In this document: one piece after another, positions 1-64,000 of the stretch
Position numbering within the stretch: the stretch's first letter is position 1
Layout of the letters: every line of letters starts with the position of its first letter
Origin: an uncultured Bacteroidales bacterium
GTDB lineage: Bacteria > Bacteroidota > Bacteroidia > Bacteroidales > CAIXZF01
Assembly: GCA_903923925.1 (NCBI GenBank)
Contig: CAIXZF010000029.1
Coordinates: forward strand, 1-64,000
DNA length: 64,000 nucleotides
Reading direction: 5' to 3'
Position numbers and translations under genes: made by a program
Notes under the pieces: model-generated
Seen by the model: only the letters and a program-made list of their open reading frames with translations
Told to the model about the DNA's origin: nothing
Database searches by the model: none

Positions 1-310
1 ATTGCCTGAGAGGATTCGGTTCGCCTTTGGTTCCCAAAAATCCCAAAACACCCGGGATGTTTTTAATTATGTGAGGAATTTCTCCATCGAGTACAGCCTC
101 AATAAGGATATAACCCGGGAAGAAATTTCTTTCCTTACTAACTTTTTTTCCATTCCGAATCTGATAGATTTTTTCGGTCGGGATCAATACCTGAGCAATG
201 TAATCCTTAATATTCAAGCGATTAATTTCATTTTCAAGGTATTGTTTTACCTTTTTTTCATTTCCGCTAATCGCTCGGATCACATACCATTTTTTTATCG
301 AATCACTCAT
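1..310 (-). CDS. nusG: Transcription antitermination protein NusG (N-terminal part)
   Basis: Reading the minus strand from the ATG at 310 gives a NusG N-terminal (NGN) domain: it opens MSDSIKKWYVIRAISGNEKK, then has the family's PTEK segment and the NFFPGYILIE and GVLGFLG stretches. The gene runs off the left edge, so about 103 residues are seen and the C-terminal KOW domain is missing. NusG binds RNA polymerase and acts in elongation, pausing and coupling to ribosomes. It lies 66 nt downstream of secE, the usual bacterial pairing, and both probably share a transcript with tRNA-Trp and tuf. Identification rests on clear family motifs. Confidence 0.95.
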   Translation of the reverse strand, partial: MSDSIKKWYVIRAISGNEKKVKQYLENEINRLNIKDYIAQVLIPTEKIYQIRNGKKVSKERNFFPGYILIEAVLDGEIPHIIKNIPGVLGFLGTKGEPNPLRQ

Positions 311-376
311 ACCGTTCTGGGATCCCTTGTAAGATTGATATCAAATAACGAATATTAGGCTATGGTGGAGTTAACT

Positions 377-577
377 CTAGAAGAGTTTGTAGAATTGACT
401 CAGAAGCTGACTAAACGTTAAGTCCATCAAATAAACCACAATTGCGATTATGAGGGAAGCAATGGAAACAACGATAGAGCTACTTTGTAATTCATTCCAG
501 GTCGGCCAGGATACCTTGTGCATCAATTCTTCGTAGCTATCCTGTACATACGCTCTGACTTTCTGATAAGCTGCCAT
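377..577 (-). CDS. secE: Preprotein translocase subunit SecE
   Basis: A 66-residue protein with an N-terminal cytosolic helix (SYEELMHKVSWPTWNELQ, the conserved SecE amphipathic helix with its K-V-x-W-P-T core) and one hydrophobic membrane segment (about residues 33-55). SecE clamps SecY in the Sec translocon of the inner membrane. The start was set at ATG 577: an in-frame ATG further upstream would place coding sequence inside the tRNA-Trp gene and adds residues foreign to the family. Single-span SecE of this length is usual in Bacteroidota. It sits between tRNA-Trp and nusG on the same strand. Confidence 0.93.
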   Translation of the reverse strand: MAAYQKVRAYVQDSYEELMHKVSWPTWNELQSSSIVVSIASLIIAIVVYLMDLTFSQLLSQFYKLF

Positions 578-594
578 AGTTACTAATATTTTTG

Positions 595-667
595 CACGGG
601 TGGTAGGAGTCGAACCCACAGCCTACGGTTTTGGAGACCGCCACTCTACCAATTGAGCTACACCCGT
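595..667 (-). tRNA. trnW: tRNA-Trp (CCA)
   Basis: Minus-strand cloverleaf: acceptor ACGGGTG pairs with CACCCGT, the anticodon loop CTCCAAA holds anticodon CCA, and the T-arm contains GTTCGA. 73 nt with discriminator base G. No CCA is encoded. It lies between tuf and secE, a classic bacterial placement. Confidence 0.96.
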
Positions 668-751
668 TTGGATTAAAAAACCTTTTTTTATTTGTAGACA
701 AAGGCATCCCGTTTCGGGGATACCTTTATCCAGATATTTTTAAATAAGTTA

Positions 752-1939
752 TTAATCAAGCATTTCAGTTACCTGACCGGCACCAACGGTTCTACCACCT
801 TCACGGATAGCAAAACGTAGATTCTGGTTCATAGCAATCTGATTGATCAGCATTACTTCAATAGTAAGGTTGTCGCCAGGCATGATCATTTCAACTCCTT
901 CTGGAAGAGTGATTTCACCCGTAACGTCAGTTGTTCTGAAGTAGAACTGCGGACGATATTTGTTATGGAATGGAGTATGACGTCCACCTTCTTCTTTTTT
1001 TAGGATATAAACCTCAGCTTTAAAATGTTTGTGTGGTTTAACAGAACCTGGTTTAATAATAACCATACCACGACGAATTTCGTCTTTGTCAACACCTCTT
1101 AGAAGAAGACCTGTGTTATCACCAGCTTCTCCACGATCAAGAATTTTGCGGAACATTTCAACACCAGTAACAACTGATTTGAGTTTTTCAGCACCCATTC
1201 CGATAATTTCTACAGGATCGCCAGAGTTAATAACTCCAGTTTCAATTCTACCAGTTGCAACAGTTCCACGACCAGTGATTGAGAACACGTCCTCGACAGG
1301 CATTAAGAAATCTTTATCAACAGCACGAATAGGCAGTGGAATATATGTATCTACTGCATCCATGAGTTCCATGATTTTTTCAACCCAAACAGGTTCTTTG
1401 TTTAATCCACCTAATGCTGAGCCACGGATAACAGGAGTGGTATCACCATCAAAACCATAGAAGGTGAGTAATTCTCTGATTTCCATTTCAACAAGGTCAA
1501 GTAATTCTTCATCATCAACCAAGTCCACTTTGTTCATGAAAACAACTAATTTTGGAACACCAACCTGACGAGCGAGAAGAATATGTTCGCGAGTCTGAGG
1601 CATTGGACCATCAGTAGCAGCAACAACTATAATAGCACCGTCCATTTGAGCAGCACCTGTAACCATGTTTTTTATGTAGTCAGCATGACCAGGACAGTCA
1701 ACGTGAGCGTAGTGGCGGTTAGCTGTTTGGTACTCGATATGAGCAGTGTTGATCGTAATACCTCTTTCTTTTTCTTCAGGAGCATTGTCGATTGAATCGA
1801 ATGACCTGTATTCAGATAAGCCCTTTTCAGCAAGTACCAGTGTAATAGCTGCTGTGAGGGTGGTTTTACCGTGGTCGATGTGACCAATCGTTCCTACGTT
1901 TACGTGTGGCTTGTTCCGAACGAATTTTTCTTTTGCCAT
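752..1939 (-). CDS. tuf: Elongation factor Tu
   Basis: A 395-residue EF-Tu, which brings aminoacyl-tRNA to the ribosome and hydrolyses GTP. The G motifs are all visible: [10 protein letters not shown] near residue 18, DCPGH near 81 and NKVD near 136. Domains 2 and 3 follow, with the conserved [11 protein letters not shown] segment, and the end is [10 protein letters not shown]. It follows four tRNA genes and precedes tRNA-Trp, secE and nusG on the same strand. A hairpin at 700-727 (arms of about 10 bp) lies between the stop codon and tRNA-Trp; it has no strong U-tract on the minus strand, so it may be a processing or weak termination site. Length and motifs are complete. Confidence 0.98.
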
Positions 1940-1995
1940 GTTGATTTAATTATTAATGTTTACACAAAGTGTTCTAAACTAAAAAATAGATTCTG

Positions 1996-2067
1996 AGCCA
2001 ATGACGAGAATTGAACTCGTGACCCCTTCCTTACCAAGGAAGTGCTCTACCCCTGAGCTACATCGGC
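1996..2067 (-). tRNA. trnT: tRNA-Thr (GGT)
   Basis: Minus-strand cloverleaf of 72 nt: acceptor GCCGATG pairs with CATTGGC (one G-T), the anticodon stem is CTTCC/GGAAG around TTGGTAA with anticodon GGT, and the T-loop is GTTCAATTC. Part of a four-tRNA cluster upstream of tuf. Confidence 0.94.
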
Positions 2068-2072
2068 TGTTG

Positions 2073-2145
2073 AGCGGAAAACGGGGCTCGAACCCGCCAC
2101 CTACAGCTTGGAAGGCTGTCGCTCTACCAAATGAGCTACTTCCGC
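2073..2145 (-). tRNA. trnG: tRNA-Gly (TCC)
   Basis: Minus-strand cloverleaf of 73 nt: 5' GCGGAAG acceptor, anticodon stem ACAGC/GCTGT around CTTCCAA giving anticodon TCC, and a T-loop with GTTCGAGCC. Only a few nucleotides separate it from the neighbouring tRNA-Thr and tRNA-Tyr, which suggests co-transcription. Confidence 0.94.
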
Positions 2146-2154
2146 ATCAATGTG

Positions 2155-2236
2155 TGGGGAGAGGAGGATTCGAACCTCCGAAGGCTGCGCCAACAGATTT
2201 ACAGTCTGCCCCATTTGACCGCTCTGGTATCTCCCC
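2155..2236 (-). tRNA. trnY: tRNA-Tyr (GTA)
   Basis: Minus-strand tRNA of 82 nt with the long variable arm expected of bacterial tRNA-Tyr. Acceptor GGGGAGA pairs with TCTCCCC, the anticodon stem CAGAC/ATCTG holds GTA, and the T-loop has GTTCGAATC. Confidence 0.95.
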
Positions 2237-2252
2237 GCACTTAAAGAACGTG

Positions 2253-2326
2253 AGCCGATGGACGGATTCGAACCGCCGACCAGCTGATTACAAATCAGCT
2301 GCTCTGGCCAGCTGAGCTACATCGGC
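2253..2326 (-). tRNA. trnT: tRNA-Thr (TGT)
   Basis: Minus-strand cloverleaf of 74 nt: acceptor GCCGATG/CATCGGC, anticodon stem GCTGA/TCAGC around TTTGTAA with anticodon TGT. First of the four tRNAs in the direction of transcription, so the cluster supplies both the GGT and TGT threonine isoacceptors. Confidence 0.94.
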
Positions 2327-2446
2327 TTTTTCTTCCTTTTTTTTGGAAATACACCTTGAGAACAACGAGTAGTTCCTTATTTCAAAAAGGACTGCAAAAA
2401 TATTAAACTTTTGCACACTAACAAAACATTTTTGAAAAAAAAATAA

Positions 2447-2746
2447 TTAATTTCCCCGAATCTTCTCTTTGTGCTTTGTTATCTGCTTCCTCAGGGCTTC
2501 TACTGCCTGGTCAATGGCGTCTTCAAAAGATTTACTTTCTTTCTTAGCAAACAGATCATTTCCTCTTATAACTAGTCTGACTTCCACTATTTTATCTTTT
2601 ACTTTTTCATTGCTGTCAAGTTTTAGAATGACTTCAGCACTGATTACTTCTTCATAAAATTGGTAGAGTTTTCCAACTTTGTCTGTAATGAATTCTTCGA
2701 GTTTAACATCAGTTTTAAAATGTACAGCATTGATATTTACTTGCAT
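2447..2746 (-). CDS. hpf: Ribosome hibernation promoting factor / RaiA family, short form
   Basis: A 99-residue protein matching the HPF/YfiA N-terminal fold (beta-alpha-beta-beta-beta-alpha): it opens with a VNINAVHFKTDVKLEEFI segment, has a central strand VEVRLVIRGNDLFAKKES, and ends with a basic helix (DQAVEALRKQITKHKEK). It binds the 30S decoding region and helps ribosomes dimerise or go dormant. It lacks the C-terminal dimerisation domain of the long form. It lies 13 nt downstream of xerC and upstream of the tRNA/tuf operon, the usual Bacteroidota arrangement. Confidence 0.9.
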   Translation of the reverse strand: MQVNINAVHFKTDVKLEEFITDKVGKLYQFYEEVISAEVILKLDSNEKVKDKIVEVRLVIRGNDLFAKKESKSFEDAIDQAVEALRKQITKHKEKIRGN

Positions 2747-2759
2747 AATTCCTCCTTTT

Positions 2760-3653
2760 TTAAGCTTTTGGGTGAGCTTGTTTGTAAATCTTTTTCAGTT
2801 TTTCAATAGTATTATGGGTATAAACCTGAGTTGCACTCAGGTTAGCGTGCCCCAATATCTCTTTTATAGCATTTAAATCAGCACCGCGGTTTAGCATATG
2901 AGTGGCAAATGTATGTCTTAATACATGTGGACTCTTTTTATTCTGAGTAGTAATTCCTGCTAAATGTTTGTGTACAATGCGATAAACCATCTTAGCATAG
3001 ATTTTACAACCTTTATCTGTTACGAAAAGAAAGTCAGTTGAGTTTTCAACAAGTGAAAACTCTTTTTGTTTTGTTGTTATATAATTCTCAAGTAGATCTT
3101 TTATCCTATTCCCAAACGGGATAAATCTTTCCTTATTCCTTTTTCCGAGGACTTTAATATTCATCCTGCTAAAGTCGACATCAATTATTTTTAGATTAAC
3201 TAATTCAGATAATCGCATTCCAGTGGCATAAAACAACTCAATTATTACAAGGTCTCTGAGATCATAGTAATTTTGGGGAGTCTCAATAGTTTTAAATAGC
3301 AATTCAATTTTAGATTCTTCAACAATAACTGGAAGGCGTTTAGGAATTTTGGGAGAAATGATTTTAATCATTGGACTTTCATCGATTAATCCTTCTTTTT
3401 TTAAATATCTGAAGTAGGATTTAAGGGTCGACAGTTTTCTGTTAATGGAGCGATTTTCTATTTCAGTATCGAACAAAGATACCATCCAGGACCTTATCAT
3501 TTGATAATCAATAGTCTGTGGTTCTGTGATTTCGTATGCCTCGTTTAAAAACTGAAAAAACTGTTCAAGGTCTTTATTATAAGCCTTAACAGTATGCGGA
3601 GAGTATCGTTTCTCAAAACTTAAGTACTGGACAAATTTTTCACAAGTAGTCAT
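2760..3653 (-). CDS. xerC: Tyrosine recombinase XerC/XerD family
   Basis: A 297-residue tyrosine recombinase. An N-terminal SAM-like DNA-binding domain (about 1-90, with YSPHTVKAYNKDLEQFFQF) precedes the catalytic domain. The catalytic residues are visible: Arg in TGMRLSEL (near 147), HVLRHTFATHM (His and Arg) and the GHANLSATQVYTH box with the His and nucleophilic Tyr. Its genomic role is inferred to be chromosome dimer resolution rather than mobile-element integration, because it sits between rpsU and hpf in a housekeeping operon. XerC versus XerD cannot be decided from sequence alone; the xerC label follows the usual name at this locus. Confidence 0.9.
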   Translation of the reverse strand: MTTCEKFVQYLSFEKRYSPHTVKAYNKDLEQFFQFLNEAYEITEPQTIDYQMIRSWMVSLFDTEIENRSINRKLSTLKSYFRYLKKEGLIDESPMIKIISPKIPKRLPVIVEESKIELLFKTIETPQNYYDLRDLVIIELFYATGMRLSELVNLKIIDVDFSRMNIKVLGKRNKERFIPFGNRIKDLLENYITTKQKEFSLVENSTDFLFVTDKGCKIYAKMVYRIVHKHLAGITTQNKKSPHVLRHTFATHMLNRGADLNAIKEILGHANLSATQVYTHNTIEKLKKIYKQAHPKA

Positions 3654-3701
3654 TCAGGCAGTTCTAGTCCATAGCAACGATTTGAGTGTGAAAATAATAA
3701 A

Positions 3702-3734
3702 AAATTGTGAAGAAAGCAAGTTTCTTCACAATTT
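3702..3734 (-). terminator. Intrinsic terminator after rpsU
   Basis: A perfect 14-bp inverted repeat (AAATTGTGAAGAAA on the plus strand, loop GCAAG) lies 27 nt past the rpsU stop codon. On the minus strand the hairpin is followed by a T-rich run. It may separate much of rpsU transcription from xerC, whose ATG is about 50 nt further on. Confidence 0.7.
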
Positions 3735-3760
3735 CATACTAAAAATAAAAGAAAAGATAA

Positions 3761-3958
3761 TTAGCTATTATCGCTGATAGACTGCAATTGCTGAATATAT
3801 ATAGCCTTTTGTATACCTTCTCTGGTTTTTACAGAAGGTTTTGTGAATTTTTGTCTTTCACGAAGTTCTTTAACAACTCCGGTTTTTTCAAATTTTCTTT
3901 TCAGCCGCTTGAGGGCCCTGTCAATGTTCTCTCCTTCTTTAACAGGAATAATAATCAT
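3761..3958 (-). CDS. rpsU: 30S ribosomal protein S21
   Basis: A 65-residue basic protein with the S21 signature: EGENIDRALKRLKRKFEKTG followed by a basic helix (KELRERQKF). S21 joins the small subunit platform near the anti-Shine-Dalgarno end of 16S rRNA. Length is typical for Bacteroidota S21. It has its own consensus promoter (4009-4040) and a strong hairpin after it, so it is transcribed at least partly on its own. Confidence 0.95.
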   Translation of the reverse strand: MIIIPVKEGENIDRALKRLKRKFEKTGVVKELRERQKFTKPSVKTREGIQKAIYIQQLQSISDNS

Positions 3959-4008
3959 ACTAAAACGCTCTCTTTCTTTTAATTAATGAATGCTTTTCAA
4001 ATTGGCCG

Positions 4009-4040
4009 CAAAGATAGTGACTTTGAATGATAAAACCAAA
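4009..4040 (-). promoter_or_regulatory. Consensus Bacteroidota promoter for rpsU
   Basis: On the minus strand a -33 TTTG (4040-4037) is followed after exactly 20 nt by the -7 element TATCTTTG (4016-4009). This matches the Bacteroidota sigma factor consensus (TTTG, about 20 nt, TAnnTTTG). The rpsU ATG is about 50 nt downstream. Confidence 0.78.
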
Positions 4041-4050
4041 TTATTAATTT

Positions 4051-4090
4051 AAAAAAGAATGAGCCCTCCAATAAAGACTCATTCTTTTTT
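4051..4090. terminator. Bidirectional hairpin terminator
   Basis: A symmetrical hairpin with arms AAAAAAGAATGAG and CTCATTCTTTTTT and a 14-nt loop has A/T tracts on both sides, so it can end transcription in either direction. It lies 5 nt past the stop of the giant SprB-repeat gene and just upstream of the rpsU promoter, insulating one from the other. Confidence 0.8.
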
Positions 4091-4095
4091 AATTA

Positions 4096-7000
4096 TCATC
4101 TTGCTATAATAAACTTTGTTGAAATTGATTGTGGTTTTGGTCCTGAAAGATTACCAATAATACAATTATATACTCCAGGACGTAAGTTTGAAGTATTATA
4201 TGTAATGGTATGATTACCTGAGGTATATTGAGTTTCTTTTAAAACTGTAATCTGTTCTCCTAATGTATTTGAAATTTGGACAGAAATTTTAGAATCTTCC
4301 GGTAAGTTCAAATAAACAGATAGTTGATCTCTTACAGGATTTGGGTAAATTGTACCGGAGAAGACCAGATTCTCCATGGTTTGAAGTTTTGGATAAATTA
4401 GATTGGTGTTAAACAATGGGTTTGCTAGTTTATCAGCAAATTCACTAGGTCCTGAAATTGTGAAATCATCGGATCCAGAGTTAGCATTTAATATGCGAAC
4501 ATGCAGGAGCAAAACTGGGGCTTCCGGCGCAAGGGTTGCAGTTACTAAACTATACCATGAAATATGTATTGTGCCTTCTTCGATAGCGTAGGACGCATCC
4601 TTAAGACCAGGTGTTTCAATACCGGTTATTTTATACTTGTCAGTAGGATAGTTTAAAATAAGTGATAATGAATTAGCTTCAATTAGTCTGTTTATTTTAA
4701 AAGGTATGACAACATCATCACCATTTTTTGTTTGAATAACATCTTGATTTTCAATTGAAATTGCAGGGTCATATTTAGCAGCTGGAACATATGATCCATT
4801 TGCGTCCCCACTGCATATTGCAAGAACATTATACTCAGGATTAATTGCAGGTATAGTAAATTCAGTGTTTTGAAAAACCCAATCACCTATTGTAAAGGCT
4901 CCGATTTGACCGGTAAAACGCTTAGAAACGAAAAGTGCATCAGATGAATTGACATATTGACTACCATCAACATCAGCACATAATTTTCTGATTCCTGAAA
5001 GTTGAGTCAATTGAACAAAATGTCTAAGAATGATCAAAGCATCAGTTGCATTTACACCACCAAAAGGTTTTGTACACAGAAATTTCAGGTGATAATTTCC
5101 ATCAGGCAGATCAGTAAGCTGATAGAAACCTGATGGATTTGTAATGGTAGTAGCAGCAGTATCGTTTCCATTAATTGCAAACACAGTAACGTTATTAAGT
5201 AGAGTTGAATTTGTATTGTCATATTTAATGGTTCCGAAAACAGTTCTTGTAACATTAACATCAACCAGTACCTGATCTGAATTACTACAACCATTATTAT
5301 CTATTACAGATAGAGTATAAGTTGTTCCAGCCATTGGTGAACTTATCGGATTTAGTATTGTAGGATCATTTAGATAAGTTGCAGGAGACCATTGTATTGC
5401 AAAGGGTTGTGAATTTCCAGAAATCGTAGGAAGAAGAGCAACACTCTGACCATAGGAGATAAGTGTATCGCTACCTGCGTTTACATAAGGCAGAGGAAGT
5501 ACAGTAATACTAAAAGGAGTGTTGTAATTGTGGGTACAACCGTTTTCATCTGAAACATAAAGGAAAGTATAGTTATAGGTTCCTTCATTTAAAGGAGGTA
5601 TTATTGTTAATGTAGTGTCTTGTGTAATTCCAGATATTACATGTTCATTGTTTGCATAATCAAAATATGAAATTATAAATGGGGGTAAAGCGCTTGAGAA
5701 TGTAAGATTAATTGAAACGGACCCACCAGCGCAAAGTTGATTAACAGTACTTATACCGGATATCTCAACATCAGCAGTAGGGGCGACGGAAACAACTAAA
5801 GGAAAACCTATACTATTCCCATTGCAAAAAGCGTCAGAAACCTGAGTAACCCAATAATTAGTAACAGATGAAGGATCAATGTGGAATGTGTAAGGCGTAG
5901 TTAAAATACCAGTTACAATATGAGTGGTTGTATCGTTCCAGGCGATTGTCCATGGGGGAGTTCCAGTGAGGTTCACGAAAACATCGGTACCAATTCCAAA
6001 ACATGAAGTTGATGGACCAACAATCTGAGCAGTAGGTGGATCTGCAATGTTTAAAGCGAATGTATCACTAGGTAATATTGCATTACAATGATAATCAAGT
6101 AATTGAGTTAGAAAATAATTTGTTGAAGAATCTGGACCTACAGAGATCATAACAGGAGTTGCAAGAACATTAGAAAGAGAATGTGTCGTTTGACCATCAG
6201 TCCAAATCAACTGCCAAGGAGGTGTGCCACTCAGATTAATAAAGAGATTTGATGCTTGTCCTTGGCATGTATGAGATGGCCCGGAAATATGAGCAAAAGG
6301 TCTTTCATATAAAGTTACTGTTGCACTACCAGTTCCTACAGAAGAACAATTATTATCTGTGACAGAAACAACAGTATAAATTGCAGAATACTGAGGAATT
6401 ACAGAAAGTGTATATAGATTAGTTAAAATATTGGAAATAGTTGTATCACCAGATTCGTTATTAACAACAATTGTCCAGGGTGGTGTGCCAGTTAACTCAA
6501 CATGTAGGTTTGCAGTTTGTCCTCCACATAAGAACGTAGTCCCTGATATTGTGGCAGTAGGTTTATTATTAACACTTAAAACTACAGGTTGCCCCAGATT
6601 CGTTGCATTGCAATAAGAATCGCTTACTGCATTTAAAGAATAGGTATGTGTAGTGTTAATAGCCACATTAATAAAGTAGGGTGATTGGAAAATATTATTA
6701 ACCTGATGGTTTGTTCCATCAAACCAGGTAATATTCCATGGTGCATGTCCTGTTAGATTTACTTGCAATTGAGTGGATTCACCCGGGCAAACAGCAGAAT
6801 GAGGCAATATTGCAGCTGTAGGCAATGGTTCCGATTGAATAAAATATGTACCTCCATAAACATTTCCCGCACACATTACGTCGGTAACAGAAATGAGTTT
6901 GTATTGTGAGTTTTGTAATACATTAACATAAAAATCATACTCGTAAGTATTGATGTTTAGTACAGTAACAGTATCTGTAAAATTAGTATACCGAAGAGTA

Positions 7001-10000
7001 AAAGGTTTACTTCCAGTAAGATAAACGGTGAATTGATGAGGAGTTCCCTGACATGCATAGGGTTCAGTAGTCATGAAAGCGGTTGCAGAAATATGCGAAT
7101 AAAAAATCTCCACACTTTGATTTGCTTCGCATCCATTTGCATCAGTAGCAGTTACATGATATAATCCTGTTGGAAGGTTAGATCTGTATCCATTGGTATT
7201 GCCATCATTCCATAAGTAGGTATATGGAGGAGTTCCGCCGGTTGTTGTAAGGGTAATTACTCCATTTGTTGCATTTTGGCAGAAATTGTTGACAACCGCA
7301 GAATTAATTGTAATAGCAGCAGGTTCATTAATTGTTAGAGAAGTGGTTGTTGTGCAGCCATTGTAATCTTGTATAGTAAATTCATGAAAACCAGCTGGAA
7401 CATTGAATATTTCAGCTACCGGATAAGGCTGAGTTCCACCTGATCCTGAAACATGTACTGTTGAGAGGCCACTATTGCAAAGGATAGGCTCAGCGACAGC
7501 AAAAGCTGTAAATGCAGCTGGGACAACAATACTTGCTTGTAGATGTGCCCCCTGACATCCATTATAAGAAGGTGTGATTAAAAAAGTTTCAGTAAGAGTG
7601 TTGCTAGTAGGATTAGCTAAATATCCAATTGCTGGTGATGAACCAGTTTGAGGCATACCCGTAATAAGAGCAGTATTTAACCTGATCCAGGTATATGTTA
7701 TTTCTTCAGGCAGGTAATTATCCGGAATAAATTCAAAAGGAACAATATTATCGCCGCTGCAATTTAATACCTGAAATGCATTAGGAATAACTCCAGTTAC
7801 ATTAGAATATTCAAGAATAGTAAAAGTCTCAGAGAGTGTGCAGGAATGTTTATCACTTACAGTAACAGAATAATCACCGGCAATTAAATTAGTCAGATCT
7901 TGTTCAACACTGCCATTGTTCCAGGTAAAGTGATAAGGACCAGTTCCACCATTTACAATTAAGGCAATGGCACCGGTTCCTGATCCAAAACAAGTGGCAT
8001 TGGTGATACTTGCATTTACCTGCAGAGGATCTGGTTCATTAACCTGAATAGAAGCAGATGCAGAGCAGCCTGCGAAATCAGTAACAGTAACATTATAGGA
8101 GTCTGCATTCAAGTCACTTATGTTTTGATCCGCAGATTGATTTGACCATAAAAATGTATAAGGGGAGTTTCCATCAGAAATAGCAAGTTCTATTGCGCCA
8201 TCAGAAAATCCGTTGCAACTTACATCCGTAACTGAAGAATTAATAGTAATAGGATTAACTTCATTAACGGTAATTGAAAAAACAGAACAAAAACCACCGG
8301 CATCTGTAACAGTAACAGAATAAAGGTCTGCTGCCAGTCCTGTAATGTCTTCTGTTGAATTACCATTGCTCCAACTATATGAATATGGGTTTGATCCTCC
8401 CGCAGCAGTTATATCAATACTGCCATTATTGCCACCAGGACAACTAACCAGAATTATTGATGAAGTAATAGAAATGAGTTGAACTGGTTCTGAAACTGTT
8501 GAAATAATGGAGCTTTCACATCCATTATCATCTGTAACAGTAACAGTATAATCGCCGGCTGGTAATTCTGAAATATCCTCATCCGATGAACCAGTGTTCC
8601 AGACGTATGAATACGGTGCAACTCCACCAGAAACAGTGAGATTAATAGTTCCATTTGTTCCTCCGAAACAGGAAGAATTTTCATGACTGGTTGAAAGTAC
8701 AATCAGTGAAGGTTCGTTAACTGTATACGTAAAAACAGACTCACACAAATTGAGATCTGTAACTGTAATATCATAGTCACCTGCAATCAGTGCACTGGCA
8801 TTTGTTAAAACAGAACCAGTAGACCAAAGGTAAGTGTAGTTTGGAGTACCACCAGCTGCGGCAATACTTATCTCACCATTAGTGCCGCCATTGCAACTAA
8901 CATCAGTAACCGTTCCAGTAATTGAAACTGCAGATGGTTGGGAAATGGACCAGTTTGAAATCTTTGTGCATAAATTGGCATCCGTAATAGTAAGGGTGTA
9001 TAAACCAGCTGCTAAATTCACTAAATCTTCAGTTGTATTTCCATTACTCCATGAATAGCTAAAAGGATTAGCCCCACCTGAGACGGATGTGTTTATTTCA
9101 CCTATAGTACCTGCATAACAACTATTGTTAACAAGAATTGCAGAAGTTTGCATTTCAGAAATTTGTGAAACAGTAAAATTGTAAACTGAACAATTTGAGC
9201 CAGCATCATAAATTGTTACGGAATAATTACCAACTCCGAGACCTGCAAGATCCTCATTGGCCGAACCATCATTCCAGAGATATGTAAATGGTGCAGTACC
9301 ATTGGTCGGGGTAAGATTAATGGCCCCATTTGAACCATTAGTACAACTTACAGGTGTTATGGCACTTGTTACCTGAACAATATTTGCAGGATTATTAAGT
9401 GTAACTGACAATGATTCAGAGCAGTTATTATGATCTGTAACAATAACAGAATAAGTTCCGTGGATTAAATCTGAAAGATCTTCTGTTGCAGCGTTATTTG
9501 ACCATAAATATGAGAAAACAGGAGTTCCTCCAGATACAGTTAAGTTTATAGCACCGTTAGAACCATTGTGACATGAGATTTCAGCAGGAATTAATGAAAG
9601 AGTTAGTTGTGAAGGCTCTGTTATTGAGAAAGTTCCAATTGATTGACAATCATTATCATCTGTTATTGTAACAAAATATGTACCTGCTCCCAGATTGGAA
9701 AGGTCCTGTGATGAAGCAGAACTTGACCAATTGTAAATGTATGGGTTAGTTCCCCCTGTTACAGTAAGATTAATAGCCCCATCTAATAAACCAAAACAAC
9801 TAATATTAGATATTGTGCCAGAATGTGAAAGTACTTCAGGTTCTGTTATTTCAAAAGTTTGTGTTTTAATGCAATTAGAATTATCAGTAATAGTAATTGT
9901 ATACACACCATGAGAAAGATTTGATAAATTCAAAGTTGTTTGGCCAGTATTCCATACATAGGATAATGGTAAAATTCCGCCTGATAAAGAAATATTGATA

Positions 10001-12432
10001 CTTCCATTTGCATTACCGTTACAGTTAATGTTTGTAACTATAGGTGTAATAATAATTTCTGTTGGTTGAGTAATAGTATAAGATTTGCTTACCTGGCAAT
10101 TGTTGAAATCAGTAATAATAACTGAATAAGTACCAGCAGGTACCTGAGAAAGGTGATTTTGAGTACTGCCATTTGACCAAAGATAAGAATATGGGGAAGT
10201 TCCGCCAATAACTTCCAGCTGAACAATTCCAGAGTTATCGCCAAAGCAAGTTAAGTTGGTTAATAAGCCATTTGCATTCAACGCAGCAGGTTCTGCAACA
10301 ATTGCATGATTTATAGCTGAACAGCCATTAAAATCTGAAATTGTGAGATAATAATTCCCAAAAGCTAAGTTGCTTCTGTCTTCAGTATTGACGCCATCAT
10401 TCCACAAAAACTGGAAAGGAGCTGTACCGCCAGTTACTGAGACATCAATCATCCCATTATGAGAGCCAAAACAGGATATATTTGTTATAGCTGTTGATAA
10501 AATCAGAGAATCGGGCTGAGTAACATTGAAACTTGAAATATTTTGACAACCATTGTTATCGGTGACAGTAACAGAATAATTATTGGCAAGAATATCGTCT
10601 CTGTCTTCGGTTGTATTTTGGTCTGACCACAAGTAACTATAAGGGGCGACACCGCCATTTACTGTCAGCGAAATTGATCCATTTGACATTCCAAAGCAAG
10701 ATGCATTTGTTGTCTGACCTAGAATATTCATCCCAGAAGGCTGAGTTACGATGATTGATTTCCATACTTCGCAGCCATGAGAATCAGTAACAGTAACAGT
10801 ATACTGGCCGGGAGTTAAATCGGTCCTGTACTGAGATGTCGACCAATCGTTCCAAGTATAGTGATAAATTGGTGTTCCGCCGTGTGGTGTAAGGTATATT
10901 TTTCCATTATTCGCACCATGGCAACTAACCATAACAATAGAATCGGTCATGGTTAAAGTAGTTGGCTGGGTAAGGCTGAATGGGCCGGCATTTGCCAAAC
11001 ATCCCAACGCATCCATTACAGTAACAGAATATTGGCCAATAGATAAATTGCTTAGATCTTCAACATTGCTACCATTTGACCAGAAATAAAAATAGGGTTG
11101 AGTACCACCCATTACTGTTATATTCACGGCGCCATTATGTCCGCCAAAACATGAAATGTTTGTAGGGAAAGATTGAATAGACAACAAATCGGGTTGAGTA
11201 AGACTAAAACTAGTTGCGTACGAACAGCCATTTGCATCAGTAACCAGAACTGAGTAATCGCCCGCATTAAGAGAACTCAGATCTTCTGAAACAGCTCCAT
11301 TATCCCAGGAAAATGAGTAAGGAGGAACGCCTCCCTCAACAGTAATGTCAATAGAGCCTGTATTCGTCATATTACAGGCTGGGTTTGTTACAATACCGTT
11401 TAACAAAAGTTGATCAGGCTCAATAACAGAGAAGTAATCTTTAGAACAATTGTTGTCGTTATCTGTTACAACAACAAAATAATTTCCCTGATTAAGATTT
11501 GAAACATCCTGAGAAGTATGTCCATTACTCCAATTATATGCGTAAGGTGCAGTTCCTCCAAGGATATTTATATTAATTTCTCCATTTGCAAGGCCAAAGC
11601 ACGTTATATCTGAAATTATATTTCCGATTTGAATGACTTGTTGAGGTTGAGAAATATTAATTGAGTTTACAGAGCTGCAGTTGTTTGCATCAGTAATTGT
11701 AACACTATAGCTGCCGGCTTCAAGATCGCTAATTAAAGATGAATTTTCGCCATTAGACCATAAAAAGGTATATGGTTGATAACCTTGACTTGGCACAACT
11801 TCAATTGCTCCATCTTTGGCACCGTAACAAGTATTGTTAATAATTAAAGGATTTGCCAGAATTTTAGCTGCCTGGTTAATACTGAAATTCATTTGAGTGC
11901 AATTACCACCAAAATCACTAACAACAACAACATAGTTTCCTGCATGAAGTCCATTTCTGTCTTCTGTTGTGGTGCCGTCATTCCAAAGCCAGGTATAAGG
12001 AGGGCTGCCGCCGGTAGTTGAGAGGGAGATCCCTCCATCATTACCATTATAGCAGCTAGCATCAACTGTGAAACCTGATAAGGAAATTACCTGAGCTGGT
12101 CCGTTAATAGTAAAACTTGCAGTTGCAGTAGCATTGTTGACATCAGTTACAGTAACAGAGTATTGACCCGCGGTAAGCAAAGAAATATCTTCTGTTGTCA
12201 GGCTATTTGACCAGATATAGGAATATGGGGCAATGCCACCACTTACGGTTATATTGATATAACCATCATTTCCACCATAGCAAACAACAGCAGAAGATTC
12301 TCCGGTGATTGAAATCTGTGATAAAGTAGTTTGATCAGTCTTACTATCATTAGCTGGTAGAGCAAAAGAATACGAGATAGAAAACATAAATATTAATAGT
12401 AAGCTAACAATGCATTGTACTAAAGTTCTCAT
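4096..12432 (-). CDS. Giant T9SS-secreted SprB-repeat surface protein with dockerin-like, cohesin-like and sorting domains
   Basis: About 2,778 residues. After a signal peptide (MRTLVQCIVSLLLIFMFS...) come about 22 tandem repeats of 72-77 residues of the SprB type (core: C-x-G-x-x-x-G-x-I, GG-x-x-PY-x-Y-x-W-S-x-G, E-D-L-x-x-L, G-x-Y-x-V-x-V-T-D-x-x-x-C); one is degenerate and lacks the W core. Six Ig-like repeats of about 85 residues (SGTPPW core), a PKD-like segment, a carboxypeptidase-regulatory-like plus dockerin-like module (DVDGSQYVNSSDAL calcium loop), a cohesin-like beta domain and a type A T9SS sorting domain (IYPNPVRD) follow. SprB repeats are known from gliding adhesins. Start: ATG 12432 gives the signal peptide directly, and a -7 element lies at 12510-12517, inside any longer reading. 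Likely adhesin or filament; function not proven. Confidence 0.85.
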   Translation of the reverse strand: MRTLVQCIVSLLLIFMFSISYSFALPANDSKTDQTTLSQISITGESSAVVCYGGNDGYINITVSGGIAPYSYIWSNSLTTEDISLLTAGQYSVTVTDVNNATATASFTINGPAQVISLSGFTVDASCYNGNDGGISLSTTGGSPPYTWLWNDGTTTEDRNGLHAGNYVVVVSDFGGNCTQMNFSINQAAKILANPLIINNTCYGAKDGAIEVVPSQGYQPYTFLWSNGENSSLISDLEAGSYSVTITDANNCSSVNSINISQPQQVIQIGNIISDITCFGLANGEININILGGTAPYAYNWSNGHTSQDVSNLNQGNYFVVVTDNDNNCSKDYFSVIEPDQLLLNGIVTNPACNMTNTGSIDITVEGGVPPYSFSWDNGAVSEDLSSLNAGDYSVLVTDANGCSYATSFSLTQPDLLSIQSFPTNISCFGGHNGAVNITVMGGTQPYFYFWSNGSNVEDLSNLSIGQYSVTVMDALGCLANAGPFSLTQPTTLTMTDSIVMVSCHGANNGKIYLTPHGGTPIYHYTWNDWSTSQYRTDLTPGQYTVTVTDSHGCEVWKSIIVTQPSGMNILGQTTNASCFGMSNGSISLTVNGGVAPYSYLWSDQNTTEDRDDILANNYSVTVTDNNGCQNISSFNVTQPDSLILSTAITNISCFGSHNGMIDVSVTGGTAPFQFLWNDGVNTEDRSNLAFGNYYLTISDFNGCSAINHAIVAEPAALNANGLLTNLTCFGDNSGIVQLEVIGGTSPYSYLWSNGSTQNHLSQVPAGTYSVIITDFNNCQVSKSYTITQPTEIIITPIVTNINCNGNANGSINISLSGGILPLSYVWNTGQTTLNLSNLSHGVYTITITDNSNCIKTQTFEITEPEVLSHSGTISNISCFGLLDGAINLTVTGGTNPYIYNWSSSASSQDLSNLGAGTYFVTITDDNDCQSIGTFSITEPSQLTLSLIPAEISCHNGSNGAINLTVSGGTPVFSYLWSNNAATEDLSDLIHGTYSVIVTDHNNCSESLSVTLNNPANIVQVTSAITPVSCTNGSNGAINLTPTNGTAPFTYLWNDGSANEDLAGLGVGNYSVTIYDAGSNCSVYNFTVSQISEMQTSAILVNNSCYAGTIGEINTSVSGGANPFSYSWSNGNTTEDLVNLAAGLYTLTITDANLCTKISNWSISQPSAVSITGTVTDVSCNGGTNGEISIAAAGGTPNYTYLWSTGSVLTNASALIAGDYDITVTDLNLCESVFTYTVNEPSLIVLSTSHENSSCFGGTNGTINLTVSGGVAPYSYVWNTGSSDEDISELPAGDYTVTVTDDNGCESSIISTVSEPVQLISITSSIILVSCPGGNNGSIDITAAGGSNPYSYSWSNGNSTEDITGLAADLYSVTVTDAGGFCSVFSITVNEVNPITINSSVTDVSCNGFSDGAIELAISDGNSPYTFLWSNQSADQNISDLNADSYNVTVTDFAGCSASASIQVNEPDPLQVNASITNATCFGSGTGAIALIVNGGTGPYHFTWNNGSVEQDLTNLIAGDYSVTVSDKHSCTLSETFTILEYSNVTGVIPNAFQVLNCSGDNIVPFEFIPDNYLPEEITYTWIRLNTALITGMPQTGSSPAIGYLANPTSNTLTETFLITPSYNGCQGAHLQASIVVPAAFTAFAVAEPILCNSGLSTVHVSGSGGTQPYPVAEIFNVPAGFHEFTIQDYNGCTTTTSLTINEPAAITINSAVVNNFCQNATNGVITLTTTGGTPPYTYLWNDGNTNGYRSNLPTGLYHVTATDANGCEANQSVEIFYSHISATAFMTTEPYACQGTPHQFTVYLTGSKPFTLRYTNFTDTVTVLNINTYEYDFYVNVLQNSQYKLISVTDVMCAGNVYGGTYFIQSEPLPTAAILPHSAVCPGESTQLQVNLTGHAPWNITWFDGTNHQVNNIFQSPYFINVAINTTHTYSLNAVSDSYCNATNLGQPVVLSVNNKPTATISGTTFLCGGQTANLHVELTGTPPWTIVVNNESGDTTISNILTNLYTLSVIPQYSAIYTVVSVTDNNCSSVGTGSATVTLYERPFAHISGPSHTCQGQASNLFINLSGTPPWQLIWTDGQTTHSLSNVLATPVMISVGPDSSTNYFLTQLLDYHCNAILPSDTFALNIADPPTAQIVGPSTSCFGIGTDVFVNLTGTPPWTIAWNDTTTHIVTGILTTPYTFHIDPSSVTNYWVTQVSDAFCNGNSIGFPLVVSVAPTADVEISGISTVNQLCAGGSVSINLTFSSALPPFIISYFDYANNEHVISGITQDTTLTIIPPLNEGTYNYTFLYVSDENGCTHNYNTPFSITVLPLPYVNAGSDTLISYGQSVALLPTISGNSQPFAIQWSPATYLNDPTILNPISSPMAGTTYTLSVIDNNGCSNSDQVLVDVNVTRTVFGTIKYDNTNSTLLNNVTVFAINGNDTAATTITNPSGFYQLTDLPDGNYHLKFLCTKPFGGVNATDALIILRHFVQLTQLSGIRKLCADVDGSQYVNSSDALFVSKRFTGQIGAFTIGDWVFQNTEFTIPAINPEYNVLAICSGDANGSYVPAAKYDPAISIENQDVIQTKNGDDVVIPFKINRLIEANSLSLILNYPTDKYKITGIETPGLKDASYAIEEGTIHISWYSLVTATLAPEAPVLLLHVRILNANSGSDDFTISGPSEFADKLANPLFNTNLIYPKLQTMENLVFSGTIYPNPVRDQLSVYLNLPEDSKISVQISNTLGEQITVLKETQYTSGNHTITYNTSNLRPGVYNCIIGNLSGPKPQSISTKFIIAR

Positions 12433-12509
12433 GATTTTTTTTGTTTTGTTTTGTAGATTATCATCAAAAATTACAACGTGTATACGGTGTTTTGAAGGGA
12501 AAAGTTCCA

Positions 12510-12517
12510 CAAAGGTA
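12510..12517 (-). promoter_or_regulatory. -7 element of the giant surface-protein gene
   Basis: TACCTTTG on the minus strand fits the Bacteroidota TAnnTTTG consensus, about 78 nt upstream of the chosen ATG at 12432. Being inside the upstream open frame, it argues against the longer start at 12531. No clear -33 TTTG is seen at 20 nt. Confidence 0.55.
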
Positions 12518-12682
12518 GCATAAATGGGCAATATGATAAATTAGTATTAATTAAGCAGGTAGGAAATGTGTTAAATTTTGACTTAGATTTGCAGTAATGG
12601 ATCCTTACGACAATCAGACACCTAATGGGATTAGAAAAGTTGGCTGAATTAAAATAATTTATTTTTTCTAAAATATATTTCT

Positions 12683-15394
12683 ATGAAAATTAACACTTTA
12701 CGAACTTTATTCTTATTGTTTTTCGTGAGTTTCATACTCCATATTGGAGTTAAAAGTCAAGAAAATTCTAACAAAGATCAATTGCCCAAGGAACTTAGGA
12801 AAATTAAGCCTAAAAATAATCAGGAAAGTCTTGTTGTAGTTACAATTGATGACTATGATAATTTCTTTTTAGGAACTGATTATGCAGAAACTCATGTTAG
12901 TGGGAATCCCGCAAATCCATTGCAGTATTTTGGTGCTTGGAATGCATCAGGGACTTCCGGGGCTGCAGGATATAAGACTTCAAATTCTTATGATTGGACT
13001 TCCTCCAATCCCAATTGGGGTGGTACTGGCTGGGGAGATATTGTAATAGCTTATGATAGTCTGGGTCATCTTTATTATGAAAACATGTATGGTAGTGGAT
13101 CCGTTCAGGGTTGCAAAGTTGCTGTTTCAAACGATAATGGAACAACATGGGCAACACCTGTTAATGCAATTAGCGGAGGAGATAAAAACTGGATTACAGC
13201 AGATCAGACATCAGGACCTAATGCTAATTTTGTTTATACTACCATGACAGGTAACACTGCAAATCAGGGTGTTTTTTGCAGAAGTACAGATTATGGTCAG
13301 ACCTGGACTCAGACAGCTACATTTACTACACAGAGTCTTCCTGGTATGATGTCTGCTGTGGGGCCTGAAGGTGATGTTCAGGGAGGGGCAGTTTATGTTG
13401 TAACTCATTCGGGTTCAAACACAGCATCTACATATACTTTTTACAAATCTACAAATGGAGGTCTTACATTTACTCAAAAATCAGCGCAGAATTTTACAAA
13501 TGTTGTGGGAACGTTTGTAAATACCAGGCATTCTGTTCAGAATATGCGTACCAGACCATATCCTTTCCTGGCTGCAGATAATAGTTATGGGCCTTACAGG
13601 GGAAGGTTGTATATCGTGTATACATCAAACTTTCCAACAGGAAGTGGCAATAAACCAGATATTTTTTGCCGACATTCGGATGATGGTGGCAGTACCTTCT
13701 CAGCTGCAGTAACTGTTAATGATGATGCAAATACAATTAACAATAATAATTTCTTTCCAGCAATCTGGTGTGATAAATCAACCGGCAGACTATATATACA
13801 ATGGCTTGACACCCGTGATACTCCAACAGCTGATAGTGCATATGTTTATGCTTCTTTTAGTAATGATGGGGGACAAACATTTGTTCCTAATCAAGCAATT
13901 TCTAACAAAAAGATGAAACTGAACTGTACTGCTTGTCCTGGCTCAGGGACCCCTAAGTATCAGGGAGATTATAATGGTATAGTTTCACATAAAAATGGAG
14001 CTTTGTTGAGTTGGACGGATTTCCGAAACGGAACTTTCGCTAATTATGTTGGATTCTTTCCTGACTTCGGAATGCGGGTTAGTCCAGCTATTGATACTTT
14101 AGTTTCAAATTTCGCTCATTATGATGTTAGTATTCCAAGCGTTAAGTTGTATACAGATACTGTTTTCCTTACGGCTTCTGTACCATCTTCTCCCGGTTTG
14201 TTTAACTTCTCTTTCCCGAATGGTAATAAACTATGGAATTATCCGGGATCTATACCAGTTGATGTAACTGGCATTGGTTCAGTTCCTCCAGGAAGTTATA
14301 CTGTTGAGTTTACAGCAACAGGAAGTCTTGGAACACCAGTTCATAAAAGAACAGCATTATTGAAGGTTTTCAACTTTGTACCACCAAATGCAAATTTTAC
14401 ATCAAATATTACATTAGCCTGTGCCGGCGGGTCTGTAAATTTTACAGATGTTTCAACGGGTCCGCCATCAACCTGGGCTTGGACTTTCCAGGGTGGTATT
14501 CCATCAACATCAATTTTACAAAATCCAACGAATATTGTTTATGCAAATCCTGGAACTTATGATGTAAAGCTGGTTATTACAAACCCTGCCGGAAGCGATT
14601 CGCTCGTTTCCAGTTCATTGATTACGATAGTTGTTCAGGGAGCAGCCCCGACTACAGCGAACCAGACTATTTGTCAGGGACAAACTATACCAGCATTAAC
14701 AGCGACAGGTCAGAACATTCGCTGGTATTCAAATACTTCATTAACAAATTTAGTTGCTCAAACTAATTCATATGTTCCTGCAATGTCTTTTCCTGGTTTT
14801 TATAGCTACTACGCTACTCAAACACCCACAGGTGGTTGCGAAAGTCCTGCAGCAACAGCAACTTTAACAATAAATCCTGCACCTTTCTCTGACCTGGGTC
14901 CCAATAAAGAAGTATGTGTTTATAAATCAATTATTCTAGATGCAACTGCATCAAATGTAAGCACTTATCAATGGTCTGTACCAGGCGTTACTTCACCAAC
15001 TATGATTGCAGACACCTCCTACTTTGGGCAGGGATCTCATACTATATATGTAACAGTAACTGGTACAAACGGGTGTGTAAAAACAGATTCAATTGTCATA
15101 ACTTTTGTTCCCTGTACAGGACTGGAAGAAATAAACAACAATGTTTCAGCAGTAATTTATCCAAATCCGGCAAACGAAATCCTGAAAATCAGACTTTCGA
15201 GCCAAACACCAGAAAGTTTGAATCTTTCAATTGTAAATATACTGGGAGAGGTTGTTGGCAGCCAGGAAATGATCAATATAAATGGTAGTCTTGAGAAAAG
15301 TATTGACCTGCATAATTTTAGTGAAGGAGTTTATTTACTAAGATTTGAGAATGCAACTACTTCTGCTACCAGACAATTTGTTATTAAACGGTAA
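12683..15394 (+). CDS. T9SS-secreted BNR/Asp-box (sialidase-like propeller) protein with PKD and sorting domains
   Basis: A 903-residue secreted protein with signal peptide (LRTLFLLFFVSFILHIGVKS). Residues of about 60-460 form a probable six-bladed propeller with at least five Asp boxes (SNDNGTTW, STDYGQTW, STNGGLTF, SDDGGSTF, SNDGGQTF). A PKD domain (about 570-650), an Ig-like segment with cysteines, another PKD-like segment and a T9SS type A sorting domain (VIYPNPANEILKIRL to the C-terminal ATRQFVIKR) follow. Sialidase activity is not shown: Asp boxes also occur in non-enzymatic propellers, and the catalytic Arg triad and Tyr/Glu pair were not identified. Transcribed away from the giant surface gene; it ends 1 nt from the convergent MBL gene. 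Confidence 0.8.
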   Translation: MKINTLRTLFLLFFVSFILHIGVKSQENSNKDQLPKELRKIKPKNNQESLVVVTIDDYDNFFLGTDYAETHVSGNPANPLQYFGAWNASGTSGAAGYKTSNSYDWTSSNPNWGGTGWGDIVIAYDSLGHLYYENMYGSGSVQGCKVAVSNDNGTTWATPVNAISGGDKNWITADQTSGPNANFVYTTMTGNTANQGVFCRSTDYGQTWTQTATFTTQSLPGMMSAVGPEGDVQGGAVYVVTHSGSNTASTYTFYKSTNGGLTFTQKSAQNFTNVVGTFVNTRHSVQNMRTRPYPFLAADNSYGPYRGRLYIVYTSNFPTGSGNKPDIFCRHSDDGGSTFSAAVTVNDDANTINNNNFFPAIWCDKSTGRLYIQWLDTRDTPTADSAYVYASFSNDGGQTFVPNQAISNKKMKLNCTACPGSGTPKYQGDYNGIVSHKNGALLSWTDFRNGTFANYVGFFPDFGMRVSPAIDTLVSNFAHYDVSIPSVKLYTDTVFLTASVPSSPGLFNFSFPNGNKLWNYPGSIPVDVTGIGSVPPGSYTVEFTATGSLGTPVHKRTALLKVFNFVPPNANFTSNITLACAGGSVNFTDVSTGPPSTWAWTFQGGIPSTSILQNPTNIVYANPGTYDVKLVITNPAGSDSLVSSSLITIVVQGAAPTTANQTICQGQTIPALTATGQNIRWYSNTSLTNLVAQTNSYVPAMSFPGFYSYYATQTPTGGCESPAATATLTINPAPFSDLGPNKEVCVYKSIILDATASNVSTYQWSVPGVTSPTMIADTSYFGQGSHTIYVTVTGTNGCVKTDSIVITFVPCTGLEEINNNVSAVIYPNPANEILKIRLSSQTPESLNLSIVNILGEVVGSQEMININGSLEKSIDLHNFSEGVYLLRFENATTSATRQFVIKR

Positions 15395-15395
15395 A

Positions 15396-16244
15396 TCAGG
15401 AATTTAAAAATTCATTTAAAGAAAAGGTGTTCAGTAAACGGACACCTTTTTCTGTTTCTGTTACTGTGCATCCTTCCTTGTATATGTCGTGTTCAAAGAA
15501 AAGGAAGTAGTTATTTTGTGCTGCTTCTTTCAAAAAGATGGCTTTTTCTTCCATTGTGATGAGAGGTCGTGTATCATAACTCATTACAAAAGGTAAAGGA
15601 ATATGAGCGGCGGAAGGAAGCAAATCTGCCATATAAACGATCGTTTTATTTCCATACTTTATATGAGGAATTAGCTGTCCATCAGTATGTCCGTTAAAAC
15701 TTTTCAGAAAAATCCCTGGAACAATTTCCTGATCTTCTTCAATCAGATTAAGCTGTTTGTTCTCCTGAACAGGTATAAAATTTTCTTTGAAGAATGAGGC
15801 TTTTTCTCTACCGTTCGGATTATTTGCCCACTCCCAATGACTTTTACTTACATGATAGGTTGCATTTGGGAAAGTAGTTTGATAGCCAGATTTTTCTTTA
15901 TTCCATGATACAGCTCCACCTGCATGGTCAAAATGAAGATGAGTAAGAATAACATCTGTAATATCAGTTGCATCGTAACCGCTTATTTTTAAAGAAGTAA
16001 GGAGGTCATCATCGCCATTCAAATAATAGTTTGAAAAAAACTTTTCCGATTGTTTATTGCCCATACCAGTATCAATAAGCACTTTTTTGTCACCAGTATC
16101 AACCAGCAGACATCTCATAGACCAGTTGCAAAGATTATTCTCATCTGCAGGGTAAAGTTTTGACCATATTACTTTTGGGACAACTCCAAACATAGCCCCG
16201 CCGTCAAGTTTTAAATTACCAGTATTGATTGCTATTAGCTTCAT
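15396..16244 (-). CDS. MBL-fold metallo-hydrolase
   Basis: A 282-residue metallo-beta-lactamase-fold enzyme. The zinc motif THLHFDHAGG (HxHxDH) is clear, preceded by LLVDTGDKKVLIDTGMG; further metal ligands are a His in SFNGHTDGQL and the Asp in VYMADLLP. The layout resembles quorum-quenching lactonase and related hydrolases, but the substrate cannot be told from sequence. The start at ATG 16244 begins at the first core strand (MKLIAINTG); a start 24 nt upstream is possible. It is the last gene of the acyl-CoA cluster in the direction of transcription, 88 nt past buk's upstream neighbour region, so a linked thioesterase or lactonase role is only a guess. Confidence 0.85.
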   Translation of the reverse strand: MKLIAINTGNLKLDGGAMFGVVPKVIWSKLYPADENNLCNWSMRCLLVDTGDKKVLIDTGMGNKQSEKFFSNYYLNGDDDLLTSLKISGYDATDITDVILTHLHFDHAGGAVSWNKEKSGYQTTFPNATYHVSKSHWEWANNPNGREKASFFKENFIPVQENKQLNLIEEDQEIVPGIFLKSFNGHTDGQLIPHIKYGNKTIVYMADLLPSAAHIPLPFVMSYDTRPLITMEEKAIFLKEAAQNNYFLFFEHDIYKEGCTVTETEKGVRLLNTFSLNEFLNS

Positions 16245-16332
16245 AATTTTACTTTTGGACAACACCAACCGTCGATTATTATAAAAATTGTGAGGACATG
16301 CAATTGTATGACACTACAAAATAATGGATAAA

Positions 16333-17409
16333 TTATTGATAATCAAGAATTTCCATTTCGCCTTTTAATACGCGAAGCGCATTGGCAGCCATAGCCTCAA
16401 CTTCATTATCGCCTGCATAAATATAGGTTGGAGCCATTTTCTCAATATGATCGAGAATATAATGTACAACGAACTCACTATGCGCGAGATCTCCAGTAAT
16501 AAGAATTGCGTCTACATCACCTTTTAACACAGCATACATTGCACCTATCCATTTTGCCACCTGATAAGCCATGGCCTCCATAACAATTTTTGCATTCTCG
16601 TCGCCATTGGCAATTCGCGTTTCAATTTCAGAGATATTGATAGTTCCAAGATGAGAATTTAAACCACCACAGTGCGTAATAAGGCACAGCATTTCTTCTT
16701 TGGTTTTATTTCCACTGAAACAAAGTCGTACAACATCTCCAATGGGCAGGCTGCCGGATCGGATTGATGAAAATGGGCCATCCCCATCAAATCCTTGATT
16801 AACATCAATAACACGTCCTTTCTGGTGAGCACCAACTGAGGTCCCATTTCCCATATGAGCAACAATCAGGTTCAGTTCGTTATATTTTTTATTATGGGTT
16901 TCAGCATGATGTTTCCCAACAGCTTTCTGATTCAGCGCATGGAAAATGGATTTTCTTCTAATCTCAGGAAATCCAGTAATCCTGGCCACATCCTGCAATT
17001 CGTCCACAACTGTTGGCTCCGCAATTAATGCTTCAGCTCCTGGGATTTCTTTAGCCAGAGCCAGAGCCAGTAATCCACCAATATTAATAATATCTTCACC
17101 TACCGGACTAACAGTTAGGTCGTGTACGAGTTGTTCATTAACTCTGAATACTCCGGATTGAACAGGCTTTATTAAACCACCTCTTGAAATAACAATTTTT
17201 ATTTTATTCAGATCGAAATCATTCGCTTTCAACTCTTTTAGAATAATTTCTTTGCGAAATTCAACCTGATCGTAGATAGTTCTGAAATAGCTTAATTCAT
17301 CTCCACTATGCTTACGGTTTATCAAATACAGCATTTTGTAATTATCGTAAACAGCGATTTGGGTGACGCGATCTCTTGGGTTTACTACTAGGATGTTAAA
17401 TGTGTTCAT
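16333..17409 (-). CDS. buk: Butyrate kinase
   Basis: A 358-residue ASKHA-fold acyl phosphate kinase. It makes butyrate (or isobutyrate) and ATP from the acyl phosphate, or the reverse. Visible motifs are the ADP/phosphate loop near NPRDRVTQIAVY, VAHMGNGTSVGAH (phosphate-binding HMGNG-S), the DGDGPFSSIRSGSLPIGDVV block and ILITGDLAH. Length is normal. No phosphotransbutyrylase gene is in the window. It follows icmF by 57 nt on the same strand, which suggests a branched or straight C4 acid as the end product. Branched-chain or isobutyrate kinase is an alternative of the same family. Confidence 0.9.
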   Translation of the reverse strand: MNTFNILVVNPRDRVTQIAVYDNYKMLYLINRKHSGDELSYFRTIYDQVEFRKEIILKELKANDFDLNKIKIVISRGGLIKPVQSGVFRVNEQLVHDLTVSPVGEDIINIGGLLALALAKEIPGAEALIAEPTVVDELQDVARITGFPEIRRKSIFHALNQKAVGKHHAETHNKKYNELNLIVAHMGNGTSVGAHQKGRVIDVNQGFDGDGPFSSIRSGSLPIGDVVRLCFSGNKTKEEMLCLITHCGGLNSHLGTINISEIETRIANGDENAKIVMEAMAYQVAKWIGAMYAVLKGDVDAILITGDLAHSEFVVHYILDHIEKMAPTYIYAGDNEVEAMAANALRVLKGEMEILDYQ

Positions 17410-17466
17410 TTCTGGTTGGTTGCGTTTTTTAAGTGTTAATGAGCGAAATTCTGTATTTTTAAAATA

Positions 17467-20400
17467 CTACATATTTCGTCGGTATTGACCTCCAACACTA
17501 AAAAGAGCGTTGGTTATCTGGCCAATTGAACAATACTTAGTAGCCTCAATAAGATTTTCGAAAATATTTCTATTATGAATTGCCGCCTCTTTGAGGTTTT
17601 CCATCGCCGTTTCAGATTCTTTTTTATATGTTTTGTGAAGATTATTTAACATTTCTATTTGAAACTGTTTTTCAATTTCAGTAGCACGAATAACTTCTCC
17701 TGGAATAATCGTAGGTGATCCTTTGCTTGAAAGGAACGTATTAACACCCATAATCGGCAGTTTGCCAGAGTGCTTTAATGTTTCATAGTAAAGAGATTCT
17801 TCCTGAATTTTACTTCTTTGATACATTGTTTCCATTGCGCCTAAAACGCCTCCACGTTCAGATAACCTATCGAATTCCATCAGCACAGCCTCTTCAACCA
17901 GATCAGTTAGTTCTTCAATAATAAATGAACCTTGCAAAGGGTTTTGATTTTTTGCCAAACCTAACTCATGATTAATAATCATCTGAATGGCCATTGCTCT
18001 TCTTACAGATTCTTCAGTTGGTGTCGTAATTGCTTCATCGTAAGCATTGGTATGCAATGAGTTGCAGTTGTCATAAATTGCATACAGGGCCTGTAAAGTG
18101 GTGCGTATATCATTGAAATCAATTTCCTGAGCATGCAGTGAACGACCAGAAGTTTGAATATGATATTTTAACATTTGGGAACGAGAATTGGCTTTATATC
18201 TGTATTTCATCGCTTTGGCCCAGATCAACCTTGCCACACGACCCATAACTGAATATTCAGGATCTATTCCATTTGAGAAGAAAAATGACAGATTGGGTGC
18301 GAATTTATCAATATCCATTCCACGGGACAGGTAGTATTCCACGTAAGTAAAACCATTTGCCAATGTGAAAGCAAGCTGACTTATGGGATTAGCTCCAGCT
18401 TCAGCAATATGATAACCTGAAATCGAAACACTATAAAAATTTCGGACATTGCTGCGAATGAAATACTCCTGAATATCGCCCATCATTTTTAAGGCAAAAT
18501 CTGTCGAAAATATGCAGGTATTCTGTGCCTGATCTTCTTTCAGAATATCTGCCTGAACCGTTCCTCTTACCTGACTCAGGGTTTCTGACTTAATTTTAAG
18601 ATAAATATCCTCAGGCAGAACCTGATTACCAGTAACACCCAGAAGCATAAGGCCAAGTCCATTATTGCCTTCAGGTAAAATCTCCTGATAGCGTGGGCGT
18701 TTAGTGCCTTTAATCTGATAAATTTCTATTATTTTATTTTCAACTTCATCTTCAAGACCATTCGCCCGAATATATTTTTCACATTGCTGGTCAATAGCTG
18801 CATTCATGAAATATCCTACAAGGGTAGGAGCTGGGCCATTAATTGTCATTGATACAGAAGTCTTTGCATCAGCGAGATCGAATCCAGAGTAGAGTTTTTT
18901 TGCATCATCAAGGCATGCTATCGAAACTCCAGCATTTCCTATTTTCCCATAAATGTCAGGACGAATATCAGGATCGTTGCCATAAAGAGTTGGAGAATCA
19001 AAAGCTGTTGAAAGTCTGGTTGCAGGAAGTCCGACAGATAGGTAATGGAATCGCTTATTTGTTCTTTCAGGGCCACCTTCACCCGCAAACATTCTTGTAG
19101 GGTCTTCGTTTTCGCGTTTAAAAGGGAAAACACCTCCTGCATAGGGAAATTCTCCCGGAACATTTTCGCGGAGGTTCCATTTTAAAATATCGCCCCATGC
19201 CTTGTAAGAAGGCAGACTTATTTTTGGGATACTTAGTTTTGAAAGGGATTCAGTGTGGGTTTGTATGCAGATTTCTTTGTCTCTTACTTTGTAAATATAA
19301 AATTCGTCCTTGTAACTTTTAACCTTATCGGGCCAATTACTGAGGATCTCAATATTTTGATTATCAAGTGTTTGTTCAATTTCCTTGTAAATTATTTTGA
19401 GGTTATCAATCTGAATTTCAGTATTGAAGTCGCTCGTTTTTTTGCTTAAATGTTGGTTATTGTTTGAGTTCAGAATGTTGATGGTATTCTGAATGCTATA
19501 AAGGTTTTGAGCAATATTTGCCTGTTCAACTGACCATTTGTTGTAATTTCTTACTGTTTCTGTAATTTCTGCCAGATATCGTGTTCTTTTCGGAGGAATT
19601 ATAAATATTTTGTCTTCCATTTCATGGTGGGAAACAAAATTTGATGATAGTTGAGCTGAAGCCTTCTCGTTTAGTTTGATAATCAATGCTTTATATAAAA
19701 CATTAATGCCAGGGTCATTAAACTGTGATGCCATTGTTCCATATACAGGCATTTCTTCTACTTCTTTGTCGAAGAGTTTGCTGTTGCGCTGATATTGTTT
19801 TTTTACATCTCTCAGAGCATCCAAAGCGCCTCTTTTGTCGAATTTATTAATAGCGACAAGGTCAGCAAAGTCGAGCATGTCAATTTTTTCGAGTTGAGAA
19901 GCTGCACCATATTCAGGAGTCATAACATACAGAGAAACATCACAATAGTCAACAATCTCTGTATCTGATTGCCCGATTCCTGAGGTTTCAACAATAATTA
20001 AATTAAAGCCGGCTGCCTTGAGAATGGTAAGTGTATCCTTAATATATCTCGACAGCGCGAGATTAGATTGCCTTGTTGCCAGTGATCGCATATAAACCCT
20101 GTCGGTATTGATCGAATTCATGCGGATTCTATCACCAAGCAATGCCCCTCCGGTTTTTCGTTTTGTAGGGTCAACAGAAACCACTGCAATGTTTTTGCCA
20201 TACTGATCATCCAAAAAGCGCCTAACCAATTCATCAACCAAAGATGATTTTCCAGCACCACCTGTTCCGGTTATTCCCAGAACAGGAACAGGCTTGTCGG
20301 CGCAATTTTTCTCCAGTTGTTCAATTATTCCTTTAACTTTCTCCGGCGAATTCTCAACTGCAGTTATTAAACTTGCGATTTTAGTGATTTCTGTAGTAGC

Positions 20401-20877
20401 CAATGTATTGAAATCCATTGATTTGTCAACAATCCCACAAGGGAAATCAGATTGTTCGAGTATAATGTTAATCATCCCCTGTAATCCTAATGTTCTGCCA
20501 TCGTCCGGAGAAAATAAACGACAGATGCCATAAGCATGGAGTTCAGACAATTCTTTAGGAAGGATAACCCCGCCGCCGCCACCGAATATTTTTATATGCC
20601 CGCAGCCTTTTTCGTGAAGGAGATCGTGCATGTATTTAAAATATTCCATATGCCCACCCTGGTAGGAAGTTATTGCAATGGCCTGAACATCTTCCTGAAT
20701 AGCACAATCAACTACTTCAATAACAGATCGGTCGTGTCCAAGGTGAATAACTTCGGCACCGCTGGCCTGAAGAATGCGGCGCATGATATTAATGGTAGCA
20801 TCGTGGCCGTCGAAAAGAGCGGCTGCTGTAACAATCCGGATAGGATTTTGGGGTTGATAAGGGTCAACCTGTTGCAT
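17467..20877 (-). CDS. icmF: Fused isobutyryl-CoA mutase (IcmF) with built-in G-protein chaperone
   Basis: About 1,136 residues in the IcmF order: an N-terminal B12-binding domain ([12 protein letters not shown], the DxHD cobalamin box, with the lower-ligand His), a MeaB-type GTPase (P-loop [32 protein letters not shown]), then a large TIM-barrel substrate domain ([18 protein letters not shown] and the [19 protein letters not shown] segment). IcmF interconverts isobutyryl-CoA and n-butyryl-CoA; some members act on isovaleryl/pivalyl-CoA. Start: ATG 20877 lies 21 nt after a TATCTTTG promoter element, which itself sits inside the longer open frame, so the upstream starts are rejected. It lies between a beta-oxidation set and butyrate kinase. 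Confidence 0.9.
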
Positions 20878-20897
20878 AGTTAAGAAGATTTGATGGA

Positions 20898-20905
20898 CAA
20901 AGATA
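20898..20905 (-). promoter_or_regulatory. -7 element of icmF
   Basis: TATCTTTG on the minus strand, about 20 nt before the icmF ATG, so transcription would start only a few nucleotides before the gene. It shows that icmF can be expressed apart from the genes on the far side of the inserted segment. No TTTG was found at the -33 spacing. Confidence 0.6.
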
Positions 20906-20943
20906 GTTAGATAATTGTTTTTGAGGTAATATTGTTGGTGATC

Positions 20944-20981
20944 ATTCTGTTGAGTCATGCCATGGCATGACTCAACAGAAT
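20944..20981. repeat. 38-bp perfect palindrome A at the left edge of the insert
   Basis: A perfect palindrome of 19-bp arms with no loop; its core is GTCATGCCATGGCATGAC and its ends are ATTCTGT and ACAGAAT. It lies just upstream of the icmF promoter. A closely related copy sits at 22297-22334 on the other side of the accessory insert. Confidence 0.9.
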
Positions 20982-21082
20982 GCAAATTGTCAGATATGTT
21001 TTTGGTGTATCTGATAATAAGGTCTATTTTTATAGAAGTTTTTATCTGAAACCAGTTCTTGTAATACAAAAGATAAATAATT

Positions 21083-21316
21083 ATGAAAAAATTACTTTGC
21101 TCTTTCTTTTGGTTGGTTTTTTCTTTTGTGCTATTTGGGCAAAATACAGCAGCTGTTGTCTAAAACATAACCGTTACCGAGCAATCCAATTGCACGTTTA
21201 TGGTAGATATTTGGTATGATCTATATGATGCCCAGGGCGATACCATAACGGTAAGCATGCAGGTTTCTAATAATGTCCTTTGCGCAGGCGATGTAAATGG
21301 GAGTTTTGTACCGTAG
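21083..21316 (+). pseudogene. Ghost of a secreted FISUMP-type protein (in-frame stop, internal loss)
   Basis: Reading from ATG 21083: a lipoprotein/secretion-like leader ([20 protein letters not shown]), an in-frame TAA at 21161, then the same frame goes on with a VDIWYDLYDAQGDTITVSMQ segment of the kind found at the front of FISUMP-domain proteins, and ends with LCAGDVNGSFVP before TAG. That last motif matches the tail of the dockerin-like modules in the giant protein (CSGDANGSYVP) and the FISUMP protein (CVGDVNQSYFP). The two halves look joined by an internal deletion. No function is expected. Confidence 0.6.
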
Positions 21317-21357
21317 AAATTGTTTCAGCCTATTAAAGATATTAAACACCAATTCGT

Positions 21358-21365
21358 TATCTTTG
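21358..21365 (+). promoter_or_regulatory. -7 element upstream of the DUF6922-like gene
   Basis: TATCTTTG, 30 nt before ATG 21396. A short palindrome ATAGCTAT follows about 11 nt later, within the expected 5' leader, and could be an operator. Confidence 0.5.
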
Positions 21366-21395
21366 TAATAATTGCATAGCTATTAAACGAATTAG

Positions 21396-21629
21396 ATGAA
21401 CATTTCAGCTTTTCCAAAATATATATTCTGGTCCTATAAGCCAGAAGCTGATTTGCCCGAGTCATTGGTCACTGAGCAAGTTCTACTTTATGGAGATCTT
21501 GAGGATATGTTTCGATTGTCTGATTTGGTCTCAAATCAAGTAATAGAAACAGTAAACAAGAAAATAAGCGACACTGGACGTTGGCAAAAACGAACAAATT
21601 TTATTAATAAAGTAATCCTTAGAAAGTGA
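21396..21629 (+). CDS. Small DUF6922-like protein, probable partner of an AbiEii-type toxin
   Basis: A 77-residue protein (MNISAFPKYIFWSYKPEADL...) with the FWSY-x-P-x-A-D-L and Q-V-L-Y-G-D-x-x-D opening and a basic C-terminus. This type of short protein is commonly annotated DUF6922 and is found just before nucleotidyltransferase AbiEii/AbiGii genes; I infer an antitoxin-like role from position. Its TGA overlaps the GTG start of the next gene by 4 nt, a sign of translational coupling. It looks intact although the downstream partner is frameshifted. Confidence 0.6.
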   Translation: MNISAFPKYIFWSYKPEADLPESLVTEQVLLYGDLEDMFRLSDLVSNQVIETVNKKISDTGRWQKRTNFINKVILRK

Positions 21630-22275
21630 AGTTACTATTTGAAAAGCTTCCATTAACTACTTCTGCATTATTAAAACAACTTTCAAAAGAGAAATATTTG
21701 AATCGTTTCTCATTGATTGGTGGTACAGCCTTAGCACTGCAAATAGGACACCGTCTGAGGATCTTGATTTTGTTTTTGATGGTGAAAATATAGATTCATT
21801 GAGTATTAAGCGATTCATTACCAAGTTATTCCCTAATTTTAAACTAATGAGAGAAGAGAAAGGATTTCAACTGGATTTTATTGTTCAAGATGTGAAAGTC
21901 ACTTTTTTTTCCGGAGGCGCTGTTTTAATCCCGTTTAAAGTAAAGGATTACACATGTCCATTTGAAAACTTGAATATTGCAACAATTAGTACCATCGCTG
22001 CGCTAAAAATGTCAGCGATTTCTCAGCGGAGTACAATGCGTGATTATTATGATCTTTATTTTTTGGCAAAGCACATCCTGCCACTACCGGAAATATATGC
22101 ACTAAGCAAGAGTCTTTTCCCTGCCCTGTCGTCGATAATATATTCAGAAACAATAGTTTATACGAATGATATTCCAGAAGAAACTATAAGCGGGCATTTA
22201 CTTCCTTCCGAAATAATTACCAAATATCAAATTGCTGATTTTTTTGTCGACGAGATCAGAAAAATGAAACTATAG
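21626..22275 (+). pseudogene. Frameshifted AbiEii/AbiGii-type nucleotidyltransferase toxin
   Basis: From GTG 21626 the frame reads a helical start, then SLIGGTALALQIGHR, the GGTAL nucleotide-binding motif of AbiEii-type (DUF1814) enzymes, and then loses frame near 21750. The next frame resumes with SEDLDFVFDGENIDSL (the catalytic D-x-D) and goes on for about 160 residues with AAL-x-M-x-A-x-x-x-R-x-x-x-R-D-Y-Y-D-L-Y, a conserved AbiEii block. Net loss of 1 nt (or 4 nt from a CTTTCT-like stretch) would explain it. Family members transfer nucleotides to tRNA or other targets; here the toxin is presumably inactive. Sequencing error is the alternative. Confidence 0.7.
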
Positions 22276-22296
22276 AAAGGCCAAAACCCTCGATAC

Positions 22297-22334
22297 ATTC
22301 TGTAAGGTCATGCCATGGCATAACCCTACAGAAC
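22297..22334. repeat. 38-bp imperfect palindrome B at the right edge of the insert
   Basis: Same length and core (GTCATGCCATGGCAT) as palindrome A, 31 of 38 positions identical. Two of the differences are paired (positions 8/31 and 10/29), so the hairpin is kept; three others leave mismatches. It starts about 10 nt past the acyl-CoA dehydrogenase stop codon, where a terminator would lie, though no T-tract follows. Confidence 0.85.
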
Positions 22335-22344
22335 AATCTGGATA

Positions 22345-23487
22345 TTATTCCGTCATAATAGCCCTGGAAATAATAATTTTCTGGATTTCGCTGGTGCCTT
22401 CGTAAATCTGGGTGAGTTTTGCTTCACGCATGAGGCGTTCTACGTGGTATTCCTTAACGTAACCATATCCGCCATGAATCTGAACGGCTTCGGTAGTAAC
22501 AAACATAGCAGTTTCTGCAGCATAATATTTAGCCATTGCACTTGCAGTGCCGTATGGGAGGTGCTGATCCTTTAACCAGGCAGCCTTGAGACAAAAATAC
22601 CGTGAGGCTTCAATTCGCATGAGCATTTCTGCAAGTTTAAACCCAAGGCTTTGATGGTTAATGATTTGTGTGCCAAATGCTTTTCTGTCTTTTGCGTATT
22701 GAACAGCTCTTTCATAAGCACCTGAAGCAATTCCAAGAGCCTGAGCGGCGATGCCTATACGTCCTCCTTCGAGGGTTTTCATAGCGAATTTAAAACCGAA
22801 ACCATCTTCACCAATACGATTCTCTTTAGGAACTTTCACATCGTTGAACATCACGGAATGTGTATCTGAACTACGCATGCCCATTTTGTCTTCATGAGGT
22901 CCCAGTGTAATTCCAGGTGAGTCTTTTTCCACAATCAATACATTAATTCCTTTATGTCCTTTTTCTACATTGGTTTGTGCAATCAAAAGGTATGTAGAGG
23001 CAGAGTTTGCACTAGTGATCCAGTTTTTCGTACCGTTAACAAGATAATGGTCGCCCATATCAATTGCCGTTGTGCGTTGGCTGGTAGCATCAGATCCTGC
23101 ATCTGGCTCTGAAAGAAGGAATGCTCCGATTTTTTCACCTCTGGCAAGAGGTTTCAAATACTTTTCTTTTTGTTCTTCAGAAGCAAAAGCCTCAATTCCG
23201 TAGCAAACCAGGGAATTGTTAACAGACATAATGACTGAACAGGAGCTGTCGACTTTTGAGATCTCCTCCATTGCCAGAACATATGATATTGTGTCCATTC
23301 CGCCTCCATCATATTTTGGAGAAACCAGCATTCCCATAAATCCAAGTTCAGCCAGTGCTTTAACATGATGAGTGGGATATTCTGCTTTTGCATCACGTTC
23401 TAAAACGTCTTTTATCAATTCACGCTGGGCATAGTCTCTGGCAGCCTGGCGGATCATTTCCTGTTCTTCGGTGAAAGTAAATTCCAT
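22345..23487 (-). CDS. Short-chain acyl-CoA dehydrogenase (butyryl-CoA dehydrogenase-like)
   Basis: A 380-residue flavoenzyme that makes the C2-C3 double bond in acyl-CoA, passing electrons to ETF. Signatures are LSEPDAGSDATSQRT (FAD/substrate loop), NGTKNWITSA, the QIHGGYGYVKEYHVERLMR block and YEGTSEIQ with the catalytic Glu. Length and motifs fit short-chain members (Bcd/AcdA). It lies 23 nt downstream of the FabK-like gene and is the last gene of the beta-oxidation set before the palindrome-bounded insert. No etfAB in the window. Confidence 0.92.
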   Translation of the reverse strand: MEFTFTEEQEMIRQAARDYAQRELIKDVLERDAKAEYPTHHVKALAELGFMGMLVSPKYDGGGMDTISYVLAMEEISKVDSSCSVIMSVNNSLVCYGIEAFASEEQKEKYLKPLARGEKIGAFLLSEPDAGSDATSQRTTAIDMGDHYLVNGTKNWITSANSASTYLLIAQTNVEKGHKGINVLIVEKDSPGITLGPHEDKMGMRSSDTHSVMFNDVKVPKENRIGEDGFGFKFAMKTLEGGRIGIAAQALGIASGAYERAVQYAKDRKAFGTQIINHQSLGFKLAEMLMRIEASRYFCLKAAWLKDQHLPYGTASAMAKYYAAETAMFVTTEAVQIHGGYGYVKEYHVERLMREAKLTQIYEGTSEIQKIIISRAIMTE

Positions 23488-23510
23488 TTTATTAAGTATT
23501 TGTTTTTGAG

Positions 23511-24455
23511 TTAAAGTTCAAATTTGCAAACTTCTTTTTTCGCTGATTCAAATTCCTGAATTATAGTTTGAAGGATTTCGCCAGCAGGAATAATGTTGTG
23601 AATTGTAGCGGCAACCTGTCCTATTTCCAGCTCACCATTTTCCATATCACCTTCAAACATGCCTTTTTTTGCACGCCCATGTCCGAGTACATTCTTAAGT
23701 TGTTCAATTGAAACACCTTGATTCTCAAGAGCATGTATTTCGTTGAAAAAGTCATTTCTGATTAGTCTTACCGGAACGACATTCTTTAATGACAACAATG
23801 TATCGCCATCACCAGTTTCAATAATCCGGTTTTTAAAAGCAGCATGAGCGGAGGATTCCACAGAAGCGACAAAACGTGATCCAATCTGCACAGCATCTGC
23901 TCCAAGGGCAATTGCAGCTAGCATTGCTCTTCCTGAACCGATTCCACCGGCAGCTATAAGTGGGATGTCTGTAACCTCTCTAATCATGGGGATCAGGGTC
24001 ATTGTTGTAGTTTCTTCCTTGCCATTATGGCCACCAGCTTCAAATCCTTCAGCTACAATTGCATCAACTCCTGCTTCTAAACATTTCTTAGCAGATTTTG
24101 TGTTTGCCACTACATGAACCACTTTACAGCCCTGATCTTTGAGTTGAGAAGTCCATTTCATAGGGTTTCCGGCAGATGTAAAAACTATTTTAATATTATG
24201 ACGAAGTACTACATTGAATAGTTCTTCCACCTGAGGATAAATCATCGGGATATTTATTCCAAAAGGCTTTTCAGTTGCTTTTTTACATTTAATGATATGT
24301 TCTTCAAGGATATGAGGGTACATTGAACCAGCACCTATAAGCCCAAGTCCTCCGGCATTACTAACTGCTGATGCAAGCTTCCAGCCTGAACACCAGATCA
24401 TACCTGCCTGGATAATTGGGTACTTAATGTTAAATAGTGTGTTTATCCGGTTCAT
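23511..24455 (-). CDS. FMN-dependent nitronate monooxygenase / FabK-like enoyl reductase
   Basis: A 314-residue TIM-barrel flavoprotein of the NMO/FabK family: KYPIIQAGM at the start, AGGLGLIG, VDAIVAEGFEAGGHNG, PLIAAGGIGSG and ADAVQIGSRFVA (FMN phosphate site). NMO oxidises propionate-3-nitronate; FabK reduces enoyl-ACP. Position among acyl-CoA genes favours an enoyl-thioester reductase or oxidase role, but the sequence alone cannot choose between them. Start at ATG 24455 is followed directly by the expected first strand. Confidence 0.82.
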   Translation of the reverse strand: MNRINTLFNIKYPIIQAGMIWCSGWKLASAVSNAGGLGLIGAGSMYPHILEEHIIKCKKATEKPFGINIPMIYPQVEELFNVVLRHNIKIVFTSAGNPMKWTSQLKDQGCKVVHVVANTKSAKKCLEAGVDAIVAEGFEAGGHNGKEETTTMTLIPMIREVTDIPLIAAGGIGSGRAMLAAIALGADAVQIGSRFVASVESSAHAAFKNRIIETGDGDTLLSLKNVVPVRLIRNDFFNEIHALENQGVSIEQLKNVLGHGRAKKGMFEGDMENGELEIGQVAATIHNIIPAGEILQTIIQEFESAKKEVCKFEL

Positions 24456-24462
24456 TTTCGTA

Positions 24463-24535
24463 TTAACACGGAGACACGGAGGGCATGGAGTGTTCTGAAA
24501 AAAAATCTCCGTGTTCTCTGTGTCTCTGTGGTTAA
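24463..24535. repeat. Interspersed imperfect inverted repeat (CACGGAG/CTCCGTG type)
   Basis: The whole spacer between the thiolase and FabK-like genes is an inverted repeat: TTAACACGGAGACACGGAG on one side and CTCCGTGTTCTCTGTGTCTC...GGTTAA on the other. Its right end supplies the thiolase TAA stop. Sequences of this style are scattered between genes in many environmental genomes; origin unknown. Confidence 0.7.
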
Positions 24536-25773
24536 TTCTTTTTATATACGATTGCTACTAAAGTTTTATCATCACCACCCATGTTTACAGACATTCCATA
24601 AGGTTTATCTGAAGGAACAGCAACTTGATTTGCTCCGGCCTTTCCCGTTAATTGTTCCCATATGGTTACAGCCATATGAACTCCGGTTGCGCCTGTAGGA
24701 TGTCCCCATCCAATTAAACCTCCAGTTGTATTAATAGGAAATTTCCCGTCTCTGGCAGTATTTCCTGCCAACACAAAATCAGGGCCTTCACCTGGATTTG
24801 CAAGTCCAAGGGCCTCTGTTGCCAGAATACCTGCAATTGTAAAACAATCATGAACTTCGGCAGTTGCAACCTGATCCAGAGTAATCCCAGCATTATCAAG
24901 TGCCTGTTTAGCAGCAACTTTAAATGTAGTAAGTTCAGTTCTGTCAATCGGTGGTTTTGTAATATCAGCTTCAGCATGGCCATAAGAAACTATTTCAACA
25001 GCCTCAGAAAGAGGAATGCCAATGCGTTTCAAGCCTTCCTCAGAAACAATAGCTACTGAACTCGCCCCATCTGAAACTTTTGAGCAGTCAAAAACATTCA
25101 AATGATCTACAAAGGACTTCCCGTTTGGTTCCATCATTCCGAGGGCAGTGAGGTCTTTAGCCGAATTATGGTGTTCCTGAGCAGTTGAGCAGAGGCGTGC
25201 ATTTTCAATAGAATTGCTGAACCATTTTGCAAAAGCCTGCCTGGTTTTATCTCTTCCATATTTTTCATAATAAGCTCCAGCTCTGTCACTGAATTGTCCA
25301 GGGAAAAAATAAGCATGTCCATTCTTCCTGTCTTTTGCCCATCCAGCAGCTGCAAGATAATCAGCTCCATAAATAGCTTTCACCGTATTCTGAACCTCTA
25401 CGCCTAAAACTAATACTACATCAGCAGTTTCGGCAAGAATACTCTTTACGCCAGCTAAAAGAGCCAGTCCGCCTGTAGCACAGGCTCCTTCAACTCTTGT
25501 TGCAGGTTTATACATTAGCCCTTCATCAATAAAAGGGAAGAATGCGGCCATATTTGCCTGTCCGTTAAAACGTGAAGCAATGAAATTACCAATCACACAT
25601 TCATCAACATTGTCAGGGCCACCAATCATTTTTAAAGTTGCCTGTCCGGCTTCTTTCATGTATTGCTCTAGTCCTGCACGTTCTTTTTTAGGATTAAATT
25701 CTTTACGGCCGGTACCCATAGAAATGGTATTATAGCCAGCAACCAGATATACCTTTTTTCTTAACTTTGACAT
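24532..25773 (-). CDS. Thiolase family protein (acetyl-CoA acetyltransferase, SCP-x-like)
   Basis: A 413-residue thiolase-fold enzyme. The nucleophile Cys lies in RVEGACATGGLAL; the second active-site region is EVHDCFTIAG; the C-terminal GHPTGATGVH has the catalytic His and NMGGDDKTLVA ends the fold. Motifs fit the SCP-x/type II-like thiolases that cleave or form 3-ketoacyl-CoA. The second Cys of classic thiolases (CxGxG) is replaced by the NMGGD form typical of this subgroup. It sits 52 nt downstream of the 3-hydroxyacyl-CoA dehydrogenase on the same strand. Confidence 0.88.
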   Translation of the reverse strand: MSKLRKKVYLVAGYNTISMGTGRKEFNPKKERAGLEQYMKEAGQATLKMIGGPDNVDECVIGNFIASRFNGQANMAAFFPFIDEGLMYKPATRVEGACATGGLALLAGVKSILAETADVVLVLGVEVQNTVKAIYGADYLAAAGWAKDRKNGHAYFFPGQFSDRAGAYYEKYGRDKTRQAFAKWFSNSIENARLCSTAQEHHNSAKDLTALGMMEPNGKSFVDHLNVFDCSKVSDGASSVAIVSEEGLKRIGIPLSEAVEIVSYGHAEADITKPPIDRTELTTFKVAAKQALDNAGITLDQVATAEVHDCFTIAGILATEALGLANPGEGPDFVLAGNTARDGKFPINTTGGLIGWGHPTGATGVHMAVTIWEQLTGKAGANQVAVPSDKPYGMSVNMGGDDKTLVAIVYKKN

Positions 25774-25825
25774 GTCAGTGTTTTTTATATTTATTTCTTA
25801 ATATGTAATATTGTTCTTTTTAATA

Positions 25826-27160
25826 TTACACATAGTCATTGATTGGTCCGTATGCATGGAAAAAACCAGTTAAAAGTACAGTATTAACATCATTTTCATT
25901 GAGTGCTACTCCATCCTTCACCAGATTTTGTCCGATATTTTTAGTGTTTTCAGCAAATGCAATAGCCAAAGCTGCGCCTTTTGTATTAAGGTCTTTCAGG
26001 TTATTGAAAAAGATTCTTAATACATCTTCTTTTTTAGGATTTCTCAGAATAGTCTTCCACGCAGGAGCATTTTCAGGCAAAGCACCTAGTCTTTCATCAC
26101 AAGTACTTTGAATGTCAGCAATAGCTACATATTCGTTTTTGGCAGGTGAATAAATGCCAGTAACTTTCCCTTTTTCATACTTGAGAAAGCCGTCTTTCTG
26201 TGATCCATCTGAAAACTGACCACCTTTAATCCCTTTTGAAACAAATTCATCCAGTAAAGTACTATGCAATCTCTTGCCTGTAAGGCGTGAATTCATAACA
26301 CTCAGAATATATTGACAAACGTCAAGTCCAACGTAATCAATTAGTTGAAAAATACCCATTGGGCGAATCAGGAAGTCCTGACTAACTTTATTGATCATGT
26401 AAACAGATTCTGTAAAAGGATAATTTCCTGAGAGTCGTTCAACTTCGCTTACACCGAAGATCAAGTCGCGCATAAAATGTCCATTGCCAATAAAACCTGC
26501 AACGTCATTCGATGGGACAACAGTTTTTTTGAGGTTTTTTGCATATTGAAGCGCAAAGGCAGTTAATTCTTCAGTTGTATTTTCTGCTTTAATTACTTCA
26601 ACTAGTTTTTGAATGGCAGGTGGGTTGTAAAAATGGAAGCCAATTATTCTTCCTTCCAGACTTGCCTGTATATCGAGTTCTGTTATTGGAATTGAGGAGG
26701 TATTTGTAAAGAACCAGGGTTTATTCGGATTGTTAGTGTTAATTTTTGAAAACAATTCGATCTTTATAGCAGGATCTTCTTTTGCTGCCTCAAAAACCAC
26801 AAATGAATCATAGGCAGCCTCAATTCTTGTAACCGGGCTAACGATATGAAGCACATCATGAACGTATTGGTTAACAATATCTGAATTTTCAACCAGGTCA
26901 CTTCTGTCGTGGTAGAGTTTTCGTAACTGGATTAATTTTTTTTCTGCAGCTTTTAAAACCTGAACTTTAAGGTATTGAACAAGCCCTTTAAGTCCGAGGG
27001 GAGAAATGTCAATAGCATTAAGCCTGAATGCTTTGTCTTTGTTTTCGGGTTTAAGGCTTATGTCTGCCATTTCAAGAGCAGTGAGAAGCAAAATACCACT
27101 GCCCATTTTCCCGGCAGCTCCTATAACGCTCACATTCTGAAGTCTTTCTTCGTAATTCAT
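25826..27160 (-). CDS. 3-hydroxyacyl-CoA dehydrogenase, NAD-binding
   Basis: A 444-residue enzyme that oxidises 3-hydroxyacyl-CoA with NAD. The N-terminal Rossmann motif is VIGAAGKMGSG; the catalytic His lies in GFHFYNPP, and NDVAGFIGN marks the start of the C-terminal helical part. It is longer than monofunctional HBD enzymes (about 280-310), with an extended C-terminal helical region and an insertion after the glycine loop, as in the large single-function forms seen in Bacteroidota. It lies between crotonase and thiolase genes of one transcription unit. Confidence 0.87.
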   Translation of the reverse strand: MNYEERLQNVSVIGAAGKMGSGILLLTALEMADISLKPENKDKAFRLNAIDISPLGLKGLVQYLKVQVLKAAEKKLIQLRKLYHDRSDLVENSDIVNQYVHDVLHIVSPVTRIEAAYDSFVVFEAAKEDPAIKIELFSKINTNNPNKPWFFTNTSSIPITELDIQASLEGRIIGFHFYNPPAIQKLVEVIKAENTTEELTAFALQYAKNLKKTVVPSNDVAGFIGNGHFMRDLIFGVSEVERLSGNYPFTESVYMINKVSQDFLIRPMGIFQLIDYVGLDVCQYILSVMNSRLTGKRLHSTLLDEFVSKGIKGGQFSDGSQKDGFLKYEKGKVTGIYSPAKNEYVAIADIQSTCDERLGALPENAPAWKTILRNPKKEDVLRIFFNNLKDLNTKGAALAIAFAENTKNIGQNLVKDGVALNENDVNTVLLTGFFHAYGPINDYV

Positions 27161-27201
27161 ATAATAAAATTGATATTTTGAAAAGTGATTATATCCAAAT
27201 A

Positions 27202-27972
27202 CTACCAGGTTGGTTTGCGTTTTTCGAGGAATGCTTTCATGCCTTCCTGAGTTGAGCTTTCATTAAAAAGAGATCCAAATTCCTTTTGTTCAAGCAAACT
27301 TGCTTCATTAAATGGCATGTTAAAGCCGTCTCTGATTACTCTTTTAGCTTTTAAAGCTGCAAGAGATCCGTTGACAGCAATTTTCTCAGCCATAGCAAGA
27401 GTGAGGTCCAGTAATTGTTCAGGTTCCGTGACTTTCTGAACCAACCCAATGCGAAGAGCTTCATCAGCGGAAATCATATCGCAGGTGAGAATAAGCCAGA
27501 GGGCATTACCCAAGCCTGTTAATCTGGAAAGTCTTTGAGTTCCTGCATATCCCGGTATTAAGCCGAGGTTAAGCTCAGGTTGACCAAATTTTGCTTTATT
27601 ACTTGCAAAACGAAAATCGCAGGCCATGGCAAGTTCAAGTCCGCCTCCTAATGCAAAACCGTTAATTGCAGCAATTACAGGAAATGGAAGATTTTGAAAG
27701 CGGTCGAAAGTATCTTGTCCGATTTTTGAAAAGGCAGAACCTTGTTCTCCACTCATTCCTGACATTTCGGAAATGTCTGCCCCTGCAACAAAAGACTTAC
27801 CGTCGCCAGTAATAACCAAGGTTTTACAGGTCCCTTGTTCTACGAGTAAATCCAGGAATTCATTTAATTCTGAATACAGCTTGGTATTAAGTGCGTTCAT
27901 CGCTTCGGGTCGCGAAAGTGTCAGCAATGTTACATTGCCTTGTTGCTCAGTTTTTAATGTTTGCCAGTTCAT
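27202..27972 (-). CDS. Enoyl-CoA hydratase (crotonase)
   Basis: A 256-residue crotonase. Family features seen: RPEAMNALN, AGADISEM (oxyanion-hole region), GFALGGGLELAMACD with the first catalytic Glu, and PELNLGLIPGYAGTQRL with the second. It hydrates the C2 double bond of short enoyl-CoA. First gene of the minus-strand acyl-CoA operon, with a TATATTTG promoter element 22 nt upstream. Confidence 0.92.
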   Translation of the reverse strand: MNWQTLKTEQQGNVTLLTLSRPEAMNALNTKLYSELNEFLDLLVEQGTCKTLVITGDGKSFVAGADISEMSGMSGEQGSAFSKIGQDTFDRFQNLPFPVIAAINGFALGGGLELAMACDFRFASNKAKFGQPELNLGLIPGYAGTQRLSRLTGLGNALWLILTCDMISADEALRIGLVQKVTEPEQLLDLTLAMAEKIAVNGSLAALKAKRVIRDGFNMPFNEASLLEQKEFGSLFNESSTQEGMKAFLEKRKPTW

Positions 27973-27993
27973 CTAATTGGGAATTGAAATATG

Positions 27994-28001
27994 CAAATAT
28001 A
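27994..28001 (-). promoter_or_regulatory. -7 element of the acyl-CoA operon
   Basis: TATATTTG on the minus strand, 22 nt before the crotonase ATG, fits the Bacteroidota TAnnTTTG consensus. It would drive crotonase, 3-hydroxyacyl-CoA dehydrogenase, thiolase, FabK-like and acyl-CoA dehydrogenase genes together. No TTTG at the expected -33 site. Confidence 0.6.
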
Positions 28002-28101
28002 ATGATATCTCTAAGCAGGCGAACATTTTTTTATGATTAAAGTTAACAAATAAACACTAAAGTTGTTTCAAATTTGCAGAAACTAAAATTAAGAGCAAAA
28101 C

Positions 28102-29496
28102 ATGTCAAAATCTTCGAGCAGAAACATTTTAATTCTGTTGTTTATTGGTGTATTGATGGGCGCACTCGATATCTCAATTGTTGGTCCGGCACTTCCAGCA
28201 ATTTCTCATTCAATTAATATTGCCAGAGAAGCTCTGTCCTGGGTATTTTCAATCTATGTATTATTTAATCTGATAGGGTTGCCTTTATTGGCCCGACTTT
28301 CAGACGTTTTTGGCAGAAGATTGGTTTACGTAGTTTCAGTTTCTATTTTCGCAATTGGGTCTATAATGGTTTCATTGGCACACAATTATGAATTCTTATT
28401 GATAGGAAGAGCAGTGCAGGGTTTTGGTTCGAGCGGGATCTTTCCTGTTGCTGCTGCTGTAATTGGAGATGTATTTCCTCCGGAGAAGCGGGGAAGAGCT
28501 CTAGGAATGATTGGAGCTGTTTTTGGACTTGCATTTTTAATCGGGCCTATTATTGCAGGTGTAGTTTTAAAGTATTATGCGTGGAATACTTTGTTTTCAA
28601 TAAATGTTCCAATTGCTATATTATTGATTATTGGCAGTATTCGCTACCTTCCTTCGAAGCAAGGTGGAACAATGAAGAATTTTGACTGGCTGGGAATTTT
28701 ATTATTAGGTTCTTTTGTTGGTTCTTTTGCACTGGCTTTAAATAATACGGATTCTCAAAATTTCTTCAGGAGTTTAGTTACGTATCCTGTGATATGGTTT
28801 TTGCTGAGTGCGATTCTATCACTTACATTACTGATAATATTTGAAAAGTCGGCAAAAATGCCCATTGTGAATTTGAAATTATTTAAACGACTTCAAATAA
28901 AAGTTGTTGGCATGGTTGCAATTGGAACAGGAATATTTCAGGCTTCATTTGTTTTTGTTCCTGATTTTTCTGTACATGCCTTCAATGTTCCGGCATCAAA
29001 GGCAAGTTTTATGCTTTTACCAGTTGTAATAGCTACAGCAATTGGTTCTCCGGTTGCAGGCAGGATGCTCGACAAACTTGGTTCCAGAATAGTAGTAATA
29101 ACTGGTATAATTTCTGCTGGTTTGGGTGTTTTTTTATTGACCCTTGTTGGGAATTCAATTTTGCAATTTTATGTTGCTGGTGTTTTTGTAGGATTTGGTC
29201 TGTCAATGCTTGCAGGTCCTTCGCTGAGATATATAATTCTTAATGAAGTATCTGCCTCAGAACGAGCTCTTGCGCAAGGGATTCTAACAATGTTTATCAG
29301 CATGGGACAGATAAGTGGTTCTGCAATAATCGGAGCAGTTACTGCACCTCACGGAGATAATATTCGTGGATATAACTCCGCCTTCCTTTTACTCACAGGA
29401 ATGACAATTGTAATGTTTTTCATCGCATTTGCACTGAAAAGCAGAAGCAAGGAGCAGGCGGATCTGAAAATTGTTTTAAATCAGGAGAAGGCATAG
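28102..29496 (+). CDS. MFS drug/metabolite exporter (DHA2/EmrB-like)
   Basis: A 464-residue integral membrane protein with about 14 hydrophobic segments. The first helix carries LDISIVGPALPAI (the DHA2 motif D1, L-D-x-T-x-V-N-V-A-L-P form), loop 2-3 carries DVFGRRLVYV (motif A), and helix 5 has the G-x-x-x-G-P-x-x-G-G-like AFLIGPIIAG (motif C of exporters). Proton-driven efflux across the inner membrane is inferred; the substrate is unknown. Transcribed away from the acyl-CoA operon with about 130 nt between start codons. Confidence 0.85.
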   Translation: MSKSSSRNILILLFIGVLMGALDISIVGPALPAISHSINIAREALSWVFSIYVLFNLIGLPLLARLSDVFGRRLVYVVSVSIFAIGSIMVSLAHNYEFLLIGRAVQGFGSSGIFPVAAAVIGDVFPPEKRGRALGMIGAVFGLAFLIGPIIAGVVLKYYAWNTLFSINVPIAILLIIGSIRYLPSKQGGTMKNFDWLGILLLGSFVGSFALALNNTDSQNFFRSLVTYPVIWFLLSAILSLTLLIIFEKSAKMPIVNLKLFKRLQIKVVGMVAIGTGIFQASFVFVPDFSVHAFNVPASKASFMLLPVVIATAIGSPVAGRMLDKLGSRIVVITGIISAGLGVFLLTLVGNSILQFYVAGVFVGFGLSMLAGPSLRYIILNEVSASERALAQGILTMFISMGQISGSAIIGAVTAPHGDNIRGYNSAFLLLTGMTIVMFFIAFALKSRSKEQADLKIVLNQEKA

Positions 29497-29626
29497 TTGT
29501 TCTGAAGGAGGTTGAGACTTTTCTCTTGAAACAAATTCATCATACATAAAACAATTACGAAATATGGCTTTGCGCAAATATCTTGTTATTTTTGCATTAT
29601 AGGTATACACTAAAAGCCCGTAAGAA

Positions 29627-30751
29627 ATGCATACTAATAAGAGCAGAATTAAAGGACTTTCTCATCTGATAGGCAATACACCTTTACTTGAACTCAACTT
29701 CAGCTATAAAGGACAGAAACGCAGAATTTTTGCAAAGGCTGAAAATTTTAATATGACCGGGAGTATTAAAGACCGGATGGCGTATCATATTATTACTAAG
29801 GCTTATGAAAGAGGAACTTTAAAGCCAGGCAATCTGATTATTGAGGCAACAAGTGGAAATACGGGAATTGCAATAGCCTCCATTGGGAGAGCCTTAGGAC
29901 ATCCAGTTGTTATTTTTATGCCCGATTGGATGAGTTCTGAGAGAATAAATTTGATAAAAGGGTTAGGTGCTCAGATAAATCTTGTAACGAAAGAGGAGGG
30001 AGGTTTTCTTGGAAGTATTGCAAGGGCTGAACAATTAGCAGAAACAACAGAGGGTGCCTTTTTACCCTGTCAATTTTCAAATCAGGACAATGCAGATGCA
30101 CATTATCTTACTACGGGGCAAGAAATCTGGTGGCAGCTTCGTTTCCATGGGTTAAAACCAGATGCCTTTGTTGCAGGTGTTGGCACAGGTGGAACGATTA
30201 TGGGGGTTGGAAAGTATTTCAAAGAAAAACATCCACCTGTAAAAATTCACCCGCTTGAACCTTCGAACTCGCCTACACTTACAACTGGCTATAAAGTAGG
30301 AAAACACAGAATACAAGGGATTTCTGATGAATTTATTCCAGCCATTGTGAAACTGGAAGAACTCGACAAGGTAATACAGGTAGATGACGGGGATGCAATT
30401 CTAATGGCTCAAAAGCTTGCCTATATTGGACTTGGAGTTGGCATTTCGTCAGGAGCTAACTTTCTGGGAGCATTAATTACCCAGGAATCCATTGGGCCTG
30501 ATGCGGTTGTAGTTACTGTGTTCTCTGATGATAATAAGAAATACCTTAGTACAGATTTATTGAGGAACGAACCTGTTAAACCAGAATTCATGACTCCCGA
30601 TATTCATTTGCTAGATTTTAAATCAATTAAAAGAGTTTGTCAGTTCTGCTGCACGCCAAACGAGTGCGGCGCTGAATTAACCAAAGAAGAATTATCTGAG
30701 ATTATGTTACCTGATTGTCCGAGACGTTCTTTTCATTCAATTGAATTGTAA
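29627..30751 (+). CDS. Cysteine-synthase family PLP enzyme with a C-terminal Cys-rich tail
   Basis: A 374-residue fold type II PLP enzyme. GSIKDRMA has the PLP lysine, [12 protein letters not shown] the substrate loop, and [10 protein letters not shown] the phosphate-binding glycines. It would make cysteine from O-acetylserine, or act as a related beta-synthase. After the normal end of the domain (about 320) there is an extra tail with [18 protein letters not shown] and PDCPRR, five or six cysteines close together, unlike standard CysK/CysM. The tail could bind metal or sulfur. Monocistronic by position, with a TATTTTTG element about 30 nt upstream. Confidence 0.85.
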
Positions 30752-30807
30752 AAAAAAAGGCAAACTAATTGCTCAGTATTTTCATTAGTAATAAAATCGT
30801 TTAATAC

Positions 30808-32982
30808 TCAAAGGTTCAGGAGCAGAAAGTCTGTCATCTTCTGGTAGAGGTTATATCTGGTTGTACCTCCAAGCAAACTGTGGTTTTTATTTGGATAGAA
30901 GAACATGTCGAATTGTTTATTCTCTTTTAACAATGCATTCTCCAATTCAACTGAATTTTGCAGGTGAACGTTGTCATCGGAAGTGCCATGGACCAGTAAG
31001 AATTTCCCCTTCAGGTTTTTTGCAAATATCATTGGTGTATTGTCGTCATATCCTGATTCATTTTCTTTTGGCAGGGTCATAAACCGTTCGGTGTAAATAG
31101 CATTGTAAAAACGCCAGTTTGTTACCGGGGCAACAGCAATTGCTGCCTTGAACACATCTGCTCCTTTTGTGATACCTAAAGCGGCCATACTTCCGCCATA
31201 ACTCCAACCCCAGATTCCAATTCGGGTTCCATCAACATAAGGCAAGGTTGCAAGGTATTTTGCTGCAGAAATCTGATCGTCAGATTCGAGTTTAAGAAGT
31301 TGCTTGTATGTGCATTTTTTAAATGCTTCACCTCTGAATCCTGTTCCTCTGTTATCAACGCAAACACTTATGTAGCCTTTTTGAGCCAGCATCTGATACC
31401 AGTAAAAGTCGGTTCGTCCCCAGCGGTTGGTAACGGATTGAGACCCAGGACCGCCATATACATTCATAAAAACAGGATATTTGCGGGCAGGGTCAAAATT
31501 TACAGGTTTAATCATATACCCATTTAAGGATTCTCCCTCAGGTGTTTTGAATGTAAAGAATTCAAGCTTGCTGAATCCATAGGAATCTGCAAGCTCTTTC
31601 AAACTTTTATTATCTTCAAGTACACGAAGTACTTTAGCCTTTGTAGAACAAACACTATGAACAGTCGGGGTATTTGCATTTGAATAGTGTAAAACGAAAT
31701 AATTAAAGTTGGCACTGAATTCAATTGAATTCCAGCCATTTTCTTTTGTAATTCTTTTCTTTCTGGTACCATCAAGATTTATCGAAAAAAGGTCTCTTTC
31801 AAGAGGACTACTTTCAGAACTTGTAAAGTATATTATTCTTTTTTCGTCGTCAAATCCCTTAATTTCATCGACTTCATAGTTCCCATAGGTGATTTGCCGC
31901 ATTAATTTCCCATCGATTCCATAAAGGTAAATGTGATTGTATCCGTCTTTTTCACTAGTTAAAAGAAAGAATTTCTTGTTAGGAGCAAAAAACAGGTTAT
32001 CATTTATATCAATATAGCATTTGTTTTCTTCTGAGTAAATTACCGTGGAATTTCCATTGGCAGCATCGGAAAAGAGCATCTCCAGTTTATTCTGATGCCT
32101 GTTCATCCTGTAAATAGAAATTATACCAGGTATTGTTGTCCATTTGATTCTAGGTATAAATTGGTTTGTTTCTTTACCAATATCCATAGTTTTAGTCGAT
32201 TTATTCAAAAGGTCGTAAACCAGAACGCTTACTATGGAAACATCTTCACCCGCTTTCGGATATTTATATTTATAGATTTCAGGGTATAAATCGCCCCATT
32301 TTGTCATTCCATATTCCTTCACATTGCTTTCATCGAAACGGTAGAAAGCGATTTTCGTACCATCTGGAGACCATGCATAAGCTTTGGCAAAAGAAAACTC
32401 TTCTTCATAAACCCAATCTGATTTACCATAAATAATATTGTTAAACAGACCATCATTTGTAAGCTGATCTTCTGTATTTGTTGCAATATTAGAGATGAAG
32501 ATATTATTTCCCCTTACAAAAGCAACATTATTACCATCTGGCGAAAAGGACGCAACTTCCTGTTTGCCTTTTTGGGAAATCGGGGTCAATTTCTTCGTTT
32601 TTAATTCAAAAACATAATAATTTGCATTGAAAGACCTCCTGTAAATCATTTCTTTATCAGTTCTAACTAGGATTTTGGACTCATCATCTGAAAAAATAAA
32701 TTCATCAACAGCCAAGGCTTCCGTCTTTCCTGGGAGAACTATATCCTTAAAACAAAACAACCACCGAGTTTTTAATCCGTTCAGGTAATCGTATTCAAAA
32801 ACGGTATCACCTTCTTTCACACAATAATGTTCCCCATCTTTCATAGATTTCAAGTCTGCAGGACTTTTTGCTGACAGCGTTTTTCCTGTAAAGATATCAG
32901 CTAGGGTAAGCGTTTTTGATCCCTGAGAATAGCAAAAGCCAGTTATTAGGACTAGAGAGAAAAGTAGTCGGATCTGCTTCAT
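30808..32982 (-). CDS. Dipeptidyl peptidase IV family (S9) exopeptidase
   Basis: A 724-residue secreted peptidase with signal peptide (MKQIRLLFSLVLITGFCYSQG). An N-terminal eight-bladed propeller (DPP4_N; the YEEEFSFAKAYAWSPDG segment holds the Glu pair that binds the substrate amino terminus) is followed by an alpha/beta hydrolase with GWSYGGSM (Ser), HGTSDDNVH (Asp) and KNHSLLGG (His). It removes X-Pro or X-Ala dipeptides in the periplasm. Start at ATG 32982 gives the signal peptide; a -7 element at 33033-33040 lies just upstream and rules out the longer frame. Confidence 0.92.
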   Translation of the reverse strand: MKQIRLLFSLVLITGFCYSQGSKTLTLADIFTGKTLSAKSPADLKSMKDGEHYCVKEGDTVFEYDYLNGLKTRWLFCFKDIVLPGKTEALAVDEFIFSDDESKILVRTDKEMIYRRSFNANYYVFELKTKKLTPISQKGKQEVASFSPDGNNVAFVRGNNIFISNIATNTEDQLTNDGLFNNIIYGKSDWVYEEEFSFAKAYAWSPDGTKIAFYRFDESNVKEYGMTKWGDLYPEIYKYKYPKAGEDVSIVSVLVYDLLNKSTKTMDIGKETNQFIPRIKWTTIPGIISIYRMNRHQNKLEMLFSDAANGNSTVIYSEENKCYIDINDNLFFAPNKKFFLLTSEKDGYNHIYLYGIDGKLMRQITYGNYEVDEIKGFDDEKRIIYFTSSESSPLERDLFSINLDGTRKKRITKENGWNSIEFSANFNYFVLHYSNANTPTVHSVCSTKAKVLRVLEDNKSLKELADSYGFSKLEFFTFKTPEGESLNGYMIKPVNFDPARKYPVFMNVYGGPGSQSVTNRWGRTDFYWYQMLAQKGYISVCVDNRGTGFRGEAFKKCTYKQLLKLESDDQISAAKYLATLPYVDGTRIGIWGWSYGGSMAALGITKGADVFKAAIAVAPVTNWRFYNAIYTERFMTLPKENESGYDDNTPMIFAKNLKGKFLLVHGTSDDNVHLQNSVELENALLKENKQFDMFFYPNKNHSLLGGTTRYNLYQKMTDFLLLNL

Positions 32983-33032
32983 AATAATAAAATTCGATTC
33001 TTGTATATGAAAGATTTCAACGATATTTGCCA

Positions 33033-33040
33033 CAAATATA
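33033..33040 (-). promoter_or_regulatory. -7 element of the dipeptidyl peptidase gene
   Basis: TATATTTG on the minus strand, about 50 nt before ATG 32982. It lies in a short divergent spacer shared with the T9SS gene starting at 33089. Confidence 0.55.
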
Positions 33041-33088
33041 AACCATTTGGAGTTTAGAGTGTTTTCTAATTAATTAATATTAAACATT

Positions 33089-34006
33089 ATGAAGAAATTT
33101 TTAGTTATTGTTGTAATAGGTGTATTTGGATTTAGTACAGGTAGTCGGATCTTAGCGCAGGCTGTTCCAAATGGTGGAATGGAAACATGGATTACTACAG
33201 GCAATTATGTAAATCCGCAAGGATGGGATAGTCCAAACCAGGAATCATCCTCAATTCCTATTGTTGGAGCATCTGTTGTCACTAAAAGCAGTGGTGCTCA
33301 TTCGGGATCCTGGTGCGCAAAACTTGAAAGTAAAAGTGTTGTTGTAGCCACAGTTCCTGGAATTATGACCTTAGGTCAATTGAGCATTGACCTTGCTAGT
33401 GCGACTTTTACTCTAACCGGAGGTACTCCGATTAGTACACGACCAACATCTGTTAAAGGTTTTTACAAGTATACTCCTGCCGGCGGAGGAGATACAGCAG
33501 CAGTAGTGGCACTTTTTACAAAGCATAATACTTCTGGTGGAAACGACACTATTGGAATAGGATTTTTTATGGATGGTACAACAGTAACATCATGGACAGC
33601 ATTTGATGCTCCTGTTTACTGGTTTAATCTGGAGAATCCGGACACTATGAATATTATAGTGGCCTGTACTTCCAGTTTATCCGGAGTTGCAGGGAGTGTT
33701 ATGTATGTTGATGATATGGTTTTAGACTATTCAACGGGAATAACAGATGCGTTGATGGCTGAGCGTCCAAATGTATATTTAAATTCAATTGCAGGTACTG
33801 TTGAGATATTCCTTGATCTGGAAAGTTCAAAAGAAGTTAGTGTGAATATGTATAATCTTAATGGGCAGAAAGTACGCTCAGCTTATTATGGTGCAACTTC
33901 ATTGTTAAACAAATCAATTGGAGTAAATGGATTAAAGACCGGAATGTATTTCGTTGAAATACTTTCAGGAACAGAGAGAATCGTTCAAAAAATTACAATT
34001 TTTTAA
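33089..34006 (+). CDS. T9SS-secreted PCMD-like carbohydrate-associated protein
   Basis: A 305-residue secreted protein. A signal peptide (KKFLVIVVIGVFGFSTGSRI) is followed by a beta-rich domain that opens VPNGGMETW and has SSGAHSGSWCAKLES, a jelly-roll pattern seen in Bacteroidota PCMD (putative carbohydrate metabolism) proteins. A conserved YVDDMVLDY strand closes the domain, then a T9SS-type sorting domain (about 225-305) with the MYNLNGQKV and GLKTGMYFVEI strands. Exported to the cell surface; ligand unknown. It lies next to a divergent peptidase gene and upstream of tRNA-Val. Confidence 0.7.
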   Translation: MKKFLVIVVIGVFGFSTGSRILAQAVPNGGMETWITTGNYVNPQGWDSPNQESSSIPIVGASVVTKSSGAHSGSWCAKLESKSVVVATVPGIMTLGQLSIDLASATFTLTGGTPISTRPTSVKGFYKYTPAGGGDTAAVVALFTKHNTSGGNDTIGIGFFMDGTTVTSWTAFDAPVYWFNLENPDTMNIIVACTSSLSGVAGSVMYVDDMVLDYSTGITDALMAERPNVYLNSIAGTVEIFLDLESSKEVSVNMYNLNGQKVRSAYYGATSLLNKSIGVNGLKTGMYFVEILSGTERIVQKITIF

Positions 34007-34058
34007 TTAATGCTGCTTTTTCCCAATTAAAAGGATTTCCAGTTTCGCATTTTCCATT

Positions 34059-34066
34059 TACCTTTG
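34059..34066 (+). promoter_or_regulatory. -7 element of tRNA-Val
   Basis: TACCTTTG, 10 nt before the first base of tRNA-Val, fits the TAnnTTTG consensus at the right distance for a tRNA precursor start. Confidence 0.65.
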
Positions 34067-34076
34067 CAGGGTAAAA

Positions 34077-34151
34077 GGGTTGTTAGCTCAGTTGGTTTAG
34101 AGCATCGCCTTGACAGGGCGGGGGTCACTGGTTCGAATCCAGTACAACCCA
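34077..34151 (+). tRNA. trnV: tRNA-Val (GAC)
   Basis: Plus-strand cloverleaf of 75 nt: acceptor GGGTTGT/ACAACCC, anticodon stem TCGCC/GGCGG around TTGACAG with anticodon GAC, and T-loop GTTCGAATC. It stands alone with its own promoter and terminator and marks the left edge of the accessory region. Confidence 0.95.
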
Positions 34152-34163
34152 CAATTGTATCAC

Positions 34164-34196
34164 ATAAAGCGCTGAAATTCAGCGCTTTATTTTTTT
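34164..34196 (+). terminator. Intrinsic terminator of tRNA-Val
   Basis: Stem AAAGCGCTGAA/TTCAGCGCTTT followed by a run of six to seven T residues, 12 nt past the tRNA. Classical rho-independent shape. Confidence 0.85.
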
Positions 34197-34290
34197 AAGG
34201 GAACAACTTTAGAACAACTTTTCCCGAGAATTCATCTTTTTTCCATTTCATTGGTCAAAATATTTGTCAGGGTATTTTTTAACTAATAAT

Positions 34291-34485
34291 ATGGTCAAAA
34301 TTTTAAAAATGCAAAAAAAACCTAGCCTTGATTCGGACCTTGACGAATTCTTTACTTTATTGGATTACTTAGTATACAATGAACCTCATGAAGATCAATT
34401 GAAGAATTATCTGGCAAAAATGCACAAATCTATCTTTATTATTATCAAAACACATCATCCAAGTTCTTCAATCTTCGTAGTTTGA
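34291..34485 (+). CDS. Small uncharacterised open frame in the 440-nt gap after tRNA-Val
   Basis: A 64-residue acidic/helical frame starting ATG 34291 (VKILKMQKKPSLDSDLDEFF...). I do not recognise it. It has the look of a coding sequence (acidic and lysine-rich helices) but no promoter or neighbour supports it. It could be the remains of an integrated element next to the tRNA. The rest of 34197-34635 shows nothing else I can name. Confidence 0.25.
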   Translation: MVKILKMQKKPSLDSDLDEFFTLLDYLVYNEPHEDQLKNYLAKMHKSIFIIIKTHHPSSSIFVV

Positions 34486-34635
34486 CTTTTGGAAAGGTAC
34501 CGGCAATACGTCAATGGTAGAAATGAAACTTTGTCTTATTTCATCGATATATTTCTTATGTTTAGGAACTAATTCTACTTATCTTTAATATTTTTCGCCA
34601 AACACTGCATATTAATAAGTCAAAATCCCAATGGT

Positions 34636-35841
34636 ATGAAGAAATTTCTATTTACCGTAACCCCGTTTATCGTAATTTCTCTCGCATGCTTTTCTCAAAC
34701 CAGCAGGATTAGCGGCCAACTTACTTATGATAATACGGTTTCAACCCCATTGAAAGATGTCGAAGTATATCTTAAAACTGCAACTGGAACGATATTAGAT
34801 TCTTCAACAAGCACTGTAACGGGTTATTATCATTTTGAAAATGTTAGTTTTGGCCAGTATCAGATTACTGCACAATCTAATGAAGTACCGGGTGGTATTA
34901 ATAATATTGATGCCTTACAGGTTCTTAAACATTATATTGGATACATTACTCTTACTGGACTAAGCCTGCTAGCCGGAGATGCGGATTTTTCAGGTTATAT
35001 AAATTCGATAGATGCATTATATTGTGCAAAGCTATTTGCAGGATATCTCAGCGGATTTCCTTTCAGAAATTGGATATTTGAACAACCCACAGTTACTATT
35101 TCTGATATAGCAACAGTAATCCAGAATATCAAAGGTATTTGTGTTGGAGATGTGAATCAATCATATTTTCCAGAAGCAGTTCCTGGTGTGTCTTGTCCAA
35201 ATATTCCGGCCTTTGTATATGGTGGGCAAACCTACAATACTCTACAGATAGGCACCCAATGCTGGATGAAGGAGAATTTGAATATTGGGACAATGGTAAC
35301 AAGTAACTTAACAGGAGATATTCATTCGGATTGCATTAACAATGGCATTATTGAAAAATACTGTTACAATAATGACCCTGCCAACTGTGCAATTTATGGT
35401 GGTTTGTATGATTGGAACGAAATGATGCAATACACTACCACTCCCGGTGTTCAAGGCATTTGCCCAATCGGCTGGCACCTCCCCACAGATGAAGAATGGT
35501 GTACCATGACCACCTATCTGGATGCAACTGTGAACTGTATGGAGTATGATTTATCGGGTACAACTATAGGTGGAAAATTGAAAGAAACAGGCTTAACTCA
35601 TTGGATTTCACCCAACGCCGGTGCCACCAACGAAAGTGGGTTCACTGCTCTTGGAGCCGGCAGTCGCGACAACTACGGGAATTTCTATGGTCTTTTTTAC
35701 AACACGGAGTTCTGGTCTTCTTCCGAATACTCATCGGAAGGTGGCATCGGCCGGTTCCTGAGCTACGGCAGTTCCGATATCTTCAGATTTTACGACCTTA
35801 AGACAAGTGGTTTTTCGCTGCGTTGCGTCAGGAATAATTGA
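34636..35841 (+). CDS. Secreted FISUMP-domain protein with dockerin-like module
   Basis: A 401-residue exported protein. Signal peptide (FLFTVTPFIVISLACFSQT), then a carboxypeptidase-regulatory-like beta sandwich (ISGQLTYDNTVSTPLKDVEV), a dockerin-like pair of calcium loops (GGINNIDALQVLKHYIG and GDADFSGYINSIDALYCAKL), the motif CVGDVNQSYFP, and a Fibrobacter succinogenes major paralogous (FISUMP) domain from about 190 on (QIGTQCWMKENLN, CPIGWHLPTDEEW, FWSSSEY, C-terminal LRCVRNN). The middle module is closely related to the one in the giant protein at 4096-12432. No T9SS sorting domain is seen. Likely a surface or secreted protein; function unknown. Confidence 0.75.
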   Translation: MKKFLFTVTPFIVISLACFSQTSRISGQLTYDNTVSTPLKDVEVYLKTATGTILDSSTSTVTGYYHFENVSFGQYQITAQSNEVPGGINNIDALQVLKHYIGYITLTGLSLLAGDADFSGYINSIDALYCAKLFAGYLSGFPFRNWIFEQPTVTISDIATVIQNIKGICVGDVNQSYFPEAVPGVSCPNIPAFVYGGQTYNTLQIGTQCWMKENLNIGTMVTSNLTGDIHSDCINNGIIEKYCYNNDPANCAIYGGLYDWNEMMQYTTTPGVQGICPIGWHLPTDEEWCTMTTYLDATVNCMEYDLSGTTIGGKLKETGLTHWISPNAGATNESGFTALGAGSRDNYGNFYGLFYNTEFWSSSEYSSEGGIGRFLSYGSSDIFRFYDLKTSGFSLRCVRNN

Positions 35842-35964
35842 ACAGTTAACAACGCGACATAAAGGAGAAAGGGAGTACATAGGAAGTAATCCATAACAAC
35901 CATAGTAGCCCTCTAAATTTTTGTAGGGATGGAGATCAATATTAAGATCTTCATAAATGACTCC

Positions 35965-36900
35965 TCAACTTCTTGCTCTGCCGGATGGAATAGGAGAATA
36001 TGCTAATATGCTTAGTTCAGTGATGTAGGTGTTTTTGAGCTTGGCCCAAAGGAGACCAAATTCTTTAAAAAGTGGCGAATCATAGAGCTTTTTATCCTTC
36101 CATCCGACTGGATCATCAAAAGCAAGTTTGTCCTGTATGATCAAATTCTTGAAGTCATGATAAAATTGGGAAGAATTGCAGTAGGCATTACAAATTGGAT
36201 CCTGATATAGGAAATGGATATCATAAAAATGCCTGTTTTTCTTGGATAATGATGTCACAGGATCCTCTGAATAAGAAAATCGTATGAGTGATACTGTCTT
36301 CTCTACAAGCGTCCTCCTTTTATCAAGAATATTTAACAAAAGGTTCCAACTCATATTGTTTGACCAGATTAGATAATTCAGTTTTAACCAGACTGTCGTA
36401 AATCATCGTGTTAATGGATTGATTTACAAATGGAAATGGATTTGCAAAGGAGTTTACTTCAACTATCAAATTATCAGAAGTTTCTTGGTATAGCCGACTA
36501 TCACCCGTTTTGGGATAAATGAAAACAGACTTACGATAGCGACCTCCTTTACTGGCAATTTCTGATTTGTCATCTTCTTTCAGGTCAATAGTTATAGTTT
36601 TCTCGACATTACGAATGAGAGTCCTAAGTCGATTACCCAAAAGGGTATCTGTTTCAATGAAGCAATATCCACATCATCTGAAAATCGTTGGATGAGCTTA
36701 TATCCTTTCGATAAAGAAGTTCCCCCCCCCTTGAAAACAACTTTGTCCTTATATTTACTGTCAGCCAATCGCTTTAGCACCAATGTTATCCAGAAGTCCT
36801 TTTCGATAAACACCGGAAGAATTTTCAAGTTTTCACTTGCCGTACTTATTGCTGCTTTAAATGCTGTTATGTCTTTGTGAAGGATCATAAGATATTCCAT
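35965..36900 (-). pseudogene. AbiEii-type nucleotidyltransferase toxin, broken by two frameshifts
   Basis: Three overlapping frames give one AbiEii/AbiGii protein of about 310 residues: N-terminal part with EKDFWITLVLKRL, KDKVVFKGGGTSLSKGYKLI and RFSDDVDIA (nucleotide-binding and catalytic Asp pair), a middle part and a C-terminal part with FYDIHFLYQDP. Frame is lost near 36655-36662 and again near 36330-36345, each consistent with one base lost. The GGGTS motif is coded over a run of nine G (C on the plus strand, 36722-36730), one Gly more than usual. The gene overlaps the end of the antitoxin gene by 16 nt. Inactive toxin, or sequence errors. Confidence 0.75.
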
Positions 36901-37610
36901 TTTAACTTGTTAGGCAATACCTTGTCGGAGATTCCAATTGAGTATGAAGAGGAGGGATTAAGAGATTTGTATAAGCTATCAACACAATTGCTATCAGCTA
37001 TATTTTCAAGTATTGCCCCTGTCAGTGCCCTCGTGGCAGGATTGTATTTTAATGCAAGTTTCACAAACCTGGACCTGTCTTCTGGGCTGATTTTTTTGAT
37101 GGTGCTATTTAATATCAAACAGGCCTTATCAACGGTTGTATCCGGAATCTCCTTAATATTTCGTACAGAATCAAGTATTTGGAGTAGGGTGATATTCTCT
37201 TTGGTAATACGGTTCGGCTGTTTGATGAATCTGATTTTATATATACCTCTTGTAAGTCCTTTCTTTAATTCAAGGGACCCAATCTGGATGATAGATGGCA
37301 CCTGTGTGGTCATTTTCAGCATGTTATAGGTATAATAGCCTGTAAGGTACCCAAGGATTTTGCCATTCTCTTCCAGGAGATCTTTTACAACCTGGTAAAT
37401 ATCAGGTTTAAGTTCCCCGAAATCTGTAGTACGAGCCTTGTAGAATCTTCCGGGTGATAATTTCCTGATCTTACCCTCTTTAACCAAGCGTCCTAGTGCT
37501 TTTGTAACAGCATCTACTTTATTCACCTCTATCTTTAAATCATCATAGGTGAAAACAAATCCAATAGGAAGTCTGTTAATCTTATCTGTAATAAAATCAG
37601 TTGTTTTCAT
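36885..37610 (-). CDS. AbiEi-type antitoxin / transcriptional regulator (DUF6088-like)
   Basis: A 241-residue protein with an N-terminal winged-helix domain (about 1-65; FTYDDLKIEVNKVDAVTKAL, then KLSPGRFYK) and a C-terminal domain with GYLTGYYTYNMLKMTTQVP, as in AbiEi/DUF6088 antitoxins of type IV toxin-antitoxin systems. Such proteins neutralise AbiEii and repress their own operon. An extensive inverted repeat covers its promoter (37629-37671). The gene is intact although the toxin downstream is frameshifted, as expected when toxin function is lost first. Confidence 0.8.
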   Translation of the reverse strand: MKTTDFITDKINRLPIGFVFTYDDLKIEVNKVDAVTKALGRLVKEGKIRKLSPGRFYKARTTDFGELKPDIYQVVKDLLEENGKILGYLTGYYTYNMLKMTTQVPSIIQIGSLELKKGLTRGIYKIRFIKQPNRITKENITLLQILDSVRNIKEIPDTTVDKACLILNSTIKKISPEDRSRFVKLALKYNPATRALTGAILENIADSNCVDSLYKSLNPSSSYSIGISDKVLPNKLKWNIL

Positions 37611-37628
37611 AAATTTTACATTCTATTG

Positions 37629-37671
37629 CAAAAGTATAAAATGTCAGGTAATTACCGGTAGTTACCTGACA
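37629..37671 (-). promoter_or_regulatory. abiE promoter with inverted-repeat operator
   Basis: On the minus strand the -7 element is TACTTTTG (37636-37629), 18 nt before the antitoxin ATG. Directly upstream lies a perfect 10-bp inverted repeat, TGTCAGGTAA and TTACCTGACA (37642-37651 and 37662-37671), with a further TTACCGGTA core between the arms. It covers the -33 region, the position where AbiEi-type regulators bind to repress their own operon. Confidence 0.7.
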
Positions 37672-37702
37672 AATAGTACAATAATTTTGCTAACTGATGA
37701 AG

Positions 37703-40693
37703 TTACACCAATTTCTCCTCCAGTGAGGTCTTCCATAAAATGTACCCTTTCTTTTCATCAGAATAATCATGATGGACTCGGCTGAAATTGGCAGGTAGCT
37801 TTTCTAAAAAAGGTATTCTTCCTTCATTTCTAATGAATTGAAGATCAAGGTCTACCTCTTTTAGTCTTTTCTTAAGCTCTGAAATTGATTTCTCAAGATG
37901 CCAGATGTAGGTGGCTTCTTCGGTATCCATAGTTTCCATCACCACGTGGAATTGTTCTTCGCCTGCTAATAGGAATACAAATGAGAATGGATTAAGAACA
38001 AACCGGATTTTCAAAACTGTTGCTTGATGCTGATCAGCAAGGAATCTCAATTGCCTGTAATGTTTAACTTTCTTGCGATTCAAAATTTCTTCAAGCAACT
38101 CATTTTCAGAATCATATAGATTGTTGGCTTGATCTTGTAGTTCAGATAAATTCAATAATCCTTTATTCTTATCCGGCACTTTTCCGAAAAAACTCTTTTC
38201 TGCAAAGCGGAAACGAATGGTATCAACAACTTCTTTGTTTATCCTTTCCAGGTCAACTGACTTTGCAATCTGTGAGATCAACTTTCCTTCATTGTATTCT
38301 GCGTTAATCTGAATTTCAACATTCTTCGATTTTATTACTTTAATAAAATAAGGTTTCAAAACATCAAACTCAGGATGAATCTGATCGTTTTCTATTTCAA
38401 ATTCAAGCTTTTCACTCATTTTCTCCACAAAATAGCTGAATGAAATGCTTCCATAACGAAACTCCAATTCCTCTATGGGTACTTTGATTCGCTCATCAAT
38501 CCTTATCGTCGTTTTATTGGTCTTTACTTCTACTCCGGTTTCATCAAACAATGTGGCCTGATTCTCTAATTTTCGGTAGTATGTGTTTCGTTTAAGGAAA
38601 AGTCGATTCAAATATTCGATTTTTTGATCACGGTAATCGTAAACCCAGGGAGTCAATTCTCCGCGTTGAACTCTTCCAATGTATTGGATTAGTTTCCCTT
38701 CAAAAGAAAAGGGATATGCCAGGAAAAGGCATTGGGCATTATTCAGGTCCGTCCCTTCACCAAAATATTGCCCTGTCGTGATTAGAACTTGATAGCTACC
38801 TTCTTTGAGATATTTCCATTTTCCCTTTCCAATGGCCTCTCCATCATCTCCTGTTAGCGTAATGACCTCGAACTTTTGTTTCAGATACTGGTGTAATGAT
38901 TCAATGTGTTCTTTCCTCTCGGTGATAATTACAGCCCGTTTCCCGGAATTAACCTCAAAGATCACATCATCGAGAATCAATTTATTTCTTGAACTGTCAT
39001 GAATCAGGATTTTGGATAATGTCTCGAATCTATCTGTCTTTGAATTGAATGGGACATCAAAGTCAGTATTCCGGATTATTATAGTTGCCTTTTTTTGACG
39101 TAACCCCTCCTGTGTTTTTATCTCTGAAATGATCTCCCCGAGATAAATAAAGATCAACTTGCCATCATTATATTTACGAAAAGGAGTGGCCGTTAATCCG
39201 TATAAATAATAGGTTTTAAGTCTGGCTATTACGCTACTGAATGTTTCAGCAGGAATATGATGACATTCATCAACGATGACAGTCCCAAAGGATGTAAGCA
39301 GTTCCGATTGTGGATTTTTTTCGATCTCCTTGCCGAAACTCTGAATCATCGCAACCGTAATAAGCTTACCCGGTTTAACCTTCCCTGCCGATATTAATCC
39401 TATTTGGTGCTTTGGTATACCAAGAAATGATTGAATTCTATCAATCCACTGGTCTGCGAGTTGTTTCCTATGAACCAGGATTAACGCAGGTTGGTGTTTT
39501 TCTTCAATTATTTTGAGCCCGATCACGGTTTTTCCTGCTCCAGGTGGTGCAACGATGACACCGATGTCCTTTTTATTTGCAGCCTCCAAGGCAGTCAGCT
39601 GGTGCTGATATAGACTGATATTGCTGTGAACAGCAACATCTGCCAACCTTTCCCTTTCATCTTTGAATTCAAACTCTATCTTATTCTCTTTACAAAACCT
39701 GATAACCCTTCCAATAAAGCCTCTGGGAATGATCAGATCGTTTCCACTTTCTCTGATTAGTTTGAAAAACCTTTTAGTTTCGTGTGTGCTCTTACCAATG
39801 TTCTTTCTGATAAAAAACTCACTATTTGCGAAGTTTAGTTCATTCCTAAGAAAGTTCACCAGGGAAACCGGTAGCGAATTACGGTTAATATAAACGTTTG
39901 TTTTTAAGCGAATTAACGTTTTCTGGTTATCTGATGTTGATAAGCTAACCTCAGAGGGATTTTTCTCTTCAAGTACACCACTTAATAAATTATCTAAAAG
40001 GTCAGTAGCTACACGTTTTGTATTCCTTAGAAAAGCACTCTGATCAGGGAAAGCTTCCAGATTTATTGGATCAACAAAACAACTGTTCCCTTTCTGCAGG
40101 GTAGCGTGTGCAAATGGCAGGGCTATCAAGTTTCCAAATCCTTTACCAGATAGCATATCCTGGTTTGGGAAAAGCCGGTCGAAGCTGGATGCTTTATCGT
40201 ACACCGAAAAAATACCTGACTGTTGTAAAAGAGCGATGACAATTTTCCGGCTTCTGCTGGCAGGATAAGGTTTTCCGAAAAATATCCATACATGTCCGCC
40301 ATTGCCTGATCTGGAACGCTCGAGGTAAGCCGGGATTCCTTTTTCATCACAGACCTTGATAAAAAGCTGACATTGCTCAATCCAGTTATCTTCATCAAAG
40401 TCAGCGACAATGAACCAGGAGGAGTTATCCTTGAGTAAGGGATATATCCCAATAGATTGTTCCCCAATCAAATGCTTCTCAATCTCCTCTTTGGTCAGAG
40501 TTTTATACTCTTTGTCTGTAAAGTCTTTGAATGAACCACCTTTGATTTGGTGCTGTTTAAGTCTGAAAGGGTCAACCTTAATGGCTGGCATATAACCGCT
40601 TTTGTTTTCTTTTTCCCATCGCACTGCAAAAACGTCAGCCCGGCAAGCAAACAGTTCCTGGATATGAGGTATTATTCCTTCAAGATTAATCAT
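37703..40693 (-). CDS. Primase-helicase of the TOTE conflict-system type (AEP primase + SF2 helicase)
   Basis: A 996-residue two-enzyme protein. Residues of about 40-230 form an archaeo-eukaryotic primase domain: VADFDEDNW gives the catalytic D-x-D, SGNGGHVWIFF the G-x-H motif, and FPNQD follows. Residues of about 370-700 form a superfamily II helicase: APPGAGKT (Walker A), VDECHH (Walker B), LTATPFR (motif III) and QYIGRVQR (motif VI). The C-terminal 280 residues are helical with no motif I recognise. This pairing is known from proteins annotated as TOTE conflict-system primases, thought to act in defence against foreign DNA. A TATCTTTG -7 element lies at 40716-40723 on the minus strand. Confidence 0.82.
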   Translation of the reverse strand: MINLEGIIPHIQELFACRADVFAVRWEKENKSGYMPAIKVDPFRLKQHQIKGGSFKDFTDKEYKTLTKEEIEKHLIGEQSIGIYPLLKDNSSWFIVADFDEDNWIEQCQLFIKVCDEKGIPAYLERSRSGNGGHVWIFFGKPYPASRSRKIVIALLQQSGIFSVYDKASSFDRLFPNQDMLSGKGFGNLIALPFAHATLQKGNSCFVDPINLEAFPDQSAFLRNTKRVATDLLDNLLSGVLEEKNPSEVSLSTSDNQKTLIRLKTNVYINRNSLPVSLVNFLRNELNFANSEFFIRKNIGKSTHETKRFFKLIRESGNDLIIPRGFIGRVIRFCKENKIEFEFKDERERLADVAVHSNISLYQHQLTALEAANKKDIGVIVAPPGAGKTVIGLKIIEEKHQPALILVHRKQLADQWIDRIQSFLGIPKHQIGLISAGKVKPGKLITVAMIQSFGKEIEKNPQSELLTSFGTVIVDECHHIPAETFSSVIARLKTYYLYGLTATPFRKYNDGKLIFIYLGEIISEIKTQEGLRQKKATIIIRNTDFDVPFNSKTDRFETLSKILIHDSSRNKLILDDVIFEVNSGKRAVIITERKEHIESLHQYLKQKFEVITLTGDDGEAIGKGKWKYLKEGSYQVLITTGQYFGEGTDLNNAQCLFLAYPFSFEGKLIQYIGRVQRGELTPWVYDYRDQKIEYLNRLFLKRNTYYRKLENQATLFDETGVEVKTNKTTIRIDERIKVPIEELEFRYGSISFSYFVEKMSEKLEFEIENDQIHPEFDVLKPYFIKVIKSKNVEIQINAEYNEGKLISQIAKSVDLERINKEVVDTIRFRFAEKSFFGKVPDKNKGLLNLSELQDQANNLYDSENELLEEILNRKKVKHYRQLRFLADQHQATVLKIRFVLNPFSFVFLLAGEEQFHVVMETMDTEEATYIWHLEKSISELKKRLKEVDLDLQFIRNEGRIPFLEKLPANFSRVHHDYSDEKKGYILWKTSLEEKLV

Positions 40694-40715
40694 CTTACGG
40701 TTATCGATATTTATT

Positions 40716-40723
40716 CAAAGATA
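40716..40723 (-). promoter_or_regulatory. -7 element of the primase-helicase gene
   Basis: TATCTTTG on the minus strand, about 23 nt before ATG 40693. It lies in the 88-nt gap left by the truncated AlbA_2 gene, so the primase-helicase can be transcribed independently. Confidence 0.55.
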
Positions 40724-40781
40724 CAACCAAAAGTGAAACTACTTCACGTGAGAGGGTGTGGGTCCGCCTGGCTGGTGCCAA

Positions 40782-41222
40782 TCAAAATATTGAATGGGTA
40801 ATACTCTTTTCTTCTCCGTCTCTTCCATAGGAGTGTCCATCAAAGGCTACCGGGAAACCTTTGGGTGCAGCCGGAATTTCAAACATGACGACTCGTCCTT
40901 CAGGTTGATATAATTCATGAATCTCAACAAATGTTATTCTGTTGGTGGTTTTACTTCCAATTTCTCCTTTCAGGCTGTCCAAATCTTTACGGTTTGGCCG
41001 GAGTTGGCTGTTAACAACTTTGTGGTGCTTATTCTCAATGCCAAATACTAACCAGGCACGAGTTTTTCCCTTCAAATTTGCTTCATTGCTCAATGCAGAA
41101 AAGTATTTACCCAATTTGTTAAAGTCGTAATTGTTTTTTGCCTCTTTAAATTCCACTACTTCTGTTTCTGCTGCCATGTTTCGCCGTAGCCGAAGTGTGC
41201 TTTCCAATTCTGTTGCGGTCAT
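40782..41222 (-). pseudogene. AlbA_2 (Schlafen-like) domain protein, C-terminally truncated
   Basis: About 146 residues with the AlbA_2/Schlafen-type ATP-binding domain: VEFKEAKNNYDFNKLGKYFSA, then KTRAWLVFGIENK, the strand VVMFEIPAAPKGFPVAFDG and YGRDGEE. Full-length members go on for several hundred residues with a winged-helix part; here the frame ends soon after GRDGEE, at the border with the primase-helicase gene. I read it as a remnant cut off by a rearrangement. A start 27 nt upstream (41249) is possible. Small stand-alone AlbA_2 proteins exist, so activity is not excluded. Confidence 0.6.
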
Positions 41223-41265
41223 ATCCTGATTATTTAAATGCCAAGTCATTTATTAGTGCCACGTT

Positions 41266-42368
41266 TTACATATGCTGCCTCATGCAACACTTTTTGTATT
41301 TCTTGCCGCTACCATAAGGACAAGGATCATCCCTTCCAGGTTCTTTCGCTTCTTTTTGATAAGGTTTAAATGGTTCATCGTCCAGGTAATGAGGTGCTTG
41401 TGAAGAAATACCTTCATCCCTCTGTTCGGGTGCCCTATCGAAATAACTTCCATTTTGATTATTTCTTTGTTAACAAGTAATGTGTCTAATCTACCAGTAA
41501 TGTACTTATCCAGAACTTTATACGGGATAAAAAATTCTGCACCAGGTTCTTTTCTTTTGTTAAAAAGGCCTTTCCCATGCAACAGGTTAAACCACCATTC
41601 CGAAAGTATAAACGGAACGTTGTAGGTTTTCTTCATGTAAATCAGAAAGTGAATATTGAGGATCAACAGTCTTTCTTCTTTTACAACTGGTAAATTATCA
41701 ATCACAAGGTTATCAGTATCATGCATCGATAAAATGGAAAATACCGGATCCATTCTTTCTTCAGAATTATCGAATCCAAGTTCTTTAATGATCTCCAGAA
41801 AACTATTCCATTCTGAGACATTACCAGACTGAAGCAGTTCATATTGTTTCTCCAGTTTACAGAGATAAATCGTGTAGGCAAAGTCATATTCCGGATAACC
41901 CCACAATTTGTCACTTTCAGATAGTGGTCTCCAGACGGCCTCAGAAAAGTCGACGGCCTCTGCAAAATAGCCATTGAATGATAGTTGGAACAGTACTTTT
42001 TTTACTACGGTATCGATACCTGCAACCGGATTGCGCTTTAACACGGCCAAACTTCTGTTTATCTGCTCTTTGTCTTTAAGATAGAAAGCTGTTGTAGTTA
42101 GCGCTAATTCAATGAATTCATAAGTCCTGGCGTATTCCTCAGGCAGGAGTTCGTTATATTTGGTTGCAAAAGCAGCAATCGCTAAATAATTGCTTTCATT
42201 GTACTCCAGACTATCCAAAAACATTTCATGGATTTCAAGTTCGAACACTGGCGGGTAATCAAGTAACTGCATCAGAAATGAATAACGTTCTGATTCGGGT
42301 AGTTCGTCGTAATAATAATCAAGGAGTGCTTCCTGATCTTTAAATCTTTCTGGTTTTATCGGGAGCAT
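41266..42368 (-). pseudogene. SEC-C motif protein, frameshifted before its zinc motif
   Basis: The main frame (41280-42368, 362 residues) is a helical repeat protein (about 1-330) of unknown function, opening RFKDQEALLDYYYDELPESERYS. Near 41455-41475 the frame slips: from there the other frame reads YFDRAPEQRDEG and ends in a perfect SEC-C zinc motif (DDPCPYGSGKKYKKCC, stop at 41266). SEC-C motifs bind zinc and occur in SecA and many nucleic-acid-linked proteins. A single-base error or a true frameshift separates body and motif. It sits 33 nt downstream of the ATPase gene, so the two may be partners. Confidence 0.65.
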
Positions 42369-42401
42369 AAATTATCTTTGTTAATCAGTCATTATCAATC
42401 T

Positions 42402-43694
42402 TTACTTTCCTTGCCATTTGCTTGTAAAATTATGGAGATTTCCGACAAAAGGAATGGCACCGTAACGTCCCTGGATATAGTCCTTTTCAAAAGACCGATC
42501 ATTCCTGATTGATTTATCCCCCTCTTTATACTCGACAAGGGAGTAAAGGTCGGAAGCCCCATATTTATCTTTCTCGACAAAGTAAATCTGATCCCTCCTG
42601 TATTTCCCCATCCTGAGCAGATTAGTGTCATGCGTGGCAAAGATCAGCTGAGCGTTTTTTGGATTAGATTCACTGGAGTTGAAAAACTTGGTGATTGCCA
42701 GGATAAGCAAAGGATGAAGACTAGAATCCAATTCATCAATCATGAGTACACCCCCCTTATACAGGGTATTAAAAATAGGTCCAGATAAATTAAAGACTTT
42801 ATTGGATCCGGCTGATTCCTGCGACCGTAAATCAAAAGTCACAGTTCCGAAAGGTTCATTCTTCTCATTGAATTTTCGGTGTGAGGTTCTGAAATTCAGC
42901 ATGGTTTTACCTACATGATCTGACCCGAGCTGTCTGACCAGATCTTCCGGCATCTCTTTCGGCAAAAGTTCAGGGTTAAAGAGTTCCTTGGTTACCTCAA
43001 TGTCATCGAATCCAAGGTCCAGGTTGTTGAAGAAATCCTGAAGCAATGGTTTGATTTCAGGCTCTTCCAACATTTTAAAGGTCACCATTTTATATTGTTC
43101 ATGACTCAAACCGGAAATAGCCAGGAAATTATTAAACCACTGCATGATCCTTCGAGCCAGGGCACCGTTAAACTGGTCAACAACGGAAAGGAAGAGTGCA
43201 TTATCTCTGGTCTTCTCTTCTAAACCCTGACCTTCAGGGAATCCTGGCCAGATTTCAATACCATCCTTGTCACGAACAAATAGAGGTTTCTCTGTATTCT
43301 TCTTTTGTTCAAATAACCATTCAGCGATAATTGCCGTATTGGTTGCTTCAAAACCATAACGATACCGGATTTCTCCGATCAAGAATACGACTTCAAAGGA
43401 AGATGGAGCTGCCTCAGTATCTGCATTTAGCAGGAAAGGTGTGATTTTAAGTTCTGACGCTGATGAAAGCTCAACTGACTTCAGGATCAGTCGTCTCATA
43501 TTCGACATCGCTTTGATCAGGTTAGATTTGCCACTGGCATTAGCTCCATAAACAACTGCACCCTTGAGGATATCCTGCCTTTCTGAAGGGATAACATTCG
43601 TATCCTTATGTTCTTTGATGCTTGTAGCAATTAGGCTAAGGGTTTTCCTTTCCTTGAAGGACAAGAAGTTACCCACTGTGAACTCTAATAACAT
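42402..43694 (-). CDS. AAA15/21-type ATP-binding protein, OLD/RloC-like defence ATPase
   Basis: A 430-residue ABC-type ATPase: GNFLSFKERKTLSL (typical start of AAA_15/21 proteins), Walker A VVYGANASGKSNLIKAM, a long insertion, then the signature-like MLNFRTS region and GGVLMIDELDSSLHP (Walker B), AQLIFATHD (switch His). Such proteins act in phage defence with a nuclease or other partner; the downstream SEC-C protein may be that partner, but this is only inferred from position. A TATATTTG element and two inverted repeats lie upstream. Appears intact. Confidence 0.82.
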   Translation of the reverse strand: MLLEFTVGNFLSFKERKTLSLIATSIKEHKDTNVIPSERQDILKGAVVYGANASGKSNLIKAMSNMRRLILKSVELSSASELKITPFLLNADTEAAPSSFEVVFLIGEIRYRYGFEATNTAIIAEWLFEQKKNTEKPLFVRDKDGIEIWPGFPEGQGLEEKTRDNALFLSVVDQFNGALARRIMQWFNNFLAISGLSHEQYKMVTFKMLEEPEIKPLLQDFFNNLDLGFDDIEVTKELFNPELLPKEMPEDLVRQLGSDHVGKTMLNFRTSHRKFNEKNEPFGTVTFDLRSQESAGSNKVFNLSGPIFNTLYKGGVLMIDELDSSLHPLLILAITKFFNSSESNPKNAQLIFATHDTNLLRMGKYRRDQIYFVEKDKYGASDLYSLVEYKEGDKSIRNDRSFEKDYIQGRYGAIPFVGNLHNFTSKWQGK

Positions 43695-43719
43695 GGTTTT
43701 GGATATTGAGAAATATTCG

Positions 43720-43771
43720 CAAATATAGTGAAATTATCACAAAATATGATAAAAAATGAGAAAAATTCTCA
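43720..43771 (-). promoter_or_regulatory. Promoter and candidate operators of the defence ATPase gene
   Basis: On the minus strand the -7 element is TATATTTG (43727-43720), about 26 nt before the ATG. Upstream lie two dyads: TTATCA-N7-TGATAA (43734-43752) and TGAGAA-N3-TTCTCA (43757-43771). Both fall around the -33 region and could hold a repressor. No regulator gene is coupled to the ATPase. Confidence 0.5.
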
Positions 43772-43789
43772 AATAATTCATGATATTAG

Positions 43790-43878
43790 TGTTTTTGTTC
43801 ATTCTTTTCTTCTGTTCATTGACAATGAACAAGCCTTTTGGCTGAACGAGTTATTACTAAATGCCTTGGCTTAGTGAC
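43790..43878. repeat. Long direct repeat R1 with TGTTCATTGACAATGAACA palindrome
   Basis: About 90 bp similar to R2 at 48401-48490. The shared core is the 19-bp palindrome (43813-43831), a further TGTTCATT half-site upstream, CTGAAC downstream, and the block ATTACTAAATGCCTTGGCT. Its right end supplies the last codons and stop of the truncated hsdR, so it lies exactly at the break. Confidence 0.7.
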
Positions 43879-45587
43879 ACCTCCCAGGTCAGGGGATCCC
43901 GGAATTCTTCTTCATATTTCAGCTTTTCTTCGTCACTTAACTCAGCATATTTTATTCCCTGTCGCTGAAATTTCGTTGGGACTTCAATGGCTTTTGGGGG
44001 AACCAGAAAACCATCATTAACGGCTTGTTCCAGCTCATAGGCATAGGTGGGATTATTGGGTTCTAAACTGAAGAGAGCGTAGGTATCCCGGTCTCCTTCG
44101 GATTTCGGAGTGGCTGTTAATCCTAAGCGAAGACCATCAAAATACTCGAAAATGTGTTTGTAACGGTTATATACTGAACGATGAATTTCGTCAAAAACAA
44201 TCAGGTCGAAATGTCCGACTCCATAAAAACGGTTGTCTCCATCTGCCTCTCCATCTATCACGTTAATCATGGTTTGATAGGTTGAGAAAACGATGCGGCT
44301 GCTTTCATCTTCCTTTTCCTTGGTCAGATCTACAGCCGGCAGGTTCGGCAGGTAATCGTTGAGATTTGTTTTAGCCTGGTGGATCAGGGCATTTCTGTCG
44401 GCCAGGAACAAAACCCGTTTTACCCAATTGGCTTTGCTCAGGAAATCAATGATGGATGCTGCCACCCTGGTTTTACCTGTACCGGTGGCCATCACCAACA
44501 AGGCTTCCCTGTTGTTGCTTTCGAGGGCTTCCGCTACTTTGCGGATGGCTTCATGCTGGTAGTAACGATCGGTGATATCGTTGTTGATGGTTCTATCCGC
44601 CAGTGGTTTCCGTGATGTTCTTCTTTGGATCAGCAGTTGAAGCTCGTCTTTGGTATAGAAACCCCAGACAGGCCTGGGAGCATAATTTTTATCATCCCAG
44701 ATCCAGCTTTTGTACCCATTGGTATAAAAAATAACAGGGCGCTGGCCGCATTCAATCTCCAATGAATCGGCATAGCATTTGGCCTGGTGCTGTCCAACCC
44801 GGGGATCCCGGCTGGTTCTTTTGGCTTCCACAACTGCCAGAGGTTTTCCATTGTCGCCCCAAAGTACATAATCCACCCAGCCTTCCCCATTGTAGCCCAA
44901 AGCCTGGGGCATATGATGCACCGGATATTCAGCTACATTCAAGCCGTAAGGATCCCAGCCTGATTCACGAAGGAGTGTGTCTATGTAAATTTTGCGGGTG
45001 AGGTCTTCATTATGATCTACAGCCGGTGGAATAAATCCGATGTTATGGTCTTTGATTGCCTTTACACCGGCAAGTTCGGCCTCTAACTTCTCCAGCTTAT
45101 CCTGTTGTTCATGGAAGGCTTTTTCCAGTCGGATGAGTTCTTCCTTACTCTTGTCTTTCCCGTATTCCTTTGGAACAAGACGCTCATCAAAAGTATGAAT
45201 ATCAGGTTTGTCCGGACTGTATAACAGGGTCACATAGGAAATAAACCCATGAAGCAATTGCAGGATGTATAAAGATTCCTGGTGTTTAACTTTAGCATTG
45301 GTATGGATGGCAGTATTCCCCAGCTTGCGGATCAGGTTAATGTGGTTGAACTGAACTGCCAGAACCAGGTCCTTAAATCCCTGGTCGTGTATTAGCGAGC
45401 TGAGTGAGGTATCATAGGGAAGTTTCAGGTCTTCGTCGTGTTCATACATCCAGCGCACCCATTCCTCCAGGCTCTTACGGCAGAGCATGGCAGAGTACAA
45501 AGGAGCTGTAAATGCGTGTAGCTCAGCTTCTCGCGGAGTATCAGCAATTGCTGACCATTGGGGCGGTATGAAGCTGAAGCTACTCAT
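43857..45587 (-). pseudogene. hsdR: Type I restriction subunit R, C-terminally truncated
   Basis: A 576-residue remnant of HsdR (usually 900-1,100 residues). Order: an N-terminal DUF4145-like helical domain (about 1-110), a nuclease domain with the D...EAK site (GWVDYVLWGDNGKPLAVVEAK), then a superfamily II translocase with MATGTGKTRVA (Walker A), VFDEIHRS (DEAD-like) and LTATP. The second RecA domain and C-terminal helices are gone: after EEFRDPLTWE the frame runs into repeat R1 and stops. DNA translocation and cleavage should be lost. Begins 1 nt after the DUF3307 pseudogene stop. Confidence 0.85.
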
Positions 45588-45588
45588 T

Positions 45589-46302
45589 TTAAGATGTTAA
45601 GGATTTTACCAGTATTCCAATTAGGATAGCTGTTCCGATACTAATAAGCGTTCCGATTAGTACATATTCTGATCTCTTTTGCACACCATTAACGTCATTG
45701 AATCGCAATATAGATTTGGCAGCGGTCAGAAGTCCAATAGCTTCATACTGACCATAAATGACAAGGGTGAAAATGATTACTCTTTCGAGTATTCCTATCC
45801 ACTTTCCGGCATTATCAAGACTTTCTGTATGATCTCCTAATTCATTACGCCATTTTTGTGTTAACAATCCTATCAGGATGCCTGAAGGTTGAGTAAGGAA
45901 TACAATAGCCAGCGAATAAATCCAGAATGAACTTGTATTTATCTGTTGCAGAAGGATGAGTTGATGATCAACCAATCCGGGAACAAGTAAAATCCACAAG
46001 CCTAAAATGATCAGAATGTGAAATAATTGATCCAAAAGAAAATAAAAGGTATTCTTCCTCTGGTATGATTTCCACAGATCGATTGAATAATGCGTGATGA
46101 AAATAATGATGGGAACGAACCAACTGGAAAAGCCTGTAAATAAAGCGGCAAAGAAACTTGTCAGAAAAGCATGGATTTAGAGTTTGTCCGATTTCCAGTG
46201 TCTTTTATACCTGTCGTCTATCCATGAAGTGGGTTGAAAAACAAAATCAGTCAGAAAATGTGCCGTTAGCATTTTTATAAGCCATATAAGCTGCATGTCC
46301 AT
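45589..46302 (-). pseudogene. DUF3307 membrane protein, broken by an in-frame stop
   Basis: From ATG 46296 (or 46302) the frame opens with a membrane helix and AHFLTDFVFQPTSWIDDRYK, the DUF3307 signature. An in-frame TAA at 46177-46179 interrupts KSDKL*IHAFLTSFF; family members have a residue here, so it looks like a single nonsense change. The frame then continues for about 195 residues with several membrane helices (AIVFLTQPSGILIGLLTQKW) to the stop at 45589. The gene follows the SatD-like gene by a few nucleotides and leads directly into hsdR. DUF3307 proteins are often found next to SatD-like genes; their role is unknown. Confidence 0.75.
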
Positions 46303-46303
46303 A

Positions 46304-46948
46304 TTAATCAACAGGTTTTAAGTCATTTACGATATCTTTATATAGGTTCAGAATTTGCTCGAAATCATCCCAGAGCGCTGCCTTTTTCAACTTGTGTATG
46401 GTTGGTTGGCTTTTTTTCAGGGACCAGGCTGCTTCTTTTTCACTTACCCCCTGAAGCATTTCCAGAAATACCTGTGCTTGTTGAACAGAGAGCCTGGACA
46501 AAATATAATCAGCATAGATTGCGATGGCCTTTAATCCTGATTCTGCCTTCTGATCGTAGCACCGAATGATCAGCCGCTTGTTGCTTTTTGATAAAATATC
46601 CAATTCTCTGCCCGACAAGGTAAAAGCCTCGCCCTGGCCATTGGCCATGGTTAAAACCGGTTCATCAATCTGTCCGATACCAATCGCTATCCGGATATCA
46701 ACGTTTTCTTTTGTCTTATGTGGCTGCTTTAACCGTGCAAATGCCCGCAATTTTGCAACTTCAAACATTGCCTTTTCAGTTGAAACCAGAACATTAAAAC
46801 TATCACCACGGTAAAATTGAACAGCTGGTTGGCTGAAAACGAATTCCTGCTCAATATCTGCTTTTAAGCTGTCCAAATCTTTGGGTGACAACAAGGAGGA
46901 GTTAACTATATCAGCTGTTAATACTGCGCCTGTTTTCATTGAATCCAT
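46304..46948 (-). CDS. SatD-like protein (cyclase-like fold with C-terminal HTH)
   Basis: A 214-residue protein. It opens GAVLTADIVNSS, has FYRGDSFNVLV and IAIGIGQID strands like a nucleotide-cyclase fold but without a clear metal pair, and ends with a helix-turn-helix-like part (about 155-210; VSEKEAAWSLKKSQPTIHKLKKA). This fits the SatD family as annotated in bacteria, often paired with DUF3307. DNA binding and autoregulation are inferred from the C-terminal part and from the three dyads over its promoter. Start could also be the internal ATG at 46939. Appears intact, unlike its neighbours. Confidence 0.65.
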   Translation of the reverse strand: MDSMKTGAVLTADIVNSSLLSPKDLDSLKADIEQEFVFSQPAVQFYRGDSFNVLVSTEKAMFEVAKLRAFARLKQPHKTKENVDIRIAIGIGQIDEPVLTMANGQGEAFTLSGRELDILSKSNKRLIIRCYDQKAESGLKAIAIYADYILSRLSVQQAQVFLEMLQGVSEKEAAWSLKKSQPTIHKLKKAALWDDFEQILNLYKDIVNDLKPVD

Positions 46949-46959
46949 ATTTTAGACTT

Positions 46960-47040
46960 CAAATATAGCCATTTTTGTCTATTATTTCAAAATATAGCTT
47001 AATTAGGCTATAAATTAACAAAATAGCCATTATAGGCTAT
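46960..47040 (-). promoter_or_regulatory. SatD-like gene promoter with three regularly spaced operators
   Basis: On the minus strand: -33 TTTG (46991-46988), 20 nt, -7 TATATTTG (46967-46960), an exact consensus promoter 12 nt before the ATG. Three dyads of the form ATAGCY-N6-GKCTAT lie at 46965-46982, 46994-47011 and 47023-47040 (plus-strand numbering); the last is perfect (ATAGCC-ATTATA-GGCTAT). Starts are 29 bp apart each time. The first overlaps the -7 element and the second lies against the -33 element. Confidence 0.75.
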
Positions 47041-47048
47041 AATTAATA

Positions 47049-47133
47049 TATTCGTGGAAATAAGGGTAATTCGTGGATGGGCCATTGTGTAAGCGATTTT
47101 AGACCACCGATTTCACGGATTAACACGGATTTC
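47049..47133. repeat. Interspersed inverted repeat (ATTCGTGG / CCGATTTCACGGATTAACACGGAT type)
   Basis: TATTCGTGGAAATAAGGG...ATTCGTGGATG (47049-47079) and, 23 nt on, ACCGATTTCACGGATTAACA (from 47106) form an imperfect inverted repeat between hsdS and the SatD promoter. It is a different sequence from the one at 24463-24535 but of the same style. Confidence 0.55.
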
Positions 47134-47160
47134 TTCATAGTATTACAGTTATTTGTGTTT

Positions 47161-48253
47161 TCAGGCTACCAGTTCGCCGGTAAAGGCTTTTTGGATGAGG
47201 GTTTGGAAAAGTAAATCAGAATTGATATAAAGCATTTCTTTGCTTTCTGCAAGTTTAATGGTTGCATTAATAAATCTTGATTGATCCTTTAATGGAGGTA
47301 GTTGTATACTAAGGTTTTTCAATACACCTGTATTCATGTGTGTAAAAGCGCCATCTCCCCCTGTTTTTAACCGACCTATTTTTTTGAAAAATATTTCATT
47401 AAAAACACAAAGTACTCTGGTATGATGTATTTCTTAGTCAATGAGAGTTTTATGAGATTTGTACTAATTATTGATTCGTTGTGTTTTGTGTTTACGACAC
47501 ACATCTTCCCAACAGTTCCTGCTCTTGATATTATAATATCACCAGATTTAACCGCGTAAGCGTTTAATTCTGAGTATTTATCATTCGAAATGTATAAGCA
47601 GCCATTTTCAACAAAACGGTAATCAATATTTTTGTCCATGGTCCAAACAGGAATTCCATTTTTTTTATACTCATCCCTTTTTAAAGCACTGCCAAAGGGA
47701 CCGCATTTGACACCCTCATCAAAAAGTTCACCTAGCATTATGGTTTTCCACCCCTTCTCATTCCTCACCGGATCACCGAACATATCAATAAAAATGGCCA
47801 GGGCCAGGGTAGCTTTGGCGGTAAAATTGGTATTGGCTTCGCTCAGGGCAATATTCGAGAGCATTTCCACCACCTGGGCCAGAAGTCGGGGAGTAGGATC
47901 ATAAAGGTGGCTCCCTTCATGAACTTACTTAAGGCGGCACTCCTATTTCCAATATTTCTCAGGAAGTCAAAAATGCCAGCCTCTTTGGTAAAGAGGCGGT
48001 GCATCACTTCCGGGTCCATATTTTTGAAATGGCTCCAACAGAGCTCATTTTCAGACTCTTTGTAGAATGCATCCTCGATAGGCCTTTTCAGCATATTCGC
48101 CTTCTGTTCTTTTTGCGTTTGCAGTTCATCCAGTCGGCGGATAAACAGCAGGTAGGTCATCTGTTCAATAACCGTCAGTGGGTTGGATAATCCACCCGTC
48201 CAGAATGCCTCCCAGACTTTATCTATTTGTGATTTGATGGCGCCGGTGATCAT
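47161..48253 (-). pseudogene. Fused remnant of type I methylase (hsdM) and specificity subunit (hsdS)
   Basis: The start (ATG 48253) reads the HsdM N-terminal domain (IKSQIDKVWEAFWTGGLSNP, FIRRLDELQT, SKFMKGATFMI). One base is lost near 47898, after which the frame resumes as TPRLLAQVVEMLSNIALSEAN. Near 47820 HsdM ends abruptly and continues as the HsdS central linker (IFIDMFGDPVRNEKGW) and second target-recognition domain (GPFGSAL, GDIIISRAGTVGK). A further frameshift near 47388 is followed by the HsdS C-terminal end (HMNTGVLKNLSIQLPP to ELVA). Thus the methylase core and the first recognition domain were deleted. The R-M system cannot work from this copy. Confidence 0.8.
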
Positions 48254-48400
48254 GAAGTTTGTTCAGATTTCATCATGTGTAATTTCAATTGGCTTAATAT
48301 TATTTTGCTTTCCTTTTGAGATGAGGGATTGAAGACAAAAATATTGAAAAGGCTTGAATTTTATGAGAATTAACTTAATGTGTTCGTAATGAATTGAATA

Positions 48401-48490
48401 TGTACCTGTGTTCATTTTTTTACCGTGTTCATTGACAATGAACAAGTCCATTGACTGAACAAGAGATTACTAAATGCCTTGGCTCAATGA
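48401..48490. repeat. Long direct repeat R2 with TGTTCATTGACAATGAACA palindrome
   Basis: Copy of R1 (43790-43878), same orientation, 4.6 kb away; the 19-bp palindrome is at 48426-48444 and ATTACTAAATGCCTTGGCT ends at 48484. It lies about 150 nt upstream of hsdM. Together R1 and R2 bracket the broken restriction locus exactly. Confidence 0.7.
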
Positions 48491-48777
48491 TGCTTACCAG
48501 GTTTTATAGCAATTGAATATTGTAGGTGGTAAAAAAAGTCAATTCTATCCACCCCAAAATAACATCAAAAGTCGGCTCTTTTTTTCGGCTGGTGAGTATA
48601 TATTATATATGGTATAGCTGGGAAATAATTCCTTGAAGATAATTGGTGGAAATTTTATAATGGTTTGATATTGTGTTGTTTAATTGGCTGGTTGAAAACT
48701 GCCTTCGTCATATATCCGTTTTTTGGGGAAGTGCAATTGCATTCAAACCGCTGAACGGGTCGGCCAGAAATCACAGA

Positions 48778-48805
48778 CCACCAAACAAGAATATTTGTTT
48801 GGTGG
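48778..48805. repeat. Hairpin with 11-bp arms in the hsdM-hipB spacer
   Basis: CCACCAAACAA and TTGTTTGGTGG around a 6-nt loop. No T-tract follows on either strand, so it is not a standard terminator. The 855-nt spacer 48254-49108 otherwise holds R2, a 34-codon open frame and the hipB promoter. Confidence 0.6.
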
Positions 48806-48907
48806 GTGTATATTTGTGTTTTTCAATATTTTACAATTTATTGCTGATTCAAAACAAGAATTTTGAAGAATAAGTGTAGATAATTAAACCTGGAATTTAA
48901 TCAGGAG

Positions 48908-49009
48908 ATGACGGCAGGTGCGCCATTTAATAAAGATTTGATAATCAGTGAGATTTTATGCGATGGTCATGTGATGACACCACCCAAGCATCCAAATCCT
49001 ATACAGTGA
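48908..49009 (+). CDS. Possible 33-residue peptide or gene-end fragment before hipB
   Basis: ATG at 48908, preceded by GGAG, opens a 33-residue frame (TAGAPFNKDLIISEILCDGH...PPKHPNPIQ). I do not recognise it; it has a composition of real protein and may be the end of a lost larger gene. Its last codons overlap the short direct repeat that also occurs after hipA. Confidence 0.25.
   Translation: MTAGAPFNKDLIISEILCDGHVMTPPKHPNPIQ
48986..49009. repeat. Short direct repeat left of hipBA
   Basis: AAGCATCCAAATCC-N4-CAGTGA, 21 of 24 positions the same as 50771-50794 after hipA. The two copies bracket the hipBA pair 1.8 kb apart in the same orientation. Confidence 0.5.
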
Positions 49010-49062
49010 GTTTTAAGAATAAAATTGTTTAATTGATTGTAGAATATTTTGTTTTAAATGAT

Positions 49063-49102
49063 TATATTTGTTGCGTAATGACAACATTAAGCTATAAATA
49101 GC
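49063..49102 (+). promoter_or_regulatory. hipBA promoter with GCTATAAATAGC operator candidate
   Basis: The -7 element TATATTTG (49063-49070) lies 39 nt before the hipB ATG. The dyad GCTAT-AA-ATAGC (49091-49102) falls in the expected 5' leader. The same dyad and surrounding sequence recur at 51439-51450 in front of the ghost hipB, which supports a real operator. Confidence 0.6.
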
Positions 49103-49108
49103 ATATTT

Positions 49109-49459
49109 ATGACTGAAAAAAACAACATAAATTGGCAGTCAATGAGTGATAGAGCGATAATAGAAAGCCTTGGATTGTATATTAAACATCATCGGTTGGA
49201 GCAAAACAGGACACAGCAGGAACTGGCTGTGGCATCTGGTATTAATCGCTCAACATTAAATCAGGTGGAGTCGGGCAAAGCGGGCAGCTTACTCACCCTT
49301 ATCCAACTATTACGGGCTTTAAATCAATTGGCTATTTTGGATGCATTTGAAATTGTAACACCAATCAGCCCGTTAAAACTGGCCAAATTGGAACAGAAAA
49401 AACGTAAAAGAGCCAGTGGGAATAAGCAAAGTAATAACACACCAAAATCAAGTTGGTAA
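49109..49459 (+). CDS. hipB: HipB-type XRE antitoxin/repressor
   Basis: A 116-residue protein with one XRE helix-turn-helix (about 25-85; YIKHHRLEQNRTQQELAVASGINRSTLNQVESGKAGSLLTLIQLLRAL). It binds HipA and represses the operon. Its N-terminal MSDRAIIESL segment is the part duplicated in the ghost copy at 51.5 kb. The TAA overlaps the hipA ATG (TAATG), so the two are translationally coupled. Basic C-terminal tail. Confidence 0.85.
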   Translation: MTEKNNINWQSMSDRAIIESLGLYIKHHRLEQNRTQQELAVASGINRSTLNQVESGKAGSLLTLIQLLRALNQLAILDAFEIVTPISPLKLAKLEQKKRKRASGNKQSNNTPKSSW

Positions 49460-50754
49460 TGGCAAATAGTACTGCATTAATTAGGCTTTGGGATAAATTG
49501 GTTGGTGCTGTAGCCTGGTCAGAAAATAGCCAGTTAGGAAATTTTGAGTTTGATCCGGGATTTTTAGATTTGGAATGGGATATTTCACCTATCATGATGC
49601 CAATTGCCAAATCGAAGGGAAGAATTTATTCTTTTAATGAAAACAAAGGATCTGCGTCATCTTTCAAAGGCCTGCCAGGTTTACTGGCTGACATGCTGCC
49701 TGATAAATATGGAAATGCATTAATTAACTTATGGCTTGCAACACAGGGCAGGGCAACCGGAAGCCTTACTCCAATTGAAACCCTGTGTTTTATCGGGAAG
49801 CGGGGTATGGGTGCATTAGAAATTGAACCATCTTTAAAAAAAGAAGAGAGCAGATCAGCAAAAATAGAGATTGATACAATGGTTTCTGTCGCAAACAGGA
49901 TTTTAAACAAGCGGGAGCAATTTCATGCAGATTTATCCAAAGATGAAGAAGATGGATTAACTGATATTCTTAGAATTGGAACATCTGCCGGAGGTGCACG
50001 AGCAAAGGCTATTATTGCATTTAATGATAAAACCAGGGAGGTTAGGAGTGGGCAGGTCAAAGCGCCTAAAGGGTTCTCATATTGGATTTTGAAATTTGAT
50101 GGTGTGGCTGATAACCAGATTGGGGAATCAAAAGGTTATGGGAAAGCTGAGATGGCATACCATCTGATGGCAAGAGATGCCGGAATTGAAATGTCGGAAT
50201 GTCAACTACTTGAAGAAAATGGAAGAGCACATTTCATGACCAAGAGATTTGACCGGGATGATGAAGGAAACAAGATTCACATGCAAAGTTTTTGTGCCAT
50301 GAGGCATTTTGATTTCAATATGGTTGGTTATTACGCTTATGAGCAACTATTTGAAACAATGAGGATGCTTGGATTACCCTATCCGGAGGCTGAGCAATTA
50401 TTCACTCGGATGGTCTTTAACGTGCTGGCTCGTAATTGTGATGACCATACTAAAAACTTCGCTTTTCTATTAGACCAAACAGGGAATTGGAGGCAATCAC
50501 CCGCTTTTGATGTTTGCCATGCCTATAGACCCGGAAGTGATTGGGTTAATAGCCAATCACTTACTGTAAATGGTAAAAGAGAAGGTATTACGGAAAACGA
50601 TTTTTTAGCTGTTGGTAGACAAATGAACATCAAAAAAGCAAAGCAAATTATTTTCAGGGTCTCGGAGGTTATTAAAAACTGGAATCACTATGCTGAAGAG
50701 GTGAAAGTTGATGCCAAAATGCGGGATGCCATAAAGCAAACATTATTGGTGTAA
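49459..50754 (+). CDS. hipA: HipA-family kinase toxin, single-chain form
   Basis: A 431-residue HipA-like Ser/Thr kinase, with the N-terminal subdomain (about 1-115) fused to the kinase. Seen: the SAGGARAKA glycine/serine loop near 175, KFDG core lysine region, NVLARNCDDHTKNFAFL (catalytic Asp and Asn) and AFDVCHAY (metal Asp). HipA phosphorylates glutamyl-tRNA synthetase or other targets and causes dormancy. Start at ATG 49459 follows the hipB stop by overlap; an upstream TTG is less likely. Reading frame intact, unlike most neighbouring defence genes. Confidence 0.88.
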   Translation: MANSTALIRLWDKLVGAVAWSENSQLGNFEFDPGFLDLEWDISPIMMPIAKSKGRIYSFNENKGSASSFKGLPGLLADMLPDKYGNALINLWLATQGRATGSLTPIETLCFIGKRGMGALEIEPSLKKEESRSAKIEIDTMVSVANRILNKREQFHADLSKDEEDGLTDILRIGTSAGGARAKAIIAFNDKTREVRSGQVKAPKGFSYWILKFDGVADNQIGESKGYGKAEMAYHLMARDAGIEMSECQLLEENGRAHFMTKRFDRDDEGNKIHMQSFCAMRHFDFNMVGYYAYEQLFETMRMLGLPYPEAEQLFTRMVFNVLARNCDDHTKNFAFLLDQTGNWRQSPAFDVCHAYRPGSDWVNSQSLTVNGKREGITENDFLAVGRQMNIKKAKQIIFRVSEVIKNWNHYAEEVKVDAKMRDAIKQTLLV

Positions 50755-50770
50755 TAATTTCATCTATTAA

Positions 50771-50794
50771 AAGCATCCAAATCCAAATCAGTGA
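50771..50794. repeat. Short direct repeat right of hipBA
   Basis: AAGCATCCAAATCC-N4-CAGTGA, 17 nt past the hipA stop; partner of 48986-49009. Confidence 0.5.
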
Positions 50795-51001
50795 TTATTT
50801 AAGGGCATTATAATTTTTCAAATTTTAAGAATTAAGCAGCAATTCAGCCTGAAAAATATGTTGTTGAAAATTAAATAGTTACAATCGGTTGGAAAAAATA
50901 TTTTTCCGGCTAATTTTGTATTGTGAGAGACGAAGGGACACTGAGTCCCAACTTACTGGTTTTCAGTATAATGTTCTCTCATTTCGTTCTTTTTTTACTT
51001 C

Positions 51002-51415
51002 CGCATCAAGCTACCACATGCTGATTGCATAGATGATGTGCTGCGGAATCTGCCAGTTGGGGAGCTTGAGATTTTGAAGGTGCATCTGGTCAGTGAGCTT
51101 ATCGAACAAAAAATATTCCGCAAGTTTAGATTTTTAGGCCGTTACCATTTGGTAGCAGCAGATGGTACAGGAATATCAAGCTTTGAGCAAAGACATTGTG
51201 ATCACTGCCTTGTTAAGACATCTAAAACCGGTGTTGTAACTTACTTTCATTATGTTCTGGCGGCTAAATTAGTGACTTCTACAGGTCTGTCCATTTCATT
51301 GGCATCAGAATTTATTGAAAATATCCCGGGTCGTGATTACGAAAAGCAGGACTGCGAACAAAAAGCGTTCGTGCGGTTGGCTGATTGCAGAATATTTCGC
51401 ATTAAACGATTATAA
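51002..51415 (+). pseudogene. DDE transposase fragment (IS remnant)
   Basis: About 138 residues of a transposase: the frame opens RIKLPHADCIDDVLRNLPVG and has GRYHLVAADGTGISSFEQ (first catalytic Asp region), HCLVKTSKTGVVTYFHYVLA and NIPGRDYEKQDCEQKAF, as in full-length transposases of Bacteroidota insertion sequences. The start is missing and the end slides out of frame after AFVRLADC; the rest of the catalytic domain is absent. A 5' segment around 50930-51000 (GAGACGAAGGGACACTGAGT) may be part of the same element's end. Inactive. Confidence 0.75.
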
Positions 51416-51429
51416 ATGTCGGGAAAAGA

Positions 51430-51603
51430 TAATATTAAGCTATAAATAGCTTGTTTATGATGGAAAAAACCGACCTCAATTTGCATTTTTTGAGTGATAG
51501 GGCTATCATAGAACTATTAAACAAGTTGAACATAATGTTTTTCAATATATGGAATTACCGAAGTAAATCCAAGCAAGGGAATGTTCACTCAATTGGAGAG
51601 TGA
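51430..51603 (+). pseudogene. Ghost of a second hipB start with its promoter-proximal region
   Basis: 51430-51530 repeats the hipB leader and first codons: the block ATTAAGCTATAAATAGC, then ATG at 51457 or 51460 reading MMEKTDLNLHFLSDRAIIEL against MTEKNNINWQSMSDRAIIES in hipB. After about 23 codons similarity is lost and the frame ends in TGA at 51601. Downstream a short LESESKLLLKAK stretch resembles HipB's VESGKAGSLL in another frame. It has no toxin partner. The rest of 51416-51770 contains nothing else I can name. Confidence 0.55.
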
Positions 51604-51770
51604 GAGTAAGTTGCTTCTTAAAGCAAAATTAATCATTCCATTCTATTAGTTTCGGGACATTTATTTTAAAAACAAAATGCAAGATGTAGATTATTTGTAA
51701 TAATTCTATATATTTGAAGTATTGTTGTGATGAAAATTGACTTTTTTAGTTTAAATATAATAAAAATTAT

Positions 51771-52571
51771 ATGAAAAACCTGAAGGATAAACTTGTACTC
51801 ATTACCGGAGGCGCATCTGGTATTGGAAAAATTATGGGGCTTCTCGCACTTAAACGTGGAGCAACTTTAATAATTTGGGATATCGATCAACCGCGGATTA
51901 ATGAATCGCTTGCAGAGTTTTCAAAAATTGGCAAGGTTCATGGATTTATAGTTGACGTATCTGATCCTGAGCAGATTAGTGCATCTGCTGCTTTGGTTAA
52001 AAAAACCTTAGGTACTGTGGATGTATTAATAAACAATGCCGGAATTGTTGTGGGGAAATTATTTCAGGACCATTCCAGAGTTGATATTCTCCGAACAATG
52101 ACTATCAATGCAAATGCTCCAATGCTTGTAACTCAGGAGTTTTTACCTGATATGATAAAGCAGAATTCAGGGCATATTTGCAATATTGCCTCATTAGCTT
52201 CATTGACATCAAATCCTCGAATGTCGGTATATGCCGCAAGTAAGTGGTGTGTGTTTGGTTGGTCCGACAGTCTGCGCATCGAAATGCAAAAGCAGAAGTT
52301 TAATATCGGCGTCACCACAGTTACACCGTATTACATAAATACCGGAATGTTCGACGGTGTAAAGTCGAAAATTATTCCAATACTAAATCCAGAGAAAGTG
52401 GCATTGAGAGTGATCAGGGCCATTGAAAAGAATCGAATAATATTAAGTATGCCTTTAACAATGCATTTTGTCAGGTTAAGCCAGGGTTTGCTGCCAATCT
52501 GCTTGTTCGATTGGTTTGCAGGTAAAGTACTTGGAATATACAAAACGATGGATAATTTCAAAGGACGTTAG
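51771..52571 (+). CDS. Short-chain dehydrogenase/reductase
   Basis: A 266-residue SDR. TGGASGIGK is the cofactor glycine motif, NNAG the structural motif, and YAASKW holds the catalytic Tyr and Lys after IASLAS (Ser). It resembles retinol/long-chain-alcohol SDRs of eukaryote-like type. It lies 40 nt before an aldehyde dehydrogenase on the same strand, suggesting alcohol or aldehyde turnover in lipid metabolism. Cofactor: an Asp after strand 2 (WDIDQ) favours NAD. Substrate unknown. Confidence 0.85.
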   Translation: MKNLKDKLVLITGGASGIGKIMGLLALKRGATLIIWDIDQPRINESLAEFSKIGKVHGFIVDVSDPEQISASAALVKKTLGTVDVLINNAGIVVGKLFQDHSRVDILRTMTINANAPMLVTQEFLPDMIKQNSGHICNIASLASLTSNPRMSVYAASKWCVFGWSDSLRIEMQKQKFNIGVTTVTPYYINTGMFDGVKSKIIPILNPEKVALRVIRAIEKNRIILSMPLTMHFVRLSQGLLPICLFDWFAGKVLGIYKTMDNFKGR

Positions 52572-52611
52572 ACTTTTTTGATTTTCTAAAGCTTAAATTA
52601 AATTCAGAATT

Positions 52612-53988
52612 ATGGAACCAACATCCCGGGAAAATATTGAGAATATTCTTAAAAAACAGCGTGATTTTTATGCATCACAGCAAACAAAGAATATAGCTTT
52701 TAGAATTGAACATCTTAAACGATTTAAGGTGAACATTAAAAAGTACGAATCAAGAATTGCCGATGCGCTGTGGAAAGATCTGCATAAATCGTTTGAAGAA
52801 GCCTATTTAACGGAAATTAGTATCGTTACCCAGGAGATTGGCTATCATATTAAAAACCTGAAATGTTGGGCAGAACCAAAGCGCATACTTACACCTATTC
52901 ACCTTTTACCCTCATCAAGCAGAATTATTTATGAACCTCTTGGAGTTGCATTAATAATTGCACCATGGAATTATCCATTTCAGCTGCTGATGAATTCATT
53001 AGTCGGTGCAATATCTGCAGGTTGTTGTGCAATTTTAAAACCATCACCGTATACTCCTAATATTGCCAGAGTAATGGAGGACTTGATTCATGAGACTTTC
53101 AGGAATGATTATGTTGAAATTATTCAGGGTAATAGAGAGGTAAATTCGGTATTGCTTGAACATCGTTTCGATATTATATTTTTTACAGGAAGTCCAGCGG
53201 TTGGTAAAGTAGTAATGAAGGCGGCAGCAGAACATCTAACTCCAGTGGTTCTTGAGCTGGGGGGCAAAAGCCCTTGTATCGTTGATTATGATGCGAATAT
53301 CGATGTTGCGGCAAAACGCATTGCATGGGGAAAAACGATAAATGCTGGTCAAACATGTATTGCTCCTGATTATCTTTTTGTTCATAAGTCTGTTAAAGAT
53401 GAATTGCTTCGAAAAATCGGGGAAAGCATTGAAACAATGTTTGGTAAAGACATTCAAAAAAGCAATTATTTCCCAAGAATTGTTAATACTCAAGCGTTCA
53501 TGCGTTTACAGAAACTGTTGCAGCGTGGAAAAGTAGTTTATGGTGGAAATTCAGACATTGATGATAAATTTATATCACCAACTATTATTGATGAAGTCAA
53601 ACCAGAATATCCGGTAATGCAAGAGGAAATTTTTGGCCCTATTCTTCCTGTTATGACTTTTGAGAATGTAAATGAGGCGATAACTTTTATTAATGCAAAT
53701 GAGAAACCTCTGGCATTTTATTATTTCGGAAAATGTAAAAAGGCAAAAGAAGTTCTTCAAAGTACAACCTCAGGGGGAGCTTGCATCAACGATACGCTAA
53801 TGCATATCACGAATCACCGCTTACCGTTTGGTGGCGTAGGAAACAGCGGGATAGGTAAATATCACGGACGCAATAGTTTTCTTGCTTTCAGCAATTCAAG
53901 GTCGCTTGTTACAACACCAACCTGGATTGATCTGCCACTGAAATATGCTCCATTTAAGTATTTTAAACTGGTAAGAAAGATAATTTAG
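52612..53988 (+). CDS. Class 3-like aldehyde dehydrogenase
   Basis: A 458-residue ALDH that oxidises aldehydes to acids with NAD(P). [26 protein letters not shown] (nucleotide loop), [12 protein letters not shown] (general base Glu) and [11 protein letters not shown] (catalytic Cys) are all present; [13 protein letters not shown] closes the fold. The short N-terminus and FLFV-like fatty-aldehyde motifs point to membrane-linked class 3 members, and a hydrophobic C-terminal stretch is seen. Forms a two-gene unit with the SDR upstream. Ends at a strong terminator hairpin. Confidence 0.9.
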
Positions 53989-54020
53989 TTTTCCTGAACT
54001 TTGTGAAATCTGAGAAAATA

Positions 54021-54551
54021 TCAGGAAAGGCGGTTCATTAATTGATCCGCCTTTTTTTTGATAGGGATCCATACTTCTTCTTCAGATAATGGGTCATTAT
54101 TTTTATATTTCGCACCTAATACTTCAAAGTGAGGTCTGTTATCTGCTTGATAATCAGAATTTGGCAGCCATGTTTCAAAAATATAAAGGAAAGTCTCTGC
54201 GAAATTATTTGCAGGACCTTTATAATCAAAAACGGCGTAAAGGCCTTCCTCAAGGATAAAAGTTTCCATTTTATCAGGAACGAAATCAAAATCGGAAACT
54301 TCAACAGCAGCCCATTTAATGAATTCTGTTTCCATGTTAAAACTTGTTAGATTCATCACAGATTTATAAATCTGCATTGAAATCAGGTCTGTATTCAAGT
54401 TGCTCTTGATTTCTTTAAGTCTTGGCATGAAGCTTCTCCATAGGTCATAGGTTTTATTCCTGGAAAGCGACATACTTATTGTTAAACCTGTTAATTTTTT
54501 AAGAGGAGAGAGTTGTATTCGTGGTTCAGTGTATGGTTTTACTGAATTCAT
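54021..54551 (-). CDS. GyrI-like (AraC effector-binding domain) protein
   Basis: A 176-residue protein with the two-fold GyrI/SOUL-type pattern: PRIQLSPLKKLTGLTISMSL at the start, a helix DLWRSFMPRLKEI, then FIKWAAVEVSDFDFVP and LEEGLYAVFDYKG (the conserved x-G-x-Y-A-x-F strand), then FETWLPNSDYQADNRPHFEVL. Stand-alone GyrI-like proteins bind small hydrophobic molecules or inhibit gyrase; which applies here is unknown. Convergent with the aldehyde dehydrogenase gene. Confidence 0.8.
   Translation of the reverse strand: MNSVKPYTEPRIQLSPLKKLTGLTISMSLSRNKTYDLWRSFMPRLKEIKSNLNTDLISMQIYKSVMNLTSFNMETEFIKWAAVEVSDFDFVPDKMETFILEEGLYAVFDYKGPANNFAETFLYIFETWLPNSDYQADNRPHFEVLGAKYKNNDPLSEEEVWIPIKKKADQLMNRLS
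54026..54059 (+). terminator. Terminator of the SDR-aldehyde dehydrogenase unit
   Basis: Stem AAAGGCGG/CCGCCTTT with an extended TCA/TGA helix and a run of eight T. It lies within the last codons of the convergent GyrI-like gene, 38 nt past the aldehyde dehydrogenase stop. Confidence 0.7.
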
Positions 54552-54581
54552 TTCATTGGAAATGTTTGAATAGAAATTGGA

Positions 54582-57500
54582 TTAATTTTCTTTATCCTGG
54601 TTAGGAAACTTTTTGGGTTCATGCAACTGCCAGGCTGTTTTGAGCAATTTTTCGTGAGCATCAATCATATCTGAAAAAGTATCCATACTTTCAAAAATAA
54701 TTCGGGAATTCTGTCCCATTTTAATCCTTAAGGATTTGTCATTTTTCAGCTGAAGAATCTGGTTTGCAAGCAAGTTAGCATCATAAGTATTAATTAAGAG
54801 AGCATTAATATCAAATTGTACTTGTTCTGAAATGCCATTAACAGGAGAGCAAATAATTGGCAGACCATATGCCATTGCCTCAAGAATGGCTAATGGATAA
54901 GATTCATTCGAGGAAGGAAAGGCAAAGCAGTCTGCTGCAGAGAAGTAATCACTAACATCTGGAGTTTCATCAATAATTTTGATAATGGATTCAAGATTAT
55001 TTTCTTTGGTGAGTTCTTTCATTTTATCGGAATACGGAATAGCTTTTCTTGCCCCAACAAGAAAAATTATGATTTTTTCCTTGAGTAGAATTTTCGCTGC
55101 ATCAAGAAGTAATTCCTGATTTTTATGAGATGAAATTATGGCTATATTGACAATTACAAAAATATCATCGGGTATATTAAGATTGTGACGTGATTGTATT
55201 TTCTCGGATAGCGTATTGCTCAAATTAGCATACTTCTCATCCAGAGAATTCCGGATAACTCTAAAACGTTGGTTGAAATTATAATCCTTATAAAAACCGG
55301 AGGTAGAGGCTGAACAAAAAATAGTAAAAGCAGCTTTTTTGAATGCGTTGATGAAATCTTCAGGATCAAGCCATGGGAGGTGAAATTGTATTTCTTCTGG
55401 AGTAAAGCTCTCATGGATCATCCAAACAGCTGGAATTCCCATTTCAGAAGTAGTATTTATAATATTAAAGCTGTGTAAAACATTCACAAACACGAGATCA
55501 GCTTGCTCTTCTTCCAGTAATTGTTTGAAATAGAAATTCTGTTTTTGGTTATTATTTCTATCATAAGAATTATCTGAATTATTTTGTTGAAACTCTGACA
55601 AAACAATTGTCCGGATTCCTTTATTTTCGAGACTAATTCTGGCCGGGCCATCAATAGGTGAAACAATCAGAATCTCAAAATTTCTTTCAGCCATACTGCT
55701 TGCAAGGTTGTATGCTACTTTAGGTGCACCTTCCCAATTAAAATTATGAGTAAAAATTATCAGTTTAAGAGGTTTATTATGGAATTCACAATAATCAAGG
55801 GTGGAATTTAGTCCAGGCCGAAAATAAGCATGCAGGTTTTGATTAACATTGACCCAGGGATCAGGTCGCTGCTTGTGTTTTCTTCTAAAAGAAAGAACAT
55901 CCTTATGATAATTAGGTTGCAACTTCCTTTCCTTTTCATGCTGCATAATAATTGCATCGGCACAAAAAATTGATTTGAAGCCCAAATTGCTTATTTTCAG
56001 ACAATAATCGGTGTCAATAAAGTTGTTTTTAAAATCCAGCTCATCAAAACCACCAACACTATTGAATACCGAATGCCTGGTAAGGAGACAATCTATTGAA
56101 ACAGCAATTTTTTCTGAAGTTGATTCAGCCAGAAAGAAATAAGAAACTTCTGCCACATTTGCCCCGGAGAAATTATCAGCTGGAATAGAATACATACCTG
56201 AGTTCAATCTTTTCCCTGCGTGTATTATACGGTTTGAAGCAGAAATAATCTTTGAACCAATAGTTCCTGCTTCCTCAAAGGAAGCATAGGTCATCATTCT
56301 GCTAAGCCATTCTGGTTCAATAATTTCTATGTTATTATTCAGGAAAAGAATGTAAGGTGAAATGGATTCATTCGCAGCTTTATTCATTAAAAATCCAAGG
56401 CTGCTTTCATTTTGATTTTCAGTCCAGTTAATTATTTTGATATTATTGAATTCAACAGATTTCCTAAATCTGTCAAACTCAACATGATTGTTAGTTGAAT
56501 CGATAATAAGTAATTTGAAGTTCTTATAAGCTGTTTTCTCGATCAAAGAAAAAATACAGCGCTTTGTTGCGGAATAATTCTTTTCGGTAAAAATGATAAT
56601 TTCAACTTCTTCACCGTAATCTTTCCCTTTAAGCAGAAAAACAGGCAGGTTATTTGAAATGGCAAATTTCGGTTGATATAGTTCAGAATTTTTATTTTTC
56701 CGGACCAAATGCTCTTTTAATGCTTTTGCTGCTGAAGCGAAAACCTCAGGTTTGTCGGAAGTTTGATTTGCCATTGAACCTGGTATTGCCCGCCAATGAT
56801 AAAGCACCTTTGGAATATGGGCTATTTTTTCTGTCAGTTCAACAACTCTTAAAATAAGATCGTAATCCTGGGCACAATTAAATCCGTTTCTAAGTCGACC
56901 TGCCTTTTCAAAGAGTTCGCGCCTTATGCAAGTAGGGTGGGTAAAATAATTGTATGCCAATAATAGGAAATAGGAATAATCCGGCTTAAAATGCTGATCA
57001 TAATGATAACCATCTATTGTAATCTTGTCTTCATCACCGTATATAAGGTCCAGGTCGGGATTCGTTTGCAAACATCGGACAATTTCAAAAAGCGCATTTG
57101 GTTCAAGCAGATCATCCTGGTCCATAAATAGTACAAAATCGCCGCTTGCAAGTTGTGCTGCAGAGTTTGAAGCTTCAGCAATTTTTCCATTTTTCTTGCA
57201 CCAATTGATTTTTATCTTTGATGATAATTTAAGGTTTTTAAGGAAAAGTACTGTTTGAGGATTATCTGATGAGTCATCAGCAATGCAAAGTTCCCAATTT
57301 AGATAGTATTGATTGTAAACAGATTGAATGGCCTCTGAAAGCCAGAGCGGATCACCATTATATACTGGAAGGAGGATGCTTATTTTAGGAGAATATTTGA
57401 AATCTGGAGCAGATTTAAGCAGTTCGCCAACACGGGAGGATATTTTGTTTAGACTGATCCAGGCATCAGCTGTCGGAAGTAAACAAACTTCCCGGTTAGA

Positions 57501-57998
57501 TTCCTGATGATAAATTGATTCCGCAAGTTTTTGTTGCTTGTTCAAAGTCTTCTTAGAGTCTTCATGTGTTTTTTTTGAGATCTCTGTTATTGAAGAATTT
57601 GTTAGAAAATTAGATAGTTTCGAAAGCTCCTTTTTTCTCTGGTTTACAAAACGAAAAGTATTTAGTTGGGATAGTTTCACTGATTTTATTAACCTGTTCT
57701 GACAAACAAAACTTATTGTCTGGCCAAGTTGTTCTATGAGCAGGTTTTGTTTAAAACCCGGAGTATACTTTAGCGTCCCAAAGAGTTCTTCAACATCGGG
57801 ACGTTCCACACTGAATTCGACAAATGAATATTCGACGTCATTTACGAGTATTTTAACATCAGGAGTTTGAATGCAAGCAGGATCATGGTACCAGCCGGCA
57901 ATGTAAAAGATTGAAAAATTCCCATTTAAAGACATTTTGTGCTGAATCTGATCAAGTGTGAATCTTACTCTATCCATTGGGTTTATCAATAATATCAT
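54582..57998 (-). CDS. Very large multi-domain glycosyltransferase (GT2 + GT2 + GT4)
   Basis: A 1,138-residue protein. Residues of about 1-200 are an unassigned N-terminal part. A GT-A (GT2) domain follows (about 205-430; PKISILLPVYNGDPLWLSEA, then CIADDSSDNP, MDQDDLLEPN as D-x-D, and LRNGFNCAQDYDLILRV). A second, divergent GT2-like domain (about 440-720) has VEIIIFTEKNYS and LFLNNNIEIIEPEWL but a weaker acceptor part. Residues of about 780-1,120 are GT-B (GT4; IIFTHNFNWEGAPKVAYNLA and FPSSNESYPLAILEAMAYG with the E-x7-E motif). Likely adds several sugars to a surface polysaccharide or lipopolysaccharide O-chain. Last gene of the glycan cluster in transcription order. Confidence 0.88.
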   Translation of the reverse strand: MILLINPMDRVRFTLDQIQHKMSLNGNFSIFYIAGWYHDPACIQTPDVKILVNDVEYSFVEFSVERPDVEELFGTLKYTPGFKQNLLIEQLGQTISFVCQNRLIKSVKLSQLNTFRFVNQRKKELSKLSNFLTNSSITEISKKTHEDSKKTLNKQQKLAESIYHQESNREVCLLPTADAWISLNKISSRVGELLKSAPDFKYSPKISILLPVYNGDPLWLSEAIQSVYNQYYLNWELCIADDSSDNPQTVLFLKNLKLSSKIKINWCKKNGKIAEASNSAAQLASGDFVLFMDQDDLLEPNALFEIVRCLQTNPDLDLIYGDEDKITIDGYHYDQHFKPDYSYFLLLAYNYFTHPTCIRRELFEKAGRLRNGFNCAQDYDLILRVVELTEKIAHIPKVLYHWRAIPGSMANQTSDKPEVFASAAKALKEHLVRKNKNSELYQPKFAISNNLPVFLLKGKDYGEEVEIIIFTEKNYSATKRCIFSLIEKTAYKNFKLLIIDSTNNHVEFDRFRKSVEFNNIKIINWTENQNESSLGFLMNKAANESISPYILFLNNNIEIIEPEWLSRMMTYASFEEAGTIGSKIISASNRIIHAGKRLNSGMYSIPADNFSGANVAEVSYFFLAESTSEKIAVSIDCLLTRHSVFNSVGGFDELDFKNNFIDTDYCLKISNLGFKSIFCADAIIMQHEKERKLQPNYHKDVLSFRRKHKQRPDPWVNVNQNLHAYFRPGLNSTLDYCEFHNKPLKLIIFTHNFNWEGAPKVAYNLASSMAERNFEILIVSPIDGPARISLENKGIRTIVLSEFQQNNSDNSYDRNNNQKQNFYFKQLLEEEQADLVFVNVLHSFNIINTTSEMGIPAVWMIHESFTPEEIQFHLPWLDPEDFINAFKKAAFTIFCSASTSGFYKDYNFNQRFRVIRNSLDEKYANLSNTLSEKIQSRHNLNIPDDIFVIVNIAIISSHKNQELLLDAAKILLKEKIIIFLVGARKAIPYSDKMKELTKENNLESIIKIIDETPDVSDYFSAADCFAFPSSNESYPLAILEAMAYGLPIICSPVNGISEQVQFDINALLINTYDANLLANQILQLKNDKSLRIKMGQNSRIIFESMDTFSDMIDAHEKLLKTAWQLHEPKKFPNQDKEN

Positions 57999-58052
57999 GA
58001 AAGTTACAAAATTATTAGTTTCCGCAAGAGAACCAAATTAATACAAAGAGTT

Positions 58053-59261
58053 CTAAGTTCTTTTAATTTGTTTCCCCTTTGTAAGGTAAAACTTTTCTGA
58101 TGCAGGCATCACAGCAATACCAGTATCAGCTAAGGATTCTATCCAATCGGCCGGAACAGAATCTATATTCCAAAGGTATAAATGGTTTTTACCTGAGCCA
58201 ATTCGTTTAAAAAGCGTATATTCTTTCACGAAATCCTCCCTGGTTTTATACTGATCATTATTTATCCATAGTGCACCGGCTAACTTTCCTGAATTCTCCA
58301 GATAAAGGAGAGGGTTGCCACACAGAAAATCCCTGATTCCGGGGCAGTCATTTAAGAGCAAACAACTAGCTGAACGGGATTTTTGATACTTGAATGTTTG
58401 GTCAAGTTGGGCCATCATCCTTAGTTTATGCCGGGTAAGTCCATTATTTAGAAATGGAGGGGAGCCTCCAAGAAACAATTTAGTGTATCCGAGAATCTGC
58501 ATTTCTTTTGTTAAAAAGTAATACATTGATCCGATAATGCCCTGAGGTATACTGCTTTCCATTCTTTCCATTACACCTAAAAACCGGAATATACACTTAC
58601 CATCAACAAAATGCACTACTCCGCCTGCGATGCGAAGGCCTTTCTGTTTTATAAATATTAAAATTGACGGAATATTTTCGGGGAATAAATCTGTATAATC
58701 ATCTCTCATGCTTTTTATGCCGTGTCGTTCAATCAAATAGGGTAAGTATATAGAATGGTAAAAATCCTGACAGGCATTTTTCTCTGTAGTTATTTCGTAG
58801 GTTAATCCATTAAGAGATAGCAGTCTTCGAATATTTGCATATCCTGTTCGGCTTTTTTTACATAAAACAGGTAAAGGATCAGAAATATCGATAAACGTAT
58901 CGATGAAGTTTGGGATAAAAAAAGCCTTTTCATGAATATCAGGAACCAATAGTTCGTTAGAATATCTTATAAGCAATAAAGCACAATCCGGATAATTAAC
59001 TTTTAGATATTCAGGAAGTTGAGATGGAGTTAGATTTTTAATATAATTTTCTGCTGACTCTGCAAAGATTAGATCAGTCCACTGGTGTCTTGTAATGTTA
59101 TTCTGGCCGGCAAATGCACAAATCAATGGAATTCTGCCATTTTTTGTGACACCTTCTATAATAAAAACAGGCAAGGCAGTTTCTGTCTTTGACGTATCAT
59201 GCAATTCGATCTCATCTTTCCTGAGAAGTGATTTAATTAATGGTGGAATTGTAAATTTCAT
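58053..59261 (-). CDS. FemAB/GNAT-like acyltransferase of the glycan cluster
   Basis: A 402-residue protein I place in the GNAT/FemAB-type fold with moderate confidence: residues of about 155-310 carry the features (FYHSIYLPYLIERHGIKSMR, LFIKQKGLRIAGGVVHFVDG, then KLFLGGSPPFLNNGLTRHK and a C-terminal beta-rich part). Family members add amino acids or acyl groups, often in cell-wall or glycan modification. Here it lies between two glycosyltransferase genes (5 nt after a GT2 gene), so it could decorate a sugar. No certain substrate. Confidence 0.5.
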   Translation of the reverse strand: MKFTIPPLIKSLLRKDEIELHDTSKTETALPVFIIEGVTKNGRIPLICAFAGQNNITRHQWTDLIFAESAENYIKNLTPSQLPEYLKVNYPDCALLLIRYSNELLVPDIHEKAFFIPNFIDTFIDISDPLPVLCKKSRTGYANIRRLLSLNGLTYEITTEKNACQDFYHSIYLPYLIERHGIKSMRDDYTDLFPENIPSILIFIKQKGLRIAGGVVHFVDGKCIFRFLGVMERMESSIPQGIIGSMYYFLTKEMQILGYTKLFLGGSPPFLNNGLTRHKLRMMAQLDQTFKYQKSRSASCLLLNDCPGIRDFLCGNPLLYLENSGKLAGALWINNDQYKTREDFVKEYTLFKRIGSGKNHLYLWNIDSVPADWIESLADTGIAVMPASEKFYLTKGKQIKRT

Positions 59262-59265
59262 CTGG

Positions 59266-60018
59266 TCAATTGTTCATAAACGAACTCTCAAGATCTGAGA
59301 AAATTTTGAAGACTTCAGGTGCTTTTGAATACAAAGATTTATGTCGTTGAAAAGCCTGTATTACAACGAATTGCATTTTCCAATCATCTAGTTTTCTTCG
59401 TCCTGACCGGCAATCTTCATGATTATGATACGTTCTGTAAAAGACCATTGTTTCCGGAATTTTGTAAACATCGCGTCCAAGTTCCAGAATCGACAACCAG
59501 AATTCGAAATCTTCATATCCGTATATCATTTCACTTGAATAGCCAGTTGTTTTCAGAAAGTCGGATTTTCGGAAAGCGGAGGTAGATCCAATACAATTTG
59601 CTTTTAACATGTTTTCAAATGAATATTCCGGTATTAAATAGGGTCCGTCATTTGCACCAATAAGTTGGACTTCGCTATAAATAATTCCTATATTATTATG
59701 ATTATCAAAGATTTCAACGCATTTTTCAAGATAAGCAGGAGCGATTTTATCATCTGCATCAAGATTTAAAATATAGGAGCCGCTTGATTCATTTATTGCC
59801 AGGTTCCGGGCATGCGCTGGACCGTAATTACTTGTATGAATGATCTTAACCTTATCATGAATGATTCCGTCAAGGATTAATTTTGTATCATCAGTTGACC
59901 CGTCATTAACAATGATAACTTCAAAATCACGATAGGTCTGATTCAACACGGAAGTAAGCATTTCATGAATATATTTTCCATGATTAAAACAGGGAGTTAT
60001 TACAGAGAATCTTGCCAT
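59266..60018 (-). CDS. Family 2 glycosyltransferase
   Basis: A 250-residue GT-A enzyme: FSVITPCFNHGKYIHEMLTS, VIIVNDGSTDDTKLIL, SYILNLDADDKIAP (D-x-D) and YGYEDFEFWLSIL (the ED acceptor motif). It adds a sugar from a nucleotide donor to a growing glycan in the cytoplasm. It starts 9 nt after the unassigned glycan gene and nearly abuts the FemAB-like gene. Confidence 0.92.
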   Translation of the reverse strand: MARFSVITPCFNHGKYIHEMLTSVLNQTYRDFEVIIVNDGSTDDTKLILDGIIHDKVKIIHTSNYGPAHARNLAINESSGSYILNLDADDKIAPAYLEKCVEIFDNHNNIGIIYSEVQLIGANDGPYLIPEYSFENMLKANCIGSTSAFRKSDFLKTTGYSSEMIYGYEDFEFWLSILELGRDVYKIPETMVFYRTYHNHEDCRSGRRKLDDWKMQFVVIQAFQRHKSLYSKAPEVFKIFSDLESSFMNN

Positions 60019-60027
60019 TTTTGCTAA

Positions 60028-60690
60028 TTATCGGCGATTATTTACTGAATTCTGAATTATCGACTTTCCCATTGGTAGTTTACACAGAGCCCAGATTCCC
60101 CAAAACCTCAGACTATTGAAAAAACCTGGACTTTGCTTTAGCAGCTTTAAATATTTAGTTAGTTTTATTTCAACTTTTGTAAGATTTTCAGCATGTTCTT
60201 TTCTCATGCTAAGCCTGTCGCTATTCACATATGATGGCAGGTTTATTACTGGTACAGAAATCCTTAGCTGAGGATAATTAAGGAAAGTAAAAATCCGATC
60301 AGTTTCAATAAGGTAATCCGAATCCTTTCCAAAGATTCTTTTGTATTTTTTAAGAACATTGATTTTTTTCCAAGGGAAAAATGCTCCGTGCCCAATGAGG
60401 CAAATGCGGCTTTTCTCATAGAACCCGATGTGGTGGGGAGTCATACCACAGGTAATATCTCGTCCATTGTATTCTTTAAAAATTCTATCAATCTCAGTTA
60501 TGCAGTCATCATCCTGAACGTAAATATCATCAAATTGTGGTTTGCACATGAAACGTCTGTAAATTCCTTCACATTCCGTAAGGATTAATATTTCCCCAAA
60601 ATCAAATGTCCTTACATGCACAAGTACCTTTTCAGGATATTCCTTTTCTTTGGTAATTAAAATTGCTGAGACCTGTTTAAGTGTTTTCAT
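60028..60690 (-). CDS. Unassigned protein of the glycan cluster (GT-A-like features)
   Basis: A 220-residue protein. I do not know its family for certain. QVSAILITKEKEYPEKVL opens like a nucleotide-sugar fold, FDDIYVQDDDCITEIDRI gives a D-x-D-like acidic cluster in the place expected for a GT-A enzyme, and FFPWKKINVLKKYKRIFG follows; the last 60 residues are basic. It is short for a GT-A glycosyltransferase. Its place between wecB and a GT2 gene suggests a sugar-transfer or polymer-length role. Confidence 0.5.
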   Translation of the reverse strand: MKTLKQVSAILITKEKEYPEKVLVHVRTFDFGEILILTECEGIYRRFMCKPQFDDIYVQDDDCITEIDRIFKEYNGRDITCGMTPHHIGFYEKSRICLIGHGAFFPWKKINVLKKYKRIFGKDSDYLIETDRIFTFLNYPQLRISVPVINLPSYVNSDRLSMRKEHAENLTKVEIKLTKYLKLLKQSPGFFNSLRFWGIWALCKLPMGKSIIQNSVNNRR

Positions 60691-60710
60691 TCAGGAGAAA
60701 GTCGAACTAT

Positions 60711-61853
60711 TTATGAAAGTTGATTCGCAAGTATTTCTAAAATTCTTTCAGAGGATTTCCCATCTCCGTAGAGTGAATTAATTTGAGCCATTTTAGTGTA
60801 TTCATCCTGGTTTTCAAGTAAGCTAACAGCTTTTGAAACAATTCGTTCGCTATTGCAACCAACAATTGTAACCGTACCAGCAACAACAGATTCAGGTCGT
60901 TCAGTTAAGTCTCTGGTTAATAATACAGGTTTTCCAAGCGATGGAGCTTCTTCCTGAATTCCTCCGGAATCTGTAATAATCAAATAACTTTTATTCATAA
61001 GAAATACAAAAGACATGTAATCAAGTGGTTTTAGCAGCAGGATGTTTCTGGTATTTCTCAGCTCAATTTCTACATACTCTTTTACGTTTGGATTTGGGTG
61101 CACCGAAAAAATTATTATTACATCATCTCGTTTTGCCAGTTCATTAAGTGCCTGACATACAATACCTAAATTGTTAGCATGGTTTTCTCTCCGGTGAGCT
61201 GTTACAAGTATTATTTTTTTTGAATTGTCGTTTAAATGTTTCCAAACATCACTTGAAATTGAAGGAAACAAACCACTTGATTCCGGATCTGCTATTGATT
61301 TTATTTTAGAAATCACCAGAAATAATGAATCGATAACGGTATTTCCGGTTATATGGATTTTATTTTCTGGAATATTCTCCTGTAGTAGATTTTGTTTAGC
61401 TCCTTGAGTTGGTGCAAAGTGAAGGTCAGCAATCCTGCTGATCATTTGCCGGTTCATTTCCTCAGGGTAAGGTGCATTTTTATCAAAAGTTCTTAATCCG
61501 GCTTCAACATGGCCGATCCGGATTTTAGAGTAGAACCCGGCCAGAGCCGAAATAAACGTTGTTGTTGTATCTCCTTGTACAAGAATAATATCCGGATTTT
61601 CTGAAAGAATAACAGCTTCAATAGTTTTAAGAATATTAACCGTAATTTCGAATAACTGCTGTTTGGGCTGCATGATTGAAAGGTCATATTCAACAGTAAT
61701 TCCAAAAAATCTCAGAGCATCATGAAGCAATTCTTTGTGTTGAGAGGTAGCACACACTATACATTCGAAGCGTTTGTCCTGTTTCATTAAAATGATCAAT
61801 CCTGCCATTTTAATCGCTTCCGGTCGGGTTCCTATTATGCAGAGGATCTTCAT
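60711..61853 (-). CDS. wecB: UDP-N-acetylglucosamine 2-epimerase (non-hydrolysing)
   Basis: A 380-residue enzyme that interconverts UDP-GlcNAc and UDP-ManNAc. Family motifs: IIGTRPEAIKMAGLI at the start, VQGDTTTTFISALAGFY, GHVEAGLRTFD, VTAHRRENHANNLG, VHPNPNVKE and LIITDSGGIQEEAPSLGKPVLL. Length is normal. It supplies ManNAc for the polymer made by this cluster and lies immediately after the deacetylase gene (no gap). Confidence 0.95.
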   Translation of the reverse strand: MKILCIIGTRPEAIKMAGLIILMKQDKRFECIVCATSQHKELLHDALRFFGITVEYDLSIMQPKQQLFEITVNILKTIEAVILSENPDIILVQGDTTTTFISALAGFYSKIRIGHVEAGLRTFDKNAPYPEEMNRQMISRIADLHFAPTQGAKQNLLQENIPENKIHITGNTVIDSLFLVISKIKSIADPESSGLFPSISSDVWKHLNDNSKKIILVTAHRRENHANNLGIVCQALNELAKRDDVIIIFSVHPNPNVKEYVEIELRNTRNILLLKPLDYMSFVFLMNKSYLIITDSGGIQEEAPSLGKPVLLTRDLTERPESVVAGTVTIVGCNSERIVSKAVSLLENQDEYTKMAQINSLYGDGKSSERILEILANQLS

Positions 61854-63113
61854 TCAGTAAGTACGGATTTTACGTTGGCGAAAGTACGAAATCAAATGCT
61901 TTTTTAAGTTGCCGGAATATGGAGGAGACAGAGTTTCTATTTCTATAGTTGGAGCTGATTTTCGGTGTTCTTTTTTTAGCCAATTTATGTCAGAGAATGG
62001 GTTTACTGAGGGTAAGAGCGGGAGGTAGGCTTCTGTGAAATCACGCCGTTCAATTCTTAGTTGCAGCCTTTCATCGGTGTTGTCTGTATTTATTGTAATC
62101 GATTCATTATCAATATGTATTGAGTAATCTGCCATCAGTCTTTTTTTCCACCATTCAGCAAATCCGGTGTAGGTAGTGAGCCAGATTCCTGGCAAATTTT
62201 TCATGCTGGAAAGAATAAAATCGGTCACTTCGGGGAATCTGTCAATTTCATTTCTTGGATGTCCATAAAGCATTATGGGCGAATTTCGTTCAAATTTCAT
62301 CTTAATAAGCCTATCGAAATATTCAATCATTTCATCTTTCGGGTAAAGCATATCCCTGAGACTTCCGATACAAATAGGATGAACCGGAATTTGCAGTACA
62401 CTGGAAATCGTATTGTTGAAAACAGGAAAAAATGGAAGGTCGTCGTAACCCATTGCAAATTCTGATGAATACGCAAATTTCATCTCCTCCAGAACCTGGT
62501 TGAGAAAAGGATTCCATTTTCCAAATGGTGAAGCAAAGCCTGTGATGGGGATCCCTGCACTTTCCATAAGACCTTTTCCTTTTTGGATATTCCTTTCATT
62601 ATCAATATAATTATCGTAAGTAATATGTTGATAACAATGAAGTTGCACATCGTGGCCAAATGATCTTAAATCGGCAATATCTTTTAAAAATGATTCTTGT
62701 GCTCCAACCTCAATGAACCAGGTCATCGGGAAATCATTTTTACTGGCATGGTCAACCACATTAAAAAAAGTGGATCTTTCACTTTTATCACAATCTACTC
62801 TGAAGGTACAAACATTAGAATAACCCGCAGGGAAATAAGCGAGATGAATGTAAGGGAGTTTCTTTTGAAAAACAGTTTGTTTTGCGGCAATTATCGTTGA
62901 TTCGCGAAGTAATGCTTTGTTCGTTTTTGAAACAGTTTCTGATGGGTGTTTACCTTCAATACCTGAGAATGTTTTTTTTGCAGGAGTATAATCTGAGAAA
63001 GATTTAAGTTTTTCATTGTAAGGCATATGAGGGATAAGCTCTAAAATATAGTTTGCACATTTTTCCTGCCTGAGAATCTCTAAAAGGATATTGTTGCTGG
63101 AAATATTGCGCAT
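61854..63113 (-). CDS. Polysaccharide deacetylase (NodB-like) family protein
   Basis: A 419-residue protein with a NodB-type fold (about 100-330): VCTFRVDCDKSERSTFFNVV (catalytic Asp region), MTWFIEVGAQESF, FGHDVQLHCYQHI (the H-x3-H zinc motif in modified form) and GFASPFGKWNPFLN. It likely removes acetyl groups from a cell-surface glycan or acts on a lipid-linked intermediate. The N-terminal 100 residues are unassigned. Adjacent genes: GT4 upstream, wecB directly downstream. Confidence 0.8.
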   Translation of the reverse strand: MRNISSNNILLEILRQEKCANYILELIPHMPYNEKLKSFSDYTPAKKTFSGIEGKHPSETVSKTNKALLRESTIIAAKQTVFQKKLPYIHLAYFPAGYSNVCTFRVDCDKSERSTFFNVVDHASKNDFPMTWFIEVGAQESFLKDIADLRSFGHDVQLHCYQHITYDNYIDNERNIQKGKGLMESAGIPITGFASPFGKWNPFLNQVLEEMKFAYSSEFAMGYDDLPFFPVFNNTISSVLQIPVHPICIGSLRDMLYPKDEMIEYFDRLIKMKFERNSPIMLYGHPRNEIDRFPEVTDFILSSMKNLPGIWLTTYTGFAEWWKKRLMADYSIHIDNESITINTDNTDERLQLRIERRDFTEAYLPLLPSVNPFSDINWLKKEHRKSAPTIEIETLSPPYSGNLKKHLISYFRQRKIRTY

Positions 63114-63124
63114 ATTGAGTAAAG

Positions 63125-64000
63125 CTATTTATTTGGGTTATTGTCTGCTAACTGAAGCTCTGTGAGTGCTTCGCGAATTCGTTTTTGCCAAATTTCAAGA
63201 GAAAAGGAATTAACAATCATCTCATGGCCACGTTTTGAAAAAGATTTTGCCATTTCAATGTTATTAACTAATTGATTTATAGCTGATACGATGTCGCTGG
63301 CAATCGGTCGGATCAGAAGTCCGTTAAAATCAGGAATCACAATATTGCAAAGACCACCAATATCAGTAGCAATAACAGCACATCCGGAGGCCATTGCTTC
63401 AAGGCAGGATAAGGAAGTACCCTCTGAGTAAGTTGATGGGATTACTGCTATATGTGATTTTTGAAGAAGTCCATAAATTCTGTCGTGGGGAATTTCTTCG
63501 ATTGTTATTCTCGGGTTATTCCCGAATCGTTCTCTGACAAAAGGTTCAAAACTGCCACATCCGGCAAAAGTTACGTGAATCTTTGCGGAGGAAAGGAGAA
63601 TCTTATCCATCGCCTCGGCAAAAATCAGCACTCCGCGTCTCATTTCAAATCGCCTGGCAAAAACTACGTTAACAATATCAGGATTATCCCACTTTTCCAA
63701 CCATCCTTCCGGATCCTGAGGAATCGCAAAGTTTGGGATATACCGTATTCTAAGCGGGTCAAATTTATGATGCAGCATGGTGCGGGCATAATTCAGATAG
63801 TTGGAGTCCACCGTAATTGTTAATCGCGATTTGCTACTTTTTTTCAGATCGTTCCGGCTTAATTTCCAGCGGATGTATTCCCATTTCAGACGGAGCCTGA
63901 AGTTTGTTGCCGAAGTAGTGTAATCCCAATGGATACCATGTTGAATAAAAATATTTCCGGGTCTGAAATTTTTTACTCCGACAAAGGAGCAGGCATAAAT
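63125..64000 (-). CDS. Family 4 glycosyltransferase (start lies beyond the window)
   Basis: The minus-strand frame is open to the right edge, so the true start is outside; 291 residues are visible. After IQHGIHWDYTTSATNF the Rossmann half continues to IPNFAIP, then VVFARRFEMRRGVLIFAEAM, and the GT4 C-terminal domain ends with VIPSTYSEGTSLSCLEAMAS (E-x7-E) and GLCNIVIPDFNGLLI. An internal GTG at 63811 is not the likely start because homology runs through it. First gene of the glycan cluster seen here. Confidence 0.9.
   Translation of the reverse strand: MYACSFVGVKNFRPGNIFIQHGIHWDYTTSATNFRLRLKWEYIRWKLSRNDLKKSSKSRLTITVDSNYLNYARTMLHHKFDPLRIRYIPNFAIPQDPEGWLEKWDNPDIVNVVFARRFEMRRGVLIFAEAMDKILLSSAKIHVTFAGCGSFEPFVRERFGNNPRITIEEIPHDRIYGLLQKSHIAVIPSTYSEGTSLSCLEAMASGCAVIATDIGGLCNIVIPDFNGLLIRPIASDIVSAINQLVNNIEMAKSFSKRGHEMIVNSFSLEIWQKRIREALTELQLADNNPNK

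Follow-up and report, generated by a model that had tools for sequence, protein, structure and literature searches.

A putative three-dyad operator of SatD-like proteins and the candidate residues that select its half-sites

Introduction

Lambda CI and the C proteins of restriction systems are autoregulators, each acting on a short tandem array of dyads placed over its own promoter, and tandem operators of autoregulators are already a known kind of control element. Among signalling systems built on cyclases, Pycsar combines the cyclase PycC with a membrane effector, either PycTM or PycTIR.

In Streptococcus mutans, SatD has been connected with acid tolerance, and its gene was reported in 178 of 249 Streptococcus pyogenes genomes, being accessory yet essential in transposon studies; the part of that report available to us describes no operator for SatD (PMC11323703). 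In Bacteroides, the −7/−33 promoter motif is given as TAnnTTTG/TTTG in the available part of another report (PMC2483708).

Here we describe a locus of an uncultured Bacteroidales bacterium, contained in a stretch of 64,000 nucleotides (referred to as the window), in which three dyads precede a gene for a SatD-like protein. By computation, we establish the array and its conservation, relate the half-site to the recognition helix, identify DUF3307 as the usual target, and assign the protein fold. The SatD-like protein encoded directly behind the three dyads very likely has its operator in them; it would bind them as dimers, choose its half-sites by a three-residue code, and in all likelihood repress a satD-DUF3307 unit.

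Results

The features of the locus are collected in Table 1. The pattern ATAGCYNNNNNNGKCTAT was matched exactly at the three dyads and nowhere else in the window, both intervals between dyad starts being 29 bp, and the satD-like gene lies directly downstream. In the whole genome, the pattern had four forward matches, three of which form the window array, and this array was the sole occurrence of an ATAG-N10-CTAT dyad pair at 29 bp in 4,615,474 bases. Single loose dyads are ordinary, since 13 with up to two mismatches were found in the window against 12.2 expected; what is unusual is the exact, regularly spaced triple. Indeed, the 210-nt upstream region reached a three-copy dyad score of 32.0, and none of 3,000 dinucleotide shuffles attained it (maximum, 28.5). 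An earlier note on this DNA had reported ATAGCY-N6-GKCTAT three times exactly 29 bp apart, and the exact matches, the shuffles, and the uniqueness of the pair confirm it.

Table 1. Positions of the features of the satD locus in the window
Feature	Position	Strand	Basis and remarks
DUF3307-type membrane-protein frame	45589–46302	−	Usual satD partner; in-frame stop at 46177–46179
SatD-like regulator, 214 aa	46304–46948	−	Homology, profile, AlphaFold2 model
Putative −7 element TATATTTG of the satD promoter	46960–46967	−	Fit to consensus TAnnTTTG (available part of PMC2483708)
Gene-proximal operator dyad (putative), ATAGCC-N6-GTCTAT	46965–46982	.	Pattern match and shuffle test; overlaps −7 element
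Putative −33 element TTTG	46988–46991	−	20 nt from −7 element; consensus from available part of PMC2483708
Middle operator dyad (putative), ATAGCT-N6-GGCTAT	46994–47011	.	Pattern match and shuffle test; 2 nt from −33 element
Distal operator dyad (putative), ATAGCC-N6-GGCTAT	47023–47040	.	Pattern match and shuffle test

Inverted repeats could fold as RNA, and the dyads might accordingly be a structural or RNA element, such as attenuator hairpins or iterons, or else a chance repeat. We regard the probability of this as close to negligible: the shuffled sequences never reached the observed score, an Rfam scan of positions 46200 to 47400 gave no match, the dyad letters follow the recognition helix as described below, and transcripts from the putative promoter would not include the middle and distal dyads, both of which lie upstream of its putative −33 element.

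The encoded protein comprises a palm (nucleotide-cyclase-like) domain at about residues 1 to 150 and a helix-turn-helix at about residues 155 to 208, with the recognition helix at 181 to 190. By itself it had no Pfam match, whereas SatD (PF16264) matched 18 of 29 homologues in the same alignment (E ≤ 0.01; best E, 4.4e-14), and a PF16264 search of its own genome and 14 control genomes found nothing. A whole-genome homology search with the window protein gave a best E of 4.7e-22 over residues 7 to 208 (locus L006), and such near-full-length homology would place it in the SatD family, even though it lacks a PF16264 match of its own.

Searched against the PDB, the family profile matched the class III cyclase-like 3mr7 (E 7.5e-6) and Ma1120 (E 8.8e-4) with its N-terminal half and the helix-turn-helix 7bhy (E 0.0016) with its C-terminal part. 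Within the 29-row alignment, the helix-turn-helix matched sigma region 4 in 11 members and the LuxR type in 6. The AlphaFold2 model (pLDDT 93.8) has two domains, alpha/beta at the N terminus and helical at the C terminus, so that profiles and model together support the helix-turn-helix that the earlier note had seen at the C terminus. VIA-align matched the model to GTP cyclohydrolase III (Z 12.2) and Rv1625c (Z 11.8), among others, and the 50 matches listed (Z 10.5 to 12.2) were every one a palm-type nucleotide enzyme or a CRISPR palm subunit. Besides, D13 and D49 were invariant in the 29-row and in a 56-row alignment, and they stand at what we take to be the positions of the metal-binding aspartates of cyclases. 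Judged by profile and model, SatD is a cyclase-fold (palm) protein with a helix-turn-helix, and its palm domain is probably nucleotide-binding because the cyclase fold and both of these aspartates are kept. In Methanofollis (L171, positions 470 to 2062), the satD frame extends to more than 500 codons and is possibly fused with the downstream gene.

We also considered SatD as a defence family and rejected this, the PADLOC matches being weak throughout. Among 29 SatD members scanned, PycC matched one weakly (E 0.0041) and the window protein not at all; the other matches, likewise all weak, were to CARF3 models (best: two members, E 1.1e-5) and to candidate systems.

At E ≤ 0.001, a satD-like gene was found in 44 of the 295 genomes of the order by a single-protein search, and a profile search of 395 genomes of the phylum gave hits in 132, some of them weak and partial; the genome of the window has a single SatD locus. 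Each upstream region was scored for three equally built dyads with spacings of 24 to 35 bp and steps differing by at most 2, and the score was compared with those of 40 shuffles of the same region. All 40 shuffles were beaten by 160 of 217 SatD-like upstream regions, and 140 of these 160 were spaced 28,28 or 29,29. The training set (147 loci reduced to 119 distinct genes) contributed 85 such regions, with 40 at 29,29 and 35 at 28,28, and the held-out set contributed 75, with 34 at 29,29 and 31 at 28,28; the latter set came from 136 new loci, which gave 99 genes at ≤85% identity to the training genes, 98 of them scored. Some of the 57 regions that failed to beat the shuffles belong to loci with arrays after satD or with two-dyad arrays, and in the rest nothing was found by these tests. 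The shuffles were also beaten in 20 of 240 upstream regions taken as controls, where about 6 would be expected, and 9 of these were spaced 29,29. Eight control regions scored at least 28, namely, seven DUF3307-like starts, recognized by reading their sequence, and one at L172, which implies that the control set itself contains genuine arrays.

Thus, the dyads that the earlier note proposed to look for upstream of orthologues are present, yet their letters vary from gene to gene. The AGC triplet of the window occurred in just 4 of the 141 arrays having a clear triplet, and a search for ATAGCC-N6-GGCTAT would miss most arrays because the letters differ between genes. The window's own letters, tried as a family signature, were accordingly set aside: they had one further exact genome match, and the trait became visible once each gene was given its own half-site.

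Four of eight archaeal loci scored also beat all shuffles; L171, L205, and L228 had a spacing of 29,29, and L189 had 31,29, two of its dyads being clear and separated by 29. The other four (L164, L174, L183, and L230) failed to do so. Two dyads 29 apart were seen on a Natronosalvus plasmid, two dyads in Candidatus Brocadia, and three TTAGCC..GGCTAA dyads with a 28-bp step on a Vibrio plasmid, where an annotated DUF3307 gene is next. A Segatella plasmid copy adjoining DUF3307 (L291) had no such array within the 200 nt scanned. We rejected the idea that the Bacteroidota −33/−7 spacing sets the 28- to 29-bp step; in-register promoters exist, but the step recurs in archaea and Vibrio, and this recurrence, on the Natronosalvus plasmid as well, makes the protein a likelier cause of the spacing than the promoter. 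A spacing of 28 was counted in 69 arrays and of 29 in 77, with just 15 changes on the protein tree, a pattern resembling a trait of individual clades of the protein. Dyads numbered more than three at several loci: 13 at 29 bp in L047, five in L101, and four each in L052, L053, L095, and L143. A phage origin was considered and rejected, there being no match in annotated phages; one IMG/VR contig (L290) matched.

When pooled, the half-sites read wTAT-NNN, where NNN differs among genes, and 26 different triplets occurred in the 141 arrays. We compared NNN with the 196 columns of the protein alignment in 75 training arrays; 6 of the 85 arrays had been left out for irregular spacing, and 75 of the remaining 79 had a clear triplet and were used, 4 being left out. 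The top three columns by z-score were 192, 189, and 188, which correspond to K186, T183, and P182 of the window protein and fall within its recognition helix. For the held-out set, 8 of 75 arrays with irregular spacing and 1 of the other 67 without a clear triplet were left out. In the 66 arrays used, the three residues predicted 78.6% of the bases correctly, compared with 58.1% for N-domain similarity, 57.6% for the C-domain minus the three residues, and 62.6% for the whole protein, and with a baseline of 27, 27, and 58% for the commonest letter at each position. For the 12 most remote of these 66 genes, the three residues predicted 80.0%, as against 41.7, 51.4, and 52.8% from N-domain, C-domain-minus-three, and whole-protein similarity, respectively. 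The best single columns of 192 in the held-out set were again 192, 189, and 188.

Individual residues behaved in the same manner. In the 59 rows with Ala at column 189, operator position 6 was A in 55, T in 3, C in 1, and G in none, while Ser or Thr at this column went with G in 51 versus A in 8. The classes include QNSVSGR with TATCGT, QSSVSER with TATCGG, QSAVNQH with TATAAG, QPGIHKR with TATAAC, and QPT(I/V)xK with TATAGC. Outside the window, the P-T-K combination was present in a sole other gene (L052), which belongs to a different family and likewise has AGC. The mispredictions include six A-A-R arrays that carry TAC where AAG was predicted. Independent-pairs tests, which remove the effect of shared ancestry, had too few pairs for significance at column 189 (four well-supported pairs, 3.1 the same way and 0 opposite; median p 0.25) and for K at column 192 (four pairs, 2.5 the same way; median p 0.5), and they were uninformative for Q versus E/G at column 192 (two pairs; p 1). 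Parsimony on a quick protein tree gave 58 triplet changes, a figure that tree errors would inflate. A rule that paralogues avoid each other's operator was tried and dropped, as the two SatD genes of one genome (G165; L007 and L092) have like half-sites.

Residues 182, 183, and 186 thus covary with the half-site, and recognition of the dyads by SatD is strongly indicated, at the level of sequence comparison, in two gene sets. Another DNA-binding protein might instead read the dyads, satD being a mere target; this is extremely unlikely, given that in held-out genes the three SatD residues predict the half-site far better than overall similarity does, and that arrays located after satD obey the same code, with 27 of 32 bases fitting in 11 of 14 such arrays (observed letters read by eye; L115, L129, and L041 left out). 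Covariation and held-out prediction both point to the recognition helix, and we therefore take SatD itself as the reader of the dyads. An autoregulatory helix-turn-helix repressor would have dyads at its own promoter and a layout common to its homologues, and both were found here. The earlier note had called autoregulation likely; this is strengthened as to the reader, while the sign of control, repression or activation, is one that we infer from the promoter.

As the earlier note had it, the first dyad overlaps the −7 element, TATATTTG sharing 3 nt with it. The second had been said to touch the −33 TTTG; a gap of 2 nt places it beside this element, without contact. A third TTTG (47022–47019) abuts the distal dyad. 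Of 99 TAnnTTTG sites, 42 were located 8 to 13 nt past a dyad centre, against about 9 expected, and the proximal dyad was the commonest position of such in-register −7 elements (25 of 42); strict in-register TAnnTTTG occurred in just 32 of 128 bacterial arrays, a count that the AT-rich arms inflate. Overlap with the −7 element and nearness to the −33 element suggest that the array represses. SatD could also be an activator, or an activator/repressor switch at the same operator, with distal dyads recruiting polymerase and the proximal one repressing, a reading that differs from ours only in sign. The middle and distal dyads are both upstream of the −33 element, and the sigma region 4 and LuxR types that the helix-turn-helix resembles include activators, but here the proximal dyad runs into the −7 element, and it is also the one where −7 sites most often stand in register. 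On balance, activation seems rather unlikely, and repression is the reading we prefer.

Single-linkage clustering placed a DUF3307-type gene behind satD in 193 of 218 loci, and Pfam DUF3307 matched all four full-length cluster members scanned. The C-terminal part of the window DUF3307 frame had no Pfam DUF3307 match, but it matched the C-terminal part of the DUF3307 genes of homologues. Intact homologues are common; the window frame has one in-frame stop, an interruption that may have cost this copy its product. A model of DUF3307 (L154, positions 3312 to 4046, and related proteins) is all-helical with pLDDT 92.4, and its conserved residues include His, Asp, Lys, Glu, and Arg; against the PDB it had no match better than E 2.2, an absence that is no proof of a new fold.

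DUF3307-like genes with an array directly before them were seen among the control genes. In loci without an array before satD, 14 of 70 had one right after satD (70 of the 71 regions without a strict array being long enough), versus 0 of 70 sampled loci with an array before satD. The DUF3307 cluster includes 11 of these 14 loci; L220 has a DUF3307-like gene further down, while the next gene in L022 and L129 was not assigned to DUF3307; the array of L041 (27,27, low score, in the DUF3307 cluster) is probably a chance match. In several of these loci, the sequence preceding satD reads like the tail of a different gene, as though satD transcription originated there. In L172, at about 4074 to 4284, three near-identical 19-nt dyads with a 29-bp step precede an oxidoreductase-like gene downstream of satD-DUF3307, and their half-site has no obvious fit to the code. 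The likely target of the array in most loci is DUF3307, satD being included when the promoter is shared.

The earlier note had further suggested that the array governed restriction enzyme synthesis. A truncated hsdR frame, in the orientation of the DUF3307 frame, does begin immediately behind it, and an hsdM-like match was found near two other loci, on the satD strand in L095 and on the opposite strand in L126. This suggestion did not hold up: in flanks of about 0.6 to 2.5 kb, hsdR or hsdS matched in none of the other loci, where the DUF3307-type gene is the usual partner, and the window frames are short (hsdR, 576 aa; hsdS, 165 aa; hsdM, 136 aa). Control of restriction enzymes by the array is thus very unlikely, and the steady target is most likely the satD-DUF3307 pair rather than hsdR, because arrays located after satD instead of before it stand mostly before DUF3307. 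The short type I restriction frames flank the pair (43857 to 45587 and 47376 to 48253), and it looks as if the pair lay inside a decayed hsd operon. The neighbourhood is defence-island-like, with an AlbA_2/Schlafen protein, an AAA_21 ATPase, and a HipB-like/HipA pair at 40782 to 43694 and 49109 to 50754.

Discussion

In the mechanism that we propose, a SatD dimer would sit on each dyad, contacting a pair of wTAT-NNN half-sites, with 11 bp, or about one helical turn, between the centres of their variable triplets. The letters of NNN would be chosen by residues 182, 183, and 186 of the recognition helix, P-T-K pairing with AGC. With three dimers spaced 28 or 29 bp apart, both promoter elements (−33 and −7) would be occupied, and the satD-DUF3307 unit would most likely be repressed. 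A signal, probably a nucleotide, would be sensed by the cyclase-fold domain and would release or tighten DNA binding.

More tentatively, SatD-DUF3307 might be a portable signalling cassette, made of two genes and shared by bacteria and archaea. A nucleotide-sensing palm joined to a DNA-binding domain would use a three-dyad operator of its own to restrain a membrane protein that is possibly harmful, and loss of SatD would then be lethal; we hold this reading to be possible, though less probable than not. Since each cassette would regulate itself alone, operator and recognition helix could drift together, giving many largely insulated specificities under one three-residue code. Such lethality would account for a satD that in Streptococcus pyogenes is essential although accessory, and the essentiality, as far as the available part of that report goes, fits a partner that is possibly harmful and held in check (PMC11323703).

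For two almost unstudied families, SatD and DUF3307, sequence allows prediction of the binding site, of the residues that select it, and of the gene under control. The natural protein-DNA recognition pairs collected here may be useful for building insulated regulators, and the fold points to a possible nucleotide-like signal for the DUF3307 membrane protein.

In the literature searched, which takes in few subscription papers, DUF3307 was named in one paper and the term "SatD family" was used in one; we found neither SatD with a helix-turn-helix in connection with Bacteroidetes nor a SatD-like operator. As far as that search reaches, the SatD-like operator, its 28- to 29-bp three-dyad form across phyla, the three-residue code, and the DUF3307 target are new. 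Compared with SatD of PF16264, the window protein is the same two-part protein and differs in having no Pfam match. With the class III cyclases and other palm enzymes (3mr7, Ma1120, Rv1625c, and GTP cyclohydrolase III), SatD shares the profile match, the fold, and the two aspartates; unlike them, it appears from sequence and model to be fused to a DNA-binding domain, and cyclase activity is not implied. Pycsar is similar in that a cyclase-fold protein adjoins a membrane protein, but SatD carries a helix-turn-helix. In layout, the array resembles those of Lambda CI and the C proteins, autoregulators with tandem dyads over their own promoter, whereas SatD has another protein fold, usually three dyads at a fixed step of 28 to 29 bp, and a half-site that varies along a three-residue code.
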